A stretch of 64,000 bases of DNA, taken from an uncultured Dehalococcoidia bacterium (GTDB lineage: Bacteria > Chloroflexota > Dehalococcoidia > Lucifugimonadales > UBA3495). The translations under genes were made by a program, and so were the position numbers. The stretch is from positions 2,353,158-2,417,157 of the forward strand of contig OX638345.1 in NCBI GenBank assembly GCA_951813535.1, read 5' to 3'. Shown here piece by piece: positions 1 through 64,000 of this stretch (its first letter is position 1; each line of letters starts with the position of its first letter). Below the pieces are notes generated by a model. It made no database searches. It had not been told where the DNA came from and saw only the letters and a list, made by a program, of their open reading frames with translations.

Positions 1-18
1 CGGTTGGAACGGAACATC

Positions 19-225
19 ATGAGACGCAAGATAGTAGGCATCGGCGTTATTGTCGTACTGGCAGGGGCTATCCTCTTTGGAACCGTCGGTTCGGTGATGG
101 AAGTCGTCGCTGCGACGTCCACTGCATCCGCGACGACCCAAACCGAGTCAGTGGCGCGGCTGGCCCCGTCCCCGGTTGAAAACCCGGCCCTGGAAGCTCT
201 GAAATACGCGTGTCCGTTCCATTAG
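19..225 (+). CDS. small membrane-anchored or secreted protein, unknown
   Basis: A 68-residue reading frame begins at the ATG at 19; a TTG at 4 is an alternative in-frame start. Residues 4 to 30 form a strongly hydrophobic stretch after two arginines and a lysine, as in a signal peptide or a single membrane anchor. The rest is Ser/Thr/Ala-rich and ends in an Ala-Cys-Pro-Phe-His tail. I do not recognise a family. It lies about 110 bases upstream of an acyl-CoA dehydrogenase on the same strand, and its own upstream region is outside the window, so a longer transcript cannot be excluded. It could be a chance ORF, but the clean signal-like start favours a real small gene. Confidence 0.4.
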   Translation: MRRKIVGIGVIVVLAGAILFGTVGSVMEVVAATSTASATTQTESVARLAPSPVENPALEALKYACPFH

Positions 226-334
226 CGGCCGCCGCGAACGCAAGCTTTCCCTTTCCTCGCCGGGGCGTCGCTGGGTCACCGATGAATCGAGCGCTGCGTG
301 TGCGTGACCCGGATCATACCGACCAGGAGAAAAC

Positions 335-1573
335 ATGACCCCGGATATCGGTTTGCCTCCCGAGCTTGACGCTCTCAAAAACACCGTCCGTCAGATCATC
401 CGCGACGAATGCGTCCCTCTCGAACCGGAGTATCTGGCGCACCCTCCGCAGGAAGGCGAGCCGGAAAACGGAGCTCCCCGCGGTGTCCTGGAAACGGTGC
501 CGGGCGTACTCGGAACCCTTTCAGAGAACCAGTGGGGGCGGCTGCACGATGTGTCGAAGCAGACCGGAATCTACACTTCGTTCGTCCCCGAGGAGTACGG
601 AGGAGGCGGAATGGGCGCCCTGGGCCACCTGGTCCTGGAGGAGGAGGTGCATCGCAGCATCGTTCATCTGCCCACCTCGCCGGTGCCCATGTTCATGATC
701 GGCGCTTGCACTCCGGAACAGGAAGCCCAGTACCTATACCCCGCCATCAATGGCGACCTGTACTATTCCTTCGGCCAGACCGAGCCCCAGGCCGGTTCGG
801 ACCCGGGTGGCATGATGCAGACCCGCGCCGTACGCGACGGCGACGACTGGATCCTGAACGGAACCAAGATGTTCATCTCCGGCGCCGCTTCAGCGGACTT
901 TCTGCTGGTTCAGGCGGTGACCGACCCGGAGAAGATGCAGCGCGGCGGCATCACCATGTTCATCATCGATAATCCCACGCCGGGCGTCACGTTTGAGCCC
1001 ATTCGCGTGTGGATTGTCCCCACCAAGGCCCAACAGCATTACATCCACATGGACAACGTGCGTGTCCCGCAGACCCAGGTCCTGGGCGAGGTTGGGGGAG
1101 GGTTCACTCTTGGACAACAATGGCTGGTTCACCACGACCGGCTCCTCCGTGGCGCCATGGCTCTCGGTATCCTGACGCGGGCCCTCGAGATGGCGATAGA
1201 GTGGTCCCAGCAGCGCGTCACCTACGGGCGGCCGATTGCCGACCGGCAGGCCATCCAGTGGATGCTCACCGACGTATACATGGACATCGTCGCGCTGCGC
1301 TCAGTTGCCCGCGAAACCGCAGCCCGCGCCGATGCCGGGGAAGACGTCCGCGTGGAGGCGTCGATGGTCAAGTACGCCGCCGGCGAATGGGGTTGGCGCA
1401 GCATCGATAAGGTAATGCAGGTCTTCGGCGGCATGGGCGAAACCCTGGACCTGCCCATCGCCCATTGGTATCACATGCTCCGCCACGCCCGCATCGGGGG
1501 CGGAACGTCCGAAATACACAAATTTGTAATGGCCCGGGCTCTCCTCGGGGGCAGGGTCAACTTCCAGGGATAA
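335..1573 (+). CDS. acyl-CoA dehydrogenase family protein
   Basis: This 412-residue protein has the layout of FAD-dependent acyl-CoA dehydrogenases, which oxidise acyl-CoA thioesters to enoyl-CoA and pass electrons to ETF. The FAD-binding middle region shows FGQTEPQAGSDPGG (about residues 146-159) and WILNGTKMFISGA. The C-terminal helical domain has the usual VFGGMGE segment and ends RIGGGTSEIHKF. Medium-chain enzymes carry the catalytic base in a YEGT motif at that position, and here it is Gly-Gly-Gly-Thr, so the base must lie elsewhere or the reaction differs. The start is set by an AGGAG ribosome site seven bases upstream of the ATG. Substrate cannot be deduced; related proteins are ACAD10/11-like or caiA-like dehydrogenases. 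Confidence 0.85.
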   Translation: MTPDIGLPPELDALKNTVRQIIRDECVPLEPEYLAHPPQEGEPENGAPRGVLETVPGVLGTLSENQWGRLHDVSKQTGIYTSFVPEEYGGGGMGALGHLVLEEEVHRSIVHLPTSPVPMFMIGACTPEQEAQYLYPAINGDLYYSFGQTEPQAGSDPGGMMQTRAVRDGDDWILNGTKMFISGAASADFLLVQAVTDPEKMQRGGITMFIIDNPTPGVTFEPIRVWIVPTKAQQHYIHMDNVRVPQTQVLGEVGGGFTLGQQWLVHHDRLLRGAMALGILTRALEMAIEWSQQRVTYGRPIADRQAIQWMLTDVYMDIVALRSVARETAARADAGEDVRVEASMVKYAAGEWGWRSIDKVMQVFGGMGETLDLPIAHWYHMLRHARIGGGTSEIHKFVMARALLGGRVNFQG

Positions 1574-1587
1574 AGGGAAGATTTTCA

Positions 1588-2370
1588 ATGAACAAATTAT
1601 CCAAACGCTCCGTCATATTTTTTTTGGTCGCGTCATTCGCGATCGTGGGCGCGGCGTGTAGTTTCCCAACGCCCGCGGCGTCTCTGTCCGGCGGACCCGT
1701 CATCGGCGCGTCCGATCCGGTCTCTCAGGTCGCGGTGTACCCATATGACGCCATTGTCGTGGCCGGGTTTGGCAGCGCCAGCGCGCCGCCGGATCTCGCC
1801 CGGCTGTCGCTGGCCGTGTCGGTCACCGACGATACTGTGGCCGACGCCCGGGAAACTGCCGCTGAAGCGATGACCGATGTCAGAGCCGCCATCAAGCGCC
1901 ACCGTATCCTCAACTCTGACATCGCCACCAGCCATTTCCGCATCCATCCAGAGTACGAGTACGGGCCAGATGGCCGCGAGCAAATTGGTTACACGGTCAG
2001 TAACGGCCTGTCTGTCACCGTCCGGGACATTGGAAAGGCAGCTTCCGTAATCGACGACGCCATTGCGGCCGGCGGCGACCACCTCGTGTTCAACGGCCTC
2101 GATTTTGGTTTCTCCGACACAACCGAGCTGGAAAAATCTGCCCGTGAAAGCGCCGTGAGCGACATGCGGGAGAAGGCGAGCCAACTGGCCGAGTTCTCCG
2201 GCCGCGAACTCGGCGACCTCAAGGCGGTCTCCGAAGGTGACTTTGGCGGCCCTCCGGTTCCTTTCCCGGCGGCTCTGGCCCGTTCTGAGTCGGCCGGTCT
2301 GGACACGCCGATCTCCTCAGGAGAAGTCGCGGTGACGGTCAGCATCTCCGGCGTGTACGAGCTGAAGTGA
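1588..2370 (+). CDS. SIMPL-domain (DUF541) lipoprotein
   Basis: A 260-residue protein starting at ATG 1588, preceded by an AAGGGAAG ribosome site; the frame is open further upstream but overlaps the dehydrogenase gene. It begins with a lipoprotein signal peptide (positively charged start, hydrophobic core, lipobox ending Gly-Ala-Ala-Cys at about residue 24). The mature part shows the SIMPL signature: [20 protein letters not shown], the later [22 protein letters not shown] segment and VSGVYE-like ending. SIMPL proteins are exported or envelope proteins of poorly known function. The stop codon lies just upstream of dcd, so the two are likely co-transcribed, though a functional link is not obvious. 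Confidence 0.75.
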
Positions 2371-2375
2371 CGCCG

Positions 2376-2954
2376 ATGGTTCTCAGCGACCGCAGCATCC
2401 GCCGGCAGATTGACGAAGGCCGGATCGTGGTCAAACCCGTCGACGACGCCGATATCCAGCCGGCCAGCATCGACCTCCATCTCGACAGCAGGTTCCTGGT
2501 CTTTTCCAATTCGCGCCAACCGTACATCGACGTGCGGGAGCCTTTGGATAACCTGACCGAAGAAGTCACCATCGCCGATGGCGAACCGTTCATGCTGCAT
2601 CCCGGCGAATTCGTGCTGGGAAGTACGCTGGAGCACATCGAACTGCCCGACGATCTCGTCGCCAGACTCGAAGGCAAAAGCAGCCTCGGCCGCCTCGGAT
2701 TGCTGATCCACAGCACCGCCGGTTTTGTAGACCCCGGTTGGCGGGGTCGTCTGACGCTGGAATTGAGCAATGTCGCGCGGCTGCCGATTGCCCTGTATTG
2801 CGGCATGAAAATCGGGCAGATCTCGTTCCTGCAATTGACCACGCCGGCTGAACGGCTGTACGGTTCGCCGGAACTCCGGAGCCGCTACCAGGGCCAATCC
2901 GGTCCGACCGCCAGCCGATTTCACCAAGATTTTTCGGGCCCGGGCAACCCGTGA
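2376..2954 (+). CDS. dcd: dCTP deaminase
   Basis: This 192-residue protein converts dCTP to dUTP, the entry to dTTP synthesis in many bacteria. It begins [13 protein letters not shown] and has the family landmarks [11 protein letters not shown], the phosphate-binding [24 protein letters not shown] (substrate pocket, with the catalytic Glu in the later LTLELSN segment) and IGQISFL. The ATG at 2376 matches family N-termini; a GTG at 2367 overlapping the previous stop would add three residues. The gene overlaps ribD by four bases (ATGA-type junction using GTGA), so it is translationally coupled to the riboflavin genes, an arrangement that fits nucleotide supply more than a shared pathway. Confidence 0.93.
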
Positions 2955-4072
2955 GCGTCGCGGTCGGGCCCGTCGATCACATGGCTCGGGCGGTAGCCCT
3001 GGCCCGATCGGCTCTGGGGTCCACCAGTCCCAATCCTGCCGTGGGGGCCGTGATAGTTAATGAAACCGGCGTTGTCGGCGAGGGTTTCACGCTGCCTCCA
3101 GGTCAGGCTCACGCGGAGATCGGAGCGCTCAATCAGGCCGGTCAAGCCGCCGCCGGGGCGACCCTGTACTGCACCCTGGAGCCATGCTGCCATCACGGCC
3201 GCACCCCCCCGTGCACCGATGCGATCATTGGCGCCGGAATAGTGCGCGTCGTCTACGCGGTTACCGATCCCAACCCGCGGGTATCCGGCGGAGGCGCTTC
3301 CGCGCTCCGTTTGGCGGGATTGGATGTGGAACATCGCCCGGACCCGGAAACCGCCTCGCTCTATGAGGCCTTCGCCAAGCATGTGACCACGGGATTGCCA
3401 TTCGTGGTGGCCAAGTTCGCCATGAGCCTGGACGGCAAGATCGCCACGCGAACCGGCGATTCCCAGTGGATCACCGGACCTGACGCCCGTGCCCGCGTCC
3501 AACAGATGCGGAAAGAACTGGACGGCATCATGGTTGGCATCGGTACGGCTCTGGCCGACGACCCGCAACTGACGGCCCGCGATGAAAACGGCGGTGCGCT
3601 CCCAGCGAATTTGCAGCCCTGGCGCGTCGTCGTCGACAGCGACGCTCGGACGTCGCCCGAGGCCCGTATGCTCCGCCAACCCGGACGAACCCTCATCGCG
3701 ACGGCGGCGAATCCCAACGTATCCCGGTCCGCTGCCCTGCAGGATGCCGGCGCCGACGTGATGTCGTTCCCGGGCACGGATGGCCGCGTGAATCTGTCGG
3801 GCCTGCTGGAATACCTGGGTCAACAGGGCGTGGTCAGCGTTCTGGTCGAAGGCGGGGGCGGGGTGTTGGGCGCACTGCTTGACGCCAGGCTGATCGACAA
3901 AATCGCCGTGTTTCTCGGGCCCATGTTGATCGGTGGTGCGGCCGCGCGCTCGCCGGTCGAAGGCAACGGCTCTACCACCATGGCCGACGTCCTGCGACTC
4001 GAACGCACGACCACGGAAGCGATCGGGCCCGACTGGTTGATCACCGGCTATCCCAATCGCGGAGGTGACTGA
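2951..4072 (+). CDS. ribD: bifunctional riboflavin deaminase/reductase RibD
   Basis: RibD catalyses the second and third steps of riboflavin synthesis, deaminating the pyrimidine product of GTP cyclohydrolase II and then reducing its ribose with NADPH. The 373-residue protein has both domains. The N-terminal deaminase (about 8-145) carries the zinc ligands in HAEIGAL and [11 protein letters not shown]. The C-terminal reductase (about 150-370) begins [20 protein letters not shown] and has [15 protein letters not shown] and a glycine-rich [10 protein letters not shown]. Translation starts at a GTG that overlaps the dcd stop. It is directly followed by ribE without a gap, forming a rib operon. 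Confidence 0.95.
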
Positions 4073-4657
4073 ATGTTCACAGGTATCGTGGAAGAAGTGG
4101 GGAGCGTCGCCTCCCTGTCAGATTACCGGCTCGTTATCCGGGCTGAAACCGTCCTGGAGGACGTTCACGTGGGCGACAGCATCTCCGTCAACGGCGCGTG
4201 CCTGACGGTGGTCGAGTTTGACGCGGGCAACTTTGCTGTCGACCTGGCGCCCGAGACGCTTCGCAGGACCTCGTTGGGGCAGGTCGGCCCGGGCAGCGCA
4301 GTAAACCTTGAACGCGCTCTCGCCGCGCACGATCGAATGGGCGGGCATATCGTCCAGGGCCATGTGGATAGTACCGGAGACATCACCGGGATTAGCCCGG
4401 AAGCTGACTGCTTCATATTGGAGATCGAAACGCCGGCGTCCCTGACGCCCTACATCGTGGAGAAAGGGTTCATCGCGGTTGACGGAATCAGCCTTACGGT
4501 GGTACAAAGTGCGGAGCCCCGCTTCACGATTTCGGTCATTCCGTTCACCATGCAGCACACGAATCTGCGCGAGCGGGCGGTCGGTGACAAGGTCAATTTG
4601 GAAGCGGACATCTTGGCAAAATACGTGGAGAGTCTGCTGGCTGCCAGGTTCGCCTGA
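4073..4657 (+). CDS. ribE: riboflavin synthase alpha subunit
   Basis: Riboflavin synthase dismutates two 6,7-dimethyl-8-ribityllumazine molecules to riboflavin and the pyrimidinedione. The 194-residue protein has the two internally similar lumazine-binding barrels: MFTGIVEEVGSV with ISVNGACLTVVEF in the first, and GGHIVQGHVDSTG with IAVDGISLTVV in the second. The ATG follows the ribD stop with no spacer, so translation is coupled. Length is slightly below the usual 200-215. Its substrate is made by lumazine synthase (ribH), which is not found in this window. Confidence 0.95.
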   Translation: MFTGIVEEVGSVASLSDYRLVIRAETVLEDVHVGDSISVNGACLTVVEFDAGNFAVDLAPETLRRTSLGQVGPGSAVNLERALAAHDRMGGHIVQGHVDSTGDITGISPEADCFILEIETPASLTPYIVEKGFIAVDGISLTVVQSAEPRFTISVIPFTMQHTNLRERAVGDKVNLEADILAKYVESLLAARFA

Positions 4658-4693
4658 TCGTCAGCCATCCAATCCGCTGGACCCAGAATTCAG

Positions 4694-5329
4694 ATGCAGT
4701 TGGCAAGCATCGAGCAAGGCCTGCACGACCTGAAAGCCGGCAAATTCCTTATCGTGGTCGACGATGAGGATCGCGAAAACGAAGGCGACTTGGTCATGCC
4801 CGCCGAGTTCGTAACTCCAGAAGCCGTGAACTTCATGGTGACCCACGCCCGTGGGCAGCTCTGCATGCCGATGACCGCGGACCGTTTGGCCGAACTGGAC
4901 ATCCCCATGCTGCCAAGCCGGCACTCAGATTCCCCCATGCCCACCGCTTTCACGATGCCAGTCGACTACGCCATCGACACGACGACCGGCATTTCGGCGC
5001 AGGATCGTGCGGCCACTATTCGAGCCCTCATCGACCCGGACGCGCGGCCGACGGACTTCATCCAACCGGGTCACCTTTTCCCGTTGCGCTATCATGCCGG
5101 GGGTGTCCTGGTTCGTCCCGGTCACACGGAAGCCATTGTGGATCTCTGTCGGTTGGCGGACCTGTACCCCGCCGGCGTAGTGTGCGAGATCATGAAGGAC
5201 GATGGGACAATGGCCCGCCTGCCTGATCTGATCAAGATGGCGGCCGAGCACAAGTTGAACATCCTGTCCATTGCGGATCTGGTCGATTACCGACGCGAGC
5301 ATGACCCGTCGGATGACGAGCCCGACTGA
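4694..5329 (+). CDS. ribB: 3,4-dihydroxy-2-butanone-4-phosphate synthase (single-domain)
   Basis: RibB makes 3,4-dihydroxy-2-butanone 4-phosphate from ribulose 5-phosphate, the four-carbon unit of riboflavin. The 211-residue protein shows the metal and substrate motif DDEDRENEGDLVMPA (residues 24-38), FMVTHARGQLCMPM, TTGISAQDRAATIRAL and RPGHTEAIVDL, where the histidine and glutamate bind the metal. It lies 36 bases downstream of ribE. A second copy of the same domain forms the N-terminal half of the next gene, so this one is apparently redundant unless it sets the balance between the two branches of the pathway. Confidence 0.92.
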   Translation: MQLASIEQGLHDLKAGKFLIVVDDEDRENEGDLVMPAEFVTPEAVNFMVTHARGQLCMPMTADRLAELDIPMLPSRHSDSPMPTAFTMPVDYAIDTTTGISAQDRAATIRALIDPDARPTDFIQPGHLFPLRYHAGGVLVRPGHTEAIVDLCRLADLYPAGVVCEIMKDDGTMARLPDLIKMAAEHKLNILSIADLVDYRREHDPSDDEPD

Positions 5330-5421
5330 GGCAGCCGGGGACCGTCCACCGGTCGACACGATGGTTCGCTGACTGACCGGTTCACCCGGGCTACAAACAT
5401 TCCGCATCCCTCGGAGGAAAA

Positions 5422-6654
5422 ATGCCCCTATGCAGCCTTGAAGAGGCGCTCGAAGATCTGACCTCCGGCAAGTTTGTCATCGTGGTCGACGACGAGGGGC
5501 GCGAGAACGAGGGTGACCTGTTCCTGTTCGCTGAGCATGCCACGCCCGAGGCAGTCGCTTTTATGGTGACCCACGCCCGGGGACTGGTATGCGTTCCGAT
5601 GCAGGGCGAACGCTTGGATGAACTCCAGATCCCCAACCTGCGGAGCCGCAACGCCCCTTCATCGCAGCCAACGGCGTTCACGACTTCCGTGGATTACAAA
5701 CACGGTACGTCCACCGGCATCTCCGCCTTTGATCGCAGCGCCACCATTCGCGCTCTGGTCGACCCCCACGCGCTGCCCGCCGATTTCGTCCAACCCGGGC
5801 ACATGTTCCCGTTGCGGTGCAACCCGGGCGGTGTCTTGAATCGTCCCGGTCACACTGAGGCGGTCGTCGATCTATGCAAACTGGCGGGCGCGTATCCTGC
5901 TGGCGTGGTCTGCGAGATCATGAACACCGACGGCACGATGTCCCGCCTGCCGGAACTGGAACAGTTTGCTGCCAGGCACGATCTCAAAATATTCAGCATC
6001 GCGCAGCTGATCGCCCATCGTCGGATCAGCGAGTCCCTGATCTCCCGGGTCGCGGAGGCGAACCTGCCCACCAAGTACGGCGTTGCGCGGATAATCGGCT
6101 ACCGCAGTTCAATAGACAGCGGGGAACACGCGGCATTGGTGGTCGGAGACTGGGAAGAAGGCGACGAGGTGCTGGTGCGTGTGCACAGCGAGTGCCTCAC
6201 CGGCGACGCCTTCGGCAGCCTGAAATGCGACTGCGGTGAGCAGTTGGACCTGGCCATCCGGATGATATTCGACAACGGATCGGGGGCCTTGGTCTATCTG
6301 CGCCAGGAAGGGCGGGGAATTGGCCTGCACAACAAGATCAAGGCATACTCGCTGCAGGATCAGGGAATGGACACCATCGAGGCCAACGTGGCCTTGGGAT
6401 TTCAACCGGACGAGCGCAAGTACGACCTTGCCGTCCAGATCATGGGAGACCTCAACATCACCCACGCGAAGCTGGTGACCAACAATCCGCACAAGATGGC
6501 CGGCATCAGCGGTCTTGGCATCCAGGTCACGGATCGCGTGAGTCTGGCGGTCCCGCCGAACGAGACCAACGAGGAGTACATGAGGACCAAGCGCGACAGC
6601 ATGGGGCACTTGATTTCGCCGCTGCAGCCGGGTCCTTCGAACTCGTCCGGTTAG
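5422..6654 (+). CDS. ribBA: bifunctional DHBP synthase / GTP cyclohydrolase II
   Basis: A 410-residue fusion that supplies both precursors of riboflavin. Residues 1-200 repeat the RibB domain, with RENEGDLFLFAEHATPEAV, THARGLVCVPM and RPGHTEAVVDL. Residues 205-405 form GTP cyclohydrolase II, with HSECLTGDAFGSLKCDCGEQ (zinc cysteines) and YLRQEGRGIGLHNKIKAY, the arginine-containing catalytic loop. An AGGAGG-like site (ggaggaaaa) precedes the ATG closely. The final four bases overlap the end of prfB on the other strand, so it ends the rib operon. Confidence 0.95.
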   Translation: MPLCSLEEALEDLTSGKFVIVVDDEGRENEGDLFLFAEHATPEAVAFMVTHARGLVCVPMQGERLDELQIPNLRSRNAPSSQPTAFTTSVDYKHGTSTGISAFDRSATIRALVDPHALPADFVQPGHMFPLRCNPGGVLNRPGHTEAVVDLCKLAGAYPAGVVCEIMNTDGTMSRLPELEQFAARHDLKIFSIAQLIAHRRISESLISRVAEANLPTKYGVARIIGYRSSIDSGEHAALVVGDWEEGDEVLVRVHSECLTGDAFGSLKCDCGEQLDLAIRMIFDNGSGALVYLRQEGRGIGLHNKIKAYSLQDQGMDTIEANVALGFQPDERKYDLAVQIMGDLNITHAKLVTNNPHKMAGISGLGIQVTDRVSLAVPPNETNEEYMRTKRDSMGHLISPLQPGPSNSSG

Positions 6655-7755
6655 TCAGCTCCCAATCGGTTCACCAGCCAGGCTTCGATGAACCCATCGA
6701 TATCACCGGCGAGCACCGCATCCGCATTACCCATCTGGTAGTCCGTGCGATGGTCCTTGACGGACTTGTACGGGTGCAGCACGTAGCTACGGATCTGATT
6801 GCCCCATTCGGCGGAGATCCGTTCGCCGCGTAGAGCTGACAACGCCTGGGCCCGTTCCTCTTCGCGCTGCGCCAGGAGCTTCGCCCGCAGGATCCTCATC
6901 GCGTAATCCCGGTTCTGGTGTTGGGATCTCTCGGTCTGGCACGTGACCACTATGCCGGAAGGCACGTGGGTCAACCTCACCGCCGAAGCGACCTTCTGCA
7001 CGTTCTGGCCGCCGGGTCCACTGGAACGGAAGAAGTCCATTTTCAGGTCGTCTGACCGCAGTTCCACCTCTGTATCGTCGTCGACAGCAGCCGGCAGCAC
7101 CTCGACGCGGGCGAATGAAGTCTGCCGCCGTCGCGCCGGATCGAAGGGAGAAATGCGCACCAGCCGATGCACCCCTACTTCAGCGTTCAGGTAACCGAAG
7201 GCGTGCTGCCCGCCGATTTCCAGCGTGCTGGTGCGCAGGCCGGCTTCGTCGCCGTAAGCGGTGTTCAGCACCTGGATCGGCCGACTGCTCGTGGCAGCCC
7301 AACTGGAATACATTCCCGTCAGCATCTCGACCCAGTCGTGGGAATCAGTGCCCCCGGCGCCAGAGTGGATGGTCAATATCGCCGCACGATCGTCGTAAGG
7401 ACCCGACAGGGTCAGCTCCATCTCCGCCCTTGCCAGGCTCGCGGCGGTGGTCGCCGTCTCGGCGGACAACTCTTCAGCGACGCTCTCGTCGTCGCTTTCT
7501 ATCGCCAGCGAAGTTAGCTCAAGCAGGTCGGCCACCTGGCCCTGCAGCCCGTGCCACAATTCCACCGAGTGCTGCAACCGACCCAGTTCCTGCATTTTGC
7601 GTTGGGCCGTCGTGGGATCGTCCCAGAATCCCGGAGCAGACGCCTCCTTTTCCAGCTCGGCGATGGATTTCTCGCGCCCTGGGAGGTCAAAGACGCTCCA
7701 TGACCGCGTCCAACTTGGTGGACATGTCTTCAAGTTGCTGGCGCAGTTCTTCCAT
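6651..7755 (-). CDS. prfB: peptide chain release factor 2, with programmed +1 frameshift
   Basis: RF2 recognises UGA and UAA stop codons and triggers peptide release. Starting at the ATG complementary to 7753-7755, translation gives 22 residues ending MERL, then meets UGA at 7689-7687; skipping one base continues as [16 protein letters not shown]. The rest matches RF2: codon-recognition SPF tripeptide in [11 protein letters not shown], and the peptidyl-transferase GGQ in [11 protein letters not shown]. With the shift the product is 367 residues, the normal size. A TATAAT-type -10 box reads on this strand at 7803-7798. The gene converges on ribBA with a four-base overlap. Confidence 0.93.
7686..7699 (-). 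promoter_or_regulatory. RF2 autoregulatory +1 frameshift site
   Basis: The mRNA reads GGAG-CGU-CUU-UGA-C. This is the same layout as the classic prfB site: a Shine-Dalgarno-like GGAG three bases before the CUU slip codon, then UGA followed by C, a poor termination context. When RF2 is scarce the ribosome shifts by one base and completes the protein. The reading frame on both sides encodes conserved RF2 sequence. Confidence 0.93.
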
Positions 7756-7922
7756 CGCGAGACCCTCCGAGCACCGGGAGATTTCATCCGGTGGTCAATT
7801 ATAACGCAGGCCCACGCGCCGCCCCGAAGTTTCGAACCCGGCGTCCGGATTTCCCGAAAAGTCCATCCGCTATAATGATTTGACAAGTTTTTGCTCCGCT
7901 CAACCATCAGGCAGGTACGACA

Positions 7923-9692
7923 ATGCTGGATCATGGAACCCCGGAACACGCCGTGCACGATCCTATCGAATCGCTGCGGCATCGGATGCGCCATTCGGCC
8001 GCCCATGTCATGGCCGATGCGGTACTGCAACTGTTCCCGGAGGCCAAGGTCGGCATCGGCCCGCCCACCGCCGATGGGTTTTACTACGACTTCGACGTCG
8101 CCCAGCCCTTCACTCCTGAAGACCTGGAACGCATCGAGTCGCTCATGCTGGACACGATACGGTCCAACGCGCCCTTCGTCCGCGAGGAGTTGAGCCGCGA
8201 TTCGGCCAAGGCCATGTTCGACTCCCAGCCCTACAAGCAGGAGATCATCGACGACCTTCCGGACGAAACGACCCTCAGCATCTATCGCCACGGCGAGTTC
8301 ACCGACCTCTGCCAGGGACCTCACTTGGATAACACCGGGGAAATTACGGCGGTAAAGCTGCTCAACGTCGCCGGCGCGTACTGGAGAGGCGACGAAAACC
8401 GGCCCATGCTGCAGCGCATTTATGGCACCGCATGGGAGTCGCAGCAGGAACTGGAGGCGCACCTGGAGCGTCTCGCCGAAGCCGAACGCCGGGACCACCG
8501 CACGCTGGGCCGGCAGCTCAACCTGTTCACCGTGCATGAGGAGATCGGCCCCGGACTGATCGTGTGGCACCCCAGGGGCGGCATCATGCGCTCGCTCATC
8601 GAGGACTACTGGCGGGATATTCACTATCGGCGGGGCTACAGCATCGTCTACTCGCCCCACATCGGGCGGGCTCGCCTTTGGCAGACCAGCGGGCACCTCG
8701 ATTTCTACCGGGACAGCATGTACGCGCCAATGCAAATCGACGAGCAGGAATACTTCCTGAAGCCGATGAACTGCCCGTTCCACATCCAGGTCTACCGTTC
8801 CGCTCTGCGCAGCTACCGTGAGTTGCCCCTGCGCATCGCCGAGCTTGGCACCGTTTACCGGTATGAGCGCAGCGGCGTGCTCCACGGCCTCATGCGCGTT
8901 CGCGGCTTCACGCAGGACGACGCCCACATCTTCTGTCTGCCCGACCAGGTCGAAGCCGAGGTGGGCGACGTGCTGGACCTCACCTTCGAGATCATGTCCG
9001 CCTTCGGGTTCGAGGACTACGACATCATGCTGTCCACTCGCCCCGAGAAGTACGTAGGTGAGCCGGAAATGTGGGACCACGCCACCGAGTCGCTGCGCCA
9101 GGCGCTGGTCTCACGCGACTTGCCTTATGGCATGGACGATGGCGGCGGAGCCTTCTACGGCCCGAAGATCGACATCAAGATCAAGGACGCGCTGGGCCGG
9201 GACTGGCAATGCACCACCGTGCAGTTCGACTTCAACCTGCCGGAACGCTTCGACCTGGTTTTCCAGGATGACCAGGGCAACCGATCGCGACCCTACATGG
9301 TCCACCGCGCCATCCTCGGCTCCCTGGAGCGCTTCTTCGGTGTCCTCGTGGAACATTACGCCGGGGCCTTCCCGCTGTGGCTCGCTCCCCTCCAGGCCGC
9401 GGTGATCCCCATCGCCGACCGCCATAACGAGTATGCGGAGCAAGTCGCAGCCCAGTTGCGGGACGCCGGCTTCCGCGTGGAGGTGGACGACCGCAGCGAG
9501 CGCATGAACCAGAAGATCCGGCAAGCCCAGCTACAGAAGACCCCGTACATGCTGGTCGTCGGCGACCGCGAGGCCGATGCCGACGCGGCTGCCGTCCGCA
9601 CCCGCGACGGCGACAACCACGGCGCGATGCCTTTGGCCGACGTCATTGCCATGCTGTCGGCCGAGCTGGACGGGACCCCCGCTGCCCGCTGA
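7923..9692 (+). CDS. thrS: threonyl-tRNA synthetase lacking the TGS domain
   Basis: ThrRS charges tRNA-Thr. The 589-residue protein is about 50 residues shorter than the E. coli type because it starts directly at the editing domain: MRHSAAHVMADAVLQLFP contains the HxxxH editing motif at about residue 24, and the later GPHLDNTGEI follows. The class II core shows MNCPFHIQVYRS (zinc cysteine), YRYERSGVLHGLMRVRGFTQDD (motif 2) and RPYMVHRAILGSLERFFGVLVEH (motif 3). The anticodon-binding domain is at about 490-585. A TATAAT-like box lies at 7871-7876, about 50 bases upstream. A strong hairpin terminator follows the gene. Confidence 0.95.
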   Translation: MLDHGTPEHAVHDPIESLRHRMRHSAAHVMADAVLQLFPEAKVGIGPPTADGFYYDFDVAQPFTPEDLERIESLMLDTIRSNAPFVREELSRDSAKAMFDSQPYKQEIIDDLPDETTLSIYRHGEFTDLCQGPHLDNTGEITAVKLLNVAGAYWRGDENRPMLQRIYGTAWESQQELEAHLERLAEAERRDHRTLGRQLNLFTVHEEIGPGLIVWHPRGGIMRSLIEDYWRDIHYRRGYSIVYSPHIGRARLWQTSGHLDFYRDSMYAPMQIDEQEYFLKPMNCPFHIQVYRSALRSYRELPLRIAELGTVYRYERSGVLHGLMRVRGFTQDDAHIFCLPDQVEAEVGDVLDLTFEIMSAFGFEDYDIMLSTRPEKYVGEPEMWDHATESLRQALVSRDLPYGMDDGGGAFYGPKIDIKIKDALGRDWQCTTVQFDFNLPERFDLVFQDDQGNRSRPYMVHRAILGSLERFFGVLVEHYAGAFPLWLAPLQAAVIPIADRHNEYAEQVAAQLRDAGFRVEVDDRSERMNQKIRQAQLQKTPYMLVVGDREADADAAAVRTRDGDNHGAMPLADVIAMLSAELDGTPAAR

Positions 9693-9716
9693 CCCGGTCA
9701 AGCGCCCCACAACCAG

Positions 9717-9745
9717 AAGGGGCGGCCACTTGGGCCGCCCCTTTT
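9717..9745. terminator. bidirectional rho-independent terminator
   Basis: A nine-base-pair GC-rich stem (GGGGCGGCC / GGCCGCCCC) with a five-base loop, flanked by AA and TTTT. It lies between the convergent ends of thrS and the minus-strand selenoprotein gene and can serve both. Confidence 0.85.
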
Positions 9746-9775
9746 CGCAGGCATCGCGTTCGATCCGACCCCGCG

Positions 9776-10636
9776 CTACTGCACCAGCTTCTCAAACTCG
9801 GACGTGAACTCGTCGGATCCGCCGCCGCCGAAGCCCTTGCGGAAGGTGATCACGCCGGCGCCGTCAACGGCGACAATCGATGATTGGCTGGTGATCCTCA
9901 GATCGGCCAGCATGCTTCCCACTGGCGCTGCCGCGATCATGTTGCTGTATCCCTGCCCTGCGATGTAGTTGTCGATGGTCTCCCCGCTCTCGTTGAATGC
10001 CACCACGTAGGTGTCGACCTGGCCTGCGTATTGGGGAACTATGGAACTGAGCGTCCGTAACTCGGCGCGGCAGACTGGTCACCAGGTCGCGAAGTACACC
10101 ATGAACACCGGCTTCCCGCTCCCCACGATGCTCGCCGACTCCAGGGTGCTGCCGTCAGCGAGGGCCATCGTAAACGCCGGAGGCGTTTCACCGACGTCTG
10201 TTCCGACATCCACCGCCGGCGCCGGTGTGGCTGGTGGTTCCGGCGCCGGCGTATCCGTAGCCGCCGGGGGCGGAGCAGTGGGCGCCGCAGTGGCCGGAGC
10301 CGCGGTGGTGACCGCCGAAGCTGGCGCGGCCGTCGCCGCCGGAGCGCTCGTCGGCGCGTCGGTGGGCGACACTGCCGCGGCCGCGACTGCCGGCGTTGCA
10401 ACCGACGTCGGTTGTGTGCCCCCCGCAGCCGGGGCCGCGGTCGCCGCCGGCGCGGCCTGCGCAGCCGCAGCCGTGGGAGCCTGTTCCTGCGCTGTCGTCG
10501 GCGCCGATGCCTGAGTCGCCGGCTGGGCTGGCGTAGACGGCGGTTCCGGAGCGGCAGGGGATCCGCACGCGACCAGCGTTGCCCCCACCAGGGTAGCGAC
10601 CGCGCACGCCATCAGTGTTTTTCTGACTGTTTTCAT
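9776..10636 (-). CDS. putative selenoprotein: thioredoxin/TlpA-like lipoprotein with UPVC motif (gene A)
   Basis: Translated from the ATG at 10636 the frame runs through a single in-frame UGA (10081-10079) to a TAG at 9776, giving 286 residues if UGA is read as residue 186. The first part has a lipoprotein signal (VGATLVACGSP), then about 110 residues rich in Ala, Pro and Thr, a flexible spacer. The C-terminal part is a TlpA/AlkHP-like thioredoxin fold: PAFTMALADGSTLE, then VYFATW-U-PVCRAEL, then YVVAFNE and IVAVDGAGVI. In relatives the position after FATW is the first cysteine of CxxC, so UGA is best read as selenocysteine, giving a UxxC redox motif. A hairpin at 10068-10051 fits a bacterial SECIS. 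No proline is seen at the usual cis-Pro position. It lies 40 bases downstream of a paralogue built the same way. The product should be an outward-facing membrane-tethered reductase. A nonsense-mutated gene is the alternative, but the paralogue argues against it. Confidence 0.82.
10051..10068 (-). promoter_or_regulatory. bSECIS hairpin of selenoprotein gene A
   Basis: Bases 11-28 after the UGA fold as GCG-CCG, loop AGUUA, CGG, bulged A, CGC: six base pairs with one bulge. The loop begins 17 bases after UGA and has G as its second base, in the range reported for bacterial SECIS elements. The second gene has the same fold with a C-G to U-A pair change. Confidence 0.75.
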
Positions 10637-10676
10637 TTCCACCTTGCGGCGTCCACGACGCCGGAACCTACTGTCA

Positions 10677-11327
10677 TCAAGCCGGCAGCTGCAAATCCAT
10701 CAGCCGCCGGTCCTGTTCCTTTTTGACTTCCGTTTTGGTTGGTATCGCGTGGGGGTCAGCTGTCAGCGCGGTGAACTGTGGCGACCACTGGTCCGCGCTG
10801 CCCATCAACTGCCGGTGGTAGATAACTCCGTCGGCGTTTACCGCCATCATCGCCATCTGGCGCGTGATTTCCAGGTCGGAAAGCATGGCTCCGACGGGTT
10901 GCGCGGCGATCAGGTCGGTGTATCCGTTCTCTTCTATATACGCTTCAACGACCTCGGCGGGTTCATTGTAGGCGACTACGTAGAAGTCGATTTCTGGAAA
11001 CTCGCTGGCTATGGGGTTCAGCGTCTGCAACTCAGCGCGACACTCCGGTCACCAGGTGGCAAACCAGAATAGATGCGCGGGCTGGCCACTAGCTGCCAGG
11101 GCGTCCGACGAAATTTCGGACCCGTCCGCCAGAATCATGGCGAAAGGCGGGCTGGGTTCCCCGATCTTCAGGTTGCCGCTATCCTCGGGCGCAGCCATGG
11201 AGTCCATCTCCATGCCGGCCATACCGCTCCCGCCGTCGTTGGCTGCGGGCGCGCAGGCTGCCATCGCCAATAGCGCTGTGAGCGCCATCGCGCACAGCAG
11301 CAGCCGCAGTTTGAAAGTCTTGTTCAT
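10677..11327 (-). CDS. putative selenoprotein: thioredoxin/TlpA-like lipoprotein with UPEC motif (gene B)
   Basis: From the ATG at 11327, with an AAGGAG ribosome site upstream, the frame crosses one in-frame UGA (11051-11049, codon 93) and ends at two consecutive UGA codons at 10679, giving 216 residues. It starts with a lipoprotein signal (lipobox near AMAACAP), then a short Met- and Gly-containing linker. The thioredoxin-like domain reads PPFAMILADGSEI, LFWFATW-U-PECRAEL, YVVAYNEPAEVVEAYIEENG and MMAVNADGVI. The UGA sits exactly at the first CxxC cysteine position, as in the downstream paralogue, and is followed at the same distance by an equivalent hairpin. I read it as selenocysteine. It is the first gene of a two-gene unit with gene A. 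The last 30 residues after VIYHRQLMG are polar and lack similarity to gene A. Sec machinery genes are not in the window. Confidence 0.82.
11021..11038 (-). promoter_or_regulatory. bSECIS hairpin of selenoprotein gene B
   Basis: Bases 11-28 after the UGA fold as GCG-CUG, loop AGUUG, CAG, bulged A, CGC. Compared with gene A, one stem pair changes from C-G to U-A while both sides stay paired. That is covariation rather than simple protein-level conservation, since the second change also alters the amino acid. Confidence 0.75.
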
Positions 11328-11668
11328 CGCATCTCCTTGCGATGGTTATCCATCTGGTGTGCCCTACGCATCAGGCGGGATTGTACCAGAATCGGCAGCC
11401 ACACCCGTGCGCGACCGCTCGATCAACGCAACCATCCCCTACCCGCTACAGCGCTCCGAAAACCCTGCTTGCCGGACATTTTCTGGCGACATATTGGGGT
11501 TGGCGGTTTGCGCATGTTAATCACCTCAGGGCAGTCTAAATGCCGCGCCCATTCGCCCCGCAATTCGGGCCACCCTTATCAATCCCGTCGGGTATACTAC
11601 CGCCCGGTACGAATTTACGACATACCACATGGGTCCGCCCCAGTGTTTCGGATTTCGGAGGTTCTGTT
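11328..11668. other. divergent intergenic region
   Basis: This 341-base spacer separates the minus-strand selenoprotein pair from a plus-strand binding-protein gene and should hold both promoters. A TATACT hexamer at 11593-11598 could be a -10 box for the plus strand, but I see no well-spaced -35. No convincing gene is present. Confidence 0.4.
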
Positions 11669-13567
11669 ATGAGGCAAAAATGGTTCCCATCACCCCGGCT
11701 ACTCGCTTTCGCTCCACTGGCTCTCGTCCTGATCGTGGCGGTAGCCTGCGGAACCGCCGGGGAAGCGCCCGCCGCCGCGCCGGCTGCGCCCGCGGCGCCG
11801 GCAACCGAGGCGCCTGCTGCCGCCATGGCGGAAAGCACTCCCGTAGCGGCCCCGAGTTCAGGGAGTTCAGGAGCGTCCGCGGGCGCGGCCACCGCCATTC
11901 CCGCACCGACGGCGATGCCCGACACCTCCGCCATGATGGGACCACGGGGGACGCTCACATTCGGATTGCCCCTCGTCCCTCCGTTCCACGTGTTCCCGAC
12001 GGTCACCGAAGGAGCCGGGTATCACCACAACGGCTTCACCACCTCGGAGACCCTCGTTCACATGAGCGAAGACCGGGAGATCGTTCCCCGGCTGTTCAAG
12101 GAATGGAGCGTCGCTCCGGACAACGTCACCTGGACGTTCAAGCTACAGGAGGGCGCCCAGTTCCACAAAGGCTACGGGGAACTGGATGCGGAAGGCGTCA
12201 TCTGGAGCATGATGATCAGCGGCGGCAAAAGCTCCCGGGTAGGGTATAACGCCCATATCCGCAGAATCTGGGGAGTCGCCGGAGACGTCAAGGAAGGCAA
12301 AACCGTCACCGACATCCTCGACGAAGGACGGGTCAGGGCGATTGACAAGTACACCATCGAGCTGAACACCGGGACGCCGCAGTACGACACCCTGAGCCTG
12401 CTGGCCTTCCCCCACGTCAACATCATCAGCAAGGCGCAACTCGAAGACGTGGGCGTCGACGAGGCGAGCCGGAACATGTCGGGAACCGCCCCATGGGAGT
12501 TCCAGGAGCACAAGAGCGACCAGTTCACCAGGTGGGCCGCGGTCGAAGACCACTGGCGCAGGACTCCCGAGTTCGCCGAAATGGTATGGCAGCACATTCC
12601 GGAGGAGTCCACGCGCGTCGCCAATTTCAAGACCGGGCAGCTGACGGCGCTGGAGATGAACCTGGACTCCATCGCAGCGGTCAAGGACGTGCCGGGCACC
12701 AGCCTTTTCAAGATAGCCGGCGGCAGCGCGGCGAGCATGGCCTTCTATGGCAACTGGTATGTGGGGCTCAACGCGGACGGATCACGCACGCCGGAACACA
12801 TTGAAAGAGCCCCTGGCTTCGATCCGACCTTGCCCTGGACTTCCGGCAATCCGGACCCGGCTTCAGAGGAATGGCAAAACGCCGCCAAGGTGCGCACGGC
12901 CCTGTCCATCGCCATCGACCGCCAAACCATCGCGGATAGCCTGCTGAGTGGAGAGGCAATCCCGGACCCGCTGCCGGCGTGGTCGTTCCACCTGGACAAG
13001 TTGCCGGCGGAGTACCGGCAGTGGGAGTTCAATCCGGAGAAATCCAGGCAACTGCTGGCGGAGGCGGGATATCCCGACGGGTTTGAAATCACCCTCACGC
13101 CCCTGGGCGGCTCGAATTACCTCGAGGTGACTTCTGCCATAGCCCAGATGTGGGACCAGATCGGCGTCAAGGCCAACCAGCAGAACTTGCCGTACAAGAC
13201 CTTCCGTCCGAGCATAGTGGAACGGACCTACAACCAAGCGTACCAGCACACCCACGTGGCGGTCGACCCACTGGACCGGTGGTCCGGCGCCTTCAACCAC
13301 GATACCGCCTGGAACTTCGGCGTGGACCACCCGGTCCTTCGGGACTTGATGCTGGAAGCCCAGGGCACCGTCGACAACGCAGCGCGATACGCGATCATGG
13401 CCGAGGCTGCGAAGTTCATGTACGACAACGCCCTGTCGGTCGGCCTCTATGCCCAGAACCAGGTATTTGCCCTCAGCGGCGACACGGAACCCTGGCCCGA
13501 GCACCTGAACTACGCCGAAACGCGGGACCTGACCGCGCTGGAATACGCTCCCAACCTCACTCAGTAA
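11669..13567 (+). CDS. ABC transporter substrate-binding lipoprotein, peptide/nickel type
   Basis: A 632-residue SBP family 5 (DppA/OppA-like) protein that would bind a peptide or other small ligand outside the cell. GGAGG seven bases before the ATG at 11669 fixes the start. A lipoprotein signal (VLIVAVACGT) is followed by about 60 residues of Ala/Pro/Ser linker. The mature domain shows ETLVHMSEDREIVPRLFKEW, DNVTWTFKLQEGAQFHKG, the family lid ALSIAIDRQTIADSLL at about 410, and RQLLAEAGYPDGFEI. No permease or ATPase adjoins it; the permeases at 17541-19423 follow another binding protein. Ligand unknown. Confidence 0.88.
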   Translation: MRQKWFPSPRLLAFAPLALVLIVAVACGTAGEAPAAAPAAPAAPATEAPAAAMAESTPVAAPSSGSSGASAGAATAIPAPTAMPDTSAMMGPRGTLTFGLPLVPPFHVFPTVTEGAGYHHNGFTTSETLVHMSEDREIVPRLFKEWSVAPDNVTWTFKLQEGAQFHKGYGELDAEGVIWSMMISGGKSSRVGYNAHIRRIWGVAGDVKEGKTVTDILDEGRVRAIDKYTIELNTGTPQYDTLSLLAFPHVNIISKAQLEDVGVDEASRNMSGTAPWEFQEHKSDQFTRWAAVEDHWRRTPEFAEMVWQHIPEESTRVANFKTGQLTALEMNLDSIAAVKDVPGTSLFKIAGGSAASMAFYGNWYVGLNADGSRTPEHIERAPGFDPTLPWTSGNPDPASEEWQNAAKVRTALSIAIDRQTIADSLLSGEAIPDPLPAWSFHLDKLPAEYRQWEFNPEKSRQLLAEAGYPDGFEITLTPLGGSNYLEVTSAIAQMWDQIGVKANQQNLPYKTFRPSIVERTYNQAYQHTHVAVDPLDRWSGAFNHDTAWNFGVDHPVLRDLMLEAQGTVDNAARYAIMAEAAKFMYDNALSVGLYAQNQVFALSGDTEPWPEHLNYAETRDLTALEYAPNLTQ

Positions 13568-14096
13568 CGTAGAGGCCGTCAGAGGATTCCCGGATGGCTT
13601 CGGAAACGGCCGTAAGTCGCTTGGACGGCGGGCATCTTCACAAGCGCTGGGCGGGCAGGTCAGCCCGACCCGGCGCTCCTTTCAGGTCGACGTGTTTGTC
13701 CGACCGTTTTTCCCGGGGGACGGGGCCTTGCTGAACCGAGCCGTATGAACGCCCGTGTACGGTAAGAGGATGCAACTGACGCTAACCTGGGATGTCCTGT
13801 TCGGGGGGCAGCTCCCTTCGGATGATGGCGCCCATTTCGAGAGTTCAGGAACCGACAGGCTGCCGGCGACTCTGGGTTGAATGCGCACCATTGCCAGGGT
13901 GTTCCGCCATTCACCGACTACTTTTGGTTACGTCCGTCGATACCTCCAGTGGCATGGCCGGTCCGCACGCGGCGTCCTTCTCCCTAAACCAGTCGTAAAA
14001 TGGTTTTTATCCGTAACGGAGGGCCGGTATTCGTGTGCGCGTTTGCGTCTCGACGGGAAGACTGGCCATGCGATATTTTCACCCGGAGGATTGACA
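13568..14096. other. gene-poor stretch, no gene recognised
   Basis: These 529 bases contain only short overlapping frames with no recognisable domain and no ribosome site. A GAGCCGTAT ... GTACGGT inverted pair at about 13738-13763 faintly resembles the catalytic hairpin of a group II intron but is incomplete. It may be an eroded mobile element. Confidence 0.4.
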
Positions 14097-14657
14097 GTGC
14101 ATTACATTCACCGGATCGAATGGTTAGCTTATGGTTTACTCGTAGTTGTAGCGTTGGCTGTATCTCTACCGCTGTTCCCGTATCGATGGCACACCTTCCT
14201 GCATATAGCCGGTGCAGTGGTCTTCCTCGGCAATATCATCGTTACCGGCGCATGGATGCTGATGGCGGAGCGCACGCGGAACGTCAATGTCATTCACTTC
14301 TCCGCAAAGGCTGTTATCCGCGCCGACCTGCTTTTCACGCTGCCCGGTGTGCTTCTGGTACTGATGAACGGGTTGGTCATGGTGTTCGACAGCTGGGGTG
14401 GGCGGGACGCGATTTACCAGTTGTCTTGGATCAGTGCCGCGCTGTGGATATTCACCGCGTCCGGCATAATCTGGGTGGGAATTCTTATCCCCGCCCAACA
14501 TCGCATGGTCGTATTCTCTGACCCGTCGGCCCACCCGAACTCGCTGCCGTCAGAGTTCTCCTCGGCGCTCCGCAGGTGGTATTTCTGGGGGGCGCTTGCA
14601 ATAGCCTTGCCCATCTGCTCGCTTTACCTCATGGTCACCAAGCCAGCATTCGGTTAG
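14097..14657 (+). CDS. DUF2269-like integral membrane protein
   Basis: A 186-residue hydrophobic protein. The GTG at 14097 is chosen because GGAGG lies seven bases upstream; the frame is open further but upstream translation is not family-like. Four membrane segments are visible: about 8-25 (YGLLVVVALAVSLPLF), 30-53 (FLHIAGAVVFLGNIIVTG), 80-105 (LLFTLPGVLLVLMNGLVMVF) and 115-140, with a last one near 165-182. The WHTFLHIAGAVVFLGNIIVTGAW stretch is typical of DUF2269, a family of unknown function. It is flanked by a gene-poor region and by a transposase remnant. Confidence 0.65.
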   Translation: MHYIHRIEWLAYGLLVVVALAVSLPLFPYRWHTFLHIAGAVVFLGNIIVTGAWMLMAERTRNVNVIHFSAKAVIRADLLFTLPGVLLVLMNGLVMVFDSWGGRDAIYQLSWISAALWIFTASGIIWVGILIPAQHRMVVFSDPSAHPNSLPSEFSSALRRWYFWGALAIALPICSLYLMVTKPAFG

Positions 14658-14884
14658 GGCGTTGAAATGCAGCCGGCGGCGATGATCACCTCCGCCTCAC
14701 TGGATTTGTTGGCGATTTCCTTAGCGGCGGGTTTCTTCGTCGGCATCTCTTTTCCCGCGTTTTGTCCAAAATCTTACGGTTGGTCCTGGACCGATTCACC
14801 GGGCAATGTCACTGACCTAAGCCCGGTAACTGAATGGGATTTGAGGTTCCCACGCTGGCAGCGATACCAGGCCAATGCGGGATG

Positions 14885-15455
14885 TCCCGGCTGCGCAAGG
14901 GTCGCGCCAACGCCGTTCGAGCCGCCGCCCGCTTCCTGCGTGAAACGGTGGGACGGGTGCGCTGCGTCGGGCCACCGGACCACTCCCCCCGTGCGGGCCG
15001 ACAGCGGCTTCTGCACCCACGCCATCATGGCTGTCTGCCGCTAGACGAAGGTTCGGTTGTGCATCTCTATGCGCCAACACGCCCGATTGCGGAATATCAT
15101 CGAGGACATACCGGAGGTGGAGTGGACGCCCATCCCTTACCTGCTGGAAGGCGCCACCGACGTGGCCGAGACCACCTGCCCGCCCTTCGACAGTCATCCC
15201 GACGCCGCGCCGGCGCGCCTCATCGTCCCGCGGCTGCAGGCGAAACCCCGCTCCTAACTTGCGCTCTTCGCCAACTCCCGCTATCACGCCTGCATCGCCG
15301 GCCGGGACGGAAATACGCTGGAATTCGAGGCTGACCATCGCCGCCGCGCTGAGATCGGGAATGCCACCCGTGACCTCAAGTACGGCGTGGGACTCAGCCA
15401 TCTGCAATCGGGCCGCTATCGCGCCAACGATCTGCGCTCACAATCGGTTCCTACG
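14885..15455 (+). pseudogene. IS1380-family transposase remnant
   Basis: Several frames together spell the DDE transposase of IS1380-type elements. One frame gives LRKGRANAVRAAARFLRETV; after a frameshift another gives VRADSGFCTHAIMAVCR, then TAG at 15042, LRNIIEDIPEVEWTPIPYLL, TAA at 15255 and LALFANSRYHACIAGRDGNT with EADHRRRAEIGNATRDLKYG. The order and spacing follow the intact family, including the Asp of VRADSG. The N-terminal third and the C-terminal end are missing and no terminal inverted repeats were found. It is a decayed copy with at least one frameshift and two stop codons. Confidence 0.85.
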
Positions 15456-15744
15456 CCGCCACCACAGGCGTTCAACTTCCCCTTGGCCTGGCAGCCACAC
15501 CCCGCGCCCAGCCAAATCATTGGGCTCAAAGCCTCACCGCCCCCTTCGCGCCTCTCTCAGCTCTGATCAGACCCAGTACGCCCCATTCCTTTGGGGGTTT
15601 CGGGCCCCGAGGTATGTTGAGAATACCGAATTCAGCGAGTCTCGGTATCACTTGACCCTATAACGGAAATCAGTGTGACTTGACATGTCTGTTATCGTAG
15701 TGACGAGCAACGGAATTATAGTTTACCGTCAGACGGAGGGTCGC

Positions 15745-17421
15745 ATGTCATTGAAAGCGGTTATGGCTGGCTCCGCATCTCTGCTCTTGGCTTTGGTTGT
15801 GGCTTGTGGTGGTGCCGCCCCCGCCGTGCCGGCAGAACCCGTAGTCATTGAAAGAGAAGTCATCAAAGAGGTCCCGCGTGACGTCGTGGTGGAGGTGGAG
15901 AAGGAAGTAATAAGGGAAGTAACCAAGGAAGTGCCTGTGGTCAGGGAAGTGGTGCGGGAAGCTCCAAGCAAACCGGACCTGCGCCCGGGGAAAATCAGCT
16001 GGACCTCCGGTCAGTCCCTCGCCTCTCCGGATTCCCACGTTTGGGCGGTAGGCGGTGACTTCCAGATATTCAGGAACACGTTTGAAGGGATCACCCAGGA
16101 CACGGGTTATGGTACGTCCGGCCCCGCCCTGGCTGAAGACTGGTCACTTGACCCGGACAACCTAACATGGACGTTCAACCTCCGGAGAAACGTCAACTTC
16201 CATAATGGAGATCCCGTTACCGCTGAGGATGTCCGCTTCTCGATCTTGAGGCTTAGGGACAGTCCCACCGGCAACCTGAAATTTCAGGCGGGTCATGTCG
16301 AGGACGTCATTGTTGTAGACCCCGAGACGATACGTCTTGTGACCAAAGCCCCTAGTCCCACTAACCTGCTTTTCATCGACGCCGGCCGAGTATATAGCGC
16401 AAAGCAAGCCGAGCAGGACGGGGAAAGGTTCTTCGAGAGTTTCATCGGGACCGGTCCTTGGAAGTTCGATGAATGGGTCCCCGGCACCAAGTTCAGTTGG
16501 GTGCGAAATGACGATTGGTGGGGAGATTTCGCGGATGGTGCGGCCACCAACCTTGAGCATCGTCCGATCCCAGAACCCGCTACTGCTGTGGCCGCCGTGC
16601 TTTCGGGCGGTGTGGACATTGTGATCAGGCTGGCCAATGAGCCCGCCGAGAAGTTTGGCGAAGCCGCCGGGTACCACTCGGTGTCCCGACCTTCCAATGC
16701 CAACACCGCCTTTTGTGTAAAGGCGAATACGCCCCCATTTGATGACGCGAAGCTGAGGCTCGCGATGGACTACGCAATCGATAGAAAAAGCATCGTCGAG
16801 GACATCACGGGGTTCGGCACCGCACTGGCGGTCCGGTCCTCGCCAGACTCCCCCTGGACTCCACCGGAACTGGAACCACGGTTCTTCGACGCTGAACGGG
16901 TGCAGCAACTGGTCTCAGAGTCGAATTATGACGGCATGGAATTCAGGTTCATCACCCGCACCCGCCGTACTCCGAAAGACGTAGAAATCGCGGAGTTTAT
17001 GACTGCAACGTGGAAGCAACTTGGGCTGAACGCGACCCTCGAGGTACTGGGTGACGCGGCGTTTTCTCAACGGCGTCGGGGCGGCGATTACGAGATTTTC
17101 CTGACGTCATGGGGCCTTACGAACCCTCCGCACAATTTCAACGCCCATATGATCGGCCATCAGATCGGGTACCACGCCACCCACCCCGACTTCCAAGAGT
17201 TGACCGAGGCGATGGCCACGGAGATGGACCCTGGGAAATTCGATGTGATGGTACAGGATATCCAGCGTTACCTTTACAACGACCCCGCCTGCTATCACAT
17301 CTTCACTTACCCCAACCTCTATGGCGTCTCGGACCGTGTGCAAGAGTTGGTCAACGTCCCCGGGGAGATATACATCCTGTACGACCAGACAGTGCTGGCG
17401 CCACACTCGAGAGGCCAATAG
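15745..17421 (+). CDS. ABC transporter substrate-binding lipoprotein with Glu/Val linker
   Basis: A 558-residue SBP family 5 protein. ATG 15745 follows GGAGGG; an upstream in-frame ATG lacks a ribosome site. The signal peptide ends in LALVVACGG. Residues 30-75 are a repetitive linker of EVIKEV / EVEKEV units, likely helical, as seen in many Chloroflexota lipoproteins. The binding domain has LAEDWSLDPDNLTWTFNLRR, NVNFHNGDPVTAEDVRFSI, FIGTGPWKFDEW and RLAMDYAIDRKSIVEDI, all family signatures. It is followed at about 120 bases by two permeases in the same direction, so it likely feeds them. Ligand unknown. Confidence 0.88.
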   Translation: MSLKAVMAGSASLLLALVVACGGAAPAVPAEPVVIEREVIKEVPRDVVVEVEKEVIREVTKEVPVVREVVREAPSKPDLRPGKISWTSGQSLASPDSHVWAVGGDFQIFRNTFEGITQDTGYGTSGPALAEDWSLDPDNLTWTFNLRRNVNFHNGDPVTAEDVRFSILRLRDSPTGNLKFQAGHVEDVIVVDPETIRLVTKAPSPTNLLFIDAGRVYSAKQAEQDGERFFESFIGTGPWKFDEWVPGTKFSWVRNDDWWGDFADGAATNLEHRPIPEPATAVAAVLSGGVDIVIRLANEPAEKFGEAAGYHSVSRPSNANTAFCVKANTPPFDDAKLRLAMDYAIDRKSIVEDITGFGTALAVRSSPDSPWTPPELEPRFFDAERVQQLVSESNYDGMEFRFITRTRRTPKDVEIAEFMTATWKQLGLNATLEVLGDAAFSQRRRGGDYEIFLTSWGLTNPPHNFNAHMIGHQIGYHATHPDFQELTEAMATEMDPGKFDVMVQDIQRYLYNDPACYHIFTYPNLYGVSDRVQELVNVPGEIYILYDQTVLAPHSRGQ

Positions 17422-17540
17422 GGGGCTACGAGCGTCGGAGAAATCATGCGGCCGGCCAATATTGCGCCCGCGAACCGAAAGGGCCAAAGCCGGCATGATG
17501 CCGCCGTGTCCACTTCCGGATGCAGCTAGGGGAAGCGCCG

Positions 17541-18476
17541 ATGTTGCTCTACGCGCGGAGGAGGGCCCTGACCAGCGTGATATCGATTCTGGGGATATCG
17601 GTCATCGCTTTTCTCCTTCCACGTTTAGCCCCCGGAGACCCCGCGCTGGTTCTAATGTCGGACGACGCTACTGACGAGATCATCGAGCAAACACGGGAAT
17701 TCTGGGGACTGAATAAACCCCTGTATGAACAATATTACGTGTTCATCGTCCGAGCCGTTCAGCTTGATCTGGGCACCTCGTTGGTCACGGGAAGGTCTAC
17801 AATCGAGACCGTGAAGGACTTTTTCCCCAATACCATCAAGCTAGCCCTGGTGGCTTGGGTCTGGTCCGTCGTCGTGTCTATCCCGCTGGGTATTTTAGCC
17901 GCCCTGAACAGGAATAAAGTCCCCGACATAGTAATCAGATTGTTCGCAATGTTGGGCAGGGGGATGCCTAACTTCTGGTTAGGGATAATGCTGATCCTGC
18001 TGTTCGCTGTGGTCTGGAACATTCTGCCCGCCTTCGGCATAGGAGAAGGTTTCTTTGATCAGGCCAAGCATTTGATATTGCCGGGATTTGTACTGGGATC
18101 GTCTTTTATGGCGCTCCTTGTGCGCATGGTCCGTTCGGAAATGTTGGAGGTCCTTAACGAAGACTACGTACGGACAGCCCGCGCGAAAGGGCTTGCCAAC
18201 CGGGTGGTGATTTACAGGCACGCCTTGAGGAACGCTTTGATCCCGGTCGTCACCATCTTGGGCTTGGAAATCGGTGGACTGATCGGCGGCTCCATCATCA
18301 CTGAGACCGTGTTTGCCTACCCCGGCCTGGGCCGACTCACTGTGCAGAGCATCCAAGGGCTCGACTACCCCATGGTCCAGACTCTGGTGCTTATTTTCGC
18401 GCTGATCTACATATCGGCAAGCTTCATCGTTGATATGCTTTACGGCTACCTCGACCCGCGCATCCGCTACCAGTAG
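17541..18476 (+). CDS. ABC transporter permease, DppB-like
   Basis: A 311-residue inner-membrane permease of the peptide/nickel family. I chose ATG 17541, with AGGGGAA upstream; ATG 17520 would add seven residues. The N-terminal helix ALTSVISILGISVIAFLLPRLAPGDPA and the loop WGLNKPLYEQYYVFI are typical of DppB. The ABC-interacting EAA-like loop reads DYVRTARAKGLANRVVIYRHALRNALIPVVT. Six membrane segments fit the family. It pairs with the DppC-like gene that follows after 50 bases. Confidence 0.9.
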   Translation: MLLYARRRALTSVISILGISVIAFLLPRLAPGDPALVLMSDDATDEIIEQTREFWGLNKPLYEQYYVFIVRAVQLDLGTSLVTGRSTIETVKDFFPNTIKLALVAWVWSVVVSIPLGILAALNRNKVPDIVIRLFAMLGRGMPNFWLGIMLILLFAVVWNILPAFGIGEGFFDQAKHLILPGFVLGSSFMALLVRMVRSEMLEVLNEDYVRTARAKGLANRVVIYRHALRNALIPVVTILGLEIGGLIGGSIITETVFAYPGLGRLTVQSIQGLDYPMVQTLVLIFALIYISASFIVDMLYGYLDPRIRYQ

Positions 18477-18526
18477 ACCGCTCTGAGGTTGGTGCGTTAT
18501 CCCAGGGCGCACCCGGTGACGACGCT

Positions 18527-19423
18527 ATGATGCAATCAGCGCCTCCTCTTTCCTCAGAGAGGACTGCGAGATCCCTGCCAAGGAACCTGAAGCGCTTCCT
18601 TGGAGAGCGAAGCCTGCTGCTCGGGGCCGCCGTGCTGATCACGGTGGGTCTCATGGCTCTGGCAGCGCCTCTGGTTTCCCCGCACGACCCCAACGCTATG
18701 AAGCCGTCAGAAAGGCTATCAGAGCCCGGATTTTCGCCAGAAGGAGTGCCTCCCTACGTTTTCGGCACTGATTTCCTGGGGCGAGACGTTTTGAGCCGCA
18801 TCATTTACGGCGCCCGCGTGTCCCTGGTGGTGGGGCTGTTTGCGGTTTTGGGAGCGGGGTCAATCGGCGTCGTGGTGGGAGCCGTCGCGGGATACTACGG
18901 CAAATGGGTTGACGAGGTCTTGATGCGTCTGGTGGACATGGGGCTTGCCGTCCCCGGGCTTCTGCTGGCGTTGGTCATCGTGATGCTGCTCGGCGCCGGG
19001 ATGTGGAACGTGGTGCTGGTGCTCAGTGCAACCGGTTGGTTGGGTTTCGCGCGCGTTACCCGGGGCGTAACTCTGAGCGTGAAAGAACGCGATTTCATTC
19101 TGGCCGCCCGCAGCTACGGCGCAGCCGACTCTCGGATCATCACCCGGCACCTTATACCAAATCTGATTGCTCCGATTATTGTCCTGGGCAGTCAGCAATT
19201 GGGGGTCTTCATTTATGCGGAGTCCTCCCTGTCTTTCCTGGGTCTGGGTGTTCCGCTGGACACTCCAACCTGGGGCAGCATGATAGCCCAGGGCAGGTCA
19301 TATCTCGACACTTCCTGGTGGGTGAGTACCCTTCCCGGAATCGTACTGACAATCACAGTGCTCGGCGCTTTCTACTTCGGTGATGGGTTGCGGGACGCGC
19401 TGGACCCGCGGCTGAGACGGTAG
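18527..19423 (+). CDS. ABC transporter permease, DppC-like
   Basis: A 298-residue partner permease. After a cytoplasmic start and one helix (LLLGAAVLITVGLMALAAPLV), it shows the DppC hallmark GTDFLGRDVLSRIIYGARVSL. The ABC-interacting loop is ERDFILAARSYGAADSRIITRHLIPNLIAPIIV, and it ends FYFGDGLRDALDPRLRR as in the family. No ATP-binding subunit (DppD/DppF type) follows; the next 300 bases hold no gene. The importer must borrow an ATPase encoded elsewhere, or the operon has been cut by the downstream island. Confidence 0.9.
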   Translation: MMQSAPPLSSERTARSLPRNLKRFLGERSLLLGAAVLITVGLMALAAPLVSPHDPNAMKPSERLSEPGFSPEGVPPYVFGTDFLGRDVLSRIIYGARVSLVVGLFAVLGAGSIGVVVGAVAGYYGKWVDEVLMRLVDMGLAVPGLLLALVIVMLLGAGMWNVVLVLSATGWLGFARVTRGVTLSVKERDFILAARSYGAADSRIITRHLIPNLIAPIIVLGSQQLGVFIYAESSLSFLGLGVPLDTPTWGSMIAQGRSYLDTSWWVSTLPGIVLTITVLGAFYFGDGLRDALDPRLRR

Positions 19424-19657
19424 CCACCCACATCGGTCGGGCTGAAATTGGTGTAGCTAAGTGCCTATCCGAGTCACCAGCGGAAACGTGCGGTCCCATT
19501 GCGGGAAGCCAGGTCAGCGTTGCGGTCAATCTGGGGTGATGACCAAGTCGAAATCCCCCAACCCGTCGCGACAAAAGCGCGCTGTCCCGGCGCCCTAGCC
19601 TCGCGCCCGCTCCGGCTTGCTGGAAAATCGGAAGACCCCGGCGGCCGGTCTAATCGC

Positions 19658-19685
19658 TTGACACACCCCGCCCTCCGGCCATAAT
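19658..19685 (+). promoter_or_regulatory. sigma-70-type promoter
   Basis: TTGACA at 19658-19663 and CATAAT at 19680-19685 are separated by 16 bases, with predicted transcription start about 34 bases before the ATG of the zinc-ribbon ORF. It is the only clear promoter in the 300-base gap after the permeases. Confidence 0.6.
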
Positions 19686-19725
19686 TGCGGCTGCGACAAC
19701 GCACAGGCGTTGTTCCTTCTTGCCC

Positions 19726-20595
19726 ATGCGGTGCCCCGCTTGCCAAATCGACGCTGTGTACGGAGCTGCTTTCTGCAACCACTGCGGAGTTCCGATGCCG
19801 GTGCCCTGTCAGCATTGCACGGCTACCAATCCCCCTCAAAGCAATTTCTGCCATCGCTGCGGCGCCACCCTGTCCTCTGCGGACGGCGCACCGGGTCAGT
19901 CCGCGTCCGGCACATTGGAGCCGACCTTTCGCGACGTTGCCGCTGACTTCAAAATCCTGGCCGTCGACGTTACCCGTTATTCCGCTCCCAGAATCAAGAC
20001 TGGAGCAATCTTTGCGGCCCGGGTCACCCGGCGTTCCGCAATATACGGCGCTTCCGGCATCAGAACGGTTGGCGCCGCCATCGCTAAACGCGCGAACCGG
20101 CCCAAGCCATCGCCTGATCAATCAGTCCCAAAACAGGATCCGCCGCTGGCCGCTCCGTCGCCACCGGCCGCCACGACGCTTCTTCGCTATAGCCGAACGG
20201 CTCAACCACTCAGGGCTGCGTCTCGCCATGCATCTGCCCCGGCACGGATTCTGGGAAACCCCGTACAGCCGCGCCCCGGCACGCGTGCAAGCGAATTCAC
20301 GGCACATCGCTTCGACCGATTCGCGCTCAGGCTTCGCCTGGCCCGATTGAAGCTAGTCATGGCATTAACGATCGTTGAATGTCGGCTAGTTTGTAGTTAT
20401 ATTGGGAACACTTACGGGGCGATTGAACTCGACGGCGCTTCGACCGTTCGTGCCCAGCGATGGGTCCTCATTATCTGCTTCGCGCAGCACCATTCCGTAG
20501 TGCGCGCACTACGAAACGGTTCTGCTCGATCCTGCGGCTGCAGCCGCAGCCTTCTGGAATTGCCTCGTAAGTTATCTGCACTGACCATCGAATGA
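19726..20595 (+). CDS. double zinc-ribbon protein, possibly truncated
   Basis: The first 45 residues form two zinc ribbons: MRCPACQ...FCNHCG and CQHCTATNPPQSNFCHRCG, each with four cysteines. Such double ribbons usually head regulatory proteins, for instance class III adenylate cyclases, kinases or large ATPases in related genomes. The rest (about residues 65-200) is basic, Ala/Pro-rich and unrecognised. The last part of the frame overlaps the low-GC retron promoter and RNA (from about 20375), so it is probably not meaningful. I suspect the N-terminal remains of a longer gene cut by the island. No good ribosome site precedes the ATG, although a promoter is close. Confidence 0.4.
   Translation: MRCPACQIDAVYGAAFCNHCGVPMPVPCQHCTATNPPQSNFCHRCGATLSSADGAPGQSASGTLEPTFRDVAADFKILAVDVTRYSAPRIKTGAIFAARVTRRSAIYGASGIRTVGAAIAKRANRPKPSPDQSVPKQDPPLAAPSPPAATTLLRYSRTAQPLRAASRHASAPARILGNPVQPRPGTRASEFTAHRFDRFALRLRLARLKLVMALTIVECRLVCSYIGNTYGAIELDGASTVRAQRWVLIICFAQHHSVVRALRNGSARSCGCSRSLLELPRKLSALTIE
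20375..20403 (+). promoter_or_regulatory. promoter of the retron-like RNA
   Basis: TTGAAT (20375-20380) and TATATT (20398-20403) are separated by 17 bases. Transcription would begin at about 20410, exactly where the structured RNA begins with its left inverted repeat. Confidence 0.6.
20410..20572 (+). ncRNA. retron-like msr-msd RNA
   Basis: The ends are complementary: ACTTACGGGGCGATT (20410-20424) pairs with AATTGCCTCGTAAGT (20558-20572), 13 Watson-Crick and two G-U pairs, like the a1/a2 repeats of retrons. Inside are several hairpins: about 20429-20449 with an eight-base loop; CCCA-GCGA-TGGG at 20453-20464; CTGC / GCAG at 20475-20487; a long hairpin around the 18-base palindrome at 20496-20513, extended by flanking ACC...GGT; and an 18-base perfect palindrome at 20532-20549. 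The last two would form the reverse-transcribed msd part. The RNA ends 51 bases before the reverse transcriptase start. A standard branching AGC after a1 was not identified. Confidence 0.72.
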
Positions 20596-20623
20596 GGAAG
20601 ACAAGTGTCAGGAGGGTTTAACG

Positions 20624-21697
20624 TTGCGCAACGACAGTCGTTTGCTACGGCCCCAATGGACGGGGATACGCCGATCAGATTTCCTCGCTGACTTTAGGGC
20701 ACTACAATCGTTGCCAGATCTCGCTGAGTTTCTGGATGTCGCGCCAACCCAACTCTATCACTACGCGTACCGAATCGATAAAAGCTGTGCGTACTCTACG
20801 TTCGAGGTTCCGCGCCGCAACGGGGGCATGAGGCGTATTGACGCTCCAGCGCGAACCCTAAAATTTATACAGCGGCTATTGCATGAATCGCTAAGCCGTG
20901 TCTACCGCCCTCACCGGGCCGCCCATGGATTTGTGGTTGACCGGTCCATTGTGACCAACGCGAGGCAACATGTGGGACGGCGGTACGTCCTCAACATCGA
21001 TCTTGCGGACTTTTTCCCAAGCATCACTCGAAAGCGCATTTACCGTTGTCTGATGGACGAACCGTACCGGTTAAACAGGAAAGTTGCCAACCTAATCGCT
21101 GCTTTGTCTACTAACGCATTTGCTCGACTGCCTCAGGGCAGCCCATCGTCGCCAGTTATTGCGAATATTGTGGCGCATAAACTTGATTCAGAGTTAGCGA
21201 GAATGTGCGGAGAACAGAGGTGCCGATACACGAGATACGCGGACGACATCACAATCTCGACGGCACGCAACGAACTGTCTCCGGGGCTAGCTAGATATCC
21301 GAATGCCCAAGGGACGGGCCAAGTCATCCTTGGAGATGTCCTGACCGACGTGATCGAACGCAACGGATTTCGGATCAATCACCAAAAGAGCCGCATGTAT
21401 AGCCACTGGACGCGTCAAACTTGTACCGGACTTGTGGTCAACGGAAAACAACCATCGCCTAGTCGCACGTACATTCGCCGTTTGCGATCATTGGTCGATC
21501 ATTGGAATAAGCACGGTTGGGAAGACGCTGCTCAAGCGTTACACGAGAACGAGAACCGCATCCTGTTTGATGATCGAGAAAGATTGCTGAACCACGTCAG
21601 AGGCAGAATCGGGTTCGTGAAAATGGTGCGTGGTCAAAACGACCCTGTGTGCCAACGCCTGGAACAAGTCCTGGACGCCCTGCCGGAAACCCATTAG
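20624..21697 (+). CDS. retron-type reverse transcriptase
   Basis: This 357-residue RT would copy the upstream RNA into multicopy single-stranded DNA. The TTG start is supported by GGAGG eight bases upstream. Retron features are clear: HGFVVDRSIVTNARQHVGR contains NAxxH (residues 112-116), followed by YVLNIDLADFFPSI (catalytic Asp). RLPQGSPSSPVIANIV is at 169-183 and the YADD catalytic box at 205-208 (RYTRYADDITIS). A CTGLVVN segment at 267-273 stands at the position of the retron VTG motif. Base composition is lower in GC than neighbours, suggesting transfer. It is followed after 41 bases by an FRG-domain gene. A group II intron RT is unlikely, as there is no maturase or endonuclease domain. 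Confidence 0.88.
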   Translation: MRNDSRLLRPQWTGIRRSDFLADFRALQSLPDLAEFLDVAPTQLYHYAYRIDKSCAYSTFEVPRRNGGMRRIDAPARTLKFIQRLLHESLSRVYRPHRAAHGFVVDRSIVTNARQHVGRRYVLNIDLADFFPSITRKRIYRCLMDEPYRLNRKVANLIAALSTNAFARLPQGSPSSPVIANIVAHKLDSELARMCGEQRCRYTRYADDITISTARNELSPGLARYPNAQGTGQVILGDVLTDVIERNGFRINHQKSRMYSHWTRQTCTGLVVNGKQPSPSRTYIRRLRSLVDHWNKHGWEDAAQALHENENRILFDDRERLLNHVRGRIGFVKMVRGQNDPVCQRLEQVLDALPETH

Positions 21698-21738
21698 TTG
21701 TCCAACGTTTTCTCAGCCCGTTTACATTGGCGATTTCC

Positions 21739-22716
21739 ATGGCACGTCCCAACAGAAAAAAGATAGTCGGGCATTCCATTCATTTCGCGGAATCCGTGTC
21801 GAAGTTTCTGGATTACCTGCTTCTTAGCGCTCCTCACTGGCAGTCGGCAAAACGAGGTGACATCGCGTTCAGGGGTCAAGCGTGCAGCAATTGGCCTCTA
21901 GATCCCTCAGCGTTTCGGGACAATCAAACGGTTGGTTATGAAGAGGGGGCGCAACAAGGCTTTCTTTCGAAAGTTGCCGGCCAGGCGCAAGCCGAGTTCA
22001 ACGCGGTTCACCAATTTGTGGTGGCAGCCGACACAGCCGGGTTACCCATTACCGAAACCGGTGCTCGTTTATTATTGCAAGAAAACCCTCGTCACATTTT
22101 TGACGACCCCAATTGGCAATACCGTTGGCCCAATGACGAAATCGTGGAGATACTGGCTCTTGCCCAACACCACGGGGTGCCCACTAGGCTATTGGACTTC
22201 ACCGAAGATCCCTGGGTGGCGGCGTATTTTGCTGGTAGTTCAGCGTGGGAAACAGGTCCGTTACCGGAGGCAGAGGGCGCGACCCCCCCTTTATCGGTTT
22301 GGGCTATTGATCTTCGATTCGTTCGGGCCGTTGGCGGCATATCCCACCGCTATCCGGAACGCATTGCCGAAGTTCGTGTACCGAGGGCAAACAACTCTTA
22401 CCTGAACGCTCAGTTTGGATTTTTCCTGATGGATCGAGGTGCAAACGACGTCATGGCTCGCGGGGAACCATTGTCGATTGATCGGACCGTAGTGTCTCGA
22501 GCTTCTTTCTGGAGTACGGGAAGAAGACTCGCCAAATATAGGATTGAACCCAATTGGTTCGACAATGTTCCAGTGAGGCAAGTTAATCTACCAGCGCATT
22601 TGGCGGCTGATCTCCTCATGGAATTGGCCAATCGTGGAATTACCAAAGGAAGTTTGATGCCAAATCTGGACCGTATAGTGGAGTCGCTGGAACTGCAAAG
22701 GGCACTAGCGACGTGA
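21739..22716 (+). CDS. FRG-domain protein, probable retron effector
   Basis: A 325-residue protein with the FRG domain: GDIAFRGQACSNWPLDPSAF (residues 40-59) and LAQHHGVPTRLLDFTEDPWVAAYFA (141-165). The domain is named for the Phe-Arg-Gly triplet; its biochemical activity is not established, but it recurs in mobile and defence-related loci. Start ATG 21739 is 41 bases after the RT stop; the ribosome site is weak, and an upstream in-frame start at 21649 would overlap the RT end. No membrane segments are visible. Its position directly after an RT and structured RNA suggests it is the toxin or effector arm. That role is inference. Confidence 0.8.
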   Translation: MARPNRKKIVGHSIHFAESVSKFLDYLLLSAPHWQSAKRGDIAFRGQACSNWPLDPSAFRDNQTVGYEEGAQQGFLSKVAGQAQAEFNAVHQFVVAADTAGLPITETGARLLLQENPRHIFDDPNWQYRWPNDEIVEILALAQHHGVPTRLLDFTEDPWVAAYFAGSSAWETGPLPEAEGATPPLSVWAIDLRFVRAVGGISHRYPERIAEVRVPRANNSYLNAQFGFFLMDRGANDVMARGEPLSIDRTVVSRASFWSTGRRLAKYRIEPNWFDNVPVRQVNLPAHLAADLLMELANRGITKGSLMPNLDRIVESLELQRALAT

Positions 22717-23361
22717 TCAACTTCCGGAAAGGCGGTTCAAGCCTCAGTGTCAAGATGCCGCCGCTGTAGCATCCTGATCACATCCGCATTGCTATGGACG
22801 ACCCACTTCCAGTGGCCAATGCTAGGCTGCTGTAGTCGTCCACTCTTGCTTAGACCCGGGTCCGCGCGAACTAGCCGATGACCACGATGAACTGGACCAC
22901 GACCCGTGTGTAGCCAGAGATGGTAACCAGATGCTGGGCCTAGTGGCATCCGTGCTGGCTTAGAGCGACTGAATTGACGACGCTGACGTGCCGAGCACCA
23001 GCGGTACAATTGGCGCCATCCACTGCCGTGAGCCGCACGTCCACCACCGACCCACCCCAATCGTCCAGGAACACATGCGCGTTGCAGCTCAGTCGCGGCG
23101 CCTCCGCTCGGCCCTTTCTGGTAAATCCTTGGTCCGGATCCCTATCAGGCCAGCAGGCAAGGTCGCTCCGACCGTTCTACCGTGATACCCCGCAACCCTC
23201 GCGACATTCGACGCACCGCGAACCCGTGCTATCATCCGGTCCACGGCCCGCAGATGCCGGACCGACCGGATCCTCCATGACCACCCTCGCCGACCCAGAC
23301 CGGCCGGACCGGCGACCGCCTCGCCCCCGGCGCGGAACAACCCGAGTCCCGGTGGGCAACA

Positions 23362-23450
23362 ATCGACACCCTTAAAACAGGGGGTTGAGACCCCTAAAAT
23401 GGGGGGCGAGAAGCCAAAAACACCCCATCGAGAAGCCATTTTAGATCGTG
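23362..23450. repeat. direct repeat, copy 1
   Basis: Copy 1 of an imperfect 89-base repeat starting ATCGACACCC and ending at a CGTG. It contains small hairpins of the form CCC(T)TAAAACAGGGG and a CACCCCATCGAGAA core identical in both copies except the last bases. Confidence 0.8.
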
Positions 23451-23560
23451 AGGTTTGCAGGATATTAGTCCCCCGGGCCGGCATTCAAACTCCCGCGGAC
23501 CCGGTTACAGCAATCTTTGAGCAAAGCCGGGCTTGGCAATCTGGCTGTCGGCGTCTCAAA

Positions 23561-23650
23561 ATCGACACCCCTAAAACAGGGGGTTGAGACCCCTGAAACG
23601 GGGGTTCGAGCCCCTCGAAACACCCCATCGAGAATCCCTTTTGGAACGTG
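23561..23650. repeat. direct repeat, copy 2
   Basis: Copy 2 lies 199-200 bases after copy 1, with one inserted base and scattered substitutions. It has CCCCTAAAACAGGGG, CCCCTGAAACGGGG and the shared CACCCCATCGAGAA core. It is about 280 bases upstream of the DUF255 gene. Confidence 0.8.
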
Positions 23651-23929
23651 TGTGCGCCGGATTTCGGCCTCCGGAATTGCGGTTGCGGCCCCATCCTGCC
23701 CGGCGTCCGTGCCCTTTCACCCGCCTGGCAGACCCGTGCCACCTCGCGCGCGCCGGTTCAGAGCAGCCTTTTTTGCCGTATCTTCCTGACTCGGCCGGCT
23801 GGCATCGCCCCGTTTTTGGTGTTACGTTATCCGCCAAACGCTGAAACGAATCCCGTCGTCCCAGCTTTCAGGCTTGATCGCCCGATCTTCGTCCAATCTG
23901 ATCCCGCCCGCGCCCAGGAGCATCAACTG

Positions 23930-25978
23930 ATGGCAAATCGCCTGATCAACGAGACCAGCCCCTATCTGCTGCAGCACGCCGAAAACCCCGTGGACTGGTA
24001 CGCCTGGGGTGCGGAGGCCCTCGACCGGGCCCGCGACGAGAATCGGCCCATCCTGTTAAGCATCGGCTATTCCGCCTGCCACTGGTGTCACGTCATGGAG
24101 CGTGAGTCCTTCGAGAACGAGGACATCGCCGCCCTCATGAACGAGCAGTTCGTCAACATCAAGGTCGACCGCGAGGAGCGCCCCGACCTCGACGCCGTCT
24201 ACATGGAGGCGGTCCAGATGATGACCGGCAGCGGCGGCTGGCCCATGACCGTGTTCCTCACACCCGAGGGCCACCCCTACTACGGCGGCACCTACTTTCC
24301 GCCCGAGGACCGCCAGGGGATGCCTGGATTCCCCCGGCTCTTGGCGGCCGCCAGCCAGGCCTACCACACCAACAAGGGCGAGATCGACCGCGTCACCCGC
24401 CAATTGTCCGAGCAGATGGGCCGCACCGGCCAGATGCCGCGCGGCTTCACCCCCCTGACCACCGAGGCGATGCACAACGCCTACTCCCAGCTCGCCACCC
24501 AGTTCGACCACCTTAACGGCGGTTTCGGCAACGCGCCCAAGTTTCCTCAGCCCATGACCCCCGAGTTCCTGCTGCGCTACAACCGTCACGGCTTCAACGC
24601 CCGCGCTCTCGAGATGGTCGAGCTGACCCTCCAGAAGATGGCCTACGGCGGCATGTACGACCAGGTCGGCGGCGGATTCCACCGCTACTCCACCGACGCC
24701 TACTGGCTGGTTCCGCATTTCGAAAAGATGCTCTACGACAACGCTCTGCTCGCCCGCCTGTACCTCCACGCCTGGCAGGTCACCGGCAACCCGCTGTACC
24801 GCCGCATCACCGAAGAAACCCTGGACTACGTGCTGCGCGAGATGACCGATCCCGAAGGCGGTTTCTACTCCGCTCAGGACGCCGACAGCGAAGGCGTCGA
24901 GGGCAAGTTCTTCGTCTGGACTCCGGATGAACTGCGTACCCTGCTGGGCGACGATGCCGACCTCGTCATGGGCTACTACGGCGTCACTGAGCGCGGCAAC
25001 TTCGAAGGCGCCAACATCCTCAACGTGCCGCGACCTCCCGCAGACTACTCCCAGCAGCGCGGCGTCTCCGAGTCTGACCTGTTCGCCGCCGTCGATCGCG
25101 CCCGGGCCGTGCTCCTCGACGTTCGCGAGCAGCGCATCCATCCCCTCCGCGATGACAAGGTCCTCACCTCGTGGAACGGCATGATGCTCCGCTCTTTCGC
25201 GGAAACCGGCGCCGCCCTGGACCGCGACGATTACCTGGACGCTGCCCGCAAGAATGCGGATTTTCTCCTCGGCAATATGCGCGACGAAAACCGTCGTGTA
25301 CTCCGCACCTGGCGCAACGGCGAGGCCAAACTCAACGGCTACCTCGAAGACTACGCCTGCCTGGCCGACGGCCTGCTGTCTCTGCACGAGGCCACGCTGG
25401 AACCCCGCTGGCTCCACGAGGCCGTAGCAGTGGCCGACGGCATGAACGCCCTGTTCTGGGACGACGCCGTCGGCGGCTTCTACGACACCGGCAGCGACCA
25501 CGAAACACTGGTGATCCGCCCCCGCGACGTGTTCGACAACGCCCAGCCCTGCGGGAGTTCGGTCGCCGCTGATGTGCTGCTCCGTCTGGCCGTGGCAACC
25601 GGAAGCGACGACTACTCGGCGAAAGGCGCCACCCCGCTCCGGGCCATGCAGCAGATGCTGGGCCGCGCTCCCGCCGCCACCGGCCATTGGCTGGGCGCAC
25701 TGGACTTTTACGTGTCGCTGCCCCGCGAAATCGTCATCGTCGGCCCGGCGGAAGATCCGAGCACCCGGAACATGCATGACGAAATCACCCGGCGGTTCAT
25801 GCCCAATCGGGTGCTGGTGGGTGTGGCAGATCCGGCGAACCCGCCCCTGAAGGACTCCCCGCTCCTGGAGCAGAGGGTGATGCAGGATGGCCGGCCCACG
25901 GCCTACGTGTGCGAGAACTACGCCTGTCGGCTTCCGGTCACCGATGCTGCGGCGCTGGCGGAGCAACTCGCGTCCTGA
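23930..25978 (+). CDS. thioredoxin-domain protein of the DUF255/YyaL (SPATA20-like) family
   Basis: A 682-residue protein. ATG 23930 is chosen because CAGGAG lies nine bases upstream and the product starts with the family signature [20 protein letters not shown]; the frame is open upstream without similarity. The N-terminal 160 residues are a thioredoxin-like domain with [20 protein letters not shown] (CHWCH motif), [12 protein letters not shown] and [15 protein letters not shown]. The remaining 500 residues form the alpha-helical barrel resembling N-acylglucosamine epimerase, with [14 protein letters not shown] and [12 protein letters not shown]. The family is widespread but its reaction is unknown; a redox or sugar-related role has been suggested. 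Confidence 0.92.
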
Positions 25979-25987
25979 CGATTTCCG

Positions 25988-27385
25988 TTAAGCCCTCTGC
26001 GGCATCAGCCCCGCCTGTGTGACCGTTTCTCGATCAATCGTGTCCGGGAGACGATAGCGAGGCCAGAGGGTAAATCCCAGCAGCACCAGTACTCCCGCCA
26101 TCACCGGGGCCAGGCGGATGCCCAGGGGATTTTCCGCCGAATCGCCCAGCTGCAGCACCAGGCTCAACAGCAGGGGCGGCAGCGCGTAGGTGACCTTCTC
26201 GAAGAAGTTCTGGGTGGAATAGAACATGGCTTCTCGCCGCTCATCGCGCAGCAGCGCGTCATAGTCCGCGATGTCCGCGGTCAGTCCTTTGGGCAGCAGG
26301 AACACCGCTGCCATCGGCATCCCCGCGATGAAGACCAGCACCAGGCCCTGCAGCACCAGGTTCTCTGCGGAGATCAGGCCGACCAGGCTCAGCAGCGGGT
26401 ACAGCACGCCGCACGCCACCAGGCAGATTCCGTAGATCCGCCGCTTGCTCACCGCCCCGGTGGAAAAGAGTATCCAGATCACCACGCCGAACACGATCGC
26501 CCCGCCGATCACGCTGGTCGACAGCCAGCTCGAAGCCGCGCCGTCTCTTTCCTGCAGCAGAACGCCCACGGCGAAAAACGGAATCCAGCCTTGCAGCACT
26601 CCCACCCCCGTGGTGAACATCACGAAGGTCGGCAGAAAAGCCACGAACTGGGAGTTCCGCAGCGTGTCCCGGAAGCCCTCCCAGAAGGGTACCCGAGCCG
26701 GCGTTATGTCGCGGGGGGCATGCTTCCAAACCGCCGATAGCGCGATGTAGCGAAACACCAGCGCGGCCACCGCGAAGAGCGATCCGGCGACCTGGAAGCC
26801 AAGGGCGTCCTTGATGTAGCCGCCCATCACGAGTCCCAGTCCTGCGCCGCCCACCGCGAAAAGGAAAATGAAGCTCACCACCTGCATCCGATCGCGCGCA
26901 GTTCGAGTGAGTTCCGGCACCAGCGCTTCGAGGGCACCGCTGGACATGGTGGCTGCCGTGAAGAACAGTTCCAGCATCAGGACGAAGTAGACCGCGTTCC
27001 ACCAGCTGCTGCCCGGGTCGGGCAGGAACCAGATCAGCGCCCCGAACCCGGCGTAGAACGGCGTGCTGAACATCACGAACGGAATTCGTCGGCCCCAGCG
27101 GCTGCGCGTCCGGTCGCTCCACCAGCCGATCAGCGGGTCGGTGAAGGCGTCGATGAAGCGGCCGGAAAAGATGAGCATGCCCGCCACGACTCGCGCGTCA
27201 ATCCCGTAACCCAGTAGGTGTACGTCTGGAACCCGTGCCACGCCTTCGATGGCCGGAGGCGCCAGGAAGAACAGCACCCACTGCTGCCGGAAATATCCGA
27301 TTGCCTGCAGGCCGATGTGGTCGGCCGAAAAGAACAGTTTATTCAGCAACGGCAAACGGATCGCCGGCTGTTCAGGTTCATTCAT
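25988..27385 (-). CDS. MFS transporter, GPH (MelB-like) cation symporter family
   Basis: A 465-residue membrane protein with about 12 hydrophobic segments. The N-terminal half has DAFTDPLIGWWSDRTRSRWGRRIPFVMFSTPFYA, which is the signature loop of the glycoside-pentoside-hexuronide symporters such as MelB; a second landmark is KGLTADIADYDALLRDERREAMFYS. Substrate is not predictable from sequence; sugars are usual for the family. It converges on the DUF255 gene with only nine bases between stops and is divergent from isocitrate dehydrogenase, with which it shares a 230-base spacer. Confidence 0.88.
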   Translation of the reverse strand: MNEPEQPAIRLPLLNKLFFSADHIGLQAIGYFRQQWVLFFLAPPAIEGVARVPDVHLLGYGIDARVVAGMLIFSGRFIDAFTDPLIGWWSDRTRSRWGRRIPFVMFSTPFYAGFGALIWFLPDPGSSWWNAVYFVLMLELFFTAATMSSGALEALVPELTRTARDRMQVVSFIFLFAVGGAGLGLVMGGYIKDALGFQVAGSLFAVAALVFRYIALSAVWKHAPRDITPARVPFWEGFRDTLRNSQFVAFLPTFVMFTTGVGVLQGWIPFFAVGVLLQERDGAASSWLSTSVIGGAIVFGVVIWILFSTGAVSKRRIYGICLVACGVLYPLLSLVGLISAENLVLQGLVLVFIAGMPMAAVFLLPKGLTADIADYDALLRDERREAMFYSTQNFFEKVTYALPPLLLSLVLQLGDSAENPLGIRLAPVMAGVLVLLGFTLWPRYRLPDTIDRETVTQAGLMPQRA

Positions 27386-27492
27386 CGCATATCGAGCCGG
27401 GAGTCAGACTGCCGCCGCAATGTATCACACTGCCGATGGGTCGACCGGGCGCGGCCATCGGGTATCGGGTACCATTCGCTCGCGTTCGTGTG

Positions 27493-27498
27493 TATAAT
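27493..27498 (+). promoter_or_regulatory. -10 box upstream of isocitrate dehydrogenase
   Basis: A perfect TATAAT preceded directly by TG, 119 bases before the icd start. No good -35 is seen at the right spacing. Confidence 0.4.
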
Positions 27499-27616
27499 TT
27501 CAGCGGTTTAAACTGTGCCGGGTGCTGCGCATCCGGTTTTCCCGTCCGGGCCTGTAGTCCAACAATCCTTGGCAACGCTTTGCGGCCCGTGAATTCTACT
27601 TGCTAGGGAGGAGATC

Positions 27617-29845
27617 ATGGCAGAAGCCGCCAAGATCATTTACACCGAAACTGATGAGGCCCCGTTCCTTGCCACACACTCGCTGTTGCCAATTCTCCAG
27701 GGCTTCACCAAGAGTTCTGGGATCGAACTGGAGACGTGGGATATCTCGTTATCCGGACGCATCATCGCCAACTTCCCCGACAATCTGACCGATGAGCAAA
27801 AAATTCCGGATTACCTTCGCATGTGCGGCGAGTTGTGCCTGGAGCCGTCGGCGAACCTGATCAAACTGCCCAATATCAGCGCTTCTATTCCCCAGTTGAA
27901 AGGCGCTATTGCGGAGTTGCAGGGCAAGGGTTATGACATACCCGACTATCCCGACCAACCCGCCAACGACGCAGAGCGTGAGATCCTGGCGCGTTACTCC
28001 CGGGTGGTTGGCAGCGCCGTCAACCCGGTGATACGCGAAGGCAACTCCGACCGCCGCTCGTCGAACGCGGTTAAGGAGCACGGCCTGCGAAATCCTCACC
28101 GGATGATGCAGGACTGGCCAGAGGTCTCCAAGACCCGCGTCGGCCACATGAACGATGGAGACTTTTTCAGCAGCGAGGTTGCCATAACCACCACACAAGC
28201 CGGGTCGGCCTCCATTGTATTCACTGGCAACGACGGGACGGTGACGGAGCTCAAATCGGGCATACCAATTCAGGCCGACGAGATACTCGACTGCGCCGTC
28301 ATGAATGCCAGGGCTCTGCGCCAGTTTTACGCCGAAGAGATGGAAAGGGCCAAAGCCGACGACGTTCTGTTGGGCTTGCACGTCAAGACCACCATGATGC
28401 GCGTGTCCGACCCCATCATATTCGGGGAATGCGTTTCGGTCTTCTTCCAGGAAGTGTTCGAAAAGCACGGCGAGGCCCTGGCTCAGGTGGCAGTGGACCC
28501 CGACAATGGCGTCGCCGAACTGCTGACGAAAATCCGGGACTTGCCCGAAGCCAAGCGCGCCGAGATCGAGGCCGACATTCAGGCGTGCTACGACCGCCGC
28601 CCGGACTTGATGATGGTGAACTCCAATCGGGGCATCACCAACCTGCACGTTTCCAGCGACACCATTATCGACGCCTCCATGCCCGTGGTCATCCGCGACG
28701 GAGGCCGCACCTGGGGCCCGGACAACGAGCTGCACGACACCGTGGCTCTGATCCCCGACCGCTCCTATGCCACCATCTATCAGGCGGTTGTCGAAGACTG
28801 CCAGCAGCATGGAGCCCTCGACCCGTCAAAAATCGGCAGCGTCGCCAACGTGGGTCTGATGGCCCAGGCGGCTGAAGAGTACGGTTCCCACGACAAGACC
28901 TTCAAGTCTCCGGGCAACGGGACAATCCGTGTTGTCGACGCGTCAGGCGCGACCCTGATGGAACAGAGCGTCGAGCAGGATGACATCTTCCGCATGTGCC
29001 AGACCAAGGACGCCCCGATCCAGGACTGGGTCAGGCTTGGCGTGTCCCGTTCCAGGCTCACCGGCCAGGCCGCCATCTTCTGGCTGGACCAGAACCGCGC
29101 CCACGACGCTGAGCTCATCAAAAAGGTGAACCAGTACCTGCCCGACCACGACACGTCCGGGCTGGATATCAGCACGATGGCGCCCCTGGATGCCATGAAA
29201 GCCACCCTGGTGCGCAGCCGCGCCAGCCAGGACACCATCGCCGTGACCGGCAACGTGTTGCGCGACTACCTGACCGACTTGTTCCCGATCCTCGAGCTCG
29301 GAACCAGCGCCAAGATGCTTTCGGTTGTCCCCCTTCTGAACGGCGGCGGACTATTCGAGACCGGCGCCGGCGGTTCGGCTCCCCGCCACGTGCAGCAATT
29401 CGTCGAAGAAGGACATCTGCGCTGGGACTCTCTGGGTGAGTTCTGCGCTCTCGTCGCCTCCTTTGAGCACTTCGGCGAGGTGTACGACAACGACGGTGCG
29501 CGTCTCTTGGCTGAGACCCTGGACCAGGCGATCGGGGAGCATCTGGAGCACCAGAGAAACCCCTCGCGCCGGGTGAACGAACTGGACACCCGCGGCAGCC
29601 ATTTTTACCTCGCTCTCTACTGGGCACAGGCGCTGGCGAAGCAGGACAAGAACCCGGAGTTGAAAGCCCGCTTCACCGAGGTCGCCCGCCAGATGACCGA
29701 AAACGAGGATACGATCATCCAGGAACTGATCGACTGCCAGGGCGAACCGATGGACATCGGCGGTTACTACCGTCCGGACCACGAGAAATCCGCGCAGGCG
29801 ATGCGCCCCAGCGCCACCCTGAACGCCATCGTGGACGCGATTTAG
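27617..29845 (+). CDS. icd: NADP-dependent isocitrate dehydrogenase, monomeric type
   Basis: This 742-residue enzyme converts isocitrate to 2-oxoglutarate with NADP in the TCA cycle. Its size and sequence are those of the large monomeric class (icd2), not the 420-residue dimeric class. Signatures include [38 protein letters not shown] (substrate binding), [16 protein letters not shown], and [20 protein letters not shown], followed by the C-terminal [27 protein letters not shown] lies just before the ATG. It is followed by mdh after 34 bases, forming a two-gene TCA unit. Confidence 0.95.
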
Positions 29846-29879
29846 CAGCCCAAATATTGATTGGAGGACCACTCACCCG

Positions 29880-30824
29880 ATGCGAAGCAAAGTAACCGTC
29901 GTCGGCGCCGGCAATGTCGGCGCCACGACCGCCCAGCGGATCCACCAGCTCGGCTACGCCGACGTGGTTCTGGTTGACGTAGTAGAAGATCTGCCCCAGG
30001 GCAAGGGTCTCGATATGCTCGAGTCCGGCCCGGTCATCGGCTCTGACGCGCTGATCACCGGTTCGAACGGATACGAGGAATCCGCGGGTTCCGACGTCGT
30101 GGTGATCACGGCCGGCATTGCCCGCCGCCCCGGCATGAGCCGAGACGACCTGCTGCTGACCAACATGCGCATCACCTCCGCTGTCACCGAGGAAGTGGTC
30201 AAACACTCCCCCGACTGCATCATTCTGGCGGTCACCAACCCGCTGGACGCCATGGTGCAGAACGTGTTCGAGACTTCCGGCTTCCCGCGCAACCGCGTGT
30301 TCGGCATGGCCGGCGTGCTCGACACCGCCCGCTACCGGACCTTCATCGCCCAGGAGCTCGACGTCTCCGTGGACGATGTTCAGGCCATGGTATTGGGAGG
30401 ACACGGGGACGACATGGTTCCCCTGGTGCGCTACACCACCGTCGGCTGCATTCCCCTCACCGAGCTGCTTTCCCAGGACCGCATTGACTCCATAGTGCAG
30501 CGGACGCGGGACGGCGGCGGCGAGATCGTCGCCCTCCTCAAGCAGGGTTCGGCCTTCTACGCCCCCTCGGCGGCCATCACGCAAATGGTCGAGGCGATCC
30601 TGCTGGACCGCAAGCGCATCCTGCCCGGCTGCGCCTACCTGGAGGGCGAGTACGGTATCAACGGCCTGTGCGTCGGCGTTCCGGTGAAGATTGGCGCCGG
30701 CGGCATGGAGAAGGTGGTCGAAATCAGCCTCACCGCCGAAGAGAAGTCCGCCTTGCAGTCTTCGGCCGCTTCGGTGCAGGAATTGGTCGATGTGATGGCT
30801 CAAGCCAGGGCGGAAGCTGAATAG
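29880..30824 (+). CDS. mdh: malate dehydrogenase, LDH-like type
   Basis: A 314-residue NAD-dependent dehydrogenase interconverting malate and oxaloacetate. The Rossmann motif [19 protein letters not shown] is at the N-terminus with [14 protein letters not shown] downstream. The catalytic pair is visible as the Asp in [20 protein letters not shown] and the His in [13 protein letters not shown]; the substrate loop has [12 protein letters not shown], where two arginines indicate malate over lactate. It is co-oriented with icd and ends before a strong terminator. Confidence 0.95.
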
Positions 30825-30862
30825 CATCGTCTGTTCCTGCGGGGCGTACCCGAAGACGAATT

Positions 30863-30896
30863 GGGGCGGGTTGGCAACCCGCCCCTTCGTGTTTTT
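30863..30896 (+). terminator. rho-independent terminator of icd-mdh
   Basis: A ten-base-pair stem GGGGCGGGTT / AACCCGCCCC with a three-base loop, followed by a T-rich TTCGTGTTTTT stretch, 39 bases after the mdh stop. Confidence 0.85.
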
Positions 30897-30904
30897 GCGG
30901 TATG

Positions 30905-30910
30905 TATAAT
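30905..30910 (+). promoter_or_regulatory. -10 box of the aminotransferase gene
   Basis: TATAAT just after the mdh terminator and 35 bases before the aminotransferase start. The matching -35 is unclear. Confidence 0.4.
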
Positions 30911-30944
30911 GAAACCACAATCATACGGGCAACGGGAGGCCAGC

Positions 30945-32240
30945 ATGACCCAACGGACACCACTCGAACGGGACCTCCTTGAGAAAGCAGCACAGTATTT
31001 TCCCGGCAGCGGCACTGGCAACACATCATATCCCGATGACCTCAAATTCCTGGTGAAGGAAGGAAAGGGAGGGCGCATCTGGGACGTGTCAGGCAACGAG
31101 TACGTCGACTGGTTGATGGGTTCCGGGCCCATGATCCTGGGGCATGCCCATCCGGCCGTTACAGATGCCGTTCTGTCTGCGGTGAGCCGCGGCTCGACCT
31201 TTTTCACTACCAACGATCAGGCTGTTCTGCTGGCCGAGGAACTCGTAAAAGCCGTTCCCTGCGCTGAACAGGTCCGTTTCACGACCAGCGGTACCGACGC
31301 GTGCTTCCAGGCGATGCGCGTGGCCCGTGCCTATACGGGGAAGGAAAAGATCCTCAAGTTCGAAGGCGGCTACCACGGCACCAGCGATTACGCGATGATG
31401 TCCGTCTTTGCGTCCGCGGCTGTGGAGTTCCCGCAAGCCGAAGCCAACACGGCGGGTATCCCCAAGGCCCTGAACGACCTGATGCTGGTTTCCCAGTTCA
31501 ACGATCTTGACACCACGGCTGCGATCATATCGGCGCACAAGGATGAGATCGCGGCGGTAATCGTTGAGCCCCTGCAGCGCACCCTTGCTCCCAGCCCCGG
31601 GTTTCTTGAGGGTCTCCGCAAGATCACCCAGGATGCCGGTCTGCTGCTGATCTTTGACGAAATCGTCACCGGCTTCCGCCTGGCGTACGGTGGCGCCCAG
31701 GAATACTACGGCGTGACCCCCGACCTGTGCACCGTGGGCAAGATCATGGGTGGCGGGTATCCTCTGGCAGCTCTCATGGGCAATGCCGAAGTGATGTCCG
31801 TCTATGACCGCGCCGCAGTGTCGGCCGATGATTACGTCGACCAAATTGGCACGCTAAACGGCTTCCCCATCGCGTGCGCCGCCGGTCTTGCCACGCTGGC
31901 CGAATTGCGCACTGAGGGCGCCTACGACCGCCTCCATGAGGTCGGAGGGCGCATTCGCGCGGCCCTGGCCGATGCCTGTGAAGAGCAGGCGTTTTCCGTC
32001 CAGAGCGTCGGCGAGGACGCTATCTTCGACATCTACTTCGCCGAGCACCCGGTCAGGAACTTCCGTGATGGCCTGTCCGCCGACGGGCAGCCGCTGGCCC
32101 GCCTCAATGCCGGACTGCTGGAGCGTGGGATCCTGAAATCCTGGCCGCAGAAGTTCTACCCGTCGATGGTCCACACCGACGCCGACATCGAACAAACCGT
32201 GGAGGCCATTCGCGAAGTCGCGCCGATGCTGCGGGATTAA
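30945..32240 (+). CDS. class III PLP-dependent aminotransferase, glutamate-1-semialdehyde aminomutase-like
   Basis: A 431-residue enzyme of the HemL-like branch. GGGAGG stands before the ATG at 30945. Key features: FPGSGTGNTSYP, WDVSGNEYVDWLMGSGPMILGHAHP, VRFTTSGTDACFQAMRVARAYTGKEKILKFEGGYHG, LIFDEIVTGFRL (cofactor Asp), and the PLP lysine in VGKIMGGGYPLAALMG. True HemL proteins are similar, but no other haem genes adjoin and several signature positions differ, so a transaminase or aminomutase of other substrates is as likely. Confidence 0.8.
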   Translation: MTQRTPLERDLLEKAAQYFPGSGTGNTSYPDDLKFLVKEGKGGRIWDVSGNEYVDWLMGSGPMILGHAHPAVTDAVLSAVSRGSTFFTTNDQAVLLAEELVKAVPCAEQVRFTTSGTDACFQAMRVARAYTGKEKILKFEGGYHGTSDYAMMSVFASAAVEFPQAEANTAGIPKALNDLMLVSQFNDLDTTAAIISAHKDEIAAVIVEPLQRTLAPSPGFLEGLRKITQDAGLLLIFDEIVTGFRLAYGGAQEYYGVTPDLCTVGKIMGGGYPLAALMGNAEVMSVYDRAAVSADDYVDQIGTLNGFPIACAAGLATLAELRTEGAYDRLHEVGGRIRAALADACEEQAFSVQSVGEDAIFDIYFAEHPVRNFRDGLSADGQPLARLNAGLLERGILKSWPQKFYPSMVHTDADIEQTVEAIREVAPMLRD

Positions 32241-32872
32241 CATCCTGATGGGTCTCTCCCGAGCGGCATCGCGTCCACCCTGCACACGCTAGAGCCGGTG
32301 AAGCCCTCTCTGACGAACAGAGCTTGTCCGGGATGCCGTTCCCGTATTTCTCTCTCAAAGTCTATCCGGGTCTCGTCCAACCGGCGATTCAACTCACAGG
32401 CTAGCCCATATAGAAATTCGAGGTCTTCATCTGTTGGGCGGGCAATCCTATCGACTTCGGGGCCGACTTTGCAACCCAACACGTCGCAGGTGGCAGCTAC
32501 GCAAGCAGCGTTGGGAACGTCAGGGCATAGATGCTGGCGGGGAAATCGGCCAACCTCGCTGCTGCTGCGTACCGTGTAGGCGAACGAACTGCGGGTTTCT
32601 CCGGGTTCGTATGACGTGGTGGTCAAGATGTTGACTTCCACATAATCCAGAGTACGCGGGTTAACGATGATGAAGTCGTAGCCGTCATGTTTCGGCTCTG
32701 TGTTTGGGAATATCTTGGCGCTGTGGTGGAGGTACGCCGCCTCATTGGGTACGTTGACGAATTCGACATGGAGTTCCCGGTTGGCCAAGTCGTCATCGGG
32801 TTGCAGGTCCAAGCCCACGATGTATCGGTCAACGGTGTATGGGCGTTTTTTGACTACGAAGGGTTGGGACAT
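32237..32872 (-). CDS. conserved-looking protein of unknown function
   Basis: A 211-residue soluble protein with an AGGAG ribosome site nine bases before its ATG. I do not recognise a domain. It is rich in acidic and aromatic residues, contains a cluster of cysteines (HLCPDVPNAACVAATCDVLGC, residues about 114-135) and a preceding FIIVNPRTLDYVEVNILTTTSYEPG segment. The cysteine spacing might bind a metal, but that is only a guess. It converges on the aminotransferase with a four-base overlap of stop codons, and is separated from the upstream succinate dehydrogenase genes by a hairpin. Confidence 0.6.
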   Translation of the reverse strand: MSQPFVVKKRPYTVDRYIVGLDLQPDDDLANRELHVEFVNVPNEAAYLHHSAKIFPNTEPKHDGYDFIIVNPRTLDYVEVNILTTTSYEPGETRSSFAYTVRSSSEVGRFPRQHLCPDVPNAACVAATCDVLGCKVGPEVDRIARPTDEDLEFLYGLACELNRRLDETRIDFEREIRERHPGQALFVREGFTGSSVCRVDAMPLGRDPSGC

Positions 32873-32905
32873 GGTTATGCGCTCCTTTTGGAAGCATATT
32901 CAGAA

Positions 32906-32930
32906 CGGGGCGGGTTTCAAACCCGCCCCG
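32906..32930. terminator. strong bidirectional hairpin
   Basis: A ten to twelve base-pair stem (CGGGGCGGGT ... ACCCGCCCCG) between the sdhE-like stop and the unknown gene start. T-tracts are short, so termination is likely but not certain. Confidence 0.6.
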
Positions 32931-32959
32931 TCTTTACGCCTCGATCTTCCGTAGTGGGC

Positions 32960-33841
32960 TTACCGCCGCACACCAGCCTTCACTTCCAGCGGACCAGTGC
33001 TGATAATGTGCCTTTTCATTCCCAGTTCGTTAGGCGACATACCCATAGCCAACCCGATCAGCTGGGGCATGTGCAGGATGGGCAGGTCAATCGACCGGCG
33101 GGCCTGCGAGGCTGCCTTGGGTTGGAACCCGTCCAGGTTGAGGTGACAGAGCGGGCACGGTGTCACCATGGCATCGGCTCCCAGGTCCTTGACCTCGGAC
33201 GTGTGCTTGCCGACCATGGCCATCGAGTTCTTCTGGTTGATGGTCAGGATCGGGAACCCACAGCAGCGGGTCTTGCCCTCGAAATCCACCAGAGTGGCGC
33301 CCAGCGTTTGTATCAGCATTTCCAGTGATTGCTGCCGTTCCGGGTGATCGGCGATATCCAGCGCCTCGGTGGGTCGGACGATGTAGCACCCGTAAAATGG
33401 CGCGATCTTGAGGTCCGTGAGCTGTCGCGTTATGTAACCGCCCAACCGGTCCAGGCCATAGTCCTCGATCAGGATCCACAGCAGATGCTTTGGTTCGGAT
33501 TGACCGCTGTACTCCAACCCTTCTTCGGCCAAGTAGGAGTTGATTTCCGCCAGGTATTCCGCATCGCGCATCCGGTGGTTGGCCTGCGACATCACGCCCT
33601 GGCAGGTGCTGCATATCGTGAGGATGGGCAGTCCCATCTGCTCTGCCTTGGCGAAGTTTCGGGCGTTCAGGGTGTCGCCGAACAGCTGGTTCTTTTCCTG
33701 AATCACGCCGGCGCCGGTACACGTCCAACCGGGAATTTCTTCCAGTTCTATCCCCAGCCGCTGGCAGACCACTCGCGCCGCCGGGTAAAGTTCGGGCGCT
33801 CCACCCTGGGAAACGCAGCCCGGAAAGAAAGCGTACTTCAC
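32960..33841 (-). CDS. CCG-domain subunit of succinate dehydrogenase (SdhE/HdrB-like)
   Basis: This 293-residue protein has two cysteine-rich CCG domains as in heterodisulfide reductase HdrB and the non-classical succinate:quinone reductase subunit SdhE. First site: [10 protein letters not shown] with GWTCTGAG and [10 protein letters not shown]; second: [23 protein letters not shown] and [14 protein letters not shown]. These cysteines bind an unusual iron-sulfur cluster. It follows sdhB on the same strand after 104 bases, so it is likely the quinone-facing subunit replacing cytochrome b anchors, none of which is found nearby. Confidence 0.85.
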
Positions 33842-33876
33842 GAGTTCCTCCTCTTGGATCGTTGTGGCATTAGGAT

Positions 33877-33900
33877 AGGGGCGAATGGTTCTTCGCCCCT
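33877..33900. repeat. dispersed hairpin AGGGGCGAA ... TTCGCCCCT
   Basis: A nine-base-pair stem with a six-base loop in the sdhB-sdhE spacer. An almost identical hairpin is at 56785-56806. It may attenuate transcription into the CCG subunit or be a small dispersed repeat. Confidence 0.6.
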
Positions 33901-33945
33901 ACTTACCTTGGGATGACCGGGGTGCAATGGACGTCCGCGAGGCCC

Positions 33946-34953
33946 CTAACCAAAGGGGGAGTTGTTGCTCACTCGGGGAGCTGGCGGATCCGGCTCCAAC
34001 TGGCGGAACAATCTCCGAACCGCTTCAACGTTGTCCACGTTCTTGTGCGCAATCGGCGGCATCTTCCCTCGCCGGAGGGCACGGAACGCCACCGGCATGT
34101 AATCCATCAGCGCCGGCATATTGGTGAATCCGCCCACCGATTTGATGGGGAGCCGCAATTCGTCCAGCCTTCCGCTGTGGGCCACTGATTCGGTAAACGC
34201 ATCAGTATGCCGAGCTCCGTTGTTGTTGTTGTAGCCCTGCTGGATAGCCTGTTCGCGGATCGCCATGATGCGATCCATCGGCGCCACACCCTTCGGGCAC
34301 GCCTGGACGCATTCATTGCACCGCGTGCAGTCCCAGACGCCGGTGGGCTCGCTCAGCGCCCACAGACGCTCCATGGACACGCCGTCGCTGTCGCCGTCGC
34401 GCGGGTCGGCGGTGAACCGATAGGCCTTGGCCAAAGCGGCGGGACCCAGGAACGTGGGATCAACTTCGAGCACTGTGCAGTCGGAGACGCAGGCTCCGCA
34501 CATGATGCAAGAGGTAACTCCAGAAAGGTGCAGCATCGCGTCGTTGGACACGATGTACTCCCCGTCAGGTTCCCGCCCCATGTGTTTCAGGAACGGATCG
34601 ACGGCTTCGATCTTTTCCCAGAACATGTCAAAGTTGACCACCAGGTCCTTGACCACCGGCATGACTCCGGCCGGCTCCACGGTGATGACTCCGTCCTGCA
34701 CGACTGTGTTGGCGATGGTCTTGCACGCCAGCCCCGCATGACCATTGATGCGCATCGCGCACGACCCGCAGATCGCGCTGCGACACGAACACCGCAGCGA
34801 CAGTGTGCCGTCGTCGTCTTCCCGGATCTGGATCAGCGCATCCAGGACCGTGGCATTGTCAGCGATAGTGACCGGGTACTCCTGCCAGTAGGGCAGCCGG
34901 TGCTCGCCGTCCGCTTCCGGATCCTGTCGTTTTACCCGGATGGTAACGTCCAT
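33946..34953 (-). CDS. sdhB: succinate dehydrogenase/fumarate reductase iron-sulfur subunit
   Basis: A 335-residue electron-transfer subunit, longer than the usual 240-260 because of a C-terminal extension of about 90 residues. The [2Fe-2S] ligands are in LRCSCRSAICGSCAMRING with a later Cys; the two other clusters lie in CIMCGACVSDCTVLE and CTRCNECVQACPKGV. The extension after the second ferredoxin motif (AIQQGYNNNNGARHTDAF and on) resembles SdhB proteins of type-E enzymes. It begins three bases after the sdhA stop, in an operon. Confidence 0.92.
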   Translation of the reverse strand: MDVTIRVKRQDPEADGEHRLPYWQEYPVTIADNATVLDALIQIREDDDGTLSLRCSCRSAICGSCAMRINGHAGLACKTIANTVVQDGVITVEPAGVMPVVKDLVVNFDMFWEKIEAVDPFLKHMGREPDGEYIVSNDAMLHLSGVTSCIMCGACVSDCTVLEVDPTFLGPAALAKAYRFTADPRDGDSDGVSMERLWALSEPTGVWDCTRCNECVQACPKGVAPMDRIMAIREQAIQQGYNNNNGARHTDAFTESVAHSGRLDELRLPIKSVGGFTNMPALMDYMPVAFRALRRGKMPPIAHKNVDNVEAVRRLFRQLEPDPPAPRVSNNSPFG

Positions 34954-34956
34954 AGC

Positions 34957-36645
34957 CTAGTATTTCCTCTCCTCCGGCGTCCACTTGGTTATGGTTACCG
35001 GCAATTCGGATGTTATGGGTCCCCCGTCGCCCTTGGTCAGGACGATGTGGTGCAGCCATTCTTCGTCGTTCCGCTCCGGGTAGTCGGTGCGGAACTGCGC
35101 GCCCCGGCTTTCTTTGCGGTCCAGCGCTCCGACCGCGATGGTGTCGGCGCAGTCCAGCATGTACCCCAACTCCAGCGCGAAAATCAGGTCGGTGTTGAAG
35201 TTCTTGCCCTTGTTGTGGACCGGAACGTTCTCGTATCGGCGGCGCAGCTGGTGGAGGTCGTCGATGGTCTCCTCGATGCCTTCTTCGTTGCGGAAAACCG
35301 CCACGTTGCGGTTCATCGATTCGCCCATTTCGCGGCGAATTGCCGACCAGCGGTCCCCATTCTCGGGACGGTCCAGCATCTCCTGGATCCGGCGGCGTTC
35401 GCGATTCAGCGTGCCATTGATGTCGAATTCGGGAAAGCTCATGTCGCGCGTGAATTCCGACGCGTGGTTGCCTGACCGTTCCCCAAATACGATGGTGTCC
35501 AGGAGGGAATTGGCTCCCAGCCTGTTTCCGCCGTGCACGCTCACGTTGGCGCATTCTCCGGCGGCGTACACGCCGTTCAGGTTGGTTCGGCCCTCGATGT
35601 CCGTCTTGATCCCGCCCATGATGTAATGCATGCCGGGGCGGATCGGAATGGGCTCCCGGATCATGTCAGTTCCCGCCAGGTCGATGCCGATCTCTCTGAT
35701 CTGGCTGAGCTTTTCCATGATCAGGGCCTCACCGAGGTGGGTACAGTCCAGGTACACGCACCCGTCAACGCCGTTGCCCCCGTTGATCTCCGTCTGTTCC
35801 GCCCGGGACACCACGTCTCGGGAAGCCAGTTCCATCATGTTGGGAGCGTACCTCTCCATGAACCGGTTCCCGTCTTTGTCTCGAAGGTAGGCGCCTTCCC
35901 CGCGAGCCGCTTCAGAAATCAACACACCGCTGCCGGCCAGTGTGGTGGGATGGTATTGCACCATCTCCATGTCCATCAGTTGTCCGCCCGCGTTGTAAAC
36001 CAACCCCATGCCATCGCCGGTGACGATGAGCGCATTGGTGCTGGGCTCGAACAGCCGCCCGCAGCCGCCGGTGGCGAGGATGACCGATTTCGCTCGGATC
36101 AGATGCAGTTCGCCAGTGCGGATCTCCAACGCGATGACGCCCGCCGCCTGCCCGTCTTCCATGATCAGGGCGGTGACAAACCATTCCTCGTAGCGTTGCA
36201 CGCCCGACTTGATCAACTGCTCGAACATCACGTGAAGCAGGGCCTGCCCCGTGAAGTCACCCACGAAAAAGGTGCGTGCCCGCCGCTGGCCGCCGAAAGC
36301 TCTGGTGCCCAACCGGCCGTCATCGTCGCGGTTGAAGGTGACGCCCATGTGCTCCATGTCGATCAGCGACGCGCCCGCCTGACGGCACATCACTTCGATG
36401 GCGTCCTGGTCTCCCAGGAAGTCGCTGCCTTTGATGGTGTCATAGGCGTGGTCCTCCCAGTCGTCGCCCCTATCGAGCAGCGCGGCGTTGATGCCGCCCT
36501 GGGCCGCGTTGGAATGACTGCGCACCGGATGAACCTTGCTGATGATGGCGGTGTTCGCGCCCCCGGCCCGCGCCGCAATCGCGGCCCGCATACCGGCCAG
36601 ACCTGCGCCGACCACCAACACGTCGTGTTGCAAAACCTCTGCCAT
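34957..36645 (-). CDS. sdhA: succinate dehydrogenase/fumarate reductase flavoprotein subunit
   Basis: The 562-residue catalytic subunit oxidises succinate to fumarate. It has the FAD fold [15 protein letters not shown], the covalent-flavin histidine region [18 protein letters not shown], substrate-binding [23 protein letters not shown], the catalytic arginine region in [17 protein letters not shown] and [37 protein letters not shown] precedes the ATG. It is the first gene of sdhA-sdhB-CCG subunit. Confidence 0.95.
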
Positions 36646-36722
36646 GTGTGTTTTCCTCCGGCCGGGTGCCGCACAGTCCGGCGGTTGATGGCGCTCACAA
36701 GCGGCGCGCCATTTGGCGGCGG

Positions 36723-37271
36723 CTAATTATCGCCCATAAACCGCATCGCTAGCAACAACGCGCTTATGCTCTTCGCGTCTCGTATCGATCCGTCGCCGAT
36801 CAACCCCGCCACTCGATCCATCGCAACGGTCCGCACGTCGATGAACTCGTCGTCGTCAGCCGTCAGCCTGGCCGGCTTCAGATCCCTCGCCAGGAATACA
36901 TGAATGCGTTGCGTGCATAGCGCGGGCTCGGTGTAGAAAGTGGCCAAGGGGTCCAGTCGTCCCGCGGTGTGTCCGATCTCTTCTTGCATTTCTCTGAGCG
37001 CGGCGGCTTCCGGCTTTTCGCCCAGCTGCATCTTGCCGGCTGGCGCTTCCAGCAAGAACTCCTCGGCCGGCTTCCGGAATTGACGAACCAGCAACACTGT
37101 GCCATCCAAAAACAGTGGCACCACGCAGACCGAGGACGGGTATTCGACGATTGCCGACGTGCGTCTTCCGCCGCCCTCCAGAAGGACGGTGTCTTCCCTG
37201 AGGTTGATAAACTCGCCCCGGTAGACCCAGCGCGATCCGGTTGGCGTCGGCCTCTCTGGTTTGCTCGCCAT
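36723..37271 (-). CDS. NUDIX hydrolase, ADP-ribose pyrophosphatase-like (copy 1)
   Basis: A 182-residue NUDIX protein. The box G(x5)E(x7)REUxEExGU is complete: [23 protein letters not shown]. The N-terminal [15 protein letters not shown] and the [19 protein letters not shown] segment are typical of ADP-ribose pyrophosphatases, which cleave ADP-ribose to AMP and ribose phosphate. I took ATG 37271; TTG 37295 would overlap the upstream paralogue. It is the second of two tandem copies. Confidence 0.85.
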
Positions 37272-37281
37272 TTCTCGAGGG

Positions 37282-37830
37282 CTAATCAGAGCCAAGGGTT
37301 CTCGCCGCCAGCAGCATCGATGCCACGCTTTTGGCGTCCTGAACCTGGCCGGAAGCGATTACATCCAGAACTTCGGACAGTGGCACCCGGACCACCTCGA
37401 TGAATTCATCCTCGTCTGAGTCCAGGTTCGCCGGCCTCAGACCCGTGGCCAGAAATGCGTACATGTACTCCGAGCACCAACCCGGGGCCAGCCAGAACGC
37501 GCTCAACGACTCGAGCCGGTCGGCGGTGTGGCCGATCTCCTCCTGCAACTCTCGGCGGGTTGCGTCTTCGGGAGATTCTCCCTCTTCGATCCCTCCCGCC
37601 GGAACCTCCAGGAGAAAGCCGTCCGTGGGTTTCCGGTACTGTCGCACCATCAGGATATTGCCGTCAGCATCCACCGGCACCACGCAAATCGACGGCGCGT
37701 GGTCCACTATTTCCCGCGTGCTCTCACGACCGTTTTGCAACCGGACCGTATCTACGCGGACTTCGATGATCCGTCCGCTGTAGATGTGGCGTGACGAGAT
37801 GGTGGGTTCGTTGTCCGGAAATGTGGTCAT
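37282..37830 (-). CDS. NUDIX hydrolase, ADP-ribose pyrophosphatase-like (copy 2)
   Basis: Also 182 residues, a paralogue of the gene that follows it. The NUDIX box reads GGIEEGESPEDATRRELQEEIGH with all catalytic positions. It has YSGRIIEVRVDTVRLQNGRE at the N-terminus and MVRQYRKPTDGFLLEVPAG before the box. It begins 11 bases after nadK stop on the same strand, so nucleotide (NAD-related) metabolism fits: ADP-ribose arises from NAD turnover. Which substrates the two copies divide is unknown. Confidence 0.85.
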   Translation of the reverse strand: MTTFPDNEPTISSRHIYSGRIIEVRVDTVRLQNGRESTREIVDHAPSICVVPVDADGNILMVRQYRKPTDGFLLEVPAGGIEEGESPEDATRRELQEEIGHTADRLESLSAFWLAPGWCSEYMYAFLATGLRPANLDSDEDEFIEVVRVPLSEVLDVIASGQVQDAKSVASMLLAARTLGSD

Positions 37831-37841
37831 TGCGTCCGTGC

Positions 37842-38693
37842 CTAGCGTCCCTGCTGGCCGAAGCCCAGCCGTCGCGTCAGTGTCGCCCAGAAGTAGTTGT
37901 GCTCGTTGGCCCGCAGGAATCTCGCCCGGTAGGGACTGCGCGTGATCCGCACCCAGTCGCCCGGTTCAATCGGATGGTTCTCGAACCCATCCACGCTGAT
38001 GATCGCTTCCTGAGAACCTTCCAGATGAAAATCCACGCTGCTGGTCGGCCGCAGGACCAGAGTGGTTGTCAAACCAACGTGTGACGCCAGCGGAGTCAGC
38101 ACGACATCGTCAGAAAGCGGGTCCACGATCGGTCCGCCGGCGGCGAAACTGTATCCGGTGCTGCCCGTCGCGGTCGCCAGGATTACCCCGTCAGCGCGGA
38201 AGGTGGACACGTCCGCGCCGTCGATAACCGCGCGCACCGTGATCACGCGGGAAACTCGGCTTCGGGATAGCACCACATCATTCAGTGCGTGGTACGGACC
38301 TTCTGCTGTCGACTCCTCATCGTCGCCTCGCCGGTATACCGTCGCCATGAGCATGCTGTGCTCGGAAACCCGCATGCCGCCATCCAGGTAACGCGGCAAT
38401 TGCTCCATCACGCCAGGCACGGTCAACTCAGTCATAAATCCCAATCGGCCCATGTTGATGCCGAGCAACGGGATGCCGCGGGGCGCGATGGCCCGATTGA
38501 CTCTCAAGATCGTTCCATCGCCGCCGATGGTGATCACGAGGTCGGTCTCCCTCGCCCGCTGGTTCAGATCCTCGGCGTCTTCCGCGCGCAGGATCCAGCT
38601 GTTCGCGCCGAGGTTCAGTTCGCCCACAATGGCGTGGGCCAGATCCAGCGCCTCTGGAATCAGATCGTTGTACGCGATGCCGACCGTCTTCAT
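37842..38693 (-). CDS. nadK: NAD kinase
   Basis: NadK phosphorylates NAD to NADP. The 283-residue protein has the catalytic GGDGTILRVNRAIA motif (residues about 61-74), PLLGINMGRLGFMTEL, and the substrate loop ATATGSTGYSFAAGGPIVDPL. The start is placed at ATG 38693 (MKTVGIAYND); an earlier in-frame start would lie inside nuoN. It follows nuoN with 22 bases between and shares its direction, so it may be read from the nuo transcript. Confidence 0.92.
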   Translation of the reverse strand: MKTVGIAYNDLIPEALDLAHAIVGELNLGANSWILRAEDAEDLNQRARETDLVITIGGDGTILRVNRAIAPRGIPLLGINMGRLGFMTELTVPGVMEQLPRYLDGGMRVSEHSMLMATVYRRGDDEESTAEGPYHALNDVVLSRSRVSRVITVRAVIDGADVSTFRADGVILATATGSTGYSFAAGGPIVDPLSDDVVLTPLASHVGLTTTLVLRPTSSVDFHLEGSQEAIISVDGFENHPIEPGDWVRITRSPYRARFLRANEHNYFWATLTRRLGFGQQGR

Positions 38694-38715
38694 TTCCGCA
38701 AGCCCGCCCTGATCC

Positions 38716-40230
38716 TTACCCGCCGACCAGCAGAACGACTGCCGCCTGTTCTGCAACTCCCAGAATGGCGCCCGGCGCCACTCCCAGCCAGATCATGCAC
38801 AGGGCAGCCACTCCCAACGCTACGTTCACCGGCCAGGAACCGCCCAATCGCTCCGTGTGGATCGCCGGCTGCAGGAACATCACCTTGATCACGCGCAGAT
38901 AATAGTAGGCCGATACCACGCTGTTCACCACGCCGATGATCACGAGCCACGTCATCAGCGACTCCCCGGTGTTGATGGCAGCGGCAAAGATGTAGATCTT
39001 TGCGATGAATATGCTGGTGGGCGGCACGCCGATCAGCGCGATCAACGCCAGCGCCAGTGCAATGGCCAGGAACGGAGCCCGCCTCAGCATTCCAGCGTAG
39101 TCCTCGATTTCATCGCTGTTGATCCGGTTCCCGATGCACACGATGGCGAAAAAGGCAGTCAAATTCGCGGCAGTGTAGGCCGCCAGGTAGAACAGCACGC
39201 TGCTGGGTCCGAATGTGGCCGACTCGTCGCCCACGGTGGCGACGGCGGCAACGCCAACCAGGATGTAACCCGCATGGGCAATGGTGCTGTAGCCGAACAT
39301 CCGCTTGATGTTCCGCTGCGCTATCGCCACCAGGTTGCCTATCGTCATGGACAACGCGGCCAAACCGGCCAGGAGTACCCACCAGTCGCCGCCCAGCGCG
39401 TCGAATCCGATGTAGAAGACCCTTAGCACCAGGGCAAACGCGGCTGCCTTGCTCGCCACCGACAGAAAGGCGACCATCGGCGTCGGCGCCCCCTCGTACA
39501 CATCCGGCACCCACATCTGGAATGGCGCCGCCGACATTTTGAAACCGAACCCGGCCAGCAACAGCACTACCGCCAGCAGGACCGCCATGCTGCCGAAGGG
39601 CAATGGCCCTGACTGTGGACTGGCCGCCAGCGCCATGGCTATTTCATCCAGGCGGGTGCTTCCGGTGAACCCGTAGATGAGGGCCATGCCATAGAGCATC
39701 ACCGCGCTGCTGATTGCGCCGACGATGAGGAACTTCATTCCGGCCTCGCTGGAACGCGCGTTGGGCAGGAACGCTGCCAACGCGGCCAGGGGCAGGGTGG
39801 TCAGTTCCAGCGCGATGTAAATCGAGATCAATTCGTTGGCTGCGGCCAGCAGCATCATTCCCGTGGCCGACAGCAGCATGAGGCCGAAGTATTCCCCCTG
39901 CAACCGCTCCATGCGCCGTACGTAATCGTTGGACACCAGGACCACGAGTCCGACGGCCGCCAGGATCAAGAAGTTGAAAAACAGCGCAAACCGGTCGATC
40001 GACAGCGTATAGAGAATTACCGACCCCTCAGCGGTCAACTCACTGGCTCCGCTGCTGGTCAGGTCCGCCAGCTGCCACGCGCTCAATGCCGCCGGCGCTG
40101 CCAACCCGACAAACGCCAGCCCTACCAGCAAACCGGTGCGGCGGGTGACCAGATCGGCGACTATAACCAGCATGGCCAAAGCGGCCAGGGCCAGATAGGG
40201 CGATACCAGGTAGAGGTCGTATGCTGTCAT
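38716..40230 (-). CDS. nuoN: NADH-quinone oxidoreductase subunit N
   Basis: A 504-residue proton-pumping membrane subunit of complex I. It shows about 14 hydrophobic segments, an internal STIAHAGYILVGVAA element with the conserved histidine, and the GFGFKMSAAPFQMWVPDVYEGAPTP motif with the lysine on the proton path. It is the last gene of the nuo operon, after nuoM. Confidence 0.95.
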   Translation of the reverse strand: MTAYDLYLVSPYLALAALAMLVIVADLVTRRTGLLVGLAFVGLAAPAALSAWQLADLTSSGASELTAEGSVILYTLSIDRFALFFNFLILAAVGLVVLVSNDYVRRMERLQGEYFGLMLLSATGMMLLAAANELISIYIALELTTLPLAALAAFLPNARSSEAGMKFLIVGAISSAVMLYGMALIYGFTGSTRLDEIAMALAASPQSGPLPFGSMAVLLAVVLLLAGFGFKMSAAPFQMWVPDVYEGAPTPMVAFLSVASKAAAFALVLRVFYIGFDALGGDWWVLLAGLAALSMTIGNLVAIAQRNIKRMFGYSTIAHAGYILVGVAAVATVGDESATFGPSSVLFYLAAYTAANLTAFFAIVCIGNRINSDEIEDYAGMLRRAPFLAIALALALIALIGVPPTSIFIAKIYIFAAAINTGESLMTWLVIIGVVNSVVSAYYYLRVIKVMFLQPAIHTERLGGSWPVNVALGVAALCMIWLGVAPGAILGVAEQAAVVLLVGG

Positions 40231-40250
40231 TGCGCGTCCGGACTCTGATT

Positions 40251-41789
40251 TTAGCGGCTGACGCCGGCCAGCCCTGCGTTGTACCCGCTCACTATGGGTT
40301 CCAAGCCGTCGCGGAACACGTCGGTCAACCAGGCCGGGTAGACGCCGACCGCGACGATGCTGATGACCAGCAGCGCCACCGGCACCAGTTCCACCGGAGC
40401 AGCGTCGGTCAGGTTATCCCAACGCGCCGGCCGGGGCCCGAACAGAGTGCGCTGCAACATCCACAGGATATACCCGGCGGCCAGGATGATCCCCAGCACC
40501 GCCAGTATCGTCAGCGCCGGGAACGCCCGGAACGCGCCGAAGAAAACCAGCAGCTCCGACACGAACCCGCTCAACAACGGCAACCCCAGAGAAGCGGCCC
40601 CTGCGATCAGGAACGCACCGGCCAGCATCGGCATACGGTTCGCGAGACCGCCCAGGTCCGGTATGTGCCTGGTGTGCGTCTGCTCGTACAGGATGCCCAC
40701 CGCGACGAACAATAACCCGGTGATCGTGCCGTGGGTGAATAGTTGCATTGCCGCTCCGGTCAGGCCGGCGTCGCTGAGCGCGCCACCAACCACCGCGACC
40801 GAACCCAGGCCGATCAGCACCAATCCCATGTGGCTGACGCTGGAATACGCAATAAGCCTCTTCAGGTCGGTTTGCCGCATCGTGACCACCGCTCCGTAAA
40901 GAACGCTGATCACGCCAAGCGCGACGATCGGCAACGCGAATTGCTGCAACTGTTCCGGAAACATTCCCGCGTTGATCCGCAGCAGGCCATATCCGCCCAT
41001 CTTCAGCATCACACCGGCCAGCATCACGCTGCCGGCCGTCGGCGCGTCGGTGTGGGCGTCCGGCAGCCAGGTGTGCACCGGCCAGGTGGGCAGTTTGACC
41101 GCAAAGGCGATGAAGAACAGCCAGAACAGGAGACCCATCGGCAACGCGGCCCGGGACGCATCCAGCGCGCCTCCCGGCTCCAGGAGTCGCGTCATGTCAA
41201 AGCTGCCCACGCCGGCGCTGACGAACACCCCCACAATGGCGACCAGCATGAAAGCCGAGCCCAGGATCGTGAAGATCAGGAACTTCATCGCGGAGTATTC
41301 GCGCCGGCCCGTGCCCCAGGTTGAAATCAGCAGATACATCGGAATCAGCTCGACTTCCCAGAATAGGAAGAACAGCAGGAAGTCCAGAGCCGTGAACACG
41401 CCCAGAACGGCGGTCTGGAGAACGAACAGCCAGATGAAATACTCGCGAACGCGGTTGCTGATGTGGAAGGAAACGAACACCGCGCACAGGCCCAGCAGTC
41501 CGGTCAGCATCACCAGCGGGGCGCTGATCCCGTCCACCCCCAACAAGTAGCTGGCCTGCACCGTATCTGTGGTTATCCAGTCAAACCGGTCAACCAGCTG
41601 GAACCGTTCACCGCCTCGCTGGAACAGCGCAAATACGACGACTGACAAGACCAGGTCGGCGGCGGCCACGGCGGCAGCGAACCAGCGAACGTTCCGATCA
41701 CCTCGAACCAGTCCTACTGCCAGCAGCAGCGCTGCGACGGCGGGCAGGAAAACGGTGGCGGTCAACAGGCCGCTGAATCCGGTCGGCAT
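40251..41789 (-). CDS. nuoM: NADH-quinone oxidoreductase subunit M
   Basis: A 512-residue antiporter-like subunit. Motifs: FFLFWEVELIPMYLLISTWG (conserved Glu), FAVKLPTWPVHTWLPDAHTDAPTAGSVMLAGVMLK (conserved Lys and proton channel), and SSVSHMGLVLIGLGSV. Spacing of seven bases after nuoL and 20 before nuoN supports one transcript. Confidence 0.95.
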   Translation of the reverse strand: MPTGFSGLLTATVFLPAVAALLLAVGLVRGDRNVRWFAAAVAAADLVLSVVVFALFQRGGERFQLVDRFDWITTDTVQASYLLGVDGISAPLVMLTGLLGLCAVFVSFHISNRVREYFIWLFVLQTAVLGVFTALDFLLFFLFWEVELIPMYLLISTWGTGRREYSAMKFLIFTILGSAFMLVAIVGVFVSAGVGSFDMTRLLEPGGALDASRAALPMGLLFWLFFIAFAVKLPTWPVHTWLPDAHTDAPTAGSVMLAGVMLKMGGYGLLRINAGMFPEQLQQFALPIVALGVISVLYGAVVTMRQTDLKRLIAYSSVSHMGLVLIGLGSVAVVGGALSDAGLTGAAMQLFTHGTITGLLFVAVGILYEQTHTRHIPDLGGLANRMPMLAGAFLIAGAASLGLPLLSGFVSELLVFFGAFRAFPALTILAVLGIILAAGYILWMLQRTLFGPRPARWDNLTDAAPVELVPVALLVISIVAVGVYPAWLTDVFRDGLEPIVSGYNAGLAGVSR

Positions 41790-41795
41790 ACGGGT

Positions 41796-43832
41796 TTATC
41801 CAAACGCCAGGTACAGAACGATGATCAGCAACCCGCCGGCGGCAGCTATCAGCGGATAAGTTTGCACCTGTCCGTTTTGCGCCAGCGCGAGCAGGCTTCC
41901 CATGTTGCGGGAAACCCAGCCCACCAGGCCGACTATTCCATCCACGATATTGCGGTCTATCCAGTCGGTTATCGCGGCAACCGTCCGATAGAAAACCCGG
42001 CCCACGATGACGCCTTCGTAGAGATCGTCCATGTAATACCGTTGGGCCAGCAAGGTGTGCAATATACCGCCTCTACTCAACGGATCCGTTGCAAGGAACG
42101 GACGTGGCCAGGCGTAGGCGAGCACGGCGAGACCGATGCCGCCAATTGCTACAGCGTTGGATATGATGGCTATTGCGATGCTGAACGGGGGTGCGTGATG
42201 CCCATCGTGCAGACCCGAAGCGAAGTATTCCGTCAGCCAGTGCGAGGGTATCAACCCAAAGATGCTGTTCACGCCGATCGGGTTCGCCAGCCAGCCGGCT
42301 ACCACCGCGCTGAAACCCAGGATCCCCATGGGGATGACCATCACCATGGGCGATTCGCCCAGATGCACGTGGTGAGTGACGCCGGTGGGCGCCGGTTCTC
42401 CGGCCTCCTCCGTGTCATGCAGCTCGCGTTCTCCCCCGCCTCGGAACTCGCCGTGGAAGGTGAGATGCACCATGCGGAAGGTGTAGAACGCCGTCAACAA
42501 CACGCCCACCAGGAGCATCGCGAAAACCAACAGGCTGATCGCCGCCGGCACGGGCCCGCCGGCCAGCCACGACTCCAGCAGGATCTCGTCCTTGCTCCAA
42601 AAACCGGCAAGCGGGAAGATGCCGATCAGGCTCAACGCCCCGATCACCGTAAGCCAATAGGTTCCCGGCATCGCCTTCCGGAGTCCGCCCATATACATCA
42701 TGTTGAAGGTGCCGGCGGCGTGGTTCACGCTGCCCGCCCCGAGGAAAAGAAGGGCCTTGAAGAAGGCGTGGGTGAACAGGTGGAACAGGGCGGCGTTGTA
42801 CGCGCCCACTCCCAAGGCCGCCATCATGTAGCCCAGTTGGCTGACCGTAGAATAGGCCATGACGCGTTTGATGTCGTTGGCCGCCAGGCCCATGGTCGCG
42901 GCGAAAACCGCGGTAAACGCCCCGATCAGGGCGACGACCATCATCGCGGTCTCTGACTCTGCGAACACCGGGAAGAACCGTCCCACCAGGAAGACGCCGG
43001 CCGCAACCATGGTCGCCGCGTGGATCAGCGCGCTCACCGGGGTCGGGCCCTCCATCGCGTCAGGGAGCCAGGTGTGCAACGGGAACTGTCCGCTCTTTCC
43101 CGCCGCGCCGGCGAAGAGGCCCAGGCAAAGCCACAGCAGCGCGCCGCCGGCCACGATGCCGGCTCCGCCCGCCGCTATCGGAGCAGCGGCCTCCCAGATG
43201 TGCGGGATGTGCAGGGCGTTGAGCCCGTGCGCGGCGAAACCGTCCGCCTGGAAGAAAAGGTAGATTATGGCCAACAGGAAGCCCACGTCACCGATGCGCG
43301 TGATGATGAACGCCTTCTTTGCGGCCGCCGCGGCCGAGGGCCGGTCGTGCCAGAAGCCGATCAACAGGTAGGACGACAACCCCACCAGTTCCCAGAACAC
43401 GTACATCTGCACGACGTTGACCGCCAGCACCAGCCCGATCATCGACGCGCTGAACAACGACATGTACGCATAATAGCGAGCGAAGCTCTCGTCGCCGTCC
43501 ATGTATCCCATCGAGTAGATCTGGACCATCAGGCTGACGCCGGTTACCACCACCAGCATGACGTTGGTTAAGGGGTCCAGCAGCAACCCAACTTCGATCG
43601 CCGCCGATCCCAGGTCCAGCCACAGGTAAGGCGCGAAGTCGTAAACCTCGCCGTGGGCCGACGATCGCAGCAGCCAGACCGACAGGATGAACCCGATGCC
43701 CAACGCTGCTATCGTGATGTAGCCGGCGCTCTTGGCGAACGCCGGGCCCAGCGGGCGGATGACTAACCCGATCAGCAGGAAAGACGCCACCGGCAGCAGG
43801 AAGATTGCCCAAACCAGGGATTCGGTCAGCAT
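41796..43832 (-). CDS. nuoL: NADH-quinone oxidoreductase subunit L
   Basis: A 678-residue distal antiporter-like subunit with the long C-terminal helix region. Motifs: YVFWELVGLSSYLLIGFW, GKSGQFPLHTWLPDAMEGPTPVSALIHAATMVAAG and YSTVSQLGYMMAALGVGAYN. The C-terminal lateral part (residues about 560-678) is present, ending in a hydrophobic segment. It is preceded by the DUF2007-type gene. Confidence 0.95.
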   Translation of the reverse strand: MLTESLVWAIFLLPVASFLLIGLVIRPLGPAFAKSAGYITIAALGIGFILSVWLLRSSAHGEVYDFAPYLWLDLGSAAIEVGLLLDPLTNVMLVVVTGVSLMVQIYSMGYMDGDESFARYYAYMSLFSASMIGLVLAVNVVQMYVFWELVGLSSYLLIGFWHDRPSAAAAAKKAFIITRIGDVGFLLAIIYLFFQADGFAAHGLNALHIPHIWEAAAPIAAGGAGIVAGGALLWLCLGLFAGAAGKSGQFPLHTWLPDAMEGPTPVSALIHAATMVAAGVFLVGRFFPVFAESETAMMVVALIGAFTAVFAATMGLAANDIKRVMAYSTVSQLGYMMAALGVGAYNAALFHLFTHAFFKALLFLGAGSVNHAAGTFNMMYMGGLRKAMPGTYWLTVIGALSLIGIFPLAGFWSKDEILLESWLAGGPVPAAISLLVFAMLLVGVLLTAFYTFRMVHLTFHGEFRGGGERELHDTEEAGEPAPTGVTHHVHLGESPMVMVIPMGILGFSAVVAGWLANPIGVNSIFGLIPSHWLTEYFASGLHDGHHAPPFSIAIAIISNAVAIGGIGLAVLAYAWPRPFLATDPLSRGGILHTLLAQRYYMDDLYEGVIVGRVFYRTVAAITDWIDRNIVDGIVGLVGWVSRNMGSLLALAQNGQVQTYPLIAAAGGLLIIVLYLAFG

Positions 43833-43845
43833 GTTCCGGCGGTCC

Positions 43846-44040
43846 TCACAGCTTCCTCACGATCTCTTCCGCCACGTGCTCCCGTCCCTTGGGCACGTAA
43901 ATTACGAAGGGGATGCGCTCGCTCCAATCGCGGATATCGCCGTCCGGCAGGATGCGACTGGGCAGGCCTTCGGCCTCCAGCACTTCCTTCCAGATTTCTG
44001 CCGCCATCAGATTGGGGGCGCGTTTGAACTCTACCCACAT
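43846..44040 (-). CDS. small DUF2007-like protein inside the nuo operon
   Basis: A 64-residue protein MWVEFKRAPNLMAAEIW... with a predicted compact alpha/beta fold (IPFVIYVPKGREHVAEEIV at the end). It resembles the putative signal-transducing DUF2007 family. It lies between nuoK and nuoL, 13 bases before the nuoL start, so it is co-transcribed with complex I. Function unknown; an assembly or regulatory role is inference. Confidence 0.7.
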   Translation of the reverse strand: MWVEFKRAPNLMAAEIWKEVLEAEGLPSRILPDGDIRDWSERIPFVIYVPKGREHVAEEIVRKL

Positions 44041-44093
44041 GGTTGAAGAATGAACTGCGTTGTTCCGAATGCGGATGCTGGGGAGTGATGATT

Positions 44094-44423
44094 TCAGTGA
44101 CGCAGCGTCGCGGCGTCCGTCAGGTCGACGCTTTCGTTGGATCGGAATACGGCAAACACTATACCCAGACCCAACGCGATCTCCGCCGCGGCGACCGTGA
44201 TGATGAACACGGCGAATACTTGCCCGGTGAACACCGCTGATAGCTGTTCCTGGACCGCGTACGGCGCAACATACCTCCCCAATGCCACCAGCGTCAGGTT
44301 AACTCCGTTGAACATCAACTCGATCGACATCAACACCGCTATGAAATTCCGCCGCGCCAGCGCCCCGTAGAGGCCGATGCAGAAGATTATCGCGGCGACA
44401 ATCAGGAGCGATTCGAGCGTCAA
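44094..44423 (-). CDS. nuoK: NADH-quinone oxidoreductase subunit K
   Basis: A 109-residue subunit with three membrane helices. It has the conserved NFIAVLMSIELMFNGVNLTLVAL with its membrane glutamate, and VFIITVAAAEIALGLGIVFAVFR with the second one. A TTG start is used at 44423, with GGGAG eight bases upstream; the frame is open further but overlaps nuoJ. The C-terminus is slightly longer than usual. Confidence 0.93.
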   Translation of the reverse strand: MTLESLLIVAAIIFCIGLYGALARRNFIAVLMSIELMFNGVNLTLVALGRYVAPYAVQEQLSAVFTGQVFAVFIITVAAAEIALGLGIVFAVFRSNESVDLTDAATLRH

Positions 44424-44427
44424 TGCC

Positions 44428-45012
44428 TTATCTCCCGCGGCCTCGCGCCAGCGCCAAACCGCCGATCGCGGCGCCCAGCAACAGCAGCGATACTGCCTCA
44501 AACGGTAGCACGAAGTTGCCGATCAGCAGGTCGGCCAACCCGCCACTGCTCACGCTCTCTACCTCCGCGGGCGTCAAGCCGGCCGAGGTCAAATCGGAGG
44601 CGTTGGGTATGCCAACCGCCTGAGTCTGAGCCAACTGGGCCTTGGCCTCCAGCCCGGCTCCGGAAAGGGTAGTCCAGTCGGTGGAAACCGCGGTAGCGAT
44701 CATCGCCGCCAGCAGCAGTGCGGATATCACCGCGGCAGGGATCTGCAGACGGTTGGGCGCGTTGCCCTGCTGCACATCGCGAGTGAGCATAACCGCGAAG
44801 ATGAACAGCACCGCGATGGCCCCGACGTAAATCAGGATTTGTACCACCGCCAGGAACTCGGCGTTCATCATCACGAACAGGCCGCCCACCGCCACGAAGG
44901 CCGTCGCCAGCAACAGGGCCCCGCGGAAAAGGTCGCGAACCAGCACGACGCCCAACGCGCCCGCGATGGCAACCACCGACAGAACCCAGAACACGATGTG
45001 CTCAAACCACAT
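44428..45012 (-). CDS. nuoJ: NADH-quinone oxidoreductase subunit J
   Basis: A 194-residue membrane subunit with five helices: LSVVAIAGALGVVLVRDLFRGALLLATAFVAVGGLFVMMNAEFLAVVQILIYVGAIAVLFIFAVMLT in sections of about 20 residues. VQILIYVGAIAVLFIF is the pi-bulge helix of the family. Its start immediately follows the nuoI stop, and its stop is four bases before nuoK. Confidence 0.93.
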   Translation of the reverse strand: MWFEHIVFWVLSVVAIAGALGVVLVRDLFRGALLLATAFVAVGGLFVMMNAEFLAVVQILIYVGAIAVLFIFAVMLTRDVQQGNAPNRLQIPAAVISALLLAAMIATAVSTDWTTLSGAGLEAKAQLAQTQAVGIPNASDLTSAGLTPAEVESVSSGGLADLLIGNFVLPFEAVSLLLLGAAIGGLALARGRGR

Positions 45013-45591
45013 CTAGGCGCTGCTCACGTTGTCGTCGCGGTTGCCAGCGAGCCGCATGCCGGCCTTTTCATGCTGGTGCCACCGCCAGTTCTCGCGGCCA
45101 ACCTCCCGCCATCCCAGCGGACGGCCCGCTCCCGGCCGGTAGTCCATTCCCTCCAGTTGCGGGCGGAACCAGGTGCTCGGGTTCTTCTCGGCCTGGCGCA
45201 GACGGTCGATGGTAATCACCAAGTCAGTCCGTTTGTACTGGCCCTCTTCAAATCCGCTGCCCATGAACAACGCGTCGTAGGGACACGCCTCAACGCAGAG
45301 GCCACAGAACATGCACCGTTGCAACTCAATGTCGAAGGTTTCCAGTCGGTACTTGTCCCCCTGTAGCGGCGCGGTTTCACTGGGTGCGGTGACGATCTTG
45401 ATGATCCCCAGCGGGCAGTACTTGGCGCACGATGCGCAACCCGTACACCGTTCCTCATACCAGGTGAACTCCTCGCCTCGGAACCGGGGATGTTGCCGGA
45501 TCCGTTGCTCGGGATACGAGGTCGTGAAAGGTTTGCGCATCAGGTTCGAGAGTGTTACCGCCAGCCCTTTCACCATTTCCAGTCCGTACAC
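45013..45591 (-). CDS. nuoI: NADH-quinone oxidoreductase subunit I
   Basis: A 192-residue iron-sulfur subunit bearing clusters N6a and N6b. The ligands are seen in CTGCASCAKYCPLG and CMFCGLCVEACPYDAL. The N-terminal FTTSYPEQRIRQHPRFRG is typical. A GTG start follows a GGAGG site eight bases upstream. It links the quinone module to an electron donor that is not encoded here. Confidence 0.95.
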   Translation of the reverse strand: MYGLEMVKGLAVTLSNLMRKPFTTSYPEQRIRQHPRFRGEEFTWYEERCTGCASCAKYCPLGIIKIVTAPSETAPLQGDKYRLETFDIELQRCMFCGLCVEACPYDALFMGSGFEEGQYKRTDLVITIDRLRQAEKNPSTWFRPQLEGMDYRPGAGRPLGWREVGRENWRWHQHEKAGMRLAGNRDDNVSSA

Positions 45592-45609
45592 TGCGTCACC
45601 TCCGCCTTT

Positions 45610-46857
45610 CTAGCCCATTCCAATCGTCGACGCGCCGCGCGCTACTGGGTTGGTCGCAATCGCCGTATGTGCGTCGGTCCGGACTTTTTCGCGGATGAAC
45701 CGGCCGAAGAACAGGATCGAACCGCCGGCCAGAGCGATATTGATGGCAGCCATGATCCACAGGTCCGCCGTGCTCAGCGAACCATTGGCGTCCCTCAGGA
45801 AGAACACTTCCAGCACCACCGCCGCCAGGTTGATTATGCTGAGCGGCATCAGGAACTTCCAGCATACCGCCATGATCTGGTCCAGGCGCAGTCGCGGGTA
45901 GGTGGACCTGATCCACACGAACAGGAAGATTCCGATGAACGTCTTGATCAGGAACCAGAGCCACCCCAGCCAATCAGCCAAAGGGCCGGCCCAACCCGCA
46001 AGAAACAGCGTGGCGATAAGACCCGACACCACCAGCACGCCACCGAACTCGGCGGCCTGGATCAGTGCGAACTTGATGCCGCTGTATTCGGTGTGATAGC
46101 CGGCGATGATTTCCGACTCCGCCTCCGCGACGTCGAAGGGAGTGCGGTTCAACTCGGCGGACATCCCAGCGATGAACACGAAGAACGCCAGCGGCTGTAC
46201 CAGGAAGAACGGCACCGCCTGAGCCGCGACGATGTCCCCTAGCGACATGGACCCGGCAACCAGCACCACGCCCAGCAACGACAGCACCACGGGCACTTCG
46301 TAGCTGAGCAGCACTGCGACCGCCCGCCCGGCGCCGAACAGCGCATACCTGTTGTTGGAGGCCCACCCGGCGGTGAATATCGCGATTGAAGTCAGCGAAC
46401 TCACGGCCAGTACGAAAAGGACTCCCACGTTCAGGTCAACCAGCGCCACGTCCTTGGCGAACGGCAGCACGGCGGTTCCCAGCAGCACGGCGGCCACCAT
46501 GATGACCGGTACGGCGGTGAAGGCAAGCCGGTCCGCCCCGTAAGGGATGATGTCCTCTTTGGTTATAAGCTTGGCCAGGTCTGCGATCGGTTGGAAAGCG
46601 CCGAACGGCCCCCATCGATTGGGGCCAACACGGTTTTGGAACCTGCCCAGCAACCTCCGCTCGCCCCAACTGACAATCGCCGCTCCCAGCAACACCGCGT
46701 TGATCAGGATCAGCATGATGACCAGGCCGGCGATGAGATAGCTCAGCCAGCAGGGCGCAACGTGTCCCACCGCGTTGTAGATGAAGTAAAACAGCGGATT
46801 GCCACCCAGCACGCCATCGGCGCTGAGCATCCCGTCAGCGTTGGTCACGCACCGCAT
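45610..46857 (-). CDS. nuoH: NADH-quinone oxidoreductase subunit H
   Basis: A 415-residue membrane subunit that forms the quinone entry site. Motifs: ERRLLGRFQNRVGPNRWGPFG, LIQAAEFGGVLVVSGLIA following YHTEYSGIKFAL, and ELNRTPFDVAEAESEIIAGY. ATG overlaps the nuoD stop by one base. An extra N-terminal region of about 35 residues before the first helix is unusual, so a later start is possible. Confidence 0.94.
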   Translation of the reverse strand: MRCVTNADGMLSADGVLGGNPLFYFIYNAVGHVAPCWLSYLIAGLVIMLILINAVLLGAAIVSWGERRLLGRFQNRVGPNRWGPFGAFQPIADLAKLITKEDIIPYGADRLAFTAVPVIMVAAVLLGTAVLPFAKDVALVDLNVGVLFVLAVSSLTSIAIFTAGWASNNRYALFGAGRAVAVLLSYEVPVVLSLLGVVLVAGSMSLGDIVAAQAVPFFLVQPLAFFVFIAGMSAELNRTPFDVAEAESEIIAGYHTEYSGIKFALIQAAEFGGVLVVSGLIATLFLAGWAGPLADWLGWLWFLIKTFIGIFLFVWIRSTYPRLRLDQIMAVCWKFLMPLSIINLAAVVLEVFFLRDANGSLSTADLWIMAAINIALAGGSILFFGRFIREKVRTDAHTAIATNPVARGASTIGMG

Positions 46858-47963
46858 CAGCGGTCGACCTCGCCCATGTTTATGTCAACGCTGCCCAGGG
46901 AAACGATCATGTCGGCCAATTTCCACCCGAGCAGCAGGTGCTCGGTGATGGTCAGGTTGATCAGGGAAGGCGACCGTATTTTGCAACGGTATGGGGACAC
47001 TCCGCCGTCGCTCACCAGGAAGAAACCCAACTCCCCTTTCGAGGCCTCGACACGCCCATACGCTTCGGCGCCGGGCGCAGCCCGAAGGACCATCGGCAAC
47101 TCCAGTCGCACCGGTCCCGGTTCAATCTGCGCTACGCATTGCCGCACAATGCGGAGGCTCTGGCGTACTTCCTGCATCCGAACCCAAAATCGGTCGTAAT
47201 TGTCTCCGTTTTCACCCAAGGGAATGTCGAATGCCACTTGGTCATACGCGTCATACGGGGCGACCTTGCGCCAGTCCCAATTGATTCCGCTGGCGCGCAG
47301 CACTGGTCCGCTCACCGAGCAGTTGATCGCAACGTCAGGCGGTAGCGGGCTCACTCCTCGAGTACGCACCATGAGTATCTCGTTGCTGAGCAGCAGGTTC
47401 TCCAGCTCCTCCAGCTCCCCTTCAAAATCGCTGAGGAATTGGTCCAGGGCTGGCCAGAAATCGGGCGGTGCGTCTGCGAATACACCCCCCGGACGCGAGT
47501 AGCTGACAGTTATCCGCGCGCCGCACAGCATTTCGAATAGGTCAAGGATCCGTTCCCGGCTGCGGAAGGTGTACATCAGCGGTGTGCCGAACGCACCCAA
47601 TTCCTGCACGAAGAATCCGACCGCAATCAGGTGGCTGGCGATGCGCTGAAGTTCCGCCGTCAGCGTCCGCAAGTACTTGCCTCTCGGCGGCGGCTCGATG
47701 CCCAGCAGTTGTTCCACCGCCAGGCAATACGCCTGGTTGTTGATCATGGACGACGTGTAATCCAGGCGGTCAGTGAGCGTAACCACCTGTACGTAGTTGC
47801 GCTCCTCAGCGAGCTTTTCGGAGCCCCGGTGCAGATACCCCAGCACCGGCTCGACTTCGACGATGTCCTCGCCGTCAAACGTGATACGGACCCGGAACAC
47901 GCCGTGCGTGCTGGGGTGCTGCGGCCCCACGTTGACCGTCATGGGCTCGGTGCGGATGGTCAT
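46857..47963 (-). CDS. nuoD: NADH-quinone oxidoreductase subunit D
   Basis: A 368-residue 49-kDa-type subunit forming the quinone pocket. Signatures: GPQHPSTHGVFRVRI near the N-terminus, YLHRGSEKLAEERNYVQVV (the H and R residues of the family), and a C-terminal DINMGEVDR ending. I took the ATG at 47963, giving MTIRTEPMTVNVGPQHP; the longer frame overlaps nuoC. Confidence 0.94.
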   Translation of the reverse strand: MTIRTEPMTVNVGPQHPSTHGVFRVRITFDGEDIVEVEPVLGYLHRGSEKLAEERNYVQVVTLTDRLDYTSSMINNQAYCLAVEQLLGIEPPPRGKYLRTLTAELQRIASHLIAVGFFVQELGAFGTPLMYTFRSRERILDLFEMLCGARITVSYSRPGGVFADAPPDFWPALDQFLSDFEGELEELENLLLSNEILMVRTRGVSPLPPDVAINCSVSGPVLRASGINWDWRKVAPYDAYDQVAFDIPLGENGDNYDRFWVRMQEVRQSLRIVRQCVAQIEPGPVRLELPMVLRAAPGAEAYGRVEASKGELGFFLVSDGGVSPYRCKIRSPSLINLTITEHLLLGWKLADMIVSLGSVDINMGEVDR

Positions 47964-47998
47964 GGCAAGCGGTTCCGAAACCCCCGGGCACGGGGTCC

Positions 47999-48442
47999 CT
48001 AAAGGAAGTCCTTTCGCAGCGGATGACCGTCGAACCCTTCCCACAGCATGATGCGTTTCATGTTGGGATGGCCCGTAAAACGGACACCCATCAGATCCCA
48101 GATTTCACGCTCCTGGAAATCCGCGCCCTTCCACACTCCGACCACCGAGGCGGCCGCGGGTTCTTCGCGCCCGTAGACCCGGCTGCGCACAACACCGGTT
48201 TGCCGCTTGGCGATTGAGGTCAGGTGGTATACCAGCTCGAAGTGCTCCACGAAGTCGATTGCGCTGATCGCGTTCAGGTATTTGAAGTCGATCTCATCGT
48301 CGTCGTGCAGCGCGCTCGCCACCGAACCCAGCGAGTTCGGTTCCACCCAAACCGCCGCGTCGTTCCACTCAACCACGGAGTTGGGCACCACCTCACGCAG
48401 GCGTTGCGCCAGGGTTTCGCCGGAAACGACGTTCAGCGTCAC
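47999..48442 (-). CDS. nuoC: NADH-quinone oxidoreductase subunit C
   Basis: A 147-residue 30-kDa-type peripheral subunit. Signatures: [22 protein letters not shown] and [41 protein letters not shown] start overlaps the nuoB stop by four bases, implying translational coupling. It is separate from nuoD, not fused. Confidence 0.93.
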
Positions 48443-49071
48443 GGCTTGAAGCTCCCGTCGCCGAGATTGCGGTACTTCTTGATCTTCTCGTGCAACTCCA
48501 TGATTCCGTAGAGCAAGGCGTCGGGCCGGGGCGGACATCCTGGCACGTAAACATCCACCGGGATGATGTGGTCTACGCCCGGTACCACGCTGTACGATCC
48601 GAAGTAGGGTCCTCCGCTGGTGGCGCACACCCCCATCGAAATGACCCAACGCGGTTCGGCCATCTGCTCGTAGATGCGCTGGATTGGCGGCGCCATTTTC
48701 CACGTCACCGTGCCGGCCACGATCATCAGGTCGGCCTGCCGTGGCGATGCTCGGAAAACTTCCATGCCGAACCGGGAAATGTCGAATCGCCCCATGGCCG
48801 TCGCCATCATTTCGAAAGCGCAACATGCCAGCCCGAAGGACACTGGCCACAGCGCCGACTTGCGGCTCCAGTTGACCAGCGCATCCACCGAGGTGACCAT
48901 GAGGTTCCTCTGCAGGTCATCTGGAACCTCAATGGCCGGAACCTCGATTGGTGTCTGTGAGGCGGCGATTATTTCGTTGACTAATTGGCCTTCCGAACGG
49001 TCAATGTCCCAGGTGCGGTTGTGCAGCGGTCCGCCGGCCGATGGAAGGGTGAAATTGGTCTGCTCCGCCAT
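48439..49071 (-). CDS. nuoB: NADH-quinone oxidoreductase subunit B
   Basis: A 210-residue subunit holding cluster N2. The ligands are visible: [15 protein letters not shown] (two adjacent Cys), [14 protein letters not shown] and [16 protein letters not shown]. The start is ATG 49071, with AAAGGA upstream. About 50 residues precede the conserved core, including [16 protein letters not shown]. It is five bases downstream of nuoA. Confidence 0.95.
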
Positions 49072-49076
49072 ATCCT

Positions 49077-49463
49077 TTACCCCTGCCACTCCAGGTCCCG
49101 CTTGCGCCAGGCGTATGCCCAGGCCAGCAGCAGGATCCCGACGAAAACCGCCATCTCGATTAGCGCAAACAACTCGAGGGTCAGAAACTTGGTTGCCCAC
49201 GGGTAGAGGAAGACCACCTCTACGTCGAAAATCACAAAAAGGATAGCGAACATATAGTAGCGGAACTGGAACCGGTTCCACGTTCCGCCGATGGTCTGCA
49301 CCCCGCACTCGTAGGTGTCGTGCTTGACTGCGTTTGGCCGCGCCGGCCGGATCCCGAATCGGGAGAGCCCGTGCGAAGCCAGCAACATGCTGCACGGCAC
49401 AACGATCGAAATGACCAGGAAGATGGCGATCAGCCCATACTGGCCAAGGTAGTCTTCGAGCAT
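49077..49463 (-). CDS. nuoA: NADH-quinone oxidoreductase subunit A
   Basis: A 128-residue membrane subunit and first gene of the operon. It has three helices and the diagnostic cysteine loop [39 protein letters not shown]. The promoter for the operon should lie in the 100 bases that separate it from the divergent alpha/beta hydrolase gene. Confidence 0.95.
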
Positions 49464-49564
49464 ATCAGCGGCTTCTCTGTTCGACAGGCTGCATGGTCTG
49501 GCTAAATGAGCGGCGGCATTATAGCATAATGGCTACTCACAAAAACCAAACCGAAGGTCATCCG

Positions 49565-50434
49565 ATGCCCGCCGCTTCATCAACCGACGACTGGACCAGC
49601 AACTTCATTTCTGCCAATGGAATTCGCCACCATTATCTGGAATGGGGAGATCCCGCCGATCCGCCGCTGCTGATGCTTCACGCCACCGGGCTCTGCGCCT
49701 GGCCCTGGAAACCGATCGCGCGCCGGCTCGCTGAACACTACCGGGTATTGGCCTTTGACCAGCGCGGTCACGGCGACACCGACAAGTCCGAAAAAGGCTA
49801 CCGGTTCGAATACGCCGGCGAAGATCTGGCCGCCATCGTGGAAGCTATGGGGCTCGAATCCCCGCGGGTCATTGGTCATTCCTCCGGCGGTCTGGCAAGC
49901 ATCATCGCGTCCAATCTGCTACCCGGCAGATTCGACCGTGTGATCCTGGTGGAAACCAGAGTCAGCAACGACGCTCCGACCGCGCCCAGCCAGGACCTGG
50001 CCCGCCGCGCCGAGCGTACCCGGATGAAGCGTTCCGTCTGGAATTCCCGCGAAGCAATGTTCGACGCTTACCGCACCCGCGCCGCCTTCAAGGATTGGGA
50101 GGACGAGACCTATCGTCAGTTCATCGAGGGTGGGACCCGGCTGCTGCCCGACGGCCGGGCCGAGCTCAAGTGCCACCCGGAAACCGAGGCCGCCTTCTAC
50201 GGCATGCGAGATGATCTGCGCGTTGAGGACTATCTCAGCGGACTGCCCGGCGATTGGCTCCTTCTCCTCGCTGACTACCCCGGCTCGCAGCGTCCCGATG
50301 ACCCTGGAATTGAACAATTCCGCAAACTGGTACCGGGTTCCGTGGTCAAGCCGATGGGCAAGGGTAGTCACTTCCTTCCCATGGAGTATCCTGAAGATGT
50401 GCTGGATGCGATACTCCACTGGTTCGATGAATAG
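49565..50434 (+). CDS. alpha/beta hydrolase
   Basis: A 289-residue alpha/beta-fold hydrolase. Nucleophile elbow GHSSGGLAS, oxyanion region LLMLHATGLCAWPWKPIARRL, LAFDQRGHGDTDKS strand-loop, and late GSHFLPMEYPEDV with the catalytic histidine. ATG 49565 has GAAGGT upstream; ATG 49529 is also in frame but lies within a -10-like TATAGCATAAT stretch. Substrate unknown (esterase, dehalogenase-like or lactonase). Confidence 0.85.
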   Translation: MPAASSTDDWTSNFISANGIRHHYLEWGDPADPPLLMLHATGLCAWPWKPIARRLAEHYRVLAFDQRGHGDTDKSEKGYRFEYAGEDLAAIVEAMGLESPRVIGHSSGGLASIIASNLLPGRFDRVILVETRVSNDAPTAPSQDLARRAERTRMKRSVWNSREAMFDAYRTRAAFKDWEDETYRQFIEGGTRLLPDGRAELKCHPETEAAFYGMRDDLRVEDYLSGLPGDWLLLLADYPGSQRPDDPGIEQFRKLVPGSVVKPMGKGSHFLPMEYPEDVLDAILHWFDE

Positions 50435-50494
50435 CGCTGGCCCGGGCAACTGGGCCAACTGCAACTGCCATCACGAACAAACAGGATCACTTCT

Positions 50495-51727
50495 GTGAGC
50501 TCTTTAAACGCAACATCCGGGCCGCTCGCCGGTCTCCGCGTGCTGGACCTTTCGATTATTGTGGCCGGCGGCACCGCCTCCTCGCTCATGGCTGACTTCG
50601 GGGCCGAAGTGATCAAGATTGAGCGCCCGGGCTCCGGTGACCCGTTGCGCAATTGGGGTCCCTTTTACAACGGCGTTTCGTTGTGGTGGAAGGTCCACTC
50701 CCGCAACAAGCGGTCCATCACGCTGAACATGGCCGACGCCCGCGGTCAGTCGATCCTCAAACAGTTGGCGTCTCAAGCCGACGTCCTCATCGAGGGATTT
50801 CGGCCCGGAACCCTGGAGCGCTGGAACCTCGGTCCATCGGACCTCCACGCCAGCGACGTAAACCCCGGCCTCGTGATCCTTCGCTTCTCCGGCTTCGGCC
50901 AGACCGGTCCCTATCGGGATCGCCCCGGCTTCGGCACCATCGCCGAGTGCATGAGTGGTTACATCGGCATGACCGGTTTTCCCGACACGCCGCCCAACCT
51001 GCCGCCGATTCCCCTCGCCGACGAGGTGGCCGGCGTCTTCGGCGCCATGGCCGGCATGATGGCCATCTACCGTCGCGACGCCGACAGCCGCGACGGCCGA
51101 CCCGGAAGCGGCCAGGTCGTCGACCTCAGCCTCTTTGAGCCGCTCTTCCGCCTGTGCATCCCCCACCTCACCATCTACGACCGCTTGGGCGAAATACGCG
51201 AGCGCGTCGGCAACGACTTCCCCGACGCGGCGCCGCGCAGCCTCTACCGCACCGGCGACGACCGTTGGCTGGGCCTCTCGGCCACCTCGCAGAACACTTG
51301 GGAGGGATTGGCCCGCGCCATGGGCCTGGATGAGCTACTGTCAGACCCGCGCTTCACCAACAACGCCGCGCGCCTCGAATCCAAGGACGACCTGAATGTC
51401 GTACTCCAGGACTGGCTGGGCTCGCGCAACGTCGACGCAATCATGGATGAACTGATCCCCGCCGGTGGGGTTGTGGGCCCGGTCTACAACAGCGCCGACA
51501 TCGTTGCGGATCCTCACTTTCAGGATCGCGACGACATCGTCGAAATCGAGGACCCCGAGTTGGGGCACACCCGGATGCTCGGTCTGGTCCCCAAGTTCAG
51601 TGAAACTCCCGGGGAACTCCGGCACATGGGCCCCACCGTAGGCGAGCACAACTCCGTCGTCTACGGCGATTGGTTGGGGCTGTCCGACGACGACCTCCGG
51701 TCTCTTGCCGCCGAAGGGGTCGTCTAG
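50495..51727 (+). CDS. CaiB/BaiF family CoA transferase
   Basis: A 410-residue class III CoA transferase that moves CoA between acyl groups, usually an alpha-substituted acid. N-terminal: GLRVLDLSIIVAGGTASSLMADFGAEVIKIERPGSGDPLR; the Asp of the catalytic motif lies near GFGTIAECMSGYIGMTGFPD. VDLSLFEPLFRL and LFR region follow. GTG start at 50495. Typically such genes accompany acyl-CoA degradation pathways. It precedes rdgB by two bases. Confidence 0.92.
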   Translation: MSSLNATSGPLAGLRVLDLSIIVAGGTASSLMADFGAEVIKIERPGSGDPLRNWGPFYNGVSLWWKVHSRNKRSITLNMADARGQSILKQLASQADVLIEGFRPGTLERWNLGPSDLHASDVNPGLVILRFSGFGQTGPYRDRPGFGTIAECMSGYIGMTGFPDTPPNLPPIPLADEVAGVFGAMAGMMAIYRRDADSRDGRPGSGQVVDLSLFEPLFRLCIPHLTIYDRLGEIRERVGNDFPDAAPRSLYRTGDDRWLGLSATSQNTWEGLARAMGLDELLSDPRFTNNAARLESKDDLNVVLQDWLGSRNVDAIMDELIPAGGVVGPVYNSADIVADPHFQDRDDIVEIEDPELGHTRMLGLVPKFSETPGELRHMGPTVGEHNSVVYGDWLGLSDDDLRSLAAEGVV

Positions 51728-51729
51728 TT

Positions 51730-52341
51730 ATGTCCGCCTCAGTGCTTGTCGTCGCCACCCGCAACCCGGGAAAGATGCGGGAATACCGGCAGTTGCTCGC
51801 GGATTGGCCTGTGGATCTCATTTCACTCGACGACGCGGGCGTTTCCGCCGACGTCGACGAAACCGGCGATACCTTCCTGGCCAATGCTCGCCTCAAGGCC
51901 GGCGAGTATGCTCGGTTGTCGAACCTGCCCACCATCTCGGACGACTCCGGCCTGGAAGTTCATGCCCTTGGCGGCGAGCCAGGGGTGTATTCCGCCCGCT
52001 ACGGAGGCGATGCCTGCCGGTCCGATGGCGAACGCGTTGCCCTGTTGCTGGACAATCTGCATGACGTGCCTTGGCCGCGCCGCTGGGCCCGGTTCCGCTG
52101 TGTTACGGCCATTGCCGCTCCTGGTGGCACAATTGTCGGCACGGCAGTCGGTTCGGTCGCTGGAATGATACAATCTGAACCGGAGGGTGAGCACGGTTTC
52201 GGTTACGATCCGGTGTTCCACCTGCCTTCTCTTGGGCAAACGATCGCTCAGGTGCCTTTGGAGATAAAAAACCGCATCAGCCACCGCGCCGACGCCGCGC
52301 GTAAAGCGCGGAGTATGTTCAACGCGCTTTCGGGCCAATAG
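51730..52341 (+). CDS. rdgB: XTP/dITP diphosphatase
   Basis: A 203-residue HAM1/RdgB protein that removes non-canonical purine nucleotides such as dITP and XTP. Motifs: VVATRNPGKMREYRQLL, TISDDSGLEVHALGGEPGVYSARYGG, GEHGFGYDPVFHLP and ISHRADAARK. ATG 51730 directly follows the CoA transferase stop. Confidence 0.94.
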   Translation: MSASVLVVATRNPGKMREYRQLLADWPVDLISLDDAGVSADVDETGDTFLANARLKAGEYARLSNLPTISDDSGLEVHALGGEPGVYSARYGGDACRSDGERVALLLDNLHDVPWPRRWARFRCVTAIAAPGGTIVGTAVGSVAGMIQSEPEGEHGFGYDPVFHLPSLGQTIAQVPLEIKNRISHRADAARKARSMFNALSGQ

Positions 52342-52360
52342 CAAATCTGGCGCACTCATC

Positions 52361-53377
52361 ATGATCACTGATCTCTTTGGCCGTCCCCTCAGGGACCTTC
52401 GCATCTCGGTCACCGACCGGTGCAATTTCCGGTGCCCATATTGCATGCCGGCCGAGATCTTCGGCGAGGCCTATGAGTTTCTGCCCAAGGACGAGATCCT
52501 CACCTTCGAGGAGATTTCACGGCTGGCGTCCCTCTTCGTCGATGCCGGCGTCAACAAACTGCGCATAACCGGCGGCGAGCCCTTGCTGAGAGTGGACTTG
52601 CACAAACTGATCGCGCAGTTGGCCGCGATACCCGGCGCCGACGACATCACCCTCACCACCAACGGCTACCTCCTCGCGCAGCAGGCGGCGCAACTCGCCG
52701 AGGCCGGTTTGGACCGCATCACGGTCAGCCTCGATTCCCTGGACGACGAGGTCTTCAAGCAGATGAACGGCCGGGGCTTCGGCACCCGCCGTGTTCTCGA
52801 CGGTATCGGCCGCGCGTCGGATGCCGGCCTAGACCCGGTTAAGATCAACGCTGTTGTGCAGAAAGGCGTGAACGAACACACCCTGGTCGACTTGGCGCGC
52901 CATTTCAGGGGCACGGGCCATATCGTCCGTTTCATCGAATACATGGACGTCGGCAACCGCAACGGCTGGAAGCTCGACGAGGTCGTGTCGGCGAGCGAAA
53001 TCGTGGCTATGATCGACGCCGAAATGCCCCTGGAGCCGGCGGAGCCCAACTATCGGGGCGAGGTCGCCAGCCGCTGGCGCTATCGCGACGGCTCGGGCGA
53101 AATCGGCGTGATCGCCTCGGTCACCCAGCCGTTCTGCGCCAACTGCACGCGGGCCCGACTGTCCACCGACGGCAAGTTGTATACCTGCCTGTTCGCGACC
53201 GACGGTGTCGACCTGCGCGGCCCAATGCGCCAGGGCGCGTCCGATGCCGAACTGGCCGGCGTCATCGCCGGTGCGTGGAGCGTGCGTCGTGACCGTTACT
53301 CTGAGGAGCGAACCGAATTGACCGCTACCGAAGCCGCCGCTCGCACCAAAGTTGAGATGTACCACATCGGCGGATGA
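52361..53377 (+). CDS. moaA: GTP 3',8-cyclase MoaA
   Basis: A 338-residue radical SAM enzyme starting molybdenum cofactor synthesis. The SAM cluster motif is [10 protein letters not shown] at residues 24-33; [11 protein letters not shown] follows. The second cluster cysteines are in [21 protein letters not shown]. It ends in YHIGG, the C-terminal Gly-Gly required for activity. It overlaps nothing but lies 19 bases after rdgB. Confidence 0.95.
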
Positions 53378-53387
53378 TGAGGCACTT

Positions 53388-53897
53388 ATGACCACTGAAA
53401 ACGCCAGAAAACCCGCCGACGGTCTGACCCACCTGGCCGAAGACGGGAGTGCCCGCATGGTCGACGTCGGATGGAAGCCCGTGACCGACCGCATGGCTCA
53501 GGCTTGTGGGTACGTGGTTATGGAGCCGGCCACGCTGGCCCTGATCCGAGATGGTTTGATGAAGAAGGGCGACGTTCTCACCATCGCCCAATTGGCCGGA
53601 ATCATGGGCGCCAAGAAAACCTCGGAGCTCATTCCCTTGTGCCATCCCCTGCCCCTGAACAAGGTGGACGTGGAGCTCGAGTTGGAAGAAGCCGACCATC
53701 GCGTGCGTATCACCACGACGGCGACCACATCGGGTAAAACCGGTGTCGAGATGGAAGCTCTGACTGCGGTGTCGGTGGCCGCGCTCACCGTTTACGACAT
53801 GTGTAAGGCTGTCGATCGGGCCGTTCGCATCGATGGCGTGCGGCTGTTGCGCAAAACCGGCGGGCAGTCGGGCGACGTTGACCTTACCGACGCCTAG
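53388..53897 (+). CDS. moaC: cyclic pyranopterin monophosphate synthase MoaC
   Basis: A 169-residue enzyme catalysing the second part of cPMP formation. Motifs: [30 protein letters not shown] and [29 protein letters not shown] at 53388 is 10 bases after moaA stop. moaD and moaE are not seen here. Confidence 0.94.
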
Positions 53898-54265
53898 CCC
53901 GTCCGTCTGGCGATCTCGGCTGCCAGGACGCGCACCGCCTCCGTCAGATACATCAACTGCGCCTCCGCCGGCAACTCCAACGGCCTGAATTCCTCGACCT
54001 GGTCGACCTCCAGCACCCCGACCACGCCCGGGATCGCGGTCACGTCCAGTTCGGCGATTTCGCCGTCGGGTGTCAGGACCACGCATCCGAGGTCCGGAAA
54101 CGGAGCCGGAGCTGGGTCGAGCTCAATCGCCTGTATCGACGTCATTCCCAGAAAGGCCGGGAATGGTTGTACTCGCCGGCACATTTCCGACACGGCCGCT
54201 TCGAGTGCGGCGACCGCCTGCCATAGGGCGTCCTCTCCGTCGCCCGGTCGATACTGCGCCGTCAT
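53894..54265 (-). CDS. unknown small protein
   Basis: A 123-residue acidic, soluble frame with no recognised domain, opposite and converging on moaC with a four-base overlap. Codon use resembles neighbouring genes and it has no membrane segment. The sequence [21 protein letters not shown] is unusual but not diagnostic. Confidence 0.45.
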
Positions 54266-54269
54266 TCAA

Positions 54270-54299
54270 TTGACAACCCGGCCGGCCGGGCCTTACCAT
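54270..54299 (+). promoter_or_regulatory. promoter of the tRNA gene
   Basis: TTGACA at 54270-54275 and TACCAT at 54294-54299, spaced 18 bases, about 47 bases upstream of the mature tRNA. Confidence 0.55.
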
Positions 54300-54345
54300 T
54301 GATTTGTCCGCGGTAGCATCGGCGTCTGGTCGAGGCCGCTCGGTG

Positions 54346-54420
54346 GGCGACGTAGCTCAGTGGCAGAGCGGGCGCTTCATAAGCGCTAGGTCGTTGGTTC
54401 GAATCCATCCGTCGCCACCA
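54346..54420 (+). tRNA. tRNA with CAU anticodon (Met, or Ile2)
   Basis: A 75-base cloverleaf with encoded CCA. Acceptor GGCGACG/CGTCGCC; anticodon stem GGCGC/GCGCT around loop TTCATAA, giving anticodon CAU; T-loop TTCGAAT. The T-stem has one T-T mismatch. The G1-C72 pair and lack of three G-C pairs in the anticodon stem rule out an initiator. CAU is elongator Met or the lysidine-modified Ile2 tRNA, which sequence alone cannot separate. Confidence 0.9.
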
Positions 54421-54445
54421 TCGCTCCCAGCGAGCGCAAAACGAA

Positions 54446-54476
54446 AGCCGGGTCGTACGACCCGGCTCGTTTTTTT
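54446..54476. terminator. terminator after the tRNA
   Basis: An 11-base-pair palindrome AGCCGGGTCGT/ACGACCCGGCT followed by seven Ts on the plus strand; it also faces the end of the PAC2 gene. Confidence 0.85.
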
Positions 54477-54490
54477 GCTGAATGGGCATC

Positions 54491-55402
54491 TTAGCTGTCC
54501 CGCTGACCAAACTCCTCGCCGAGTTCACTCAGGAACTGCTCGATCTCCGGCGACAGCGCCACCGCGTCTTCTTGGGTTTCGGTTTCCTCGGTGGTCGTCC
54601 CTTCGGCCTCGTTGGTGTCGTAATAGTCTTCCATCTGCTTGATCAGGCCCTGCAGGTCGGAATTACGCTCCACCGCCGCATTCAATTCGCGATATTGCCG
54701 CTGGCCGCGTCGGGTAGGCGCCAGGTCTGCTGGGATTTCCCCATACACCGACGAAAGCACTTCGATCATGCGCGCCGTTCCGTTGTAGTCCTCATCCAGC
54801 TGCACATACTGCGGAAGGTGCACCATGAAATTGATGGCCTCGATCTCCAGCTTGTCGATGCCGTCCGACACCAGATTCATGATCGTCGTGGGGCCCTGGT
54901 AGGTGCTCCCGCGGAGCTTAAGGTTGGGCACCGATCTGAGTTGCCCCACTGAGCCGAGAGAGCCGGTTACCAGCAAAGGCCGGGTGTGGGGCACCGCATC
55001 GTACATCGCCCCCAGCCGGCAATACCGTTTCACGTTGAACTTTTCCACGACCTCCAGGATCGAGTCGGTGTACGTCTCGCTGTTGGCGTGGGGCTCCCGC
55101 AGATGGAAAAATAGGTAGTCGGGGCCGTTCTCGGTGGTCGCGTACCTGATGATGCTGTTCGGGATGCGCACCCGTCGCTCGTTATCCACCAGCCGCATGC
55201 TGGGACGGTAACGGGTGAAGTCGAAGAACTCACCAGGCCGGTGCAACCTGCCCAATTCCTTGGATCCCAGGTATCGTTCCAACCGGTTCAACGTCAGGGT
55301 ACCGACACTGCCTACGTCCACCCATGGGCGGATCATCGCGAACACGTGCGGATCACGCAGTTCCGGCAAGGGATCTTGTAGTTCAAAAGCGCCTACTCTC
55401 AT
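54491..55402 (-). CDS. PAC2 family protein
   Basis: A 303-residue protein of the PAC2 family (proteasome-assembly-chaperone-like fold), found in actinobacteria and Chloroflexota with an unknown role. Signatures: VFAMIRPWVDVGSVGTLTLNRL at the N-terminus, DYLFFHLREPHANSETYTDSI, YCRLGAMYDAVPHTRPLLVTG, and YQGPTTIMNLVSDGI. The last 40 residues are acidic and Thr/Glu-rich. No proteasome genes are in view. Confidence 0.82.
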   Translation of the reverse strand: MRVGAFELQDPLPELRDPHVFAMIRPWVDVGSVGTLTLNRLERYLGSKELGRLHRPGEFFDFTRYRPSMRLVDNERRVRIPNSIIRYATTENGPDYLFFHLREPHANSETYTDSILEVVEKFNVKRYCRLGAMYDAVPHTRPLLVTGSLGSVGQLRSVPNLKLRGSTYQGPTTIMNLVSDGIDKLEIEAINFMVHLPQYVQLDEDYNGTARMIEVLSSVYGEIPADLAPTRRGQRQYRELNAAVERNSDLQGLIKQMEDYYDTNEAEGTTTEETETQEDAVALSPEIEQFLSELGEEFGQRDS

Positions 55403-55556
55403 GATGACGATATCTTGCCAGACTTGCCCCGGTAATTCAAGGTTTGCGGCGGTTGAACCGCCGTCTCCGTTGGCCTAGAATGCTAATTACCCTGCGGTTC
55501 CCGTTCGAGGCGGACCGCCCTTGGCGCACTGCGCGCCCGAATACCGGAGGAATTTG

Positions 55557-56756
55557 ATGATTACCACCTTCGACAGTTTGTACGCAGGCCACGTCGACAT
55601 GGACAACGTGGGATACGGAGGTACCGCGGTCAACGATCGCACTTTCTCGGACGAGTACCTCGCCACGGCCTTCGACAAGGGCGTCGCCATCGCGCAGACC
55701 TTGGACAAGCATGGATACGATACCTTCTGGATGGCCGAGCATCACTTCCAACCCGAGGGTTACGAGTGTATCCCCAACCTACTGATGTTCATCGTCCATC
55801 TGGCCCACGTCACCGAGCGGTTGCGGTTTGGTTGTGGTTTCAACATCGCGCCCATGTGGCACCCCCTCCGCCTGGCCGAGGACTTTGCCATGGCCGACTG
55901 GCTCACCAAGGGCCGGGTGATCTTCGGCGTGGGCCGCGGCTATCACACCCGTGAGGTGGAATCATTCGGGTCCCCGCTCATGGACCAGCCCGCCAACCGC
56001 GAACTCTTCGAGGAACAGGTTGAGGTCATCTTCAAAGCCTTCCACGAGCGCGCCTTCTCCCACCAGGGCAAACACTACAACTTCCCGCCTCAGGGAGTGC
56101 CCTACCGCGGCTACCCTCTCGAGGAAATCACTCTCGTCCCCCGGCCCAAGACCCTTCCGGTGGAGTGCTGGCAGCCCATCCAGGGCGGCACTGGCCGCGC
56201 CCTGGAGTTCATGGCTCAGATGGGCATCAAGGGCGTCATCGGCGGCGGTTCCTCCGAGGGCGGCGCCATGGACGGGATCATGCACGGCTACCGCGACGCA
56301 TTGCGACGCAACGGCAAGCCGGATGCTGAGCTGGGCGAAGACCTTGCCGTCGGCTTCCACTTCCAAATCGCTCCCACCGTGGAGGAGGCCGCCAGAGCCG
56401 CAGCCGGGTACTACGAAGAAAACCTCAAGATGTTCGGGCCTCTGCGCCTGACCCGCGGCCTGTCCGAGCAGCAAATTCGCGACATCAGCAATCCTGAAAT
56501 CGCCCCCAATGCCGGGCTGCCCACAATCGAAGACGCGATCGAAAACGGTAGCGTTCTGGCCGGCCCGCCGGACCGTATCATTGAGCTGTTGAAGGGCGTC
56601 GAGGAGCGGTATCCGGGGCTGCGGCGCGTCCAGGTCGGCCAGCCGGTCGGGACCCCTCAGTCCATGATACTGGAGCAGCTCCAGTGGTTCGCTGAGGAAG
56701 TCATGCCCGCGTTCAAGGACACAAAGGTTGAGGTCGCAGTGCCCGCCGACAACTAA
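55557..56756 (+). CDS. LLM class flavin-dependent monooxygenase (luciferase-like), copy 1
   Basis: A 399-residue bacterial luciferase-family protein; these use reduced flavin and oxygen to oxidise organic substrates. GGAGG precedes the ATG at 55557. Signatures: FWMAEHHFQPEGYECIPNLL, HVTERLRFGCGFNIAPMWHPLRLAEDFAMADWLTKGRVIFGVGRGY. The C-terminal half has PPDRIIELLKGVEERYPGLR. Substrate is unknown. Sister copy at 60612 is shorter. Confidence 0.9.
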   Translation: MITTFDSLYAGHVDMDNVGYGGTAVNDRTFSDEYLATAFDKGVAIAQTLDKHGYDTFWMAEHHFQPEGYECIPNLLMFIVHLAHVTERLRFGCGFNIAPMWHPLRLAEDFAMADWLTKGRVIFGVGRGYHTREVESFGSPLMDQPANRELFEEQVEVIFKAFHERAFSHQGKHYNFPPQGVPYRGYPLEEITLVPRPKTLPVECWQPIQGGTGRALEFMAQMGIKGVIGGGSSEGGAMDGIMHGYRDALRRNGKPDAELGEDLAVGFHFQIAPTVEEAARAAAGYYEENLKMFGPLRLTRGLSEQQIRDISNPEIAPNAGLPTIEDAIENGSVLAGPPDRIIELLKGVEERYPGLRRVQVGQPVGTPQSMILEQLQWFAEEVMPAFKDTKVEVAVPADN

Positions 56757-56784
56757 CCAGCGCAATAACCAACCGCCGTGCGTG

Positions 56785-56814
56785 GGGGCGAATAATCATT
56801 CGCCCCTATTTTTT
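56785..56814 (+). terminator. terminator after the LLM gene
   Basis: A nine-base-pair stem GGGGCGAAT/ATTCGCCCC with a four-base loop and a TATTTTTT tail. It has the same stem as the hairpin at 33877. Confidence 0.85.
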
Positions 56815-56961
56815 GCCGGTTCGGCGCACGCGACGGATCGTGTTCCTTCTGCAGTCATCGTCATTTTCCACCTTGCGAGAATCGATGACGCGCTTCCCGA
56901 GACGATTTGCTGATGCCGCTGCTATCCTCGCGAACGCATCATTCAATTGGAGGCCAAACCC

Positions 56962-57747
56962 ATGCCCGAAATAACCCAATACCACTCCGGCACTCCATCC
57001 TGGGCCGACCTGCTCTGCAAAGACGGGTCGGCAGCCAAGGATTTCTACACCTCGCTGTTCGGTTGGACCTGCGACGACCATCCCGCCGGCCCCGATATGG
57101 TTTACACGATGTTCAGCCACGACGGCGTGCCGGTATGCGCCTCCGCTGAGCCCGGCCCCGGCCAGGAGAACCTGCCTCCTCACTGGAGCGTCTACGTGAC
57201 CGTCGACGACCTCGACGCCGCCGTAGGTCGCGCCAGATCGGCCGGCGGAACGGTGATCATGGAACCGTTCGACGTCATGGACGTCGGGCGCATGGCCATC
57301 ATCCAGGACAAGGAGGGAGCGTTCCTTCGCCTGTGGTATCCGCTGAAGCACGCTGGCGCCGGCAAGATGCACGAGCCCGGGGCACTCGCCTGGTTCGAGC
57401 TGGCTACTACCGATCCCGATTCGGCTGCTGCCTTCTACGCCCAGGTTTTCCAGGCTGAGGCCGGCCCCGACCCGAACACGGACTTCCCGTACACTCTCAT
57501 CACGGTGGCGGGCATCCCGTCAGCTGGCATCATCCAGATCGGCGACGATTGGGGGCCAGTGCCCCCCAACTGGGGCGTGTATTTCGGCGTTGACGACGTG
57601 GACGCTGTCGCCGCCAAGGCCTCCGACCTCGGCGGAGGCGTGATCGTGGAACCCCGGGACATCCCGGACTTCGCCCGCTTCGCCGTTCTGCGTGACGCCG
57701 AGGGCGCCGTGTTCAACGTGATACGAGTCAACGAATGGCCCGCTTAG
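56962..57747 (+). CDS. VOC-family protein with two glyoxalase-like domains
   Basis: A 261-residue protein starting at ATG 56962, with GGAGG nine bases before. It has two repeated VOC domains, each with a start like SWADLLCKDGSAAKDFYTSLFGW and LAWFELATTDPDSAAAFYAQVF. The metal-binding His/Glu set is only partly recognisable. Such proteins act as dioxygenases, isomerases or resistance proteins; function not predictable here. Confidence 0.82.
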   Translation: MPEITQYHSGTPSWADLLCKDGSAAKDFYTSLFGWTCDDHPAGPDMVYTMFSHDGVPVCASAEPGPGQENLPPHWSVYVTVDDLDAAVGRARSAGGTVIMEPFDVMDVGRMAIIQDKEGAFLRLWYPLKHAGAGKMHEPGALAWFELATTDPDSAAAFYAQVFQAEAGPDPNTDFPYTLITVAGIPSAGIIQIGDDWGPVPPNWGVYFGVDDVDAVAAKASDLGGGVIVEPRDIPDFARFAVLRDAEGAVFNVIRVNEWPA

Positions 57748-57772
57748 CGGCCGGTACGTCGCGGAAATGATG

Positions 57773-57799
57773 GGGGCGGCTGTGCTGGCCGCCCCTTTT
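57773..57799. terminator. terminator between VOC and deacetylase genes
   Basis: An eight-base-pair GGGGCGGC/GCCGCCCC stem, a seven-base loop and TTTT, between converging genes. Confidence 0.75.
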
Positions 57800-57807
57800 C
57801 CCCGCGT

Positions 57808-58716
57808 CTATCGCAACGTCCCCGGTGGGTAGTTTTCCAACCACCACCGTGCGATTTCATCTCTCCTGGCGAACCACACCCCGGGGTGACTTCTGGCGTA
57901 TCGCAGGAAACGGTCCAGCGCCCGGGATCGCGCCGGTCGCCCTGCGATGCGACAGTGCAGCCCAACGGACATCATCTTGGGGTGCGTCCTCCCTTCCTCG
58001 TACAGCACGTCGAAGGTGTCCTTCATGTATTCGTAAAAGTCACCCACGCTGTTCAGCCCACCACGCCAGAAACGGGCGTCGTTGGTCTCGAAGCTGTACG
58101 GCAGCACGGGCCACGGCTTGCCGTGCACCTCGGTGTAATACGGCAGGTCGTCGTTGAAGACGCCGCTGTCGTAGACGAAACCGCCTTCTTCCACCACCAA
58201 CTCCCGCGTGTTGACGCTGGGGCCGTACCGGGTGAACCAACCCACGGGCCGCTCGCCGGTGGTCCGGGCCAACGACTCCACCGTCATGCGGATCGCCTCG
58301 GCTTCCTCATCGCGTGTCTTGTTGTGGTATTCCTCCCAACGGTAGCCGTGCCCGCAAACCTCGTGGCCCCGTTCTACGACCGCCCGCGCCACCTCAGGGT
58401 TCCGCTCGAAGGCCAGCGCGCAGCAGAAGAAAGTGCTCTTGACGCTGTACTTGTCCAGCAGATTCAGGATTCGCCATACGCCCACCCGGCTGCCGTACTC
58501 GAAGAAGGACTCGTTGAAAAGATCCCGCTGCCCCGACGGCACCGGCGACGGCACCTCGTTATTCGTCTCGTGATACTCATCGCCATCCAGCAGCGATGCC
58601 TCGCTGCCTTCCTCGTAATTCACGACGACCGAGATGGCGATGCGGGTACCGCCAGGCCACTTGACGACCGGCGGGTTCGCGCCATAACCAATGAAGTCAC
58701 GCTGTAGTCCTGCCAT
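57808..58716 (-). CDS. polysaccharide deacetylase family protein (PuuE/allantoinase-like)
   Basis: A 302-residue NodB-fold protein. The start is ATG 58716. Signatures: KWPGGTRIAISVVVNYEEGSE, KYSVKSTFFCCALAFERNPEVARAV, and RGHEVCGHGYRWEEYHNKTRDEE, which is closer to the PuuE-like allantoinase/deacylase branch than to chitin deacetylases. Later QLD-type GLHCRIAGRPARSRALDRFL. Substrate uncertain; N-acyl or amide hydrolysis is likely. It is divergent from the acyl-CoA synthetase. Confidence 0.85.
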   Translation of the reverse strand: MAGLQRDFIGYGANPPVVKWPGGTRIAISVVVNYEEGSEASLLDGDEYHETNNEVPSPVPSGQRDLFNESFFEYGSRVGVWRILNLLDKYSVKSTFFCCALAFERNPEVARAVVERGHEVCGHGYRWEEYHNKTRDEEAEAIRMTVESLARTTGERPVGWFTRYGPSVNTRELVVEEGGFVYDSGVFNDDLPYYTEVHGKPWPVLPYSFETNDARFWRGGLNSVGDFYEYMKDTFDVLYEEGRTHPKMMSVGLHCRIAGRPARSRALDRFLRYARSHPGVWFARRDEIARWWLENYPPGTLR

Positions 58717-58944
58717 TTTGGTTGATCCTGTGTGTGGGTTTGAACCGCTGGGTTGGGCCGAAAGAACGCCCAGACGACCGCCGGAACCGCGCATGGCGCT
58801 TCTCCGTCCGACTGTCGTGAGGGGGTCATGAGCCGAACACGTCGGCAGAATAACCCAATCCTCCCGGCTGGACAATTCCACCTATACGGTACAAAATGCC
58901 GGAAAATCCGCTTCAATATCGAACCAGCGCTCAGGGTGGCCATA

Positions 58945-60567
58945 ATGACAACCCCAACTGCGTCAACCCAAAAACTTACCCCGCTTCTGTTCCTTGAACG
59001 CAGCGCCGCCGTGTACCCGCACCGCGCGGCCTGCATCTACAACGGCGCCGTCACCACCTACGCGCTGTTTTACGAGCGGGTGCGTAGGCAAGCGGCCGCG
59101 CTGCGCAGCGTTGGCGTCGGGCCCGGCGACCGAGTGGCCTTTCTGCTCCCCAACCTGCCCTCGATGCTTGAGGCAAACTTCGGCCCCATGGGCATTGGCG
59201 CCGTGCTGGTGGCGCTGAACATACGCCTTTCGCCTCGCGAGATTTCGTACATCCTCAATCACTCGGGTGCGAAGGTGCTGGTGTTCGATTCCGAGTTGGC
59301 GGATACCGTGCGGCAATTGCGCGAGGATTGCCCGGGCGTCGAGACCTACGTTCAGGTTCGCGACACCGCGCCGTTGGCCACGGACATCCCCGGCCCCGAG
59401 TACGAGCAGTGGCTGGCCAGTGTCGACCCGTTGCCGGAACTCTCCGGACCGGCCACCGAAAACGATACGCTGACCATCAACTACACCTCCGGTACTACTG
59501 GAATGCCCAAGGGCGTGGAATTCACTCCGCGTGGCGCCTACATCAATGCCCTCGGCGAGGCCATGGAGATGGGTATGAACTGGCGCAGCATCTACCTGTG
59601 GACGCTGCCCATGTTCCACGCCAACGGCTGGTGCTTCCCCTGGGCCGTGACCGCCGTGGGTGGAGCGCACGTATGCCTGCGCCGTGTCGATCCCGCCGAG
59701 GTCTACCGTCTCATCCGCGAGGAATCGGTCACCCATCTTTGCGCTGCGCCCACCATACTCACCGGCCTCTACGCCGCTCCCGAGGCCGCTTCGGCCGATC
59801 TCACCGGCCTCACGATCATGACCGCCGGCGCTCCGCCGGCCCCCCAGGTGATCCGCACCATCGAGGGCATGGGCGCGGAGATCATCCATGTTTACGGGCT
59901 CACCGAGACCTACGGCCCGTGCACCGTCGCGGCCGGCCAGCCGGAATGGGACGCCATGGGGTCCGACGACTTGGCCCGCGTGAAAGCCCGGCAGGGTGTG
60001 CCCTTCATCGTGTACGGTTCCGGCCTCCGCGTAGTAGACGAGAGCATGGACGACGTCCCGCGCGACGCCGAAACCATGGGAGAGGTCGTCATGCAGGGCG
60101 ACGCTGTGATGAAGGGCTACTACGACGATCCCGATGCCACTGCCGACGCTTTCCGCGGCGGGTGGTTTCATTCGGGCGACCTGGCGGTCTGGCATCCCGA
60201 CGGCTACATCGAGCTTCAGGACCGCTCCAAGGACATCATCATATCCGGTGGCGAGAACATCTCCAGCCAGGAGGTGGAGAAGGTCATCATGGAACATCCC
60301 GGCGTGCTCGAAGTCTGCGTGGTTGGCGTGCCCGACCAGCGCTGGGGAGAGGTTCCCAAGGCCTTTGTCGTACCGCGGGAAAGCGGCCAGCTCACGGCGG
60401 ACGAGGTTATCAACTTCACTCGCGACCGCATCGCCCACTTCAAAGCGCCCAAGAGCGTCGAATTCGGTGACCTTCCCAAGACCGCCACCGGCAAGATCCA
60501 GAAGTACATCCTGCGCGACAAGGAATGGCAGGGCCAGGAGCGCCGCATCCAGGGTTCGCAGGTGTAG
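58945..60567 (+). CDS. acyl-CoA synthetase (AMP-binding, class I adenylate-forming)
   Basis: A 540-residue ligase that activates a carboxylic acid to its CoA thioester with ATP. Motifs in order: INYTSGTTGMPKGVEFTPRG (P-loop-like, about 175), YLWTLPMFHANGWCFPWAVTA, IIHVYGLTETYGPC (adenine-binding), HSGDLAVWHPDGYIELQDRSKDIIISGGENIS (hinge) and the catalytic lysine in LPKTATGKIQKYILR. It is a fatty/aryl-acid type; exact substrate unknown. It precedes an LLM monooxygenase. Confidence 0.93.
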   Translation: MTTPTASTQKLTPLLFLERSAAVYPHRAACIYNGAVTTYALFYERVRRQAAALRSVGVGPGDRVAFLLPNLPSMLEANFGPMGIGAVLVALNIRLSPREISYILNHSGAKVLVFDSELADTVRQLREDCPGVETYVQVRDTAPLATDIPGPEYEQWLASVDPLPELSGPATENDTLTINYTSGTTGMPKGVEFTPRGAYINALGEAMEMGMNWRSIYLWTLPMFHANGWCFPWAVTAVGGAHVCLRRVDPAEVYRLIREESVTHLCAAPTILTGLYAAPEAASADLTGLTIMTAGAPPAPQVIRTIEGMGAEIIHVYGLTETYGPCTVAAGQPEWDAMGSDDLARVKARQGVPFIVYGSGLRVVDESMDDVPRDAETMGEVVMQGDAVMKGYYDDPDATADAFRGGWFHSGDLAVWHPDGYIELQDRSKDIIISGGENISSQEVEKVIMEHPGVLEVCVVGVPDQRWGEVPKAFVVPRESGQLTADEVINFTRDRIAHFKAPKSVEFGDLPKTATGKIQKYILRDKEWQGQERRIQGSQV

Positions 60568-60611
60568 TCGGCCGCAATCCGACGCTACGATCCACTACGA
60601 GGAGGACAGGC

Positions 60612-61655
60612 ATGGAGTACGGACTCTTTCTCGAGTTTCCCCGGCCCATCGACGGCGACCATCACGACGCTTTCACTCAGTCGTTCCAGCTGGTCCGGGA
60701 GGCCGAAGATCTTGGCGTCGCATCGGTGTGGCTGGCCGAGTACCACTTCAACATGGAGCGGGTCCTGGCATCTCCCGTGATGATCGCCACGGCAATCGCC
60801 GCCAAGACCAGCGCCATGCGCATCGGGACTGCCGTCTACTGCCTGCCGTTGGGTCACCCCATCCGTGTCGCGGAGGAGATGGCGACCCTCGACCATATCA
60901 GCGACGGGCGTGTGGAGCTCGGGGTCGGACGCGGCACCTTCCCCAACGTCCACGAGGGTTTCAACGTGACCTTTGAGGAGAGCCGCAGCCGTTTCGACGA
61001 GTTTCTCGAAATCGTCGTGGCCGCCTGGACCCAGGAGACATTCTCCTTCCACGGTGAGCATTACACCTGCGACGAATTGACTGTCACTCCTCGGCCTTAC
61101 CAGAAGCCCCACCCGCCGATCACCGTCGGCGTGACCTCAGCCGAGAGCTTTCCCATCATCGGCGCCATGGGCTACCCGCTGATCGTCAACCCGTCCCGGG
61201 TGTTTACCCTCGACCAGTTGGCCGGCCCCATGGCCGAATACCGCGCAGCGTGGAAAGCGGCCGGACATCCGGGCGAAGGCAGAGTCGGCCTGCGCGTGCC
61301 GATTTATGTCAACGAAGACGCCGAGGCGGCATATCGGGACCCCATGGAATCGGCCAGGAACTCAATCACCCGCCTGGGCGAACGCGTAGGCTCCTACGCG
61401 GGTCGGGCTGGCACCACCGGCGACTGGGCTGAGCAGAGCCGCATCATCCTGGGCATGGATTATGACGACTGGCTCCGCGACAAGGTCGTCTACGGAACCC
61501 CTGACGTCGTTACCGAACGGCTCACTGAACTCGAGGAAAATCTGGGCCTCGACCAGTTGATCTACGAGATCAACTACGGCAACCTGATGCCCGACGAGAT
61601 GCAGACCGCGTCGCTCCGCCTGTTCAACAAAAAGGTCCTGCCAAGACTGACCTGA
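60612..61655 (+). CDS. LLM class flavin-dependent monooxygenase (luciferase-like), copy 2
   Basis: A 347-residue luciferase-family enzyme 44 bases after the acyl-CoA synthetase. GAGGAC precedes the ATG. Signatures: VWLAEYHFNMERVLASPVMIATAIAAKTSAMRIGTAVYCLPLGHPIRVAEEMATLDHISDGRVELGVGRGTFPNV in family order, and a C-terminal YGTPDVVTERLTELEENLGLDQLIYEIN. The two genes may form a pair that activates and oxidises one class of substrate. Confidence 0.9.
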   Translation: MEYGLFLEFPRPIDGDHHDAFTQSFQLVREAEDLGVASVWLAEYHFNMERVLASPVMIATAIAAKTSAMRIGTAVYCLPLGHPIRVAEEMATLDHISDGRVELGVGRGTFPNVHEGFNVTFEESRSRFDEFLEIVVAAWTQETFSFHGEHYTCDELTVTPRPYQKPHPPITVGVTSAESFPIIGAMGYPLIVNPSRVFTLDQLAGPMAEYRAAWKAAGHPGEGRVGLRVPIYVNEDAEAAYRDPMESARNSITRLGERVGSYAGRAGTTGDWAEQSRIILGMDYDDWLRDKVVYGTPDVVTERLTELEENLGLDQLIYEINYGNLMPDEMQTASLRLFNKKVLPRLT

Positions 61656-61667
61656 CTTCGAATGTAA

Positions 61668-61692
61668 GAGGGGCGCTGATCAAGCGCCCCTC
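61668..61692. terminator. hairpin between converging genes
   Basis: A ten-base-pair GAGGGGCGCT/AGCGCCCCTC stem with a five-base loop. The plus-strand tail is only CATCATTT, so termination strength is uncertain. Confidence 0.55.
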
Positions 61693-61727
61693 ATCATTTG
61701 CCCGGTCGATTGTTCGCAGCGGTGGGA

Positions 61728-62756
61728 TCAGTCCCAGGTGAAGCAAACCTTGCCGGTTCCGCCGGCCTCGAACAGTGTGTACGCCTCGTCCGCCTGATCC
61801 AGCGTGAAACGGTGGGTGAAGAGTTCCTTCAACGGGACCCTCCGGTCCACCACGAACCTGGCCACCTCCTCCAGCCCGTTCAGGCTGAAGGTCCACGACC
61901 CCAAGATGGTCAGCTGCTTGTGGATGATCTGCGGGCTGACGTCGAAGGTGGTCGTGTTGCCCTCGCCGACAAAGCAGACCCGGCCCCACAGCATCGCGGA
62001 GTCGACCGCGTTGATCCGCGCCTCCGGCCGGCCCGTGCAATCCAGCGTCGCCGGCGATCCCTCGCCGTGGGTTAGTTCCCGTATGGCTTCCACCGGATTC
62101 TGCGTTCCGGCGTCGATGCAAACGTCTGCGCCCAATCGCTGCGCCAGTTCCAGCCGCTCGGTGTCCACGTCCACGGCGATAACCCGCGCGCCCATGGCCT
62201 TGGCGAACATGGTCCCGCTGGCGCCCACCGGCCCCTGACCGAATATGGCCAGCGTGTCGTCGCCGGAAATGTTCAGCCGCTTCAGGGCCCAGAACGCAGT
62301 CCCAGTGCCGCACGCGCACGCCGCCCCTTCGTCAAAGTCCAGGCCGTCTGGCATCTTAACGCAGGTATATGCCGGACAAATCAGGTAGTCCTCGTGTCCG
62401 CCGTTTGCGCCCGTTCCGTAAACAGTGGACCCGTGCAGACACATCTGGGTGTAACCGATCCGGCACATGGTGCACGCCCGACAGCCGGTGTAATGGTGCA
62501 TCATAACCCGATCGCCGACCGCGACCTCAGTCACGTCCCGTCCCACCTCGGCGATGACTCCACAGGGTTCGTGCCCGGCCACCTTGAGGTTGGCCGGGTC
62601 GCCGCGTTCCGCCTTGGGAGCTCGGTAGTGCCTCAGGTCACTGCCGCACAACCCCGAGGCCTTCATTGCGATCACGACCTCCCCTGGCCCGGGATGGGGA
62701 TCCGGCAGCGTGCGAATCTCGACCTCTTTGTCTCCGGTAAAAACTACTCCGCGCAT
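61728..62756 (-). CDS. zinc-dependent alcohol dehydrogenase (MDR family)
   Basis: A 342-residue medium-chain dehydrogenase. GGAGG precedes the ATG at 62756. Catalytic zinc site: SGLCGSDLRHYR (Cys) and GHEPCGVIAEVGRDV; structural zinc cysteines in CRACTMCRIGYTQMC. Rossmann motif LAIFGQGPVGASGTMFAKAMGARVIAVD, with the following Asp favouring NAD. Alcohol, polyol or threonine substrates are all possible. It lies 36 bases downstream of the FAD-linked oxidase. Confidence 0.9.
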   Translation of the reverse strand: MRGVVFTGDKEVEIRTLPDPHPGPGEVVIAMKASGLCGSDLRHYRAPKAERGDPANLKVAGHEPCGVIAEVGRDVTEVAVGDRVMMHHYTGCRACTMCRIGYTQMCLHGSTVYGTGANGGHEDYLICPAYTCVKMPDGLDFDEGAACACGTGTAFWALKRLNISGDDTLAIFGQGPVGASGTMFAKAMGARVIAVDVDTERLELAQRLGADVCIDAGTQNPVEAIRELTHGEGSPATLDCTGRPEARINAVDSAMLWGRVCFVGEGNTTTFDVSPQIIHKQLTILGSWTFSLNGLEEVARFVVDRRVPLKELFTHRFTLDQADEAYTLFEAGGTGKVCFTWD

Positions 62757-62792
62757 CAGATGTCCCTCCTTATATGGCGGATCGATGTCCAC

Positions 62793-63998
62793 TTACGGAT
62801 CGATCAAGACGCCCGGATTAAGTATTCCGTTGGGGTCCACCGTCCGCTTCACCGCCCGCAATGCTTCGGCGAACGGATCAGGTCGCTGTTGGTCATACCA
62901 GGGCCGGTGGGAGCGGCCGACTGCATGGTGGTGGGTGATCGTTCCGCCGGCGGCCATGACCGCGTCCGACGCCGCTTGTTTGATCTCGGCGTGGGCTTCC
63001 AACTCTCCGCCGACCCTGCCGAGTCCCTCGAAAGTGTAGTAGGGGGCCGGGCCGTCCGGGTAAACGTGGGTGAATCGGCACGATACTCGGCCGCCACCGC
63101 AGGTGCGTTGCAACGCTTCTTCCAGCGCACCGCGCACCGTCGCATCCATCGCCGGCCAACGCTCCCATGTGATGGACGTTTCCAGGGTCTCGGCGACAAT
63201 CCCGAACCCGATGGTCGCGTTCCGTTCGTACGGCGCGTTGATGAAGGAATCGCGCCAGTTGCCCACCGCTCCCTGCCGCCCGGCGGAAGTCGCTGAACGC
63301 TCCGCGGCATCGGCAACCACGATATCGTCCTCCGCGATTTGTCCACCGGCATCCCTCGCGATGGCAACAGCCTGGCGGATGTTGTCGCCCTGCGGGATTT
63401 CTGCCGACTCGAACCCGATGATCAGCAGCGCCTGTTCGCCGTCCAGACCGGCGAAGTCTTCGGCCTCCGACGGGTCCAGCATCCGCAGGTTGGCCGGCCA
63501 TTGCTTGGCCTGCGCGACAAGCCGCGCTCCCTCGGATGCGGCGTCCATCCCATCGAAAACCACGCCGGCGGACGCTCGGAATCGGGGACGCGCCTGTATC
63601 CGCATCCACGCCTCGGTGATGATGCCCAGGATGCCCTCGCTGCCGATCACCATCCGGTCCGGCGAGGGCCCGGCGCCGCTGCCGGGCAATCGGCGCGATT
63701 CCCAGACCCCCGCCGGTGTTACCATCCGCACCGACTCCACGAAGTCGTCGATGTGCGTGTGGTTGGTCGCGTAGTGGCCGCCACTTCGGGTGGCAATCCA
63801 CCCGCCCAGGGTGGAGAACTCGAAGCTCTGCGGGAAATGGCGGAGCGTGTAGCCGTGCGGACGCAGTTGCGCCTCCAGGGCCGGCCCCAACGCGCCGGCC
63901 TGTATCCGGGCCGCACGGGAGGTCTCGTCCACCTCCAGCACCTGATCCAACCGCGTCAAATCGATGGTGCAAACCTTGTCCGCTTCCGGCGGCTCCAC
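62793..63998 (-). CDS. FAD-binding oxidase, alkylglycerone-phosphate synthase-like (5' end outside window)
   Basis: At least 401 residues; the start is beyond 64000. It is a VAO/PCMH-type flavoprotein. The FAD-binding half shows FSTLGGWIATRSGGHYATNHTHIDD and GSGAGPSPDRMVIGSEGILGIIT, matching D-lactate/alkyl-DHAP-type oxidases. The C-terminal half has GGTITHHHAVGRSHRPWY, the catalytic histidine cluster of alkyldihydroxyacetonephosphate synthases. Probably FAD-linked oxidation of a hydroxy acid or ether-lipid precursor formation; not resolved by sequence. Confidence 0.85.
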   Translation of the reverse strand: MEPPEADKVCTIDLTRLDQVLEVDETSRAARIQAGALGPALEAQLRPHGYTLRHFPQSFEFSTLGGWIATRSGGHYATNHTHIDDFVESVRMVTPAGVWESRRLPGSGAGPSPDRMVIGSEGILGIITEAWMRIQARPRFRASAGVVFDGMDAASEGARLVAQAKQWPANLRMLDPSEAEDFAGLDGEQALLIIGFESAEIPQGDNIRQAVAIARDAGGQIAEDDIVVADAAERSATSAGRQGAVGNWRDSFINAPYERNATIGFGIVAETLETSITWERWPAMDATVRGALEEALQRTCGGGRVSCRFTHVYPDGPAPYYTFEGLGRVGGELEAHAEIKQAASDAVMAAGGTITHHHAVGRSHRPWYDQQRPDPFAEALRAVKRTVDPNGILNPGVLIDP

Positions 63999-64000
63999 TC

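Follow-up and report, generated by a model that had tools for sequence, protein, structure and literature searches.

Within the window, the whole stretch of 64,000 nucleotides that was analysed, two adjacent genes on the reverse strand each carry a single internal UGA, at an equivalent position that corresponds to the first residue of a CxxC-like motif. The question is whether these codons are read as selenocysteine (Sec) and, if so, what the two products may do. The original prediction had described the genes as tandem TlpA-like lipoproteins with one in-frame UGA each, forming a selenoprotein pair, and the layout found for the locus agrees with this description:

9776..10636, reverse strand: gene A, encoding a Sec-containing TlpA/Prx-like putative lipoprotein of 286 aa with Sec as residue 186 (with the UGA read through, the reading frame is open from the ATG at 10636 to a stop that ends at 9776; matches over cut-off to Pfam AhpC-TSA and Redoxin)
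10565..10636, reverse strand: gene A putative signal peptide and lipobox (LVA-C, Cys24), read from the sequence, with similar lipoprotein N-termini in congeners
10079..10081, reverse strand: gene A in-frame UGA, the Sec codon, in the context FATW-U-PVCRAEL, kept in congeners
10051..10068, reverse strand: gene A SECIS hairpin, GCG-CCG, loop AGUUA, CGG-(A)-CGC, with the loop starting 16 nt past the UGA and with covariation in relatives
9785..10195, reverse strand: gene A thioredoxin-fold domain (Pfam match, A-B alignment, clade-wide Pfam matches)
10677..11327, reverse strand: gene B, encoding a Sec-containing TlpA/Prx-like putative lipoprotein of 216 aa with Sec as residue 93 (open reading frame with the UGA read through, start ATG at 11327; Pfam)
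11253..11327, reverse strand: gene B putative signal peptide and lipobox (MAA-C, Cys25), read from the sequence and from congener N-termini
11049..11051, reverse strand: gene B in-frame UGA, the Sec codon, in the context FATW-U-PECRAEL, kept in congeners
11021..11038, reverse strand: gene B SECIS hairpin, GCG-CUG, loop AGUUG, CAG-(A)-CGC, with covariation in relatives
10764..11165, reverse strand: gene B thioredoxin-fold domain with Met at the usual cis-Pro position (AlphaFold model, pLDDT 91.5; ResA Z ~17, CcmG Z 15.3; clade alignment)
10674..10679, reverse strand: tandem UGA UGA terminating gene B, read directly from the sequence

An alignment of 137 residues across the UGA gives 46% identity between proteins A and B (E = 2e-42). 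The host genome, a single contig of 4.38 Mb that is 99.8% complete, encodes all four components for which a search had been proposed, namely selA, selB, selC (tRNA-Sec) and selD, each over its curated cut-off: tRNA-Sec with the anticodon UCA (66.4 bits), SelB (354.8 bits), SelA (542 bits, located 246 bp left of the window) and SelD (370 bits), whose own gene has an in-frame UGA. The selA gene (G000:C1:2351569-2352912) is situated about 10 kb from the pair (window 9776-11327); it is similarly linked to the pair in most congeners, and it lies within ~8-16 kb in G022, G024, G034, G060 and G063. Among the genomes searched, SelA scored over cut-off in 58 of 61 with a UGA copy versus 26 of 38 without one (Fisher p = 8e-4; counts tallied manually across two tables), and the three UGA-copy genomes without SelA over cut-off are 75-83% complete.

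A reassignment of UGA to a standard amino acid, or simple read-through without Sec, is very improbable, having nothing in its favour beyond the UGA itself. It is opposed by the full Sec machinery, by the covarying SECIS described below and by homologues that have Cys there, two of them from genomes without SelA. In addition, UGA terminates thrS as well as, twice over, gene B, so it retains its function as a stop within that gene.

Homologues with the UGA were found in at least 61 of the 99 genomes searched, weak matches not being among those listed, and they are spread through the family and the order; a sample of 301 genomes of the phylum added two UGA members from outside the order. Those relatives that have names are metagenome genomes from SAR202 or from other Dehalococcoidia or Chloroflexota. 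Both UGAs are retained in every intact congener copy. The original prediction, which held that translation must pass the UGA, had named three observations that would speak against it: absence of all Sec machinery from the genome, homologues ending at the UGA and a sequencing error at either site. None of them holds. The machinery is complete, as described above. Homologues do not stop there, the conserved protein continuing beyond the UGA, and a sequencing error is excluded because the codon is conserved across many genomes. Purifying selection on the protein continues past the UGA in both genes, with dN/dS of 0.20 before and 0.24 after it in gene A, and of 0.27 on both sides in gene B. Thus the idea that the genes are pseudogenes, or that each UGA is an error, has nothing in its favour and is already refuted by the conservation of the UGA in congeners and beyond and by the low dN/dS downstream of it.

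The SECIS element, which the original prediction did not include, is a hairpin 3' of the UGA in the 78 UGA proteins, with a stem that starts at base 14 (the U of UGA being base 1) and a loop lying 16 nt past the codon. In 47 distinct sequences from outside the genus the stem is paired in 93.6% of cells, and each of the six base pairs shows substitutions on both sides, 48 cells being of this kind. None of 500 shuffles gave a covariation score as high, and slid controls scored far lower. Within the genus this stem recurs, with a single A bulged out. All 68 distinct sequences have GUU at the centre of the loop. The loop's Leu codon is TTR in 77 of 77 cases, whereas Leu codons at other places in these domains are TTR in 144 of 794 (p = 1e-51; the SECIS p-values are inflated by shared ancestry). 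The bacterial SECIS consensus comprises a loop of 3-9 nt, a stem of 4-16 bp, a G in the first two loop positions and a distance of 16-37 nt from the UGA (PMC13188914); the element of the pair agrees with it in having a 5-nt loop (AGUUR), a 6-bp stem, G at loop position 2 and a spacing of 16 nt. Machinery, conservation, SECIS and selection all support the selenoprotein pair, and we regard it as practically certain that A and B are bona fide selenoproteins.

Scanning the whole genome with the SECIS model gave three strong matches: genes A and B and another selenoprotein of the TlpA type. Weaker matches were rejected as having no open frame around a UGA. Three more UGA genes of the host, whose hairpins differ, escaped the scan; they encode SelD, a DUF3179-like protein and a TlpA-type protein in L096. 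Set against the effect of shared ancestry on the p-values, an AGUUG loop is also present in two TlpA-type selenoproteins of the host that are more distant and have different amino acids around it; these are UPHC proteins with a cis-Pro and an AGUUG-loop hairpin:

L126 (G000:C1:2632964-2632997): first further TlpA-type UPHC selenoprotein
L096:1923-2771, reverse strand: second further TlpA-type UPHC selenoprotein, with its UGA near G000:C1:1144514

The second of these is adjoined by a DUF3179-like protein gene with an in-frame UGA in the context ITF-U-PLC (L096:2785-4188, reverse strand). Its name rests on the motif, NCBIfam giving no match; DUF3179 selenoproteins are listed in PMC13188914.

In a quick maximum-likelihood tree, which has few columns and leaves many forks open, the UGA proteins form one clade (SH-aLRT 100). 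The original prediction had suggested looking for homologues with Cys at the UGA site, and three were found (G072, G080 and G091), all nested inside the clade; G080 and G091 are without SelA over cut-off, while G072 has it. Other TlpA proteins also carry Cys at this position. Because the Cys members are nested among the UGA proteins, the ancestral state of the clade looks to be Sec, which changed to Cys three times. Inside the genus, A and B form sister groups, which makes their tandem duplication about as old as the genus itself; other tandems in the order arose separately.

Both proteins score above the Pfam gathering score of 26 for PF00578 (AhpC-TSA), with 30.2 and 34.7 bits, and carry the UxxC motif. 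The AlphaFold model predicts a thioredoxin fold of the TlpA/ResA/CcmG-like type with the redox pair located where helix 1 starts: residue 48 is U or C and residue 51 is Cys, both invariant in the clade, and the helix (49-64) begins after residue 48. The Glu in the CxxC helix, which corresponds to ResA Glu80, is kept in 76 of 78 rows of the alignment. The cis-proline is, to our knowledge, otherwise near-universal in thioredoxin-fold proteins; it is absent from all 78 clade rows (one row being a duplicate), where Ser, Met, Ala, Thr or Asp occupies the position, versus 33 of 33 other TlpA proteins of the phylum that have it. Its absence is, in the alignment, what sets the clade apart from TlpA, ResA and CcmG, and the substitution (Ser/Met/Ala) may alter substrate docking.

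The main rival to a reductase function is a peroxidase-type role. The proteins could be Prx-like peroxidases in which Sec attacks hydroperoxides and the second Cys of the motif is resolving. Pfam places all 75 aligned clade members in AhpC-TSA and Redoxin (E <= 0.001), the TlpA-typical cis-Pro is missing, and the model matches thiol peroxidases (Tpx and Bcp, Z 16-17, ~16.8) nearly as well as ResA-type structures (Z 17-18, ~17 for ResA); CcmG reaches Z 15.3. A peroxidase-like role thus keeps some weight, because without the cis-Pro the peroxiredoxin-type folds match almost as well as ResA, although we consider it improbable. Against it, the best sequence matches of the pair are of the DsbF, CcmG, ResA and TlpA types, and Sec is here the first residue of UxxC, whereas the Sec peroxiredoxins listed in PMC13188914 have TxxU.

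Both products look like lipoproteins with an export-type signal, the putative lipidation resting on a reading of the lipobox Cys (LVAC in A and MAAC in B). A simple lipobox pattern was found in 44 of the 78 UGA proteins, the rest being missed by the pattern or having a membrane helix, and some paralogues elsewhere have such a helix in place of the lipoprotein signal. The linker of gene A is a long Ala/Pro/Thr segment and that of gene B is Met-rich (GMAGMEMDSM, window 11195-11232). The original prediction had considered an exported lipoprotein pair with long linkers as not known to be described in this lineage. The open-access literature yielded no paper on the clade. Linker length varies among clade members, and long linkers are not diagnostic.

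The explanation that we favour, with a probability of roughly 0.7, is that of a genus-old duplicated selenoprotein pair acting as an extracytoplasmic thiol/selenol-disulfide reductase. The UGA would be decoded by the SelB-type route, using tRNA-Sec, SelA, SelB and SelD together with a SECIS with an invariant GUU loop. Each product would then be exported and lipidated at the lipobox Cys, and a flexible linker would hold it at the outer surface of the cytoplasmic membrane. In this location, the predicted TlpA/ResA-like thioredoxin fold would bear Sec as the nucleophile at the N-terminus of helix 1, within the motif U-P-x-C-R-A-E, and would most likely cycle between selenol/thiol and selenenylsulfide (U-C) forms. 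The protein most likely acts as a fast extracytoplasmic disulfide (or oxidised-thiol) reductase, and its role would probably be the repair of, or protection against, oxidised envelope thiols.

A cytochrome c maturation thioredoxin of the CcmG/ResA type that uses Sec was weighed against this reductase and appears quite unlikely. ResA and E. coli CcmG are among the solved structures nearest in fold, the pair's clade keeps the ResA-type Glu, and the host genome has a cytochrome c assembly system. However, the pair is located away from the ccm cluster, is missing the cis-Pro, and stands in a genome without a DsbD/CcdA match. The cluster itself (L177 and L100, G000:C1:480651-484250), as far as gene names can be read from sequence, encodes a cytochrome-like protein, CcmH, CcmF and an all-Cys CcmG-like protein. 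The pair is probably not the maturation thioredoxin because this separate WCGPC protein, which has a cis-Pro (GIPEKF), is encoded ~1.3 kb downstream of ccmF.

As to partners of the proposed reductase, the host genome gave no match to the DsbD/CcdA-type families (PF02683, PF13386), a result that coexists with the ccm cluster, or to VKOR (PF07884), and no recurrent functional partner was seen among the neighbouring ORFs read outside the genus. More tentatively, and with rather less than even odds, the clade might be an order-wide exported class in which Sec is ancestral and normal and the cis-Pro is gone, Sec and the altered loop together making a distinct envelope reductase that depends on selenium and draws its electrons from a source of its own other than DsbD.

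Members of the genus have the gene order ribBA-prfB-thrS-A-B in common wherever their contigs reach far enough. Positions 4694-6654 of the window hold a RibB-like gene and, immediately after it, a RibBA gene whose RibB domain is similar; congeners show this order as well. The prfB gene (RF2; window 6651-7866, reverse strand), which adjoins thrS on the side away from the selenoprotein pair, is seemingly split at a UGA near 7687-7689, after MERL; we take this to resemble the classical programmed +1 frameshift site.

Most SAR202-type Dehalococcoidia, an abundant group, have not been cultured, and ordinary gene calling stops at UGA. A conserved part of their envelope redox chemistry is therefore easily missed. 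The clade provides natural Sec/Cys replacements, some of them matching the loss of SelA, a thioredoxin active site without the cis-Pro and a clean SECIS model for finding more selenoproteins in the lineage.

Among known systems, UxxC/UxxU Prx-like thiol:disulfide oxidoreductase selenoproteins (PF00578) and UxxC thiol-disulfide isomerase-like selenoproteins have been listed (PMC9312934, PMC13188914), so that UxxC thioredoxin-fold selenoproteins are, as the original prediction stated, already known. What is added here to that prediction is the SECIS hairpin, the missing cis-Pro, the order-wide clade and the prior knowledge of UxxC in this Pfam class. The open-access literature, in which SAR202/Dehalococcoidia and selenocysteine papers were judged by title and abstract, yielded no paper describing the clade, and none joining selenoproteins with SAR202 or with TlpA and Chloroflexi. 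No NCBIfam model covers the UGA clade. The family NF041057 (Rcas_1661) resembles the pair by its description, a thioredoxin-like (seleno)lipoprotein, and was rejected on scores, gene A reaching 10.4 bits versus a cut-off of 190 and gene B having no listed match. The streptococcal surface lipoprotein thioredoxin Etrx2 (SP_1000) of Streptococcus pneumoniae, a solved structure from another phylum, was compared for fold and anchor only, and is likewise lipid-anchored with a TlpA-like fold (Z 15.2). With ResA, CcmG (DsbE) and TlpA the pair shares the fold (ResA Z ~17, CcmG Z 15.3), the predicted membrane anchoring, UPxC at the CxxC position and the Glu of the active-site helix; it differs from them in having Sec for the first Cys and no cis-Pro, and in scoring well below the NCBIfam cut-offs for dsbE (32.6 and 38 versus 123), ResA (29.1 and 28 versus 170) and TlpA (17.3 and 21.7 versus 230). 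With the published PF00578 UxxC selenoproteins it has in common the AhpC-TSA domain, the UxxC motif and a bacterial SECIS after the UGA, whereas its clade is single, centred on one Dehalococcoidia order, mostly lipoprotein-like and repeatedly tandem. The clade also lacks the cis-Pro; if the published members lack it too, the variant would reach beyond this order and the claim of a variant shrinks to that of a new member. The kind is thus known, as UxxC selenoproteins in PF00578 and in TlpA-type domains, and the pair is a well-defined variant of it.

What the first reader, a model, noticed from the sequence alone, without database searches (positions are those of the whole stretch)
20410..20572. 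Candidate msr-msd RNA with a1/a2 repeats
ACTTACGGGGCGATT pairs with AATTGCCTCGTAAGT over 15 positions (two G-U pairs). A TTGAAT-17-TATATT promoter places transcription start at the left repeat. Inside are at least five hairpins, including two 18-base palindromes near the 3' side. A typical branch guanosine motif was not found.
Basis: seen in the sequence. Interest (0 to 1): 0.75.

Follow-up and report, generated by a model that had tools for sequence, protein, structure and literature searches.

The report
Retron with an FRG-domain effector
This is the RNA part of a retron, a bacterial three-part system (structured RNA, reverse transcriptase, probable toxin) of the kind that defends against viruses; the toxin here belongs to the FRG family, which is not among the retron partners I could find described.

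Summary
The finding holds up. Window 20410-20572 is the msr-msd RNA of a retron. The 15-bp a1/a2 stem, the promoter and the two 18-base palindromes are exactly as described. The same RNA lies upstream of all five related reverse transcriptases (56-63% RT identity) in four genomes of the window's bacterial family (SAR202-type Chloroflexota). Both-side (compensatory) changes are present in a1/a2 and in the first msr hairpin. A covariance model built without the window finds it at exactly these coordinates (E=4e-10). In 50 genomes of the family the RNA occurs only with this RT. The RT (20624-21697, TTG start) carries NAxxH and YADD, with CTG in place of VTG, and its best solved relatives are retron RTs. 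The missing branch guanosine is probably G20425, invariant and directly 3' of a1. In all five loci the next gene encodes an FRG-domain protein (21739-22716). FRG is classed in the ADP-ribosyltransferase superfamily and proposed to consume NAD+. Best reading: a tripartite anti-phage retron in which the RT-msDNA complex restrains an FRG effector. Retron membership is well supported by sequence; msDNA synthesis, defence and NADase activity are inferred. No FRG retron was found in PADLOC-DB or the searchable literature: a new variant of a known kind.

The parts
20375..20403 (+). sigma-70-like promoter TTGAAT-17-TATATT
   Evidence: Only promoter-like match in 20300-20700. A TATAxT-like -10 hexamer lies 8-11 nt before TACGG in L002, L003 and L037 as well, read by eye; L038 is less clear.
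20410..20424 (+). a1 repeat (5' arm of outer stem)
   Evidence: 15 pairs with a2; 16-pair helix in the alignment with 4 pairs changed on both sides, 96% of cells paired
20425..20425 (+). candidate priming (branch) guanosine
   Evidence: invariant G directly 3' of a1 in all 5 loci; in characterised retrons the priming G lies in or directly after this stem (PMC6868368)
20430..20450 (+). msr stem-loop 1 (CGACGGCG CTT CGACCGTTCG)
   Evidence: 8 pairs, 95% of cells paired, 2 pairs with both-side changes
20452..20465 (+). msr stem-loop 2 (GCCCA GCGA TGGGT)
   Evidence: 5 pairs, 88% of cells paired, no both-side change
20466..20557 (+). predicted msd template (two hairpins: 20477-20530 and palindrome 20532-20549)
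   Evidence: fold and inverted repeats; boundaries inferred from retron anatomy, not measured
20558..20572 (+). a2 repeat (3' arm of outer stem)
   Evidence: see a1
20610..20615 (+). ribosome binding site AGGAGG, 8 nt before the TTG start
   Evidence: read from sequence
20624..21697 (+). retron reverse transcriptase, 357 aa, stand-alone, TTG start aligned with ATG in homologues
   Evidence: RVT_1 6.8e-21; PADLOC retron RT models 1e-107; PDB retron Ec67 1e-44; NAxxH at 112-116, YADD at 205-208, CTG at 267-269
21739..22716 (+). FRG-domain protein, 325 aa, presumed effector
   Evidence: Pfam FRG PF08867 2.7e-17; PADLOC candidate PDC-S15 1.2e-27; 56-62% identical partners directly downstream of the RT in all other loci

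Best explanation
The locus is a complete retron: one promoter, an msr-msd RNA, a retron RT, and an FRG-family effector gene 41 bases after the RT. The RNA folds through a1/a2. The RT binds the msr hairpins and primes cDNA from the 2'-OH of G20425. It copies the msd from about G20557 leftwards towards the msr hairpins, giving a branched msDNA of about 80-90 nt with two hairpins. By analogy with tripartite retrons, the RT-msDNA complex holds the FRG protein inactive. When a phage disturbs the msDNA, the FRG protein is released and stops the cell, most likely by consuming NAD+ or ADP-ribosylating a target. Shown here: the RNA, its conservation and covariation, its exclusive linkage to this RT, the RT family, and the constant FRG partner. 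Inferred: msDNA synthesis, branch site, defence, restraint of the effector, NADase activity. The stated confidence is for retron identity with FRG as partner; I put about 0.75 on anti-phage defence and about 0.5 on NAD+ consumption.
For: Same RNA-RT-FRG order in five loci from four genomes. Compensatory changes, 0/500 shuffles reach the paired fraction. Leave-one-out model finds the window RNA at E=4.3e-10. In 50 family genomes the RNA occurs in exactly the four genomes, five copies, that carry this RT. All five RNAs fold with z between -3.6 and -5.6. RT: retron models and retron solved structures are the best hits; NAxxH and YADD kept. The RTs form a 100/100-supported clade among RTs that match retron types XI/XII/I-C. 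FRG is called an ART-superfamily potential antiviral effector and possible NADase (PMC9503650). In the closest sister genome the retron interval is replaced by an OLD-like ATPase/TOPRIM gene pair, as in a defence hot spot.
Against: No msDNA, expression or phage data. Priming G is not in an AGC context. VTG is CTG in the window. The FRG fold could not be modelled: two-sequence alignment, pLDDT 36, so the ART fold is taken from the literature only. Only five loci, all in one bacterial family. L003's RT has an in-frame stop.
Confidence: 0.88

Rival explanations
1. The RNA is the template of a defence-associated RT (DRT/Abi-type) or group II-like element and not of a retron, so no 2'-5' branch is made.
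For: Priming context is unusual (no AGC); RT also gives weak hits to DRT and group II models.
Against: Retron models and retron solved structures win by tens of orders of magnitude. NAxxH, a retron mark, is invariant in all 32 RTs aligned. a1/a2 plus msr hairpins is the retron layout (PMC6868368).
Confidence: 0.05
2. The FRG gene is a passenger in a defence island; the RT and RNA act alone or with another partner.
For: FRG proteins occur elsewhere without an RT within about 4 kb; a reported retron operon had its usual effector replaced by an independent defence system (PMC12548924).
Against: In all five loci, with RT identity down to 56%, the FRG gene follows the RT directly (gap about 41 nt in the window) and is itself 56-62% identical, so the pair has diverged together.
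Confidence: 0.1
3. The stretch is the coding 3' part of the zinc-ribbon ORF 19720-20595, and the hairpins are incidental.
For: An open frame runs through the whole RNA region.
Against: The zinc-ribbon match covers only residues 5-48. The upstream genes differ in the homologues while the RNA is kept with paired changes.
Confidence: 0.02

Closest known systems
Retron types XI (RT-protease) and XII (RT-TIR), PADLOC-DB models
   Same: RT domain is closest to these models (E about 1e-107); related fused RTs have an a1/a2-like stem upstream (L045, L048, L051, L052). TIR is also an NAD+-consuming domain family.
   Different: Here the RT is stand-alone and the effector is a separate FRG gene; no TIR or trypsin domain.
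Retron-Eco2 (Ec67), type I-C RT-Toprim
   Same: Best solved relative of the RT (1e-44); RNA-then-RT order; its priming context is also a variant (CAGA in Eco2).
   Different: Effector is a fused Toprim in Eco2; the RNA here has no Rfam match.
Retron-Eco1 (Ec86), type II-A
   Same: Tripartite with a separate effector; its complex has been reported to form NAD+-hydrolysing filaments (Carabias 2024, cited in PMC12548924).
   Different: Eco1's effector is of another family (nucleoside deoxyribosyltransferase-like, from general knowledge) and its RT is more distant (3e-26).
PDC-S15 / FRG-domain proteins
   Same: The effector matches this PADLOC candidate defence family (1.2e-27) and Pfam FRG.
   Different: PDC-S15 is listed as a candidate on its own, not as a retron part.

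Membership tests
Retron | RT of the retron family | tested here: met
   PADLOC retron RT models 1e-107; PDB best hits are retron RTs
Retron | NAxxH in region X and YADD core | tested here: met
   NARQH at 112-116, YADD at 205-208, invariant in homologues
Retron | VTG triplet starting region Y | tested here: inconclusive
   CTG (T268 G269 invariant, V replaced by C); V-to-I and T-to-H variants exist among validated retrons
Retron | complementary ends of the RNA (a1/a2, about 8-30 bases) | tested here: met
   12-17 bp in five loci with compensatory changes
Retron | short msr stem-loops followed by a structured msd | tested here: met
   SL1 and SL2 conserved; long msd hairpin predicted in most loci but its sequence is not conserved
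Retron | priming guanosine in or directly after the a1 stem | tested here: met
   invariant G directly after a1 in all five, context not AGC; its use as primer is untested
Retron | branched msDNA made in the cell | not testable with these tools
   needs RT-DNA isolation and debranching
Retron | effector gene or domain linked to the RT | tested here: met
   FRG gene directly downstream in all five loci
Retron types XI / XII | protease or TIR domain fused to the RT | tested here: not met
   357-aa RT ends at the RT domain; only RVT_1 in Pfam
FRG domain / ART-type effector | FRG sequence profile | tested here: met
   PF08867 63.9 bits, cut-off 25
FRG domain / ART-type effector | ART fold and NAD+-consuming activity | tested here: inconclusive
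   model of pLDDT 36 unusable; no solved relative; superfamily placement taken from PMC9503650

The most novel reading that the evidence does not exclude
A retron type outside the 13 described ones: a stand-alone RT with its own RNA family and an FRG (ART-superfamily) effector held in check by msDNA, so far restricted to one SAR202-type Chloroflexota family, giving a further independent case of a retron coupled to NAD+ or ADP-ribose chemistry.
Probability: 0.5. Interest if true: 0.65.

Novelty: new variant of a known kind. Interest (0 to 1): 0.55.

Why it matters
It adds a new effector family to retrons and a defence cassette in a mostly uncultured bacterial group. If FRG consumes NAD+, it joins retron-Eco1 and the TIR retrons in pointing to NAD+ depletion as a repeated endpoint of retron immunity. 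It offers a defined three-part system in which FRG function, which is only predicted, can be tested directly.

Tried and rejected
Rfam: no family match above threshold; the weak microRNA hits only reflect the simple hairpin 20477-20532. Single-protein scan of genome contigs and two scans of viral contigs: nothing. FRG homologues on plasmids: two neighbourhoods read, no RT within about 4 kb. Extension of the RNA model to 93 other loci around less related RTs: no convincing hit, best E 4.8. AlphaFold of the FRG protein failed for lack of sequences. Paper searches for retron with FRG: none. The main retron classification paper (NAR 2020) is not held, so a listing there cannot be excluded.

Full report
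Observation. The inverted repeats, the promoter and the palindromes are present exactly as described. The RNA folds with z -4.65. Alone, the outer stem is only a little better than the best of 30 shuffles, so the sequence by itself would not settle the matter.

Related loci. Searches with the RT found four further close copies, all in the window's own family: L002 (63%), L037 (57%) and L038 (58%, identical to L039, a SAR202 cluster bin), and L003 (56%). Each has, in order, a promoter-like stretch, a1, two short hairpins, a variable hairpin region, a2, the RT, and an FRG-domain gene. One genome, G457, holds two different copies.

Covariation. On the five-sequence alignment 94.3% of cells form standard pairs (0/500 shuffles reach this), six pairs have changes on both sides (7/500), and sliding the partners by 1-3 columns drops the paired cells to 31-46%. 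Examples are U-A to G-C at the inner end of a1/a2 and C-G to U-A inside it. A model built from the other four finds the window RNA at 20410-20572 with E=4.3e-10. A scan of 50 family genomes finds the RNA only in the four genomes that have this RT, five copies for five RTs. It is not found near 93 other loci around less related RTs.

RT. It is a stand-alone 357-aa protein from a TTG start that aligns with ATG in homologues and has AGGAGG 8 nt upstream. It matches retron RT models of types XI, XII and I-C best, and the retron Ec67 structure by sequence. NAxxH and YADD are kept; VTG is CTG. In a tree with 28 relatives the FRG-linked RTs form a 100/100 clade on a long branch; deeper placement is unresolved.

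Branch site. In known retrons the priming G lies within or directly after the stem, usually in AGC but with variants (PMC6868368). G20425 is directly after a1 and invariant in all five loci, facing a conserved (T/C)TGG before a2. It is the obvious candidate; this is inference.

Effector. The downstream protein has the FRG domain and matches PADLOC candidate PDC-S15. The FRG domain is placed in the ART superfamily and proposed as an antiviral effector and possible NADase (PMC9503650). My own fold prediction failed, so the enzymatic role is from the literature only. The repeated presence of FRG after the RT in loci whose RTs differ by up to 44% argues that it is a real part of the system.

Mechanism. 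By the general retron scheme (PMC6868368, PMC8989520, PMC12548924) the RT starts cDNA at the 2'-OH of a guanosine next to a1/a2, and the RT-RNA-msDNA complex holds a toxic effector until infection. Applied here, the msDNA is the sensor and the FRG protein the effector. Every step after the RNA and gene anatomy is inferred, not shown.

Context. In the closest sister genome (G001, same genus) the interval between the matching flanks (window 19584 and 23174) instead holds an OLD-like ATPase/TOPRIM pair split over two overlapping frames. The site looks like an exchange point for defence genes.

Verdict. It is a retron by every sequence test available except the exact VTG triplet, which varies in validated retrons too. 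It is not type XI or XII, because no fused protease or TIR is present. No FRG effector is listed for retrons in PADLOC-DB as searched here (the FRG protein hit only PDC-S15), and no paper in the held library mentions both; the key classification paper is not held.

Noticed in passing
L155:2190-4165 (G001, same site as the window retron): An OLD-like AAA ATPase/TOPRIM gene, split into two overlapping frames, sits where the window has the retron.
   Followed up: partly
window 23361-23405 and 23560-23604: A 45-nt direct repeat (93% identical, 199 nt apart) made of short inverted GGGG/CCCC units downstream of the FRG gene; also present in G001.
   Followed up: no
window 19720-20595: ORF with an N-terminal double zinc ribbon whose open frame runs on through the whole retron RNA; probably truncated or read-through sequence.
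   Followed up: partly
L003 1486-2556: FRG-linked retron RT with an in-frame TAA near residue 89, while RNA and FRG gene look intact: decayed copy or sequence error.
   Followed up: no
L041, L042, L044, L047, L050, L053, L056, L057: Cyanobacterial stand-alone RTs related to this one are each followed by an uncharacterised protein of about 180-310 aa, possibly other retron effectors.
   Followed up: no
L101 3917-4558: A stand-alone related RT followed by a separate gene that looks like a trypsin-type protease (by eye, not profile-tested), a split version of the type XI fusion.
   Followed up: no
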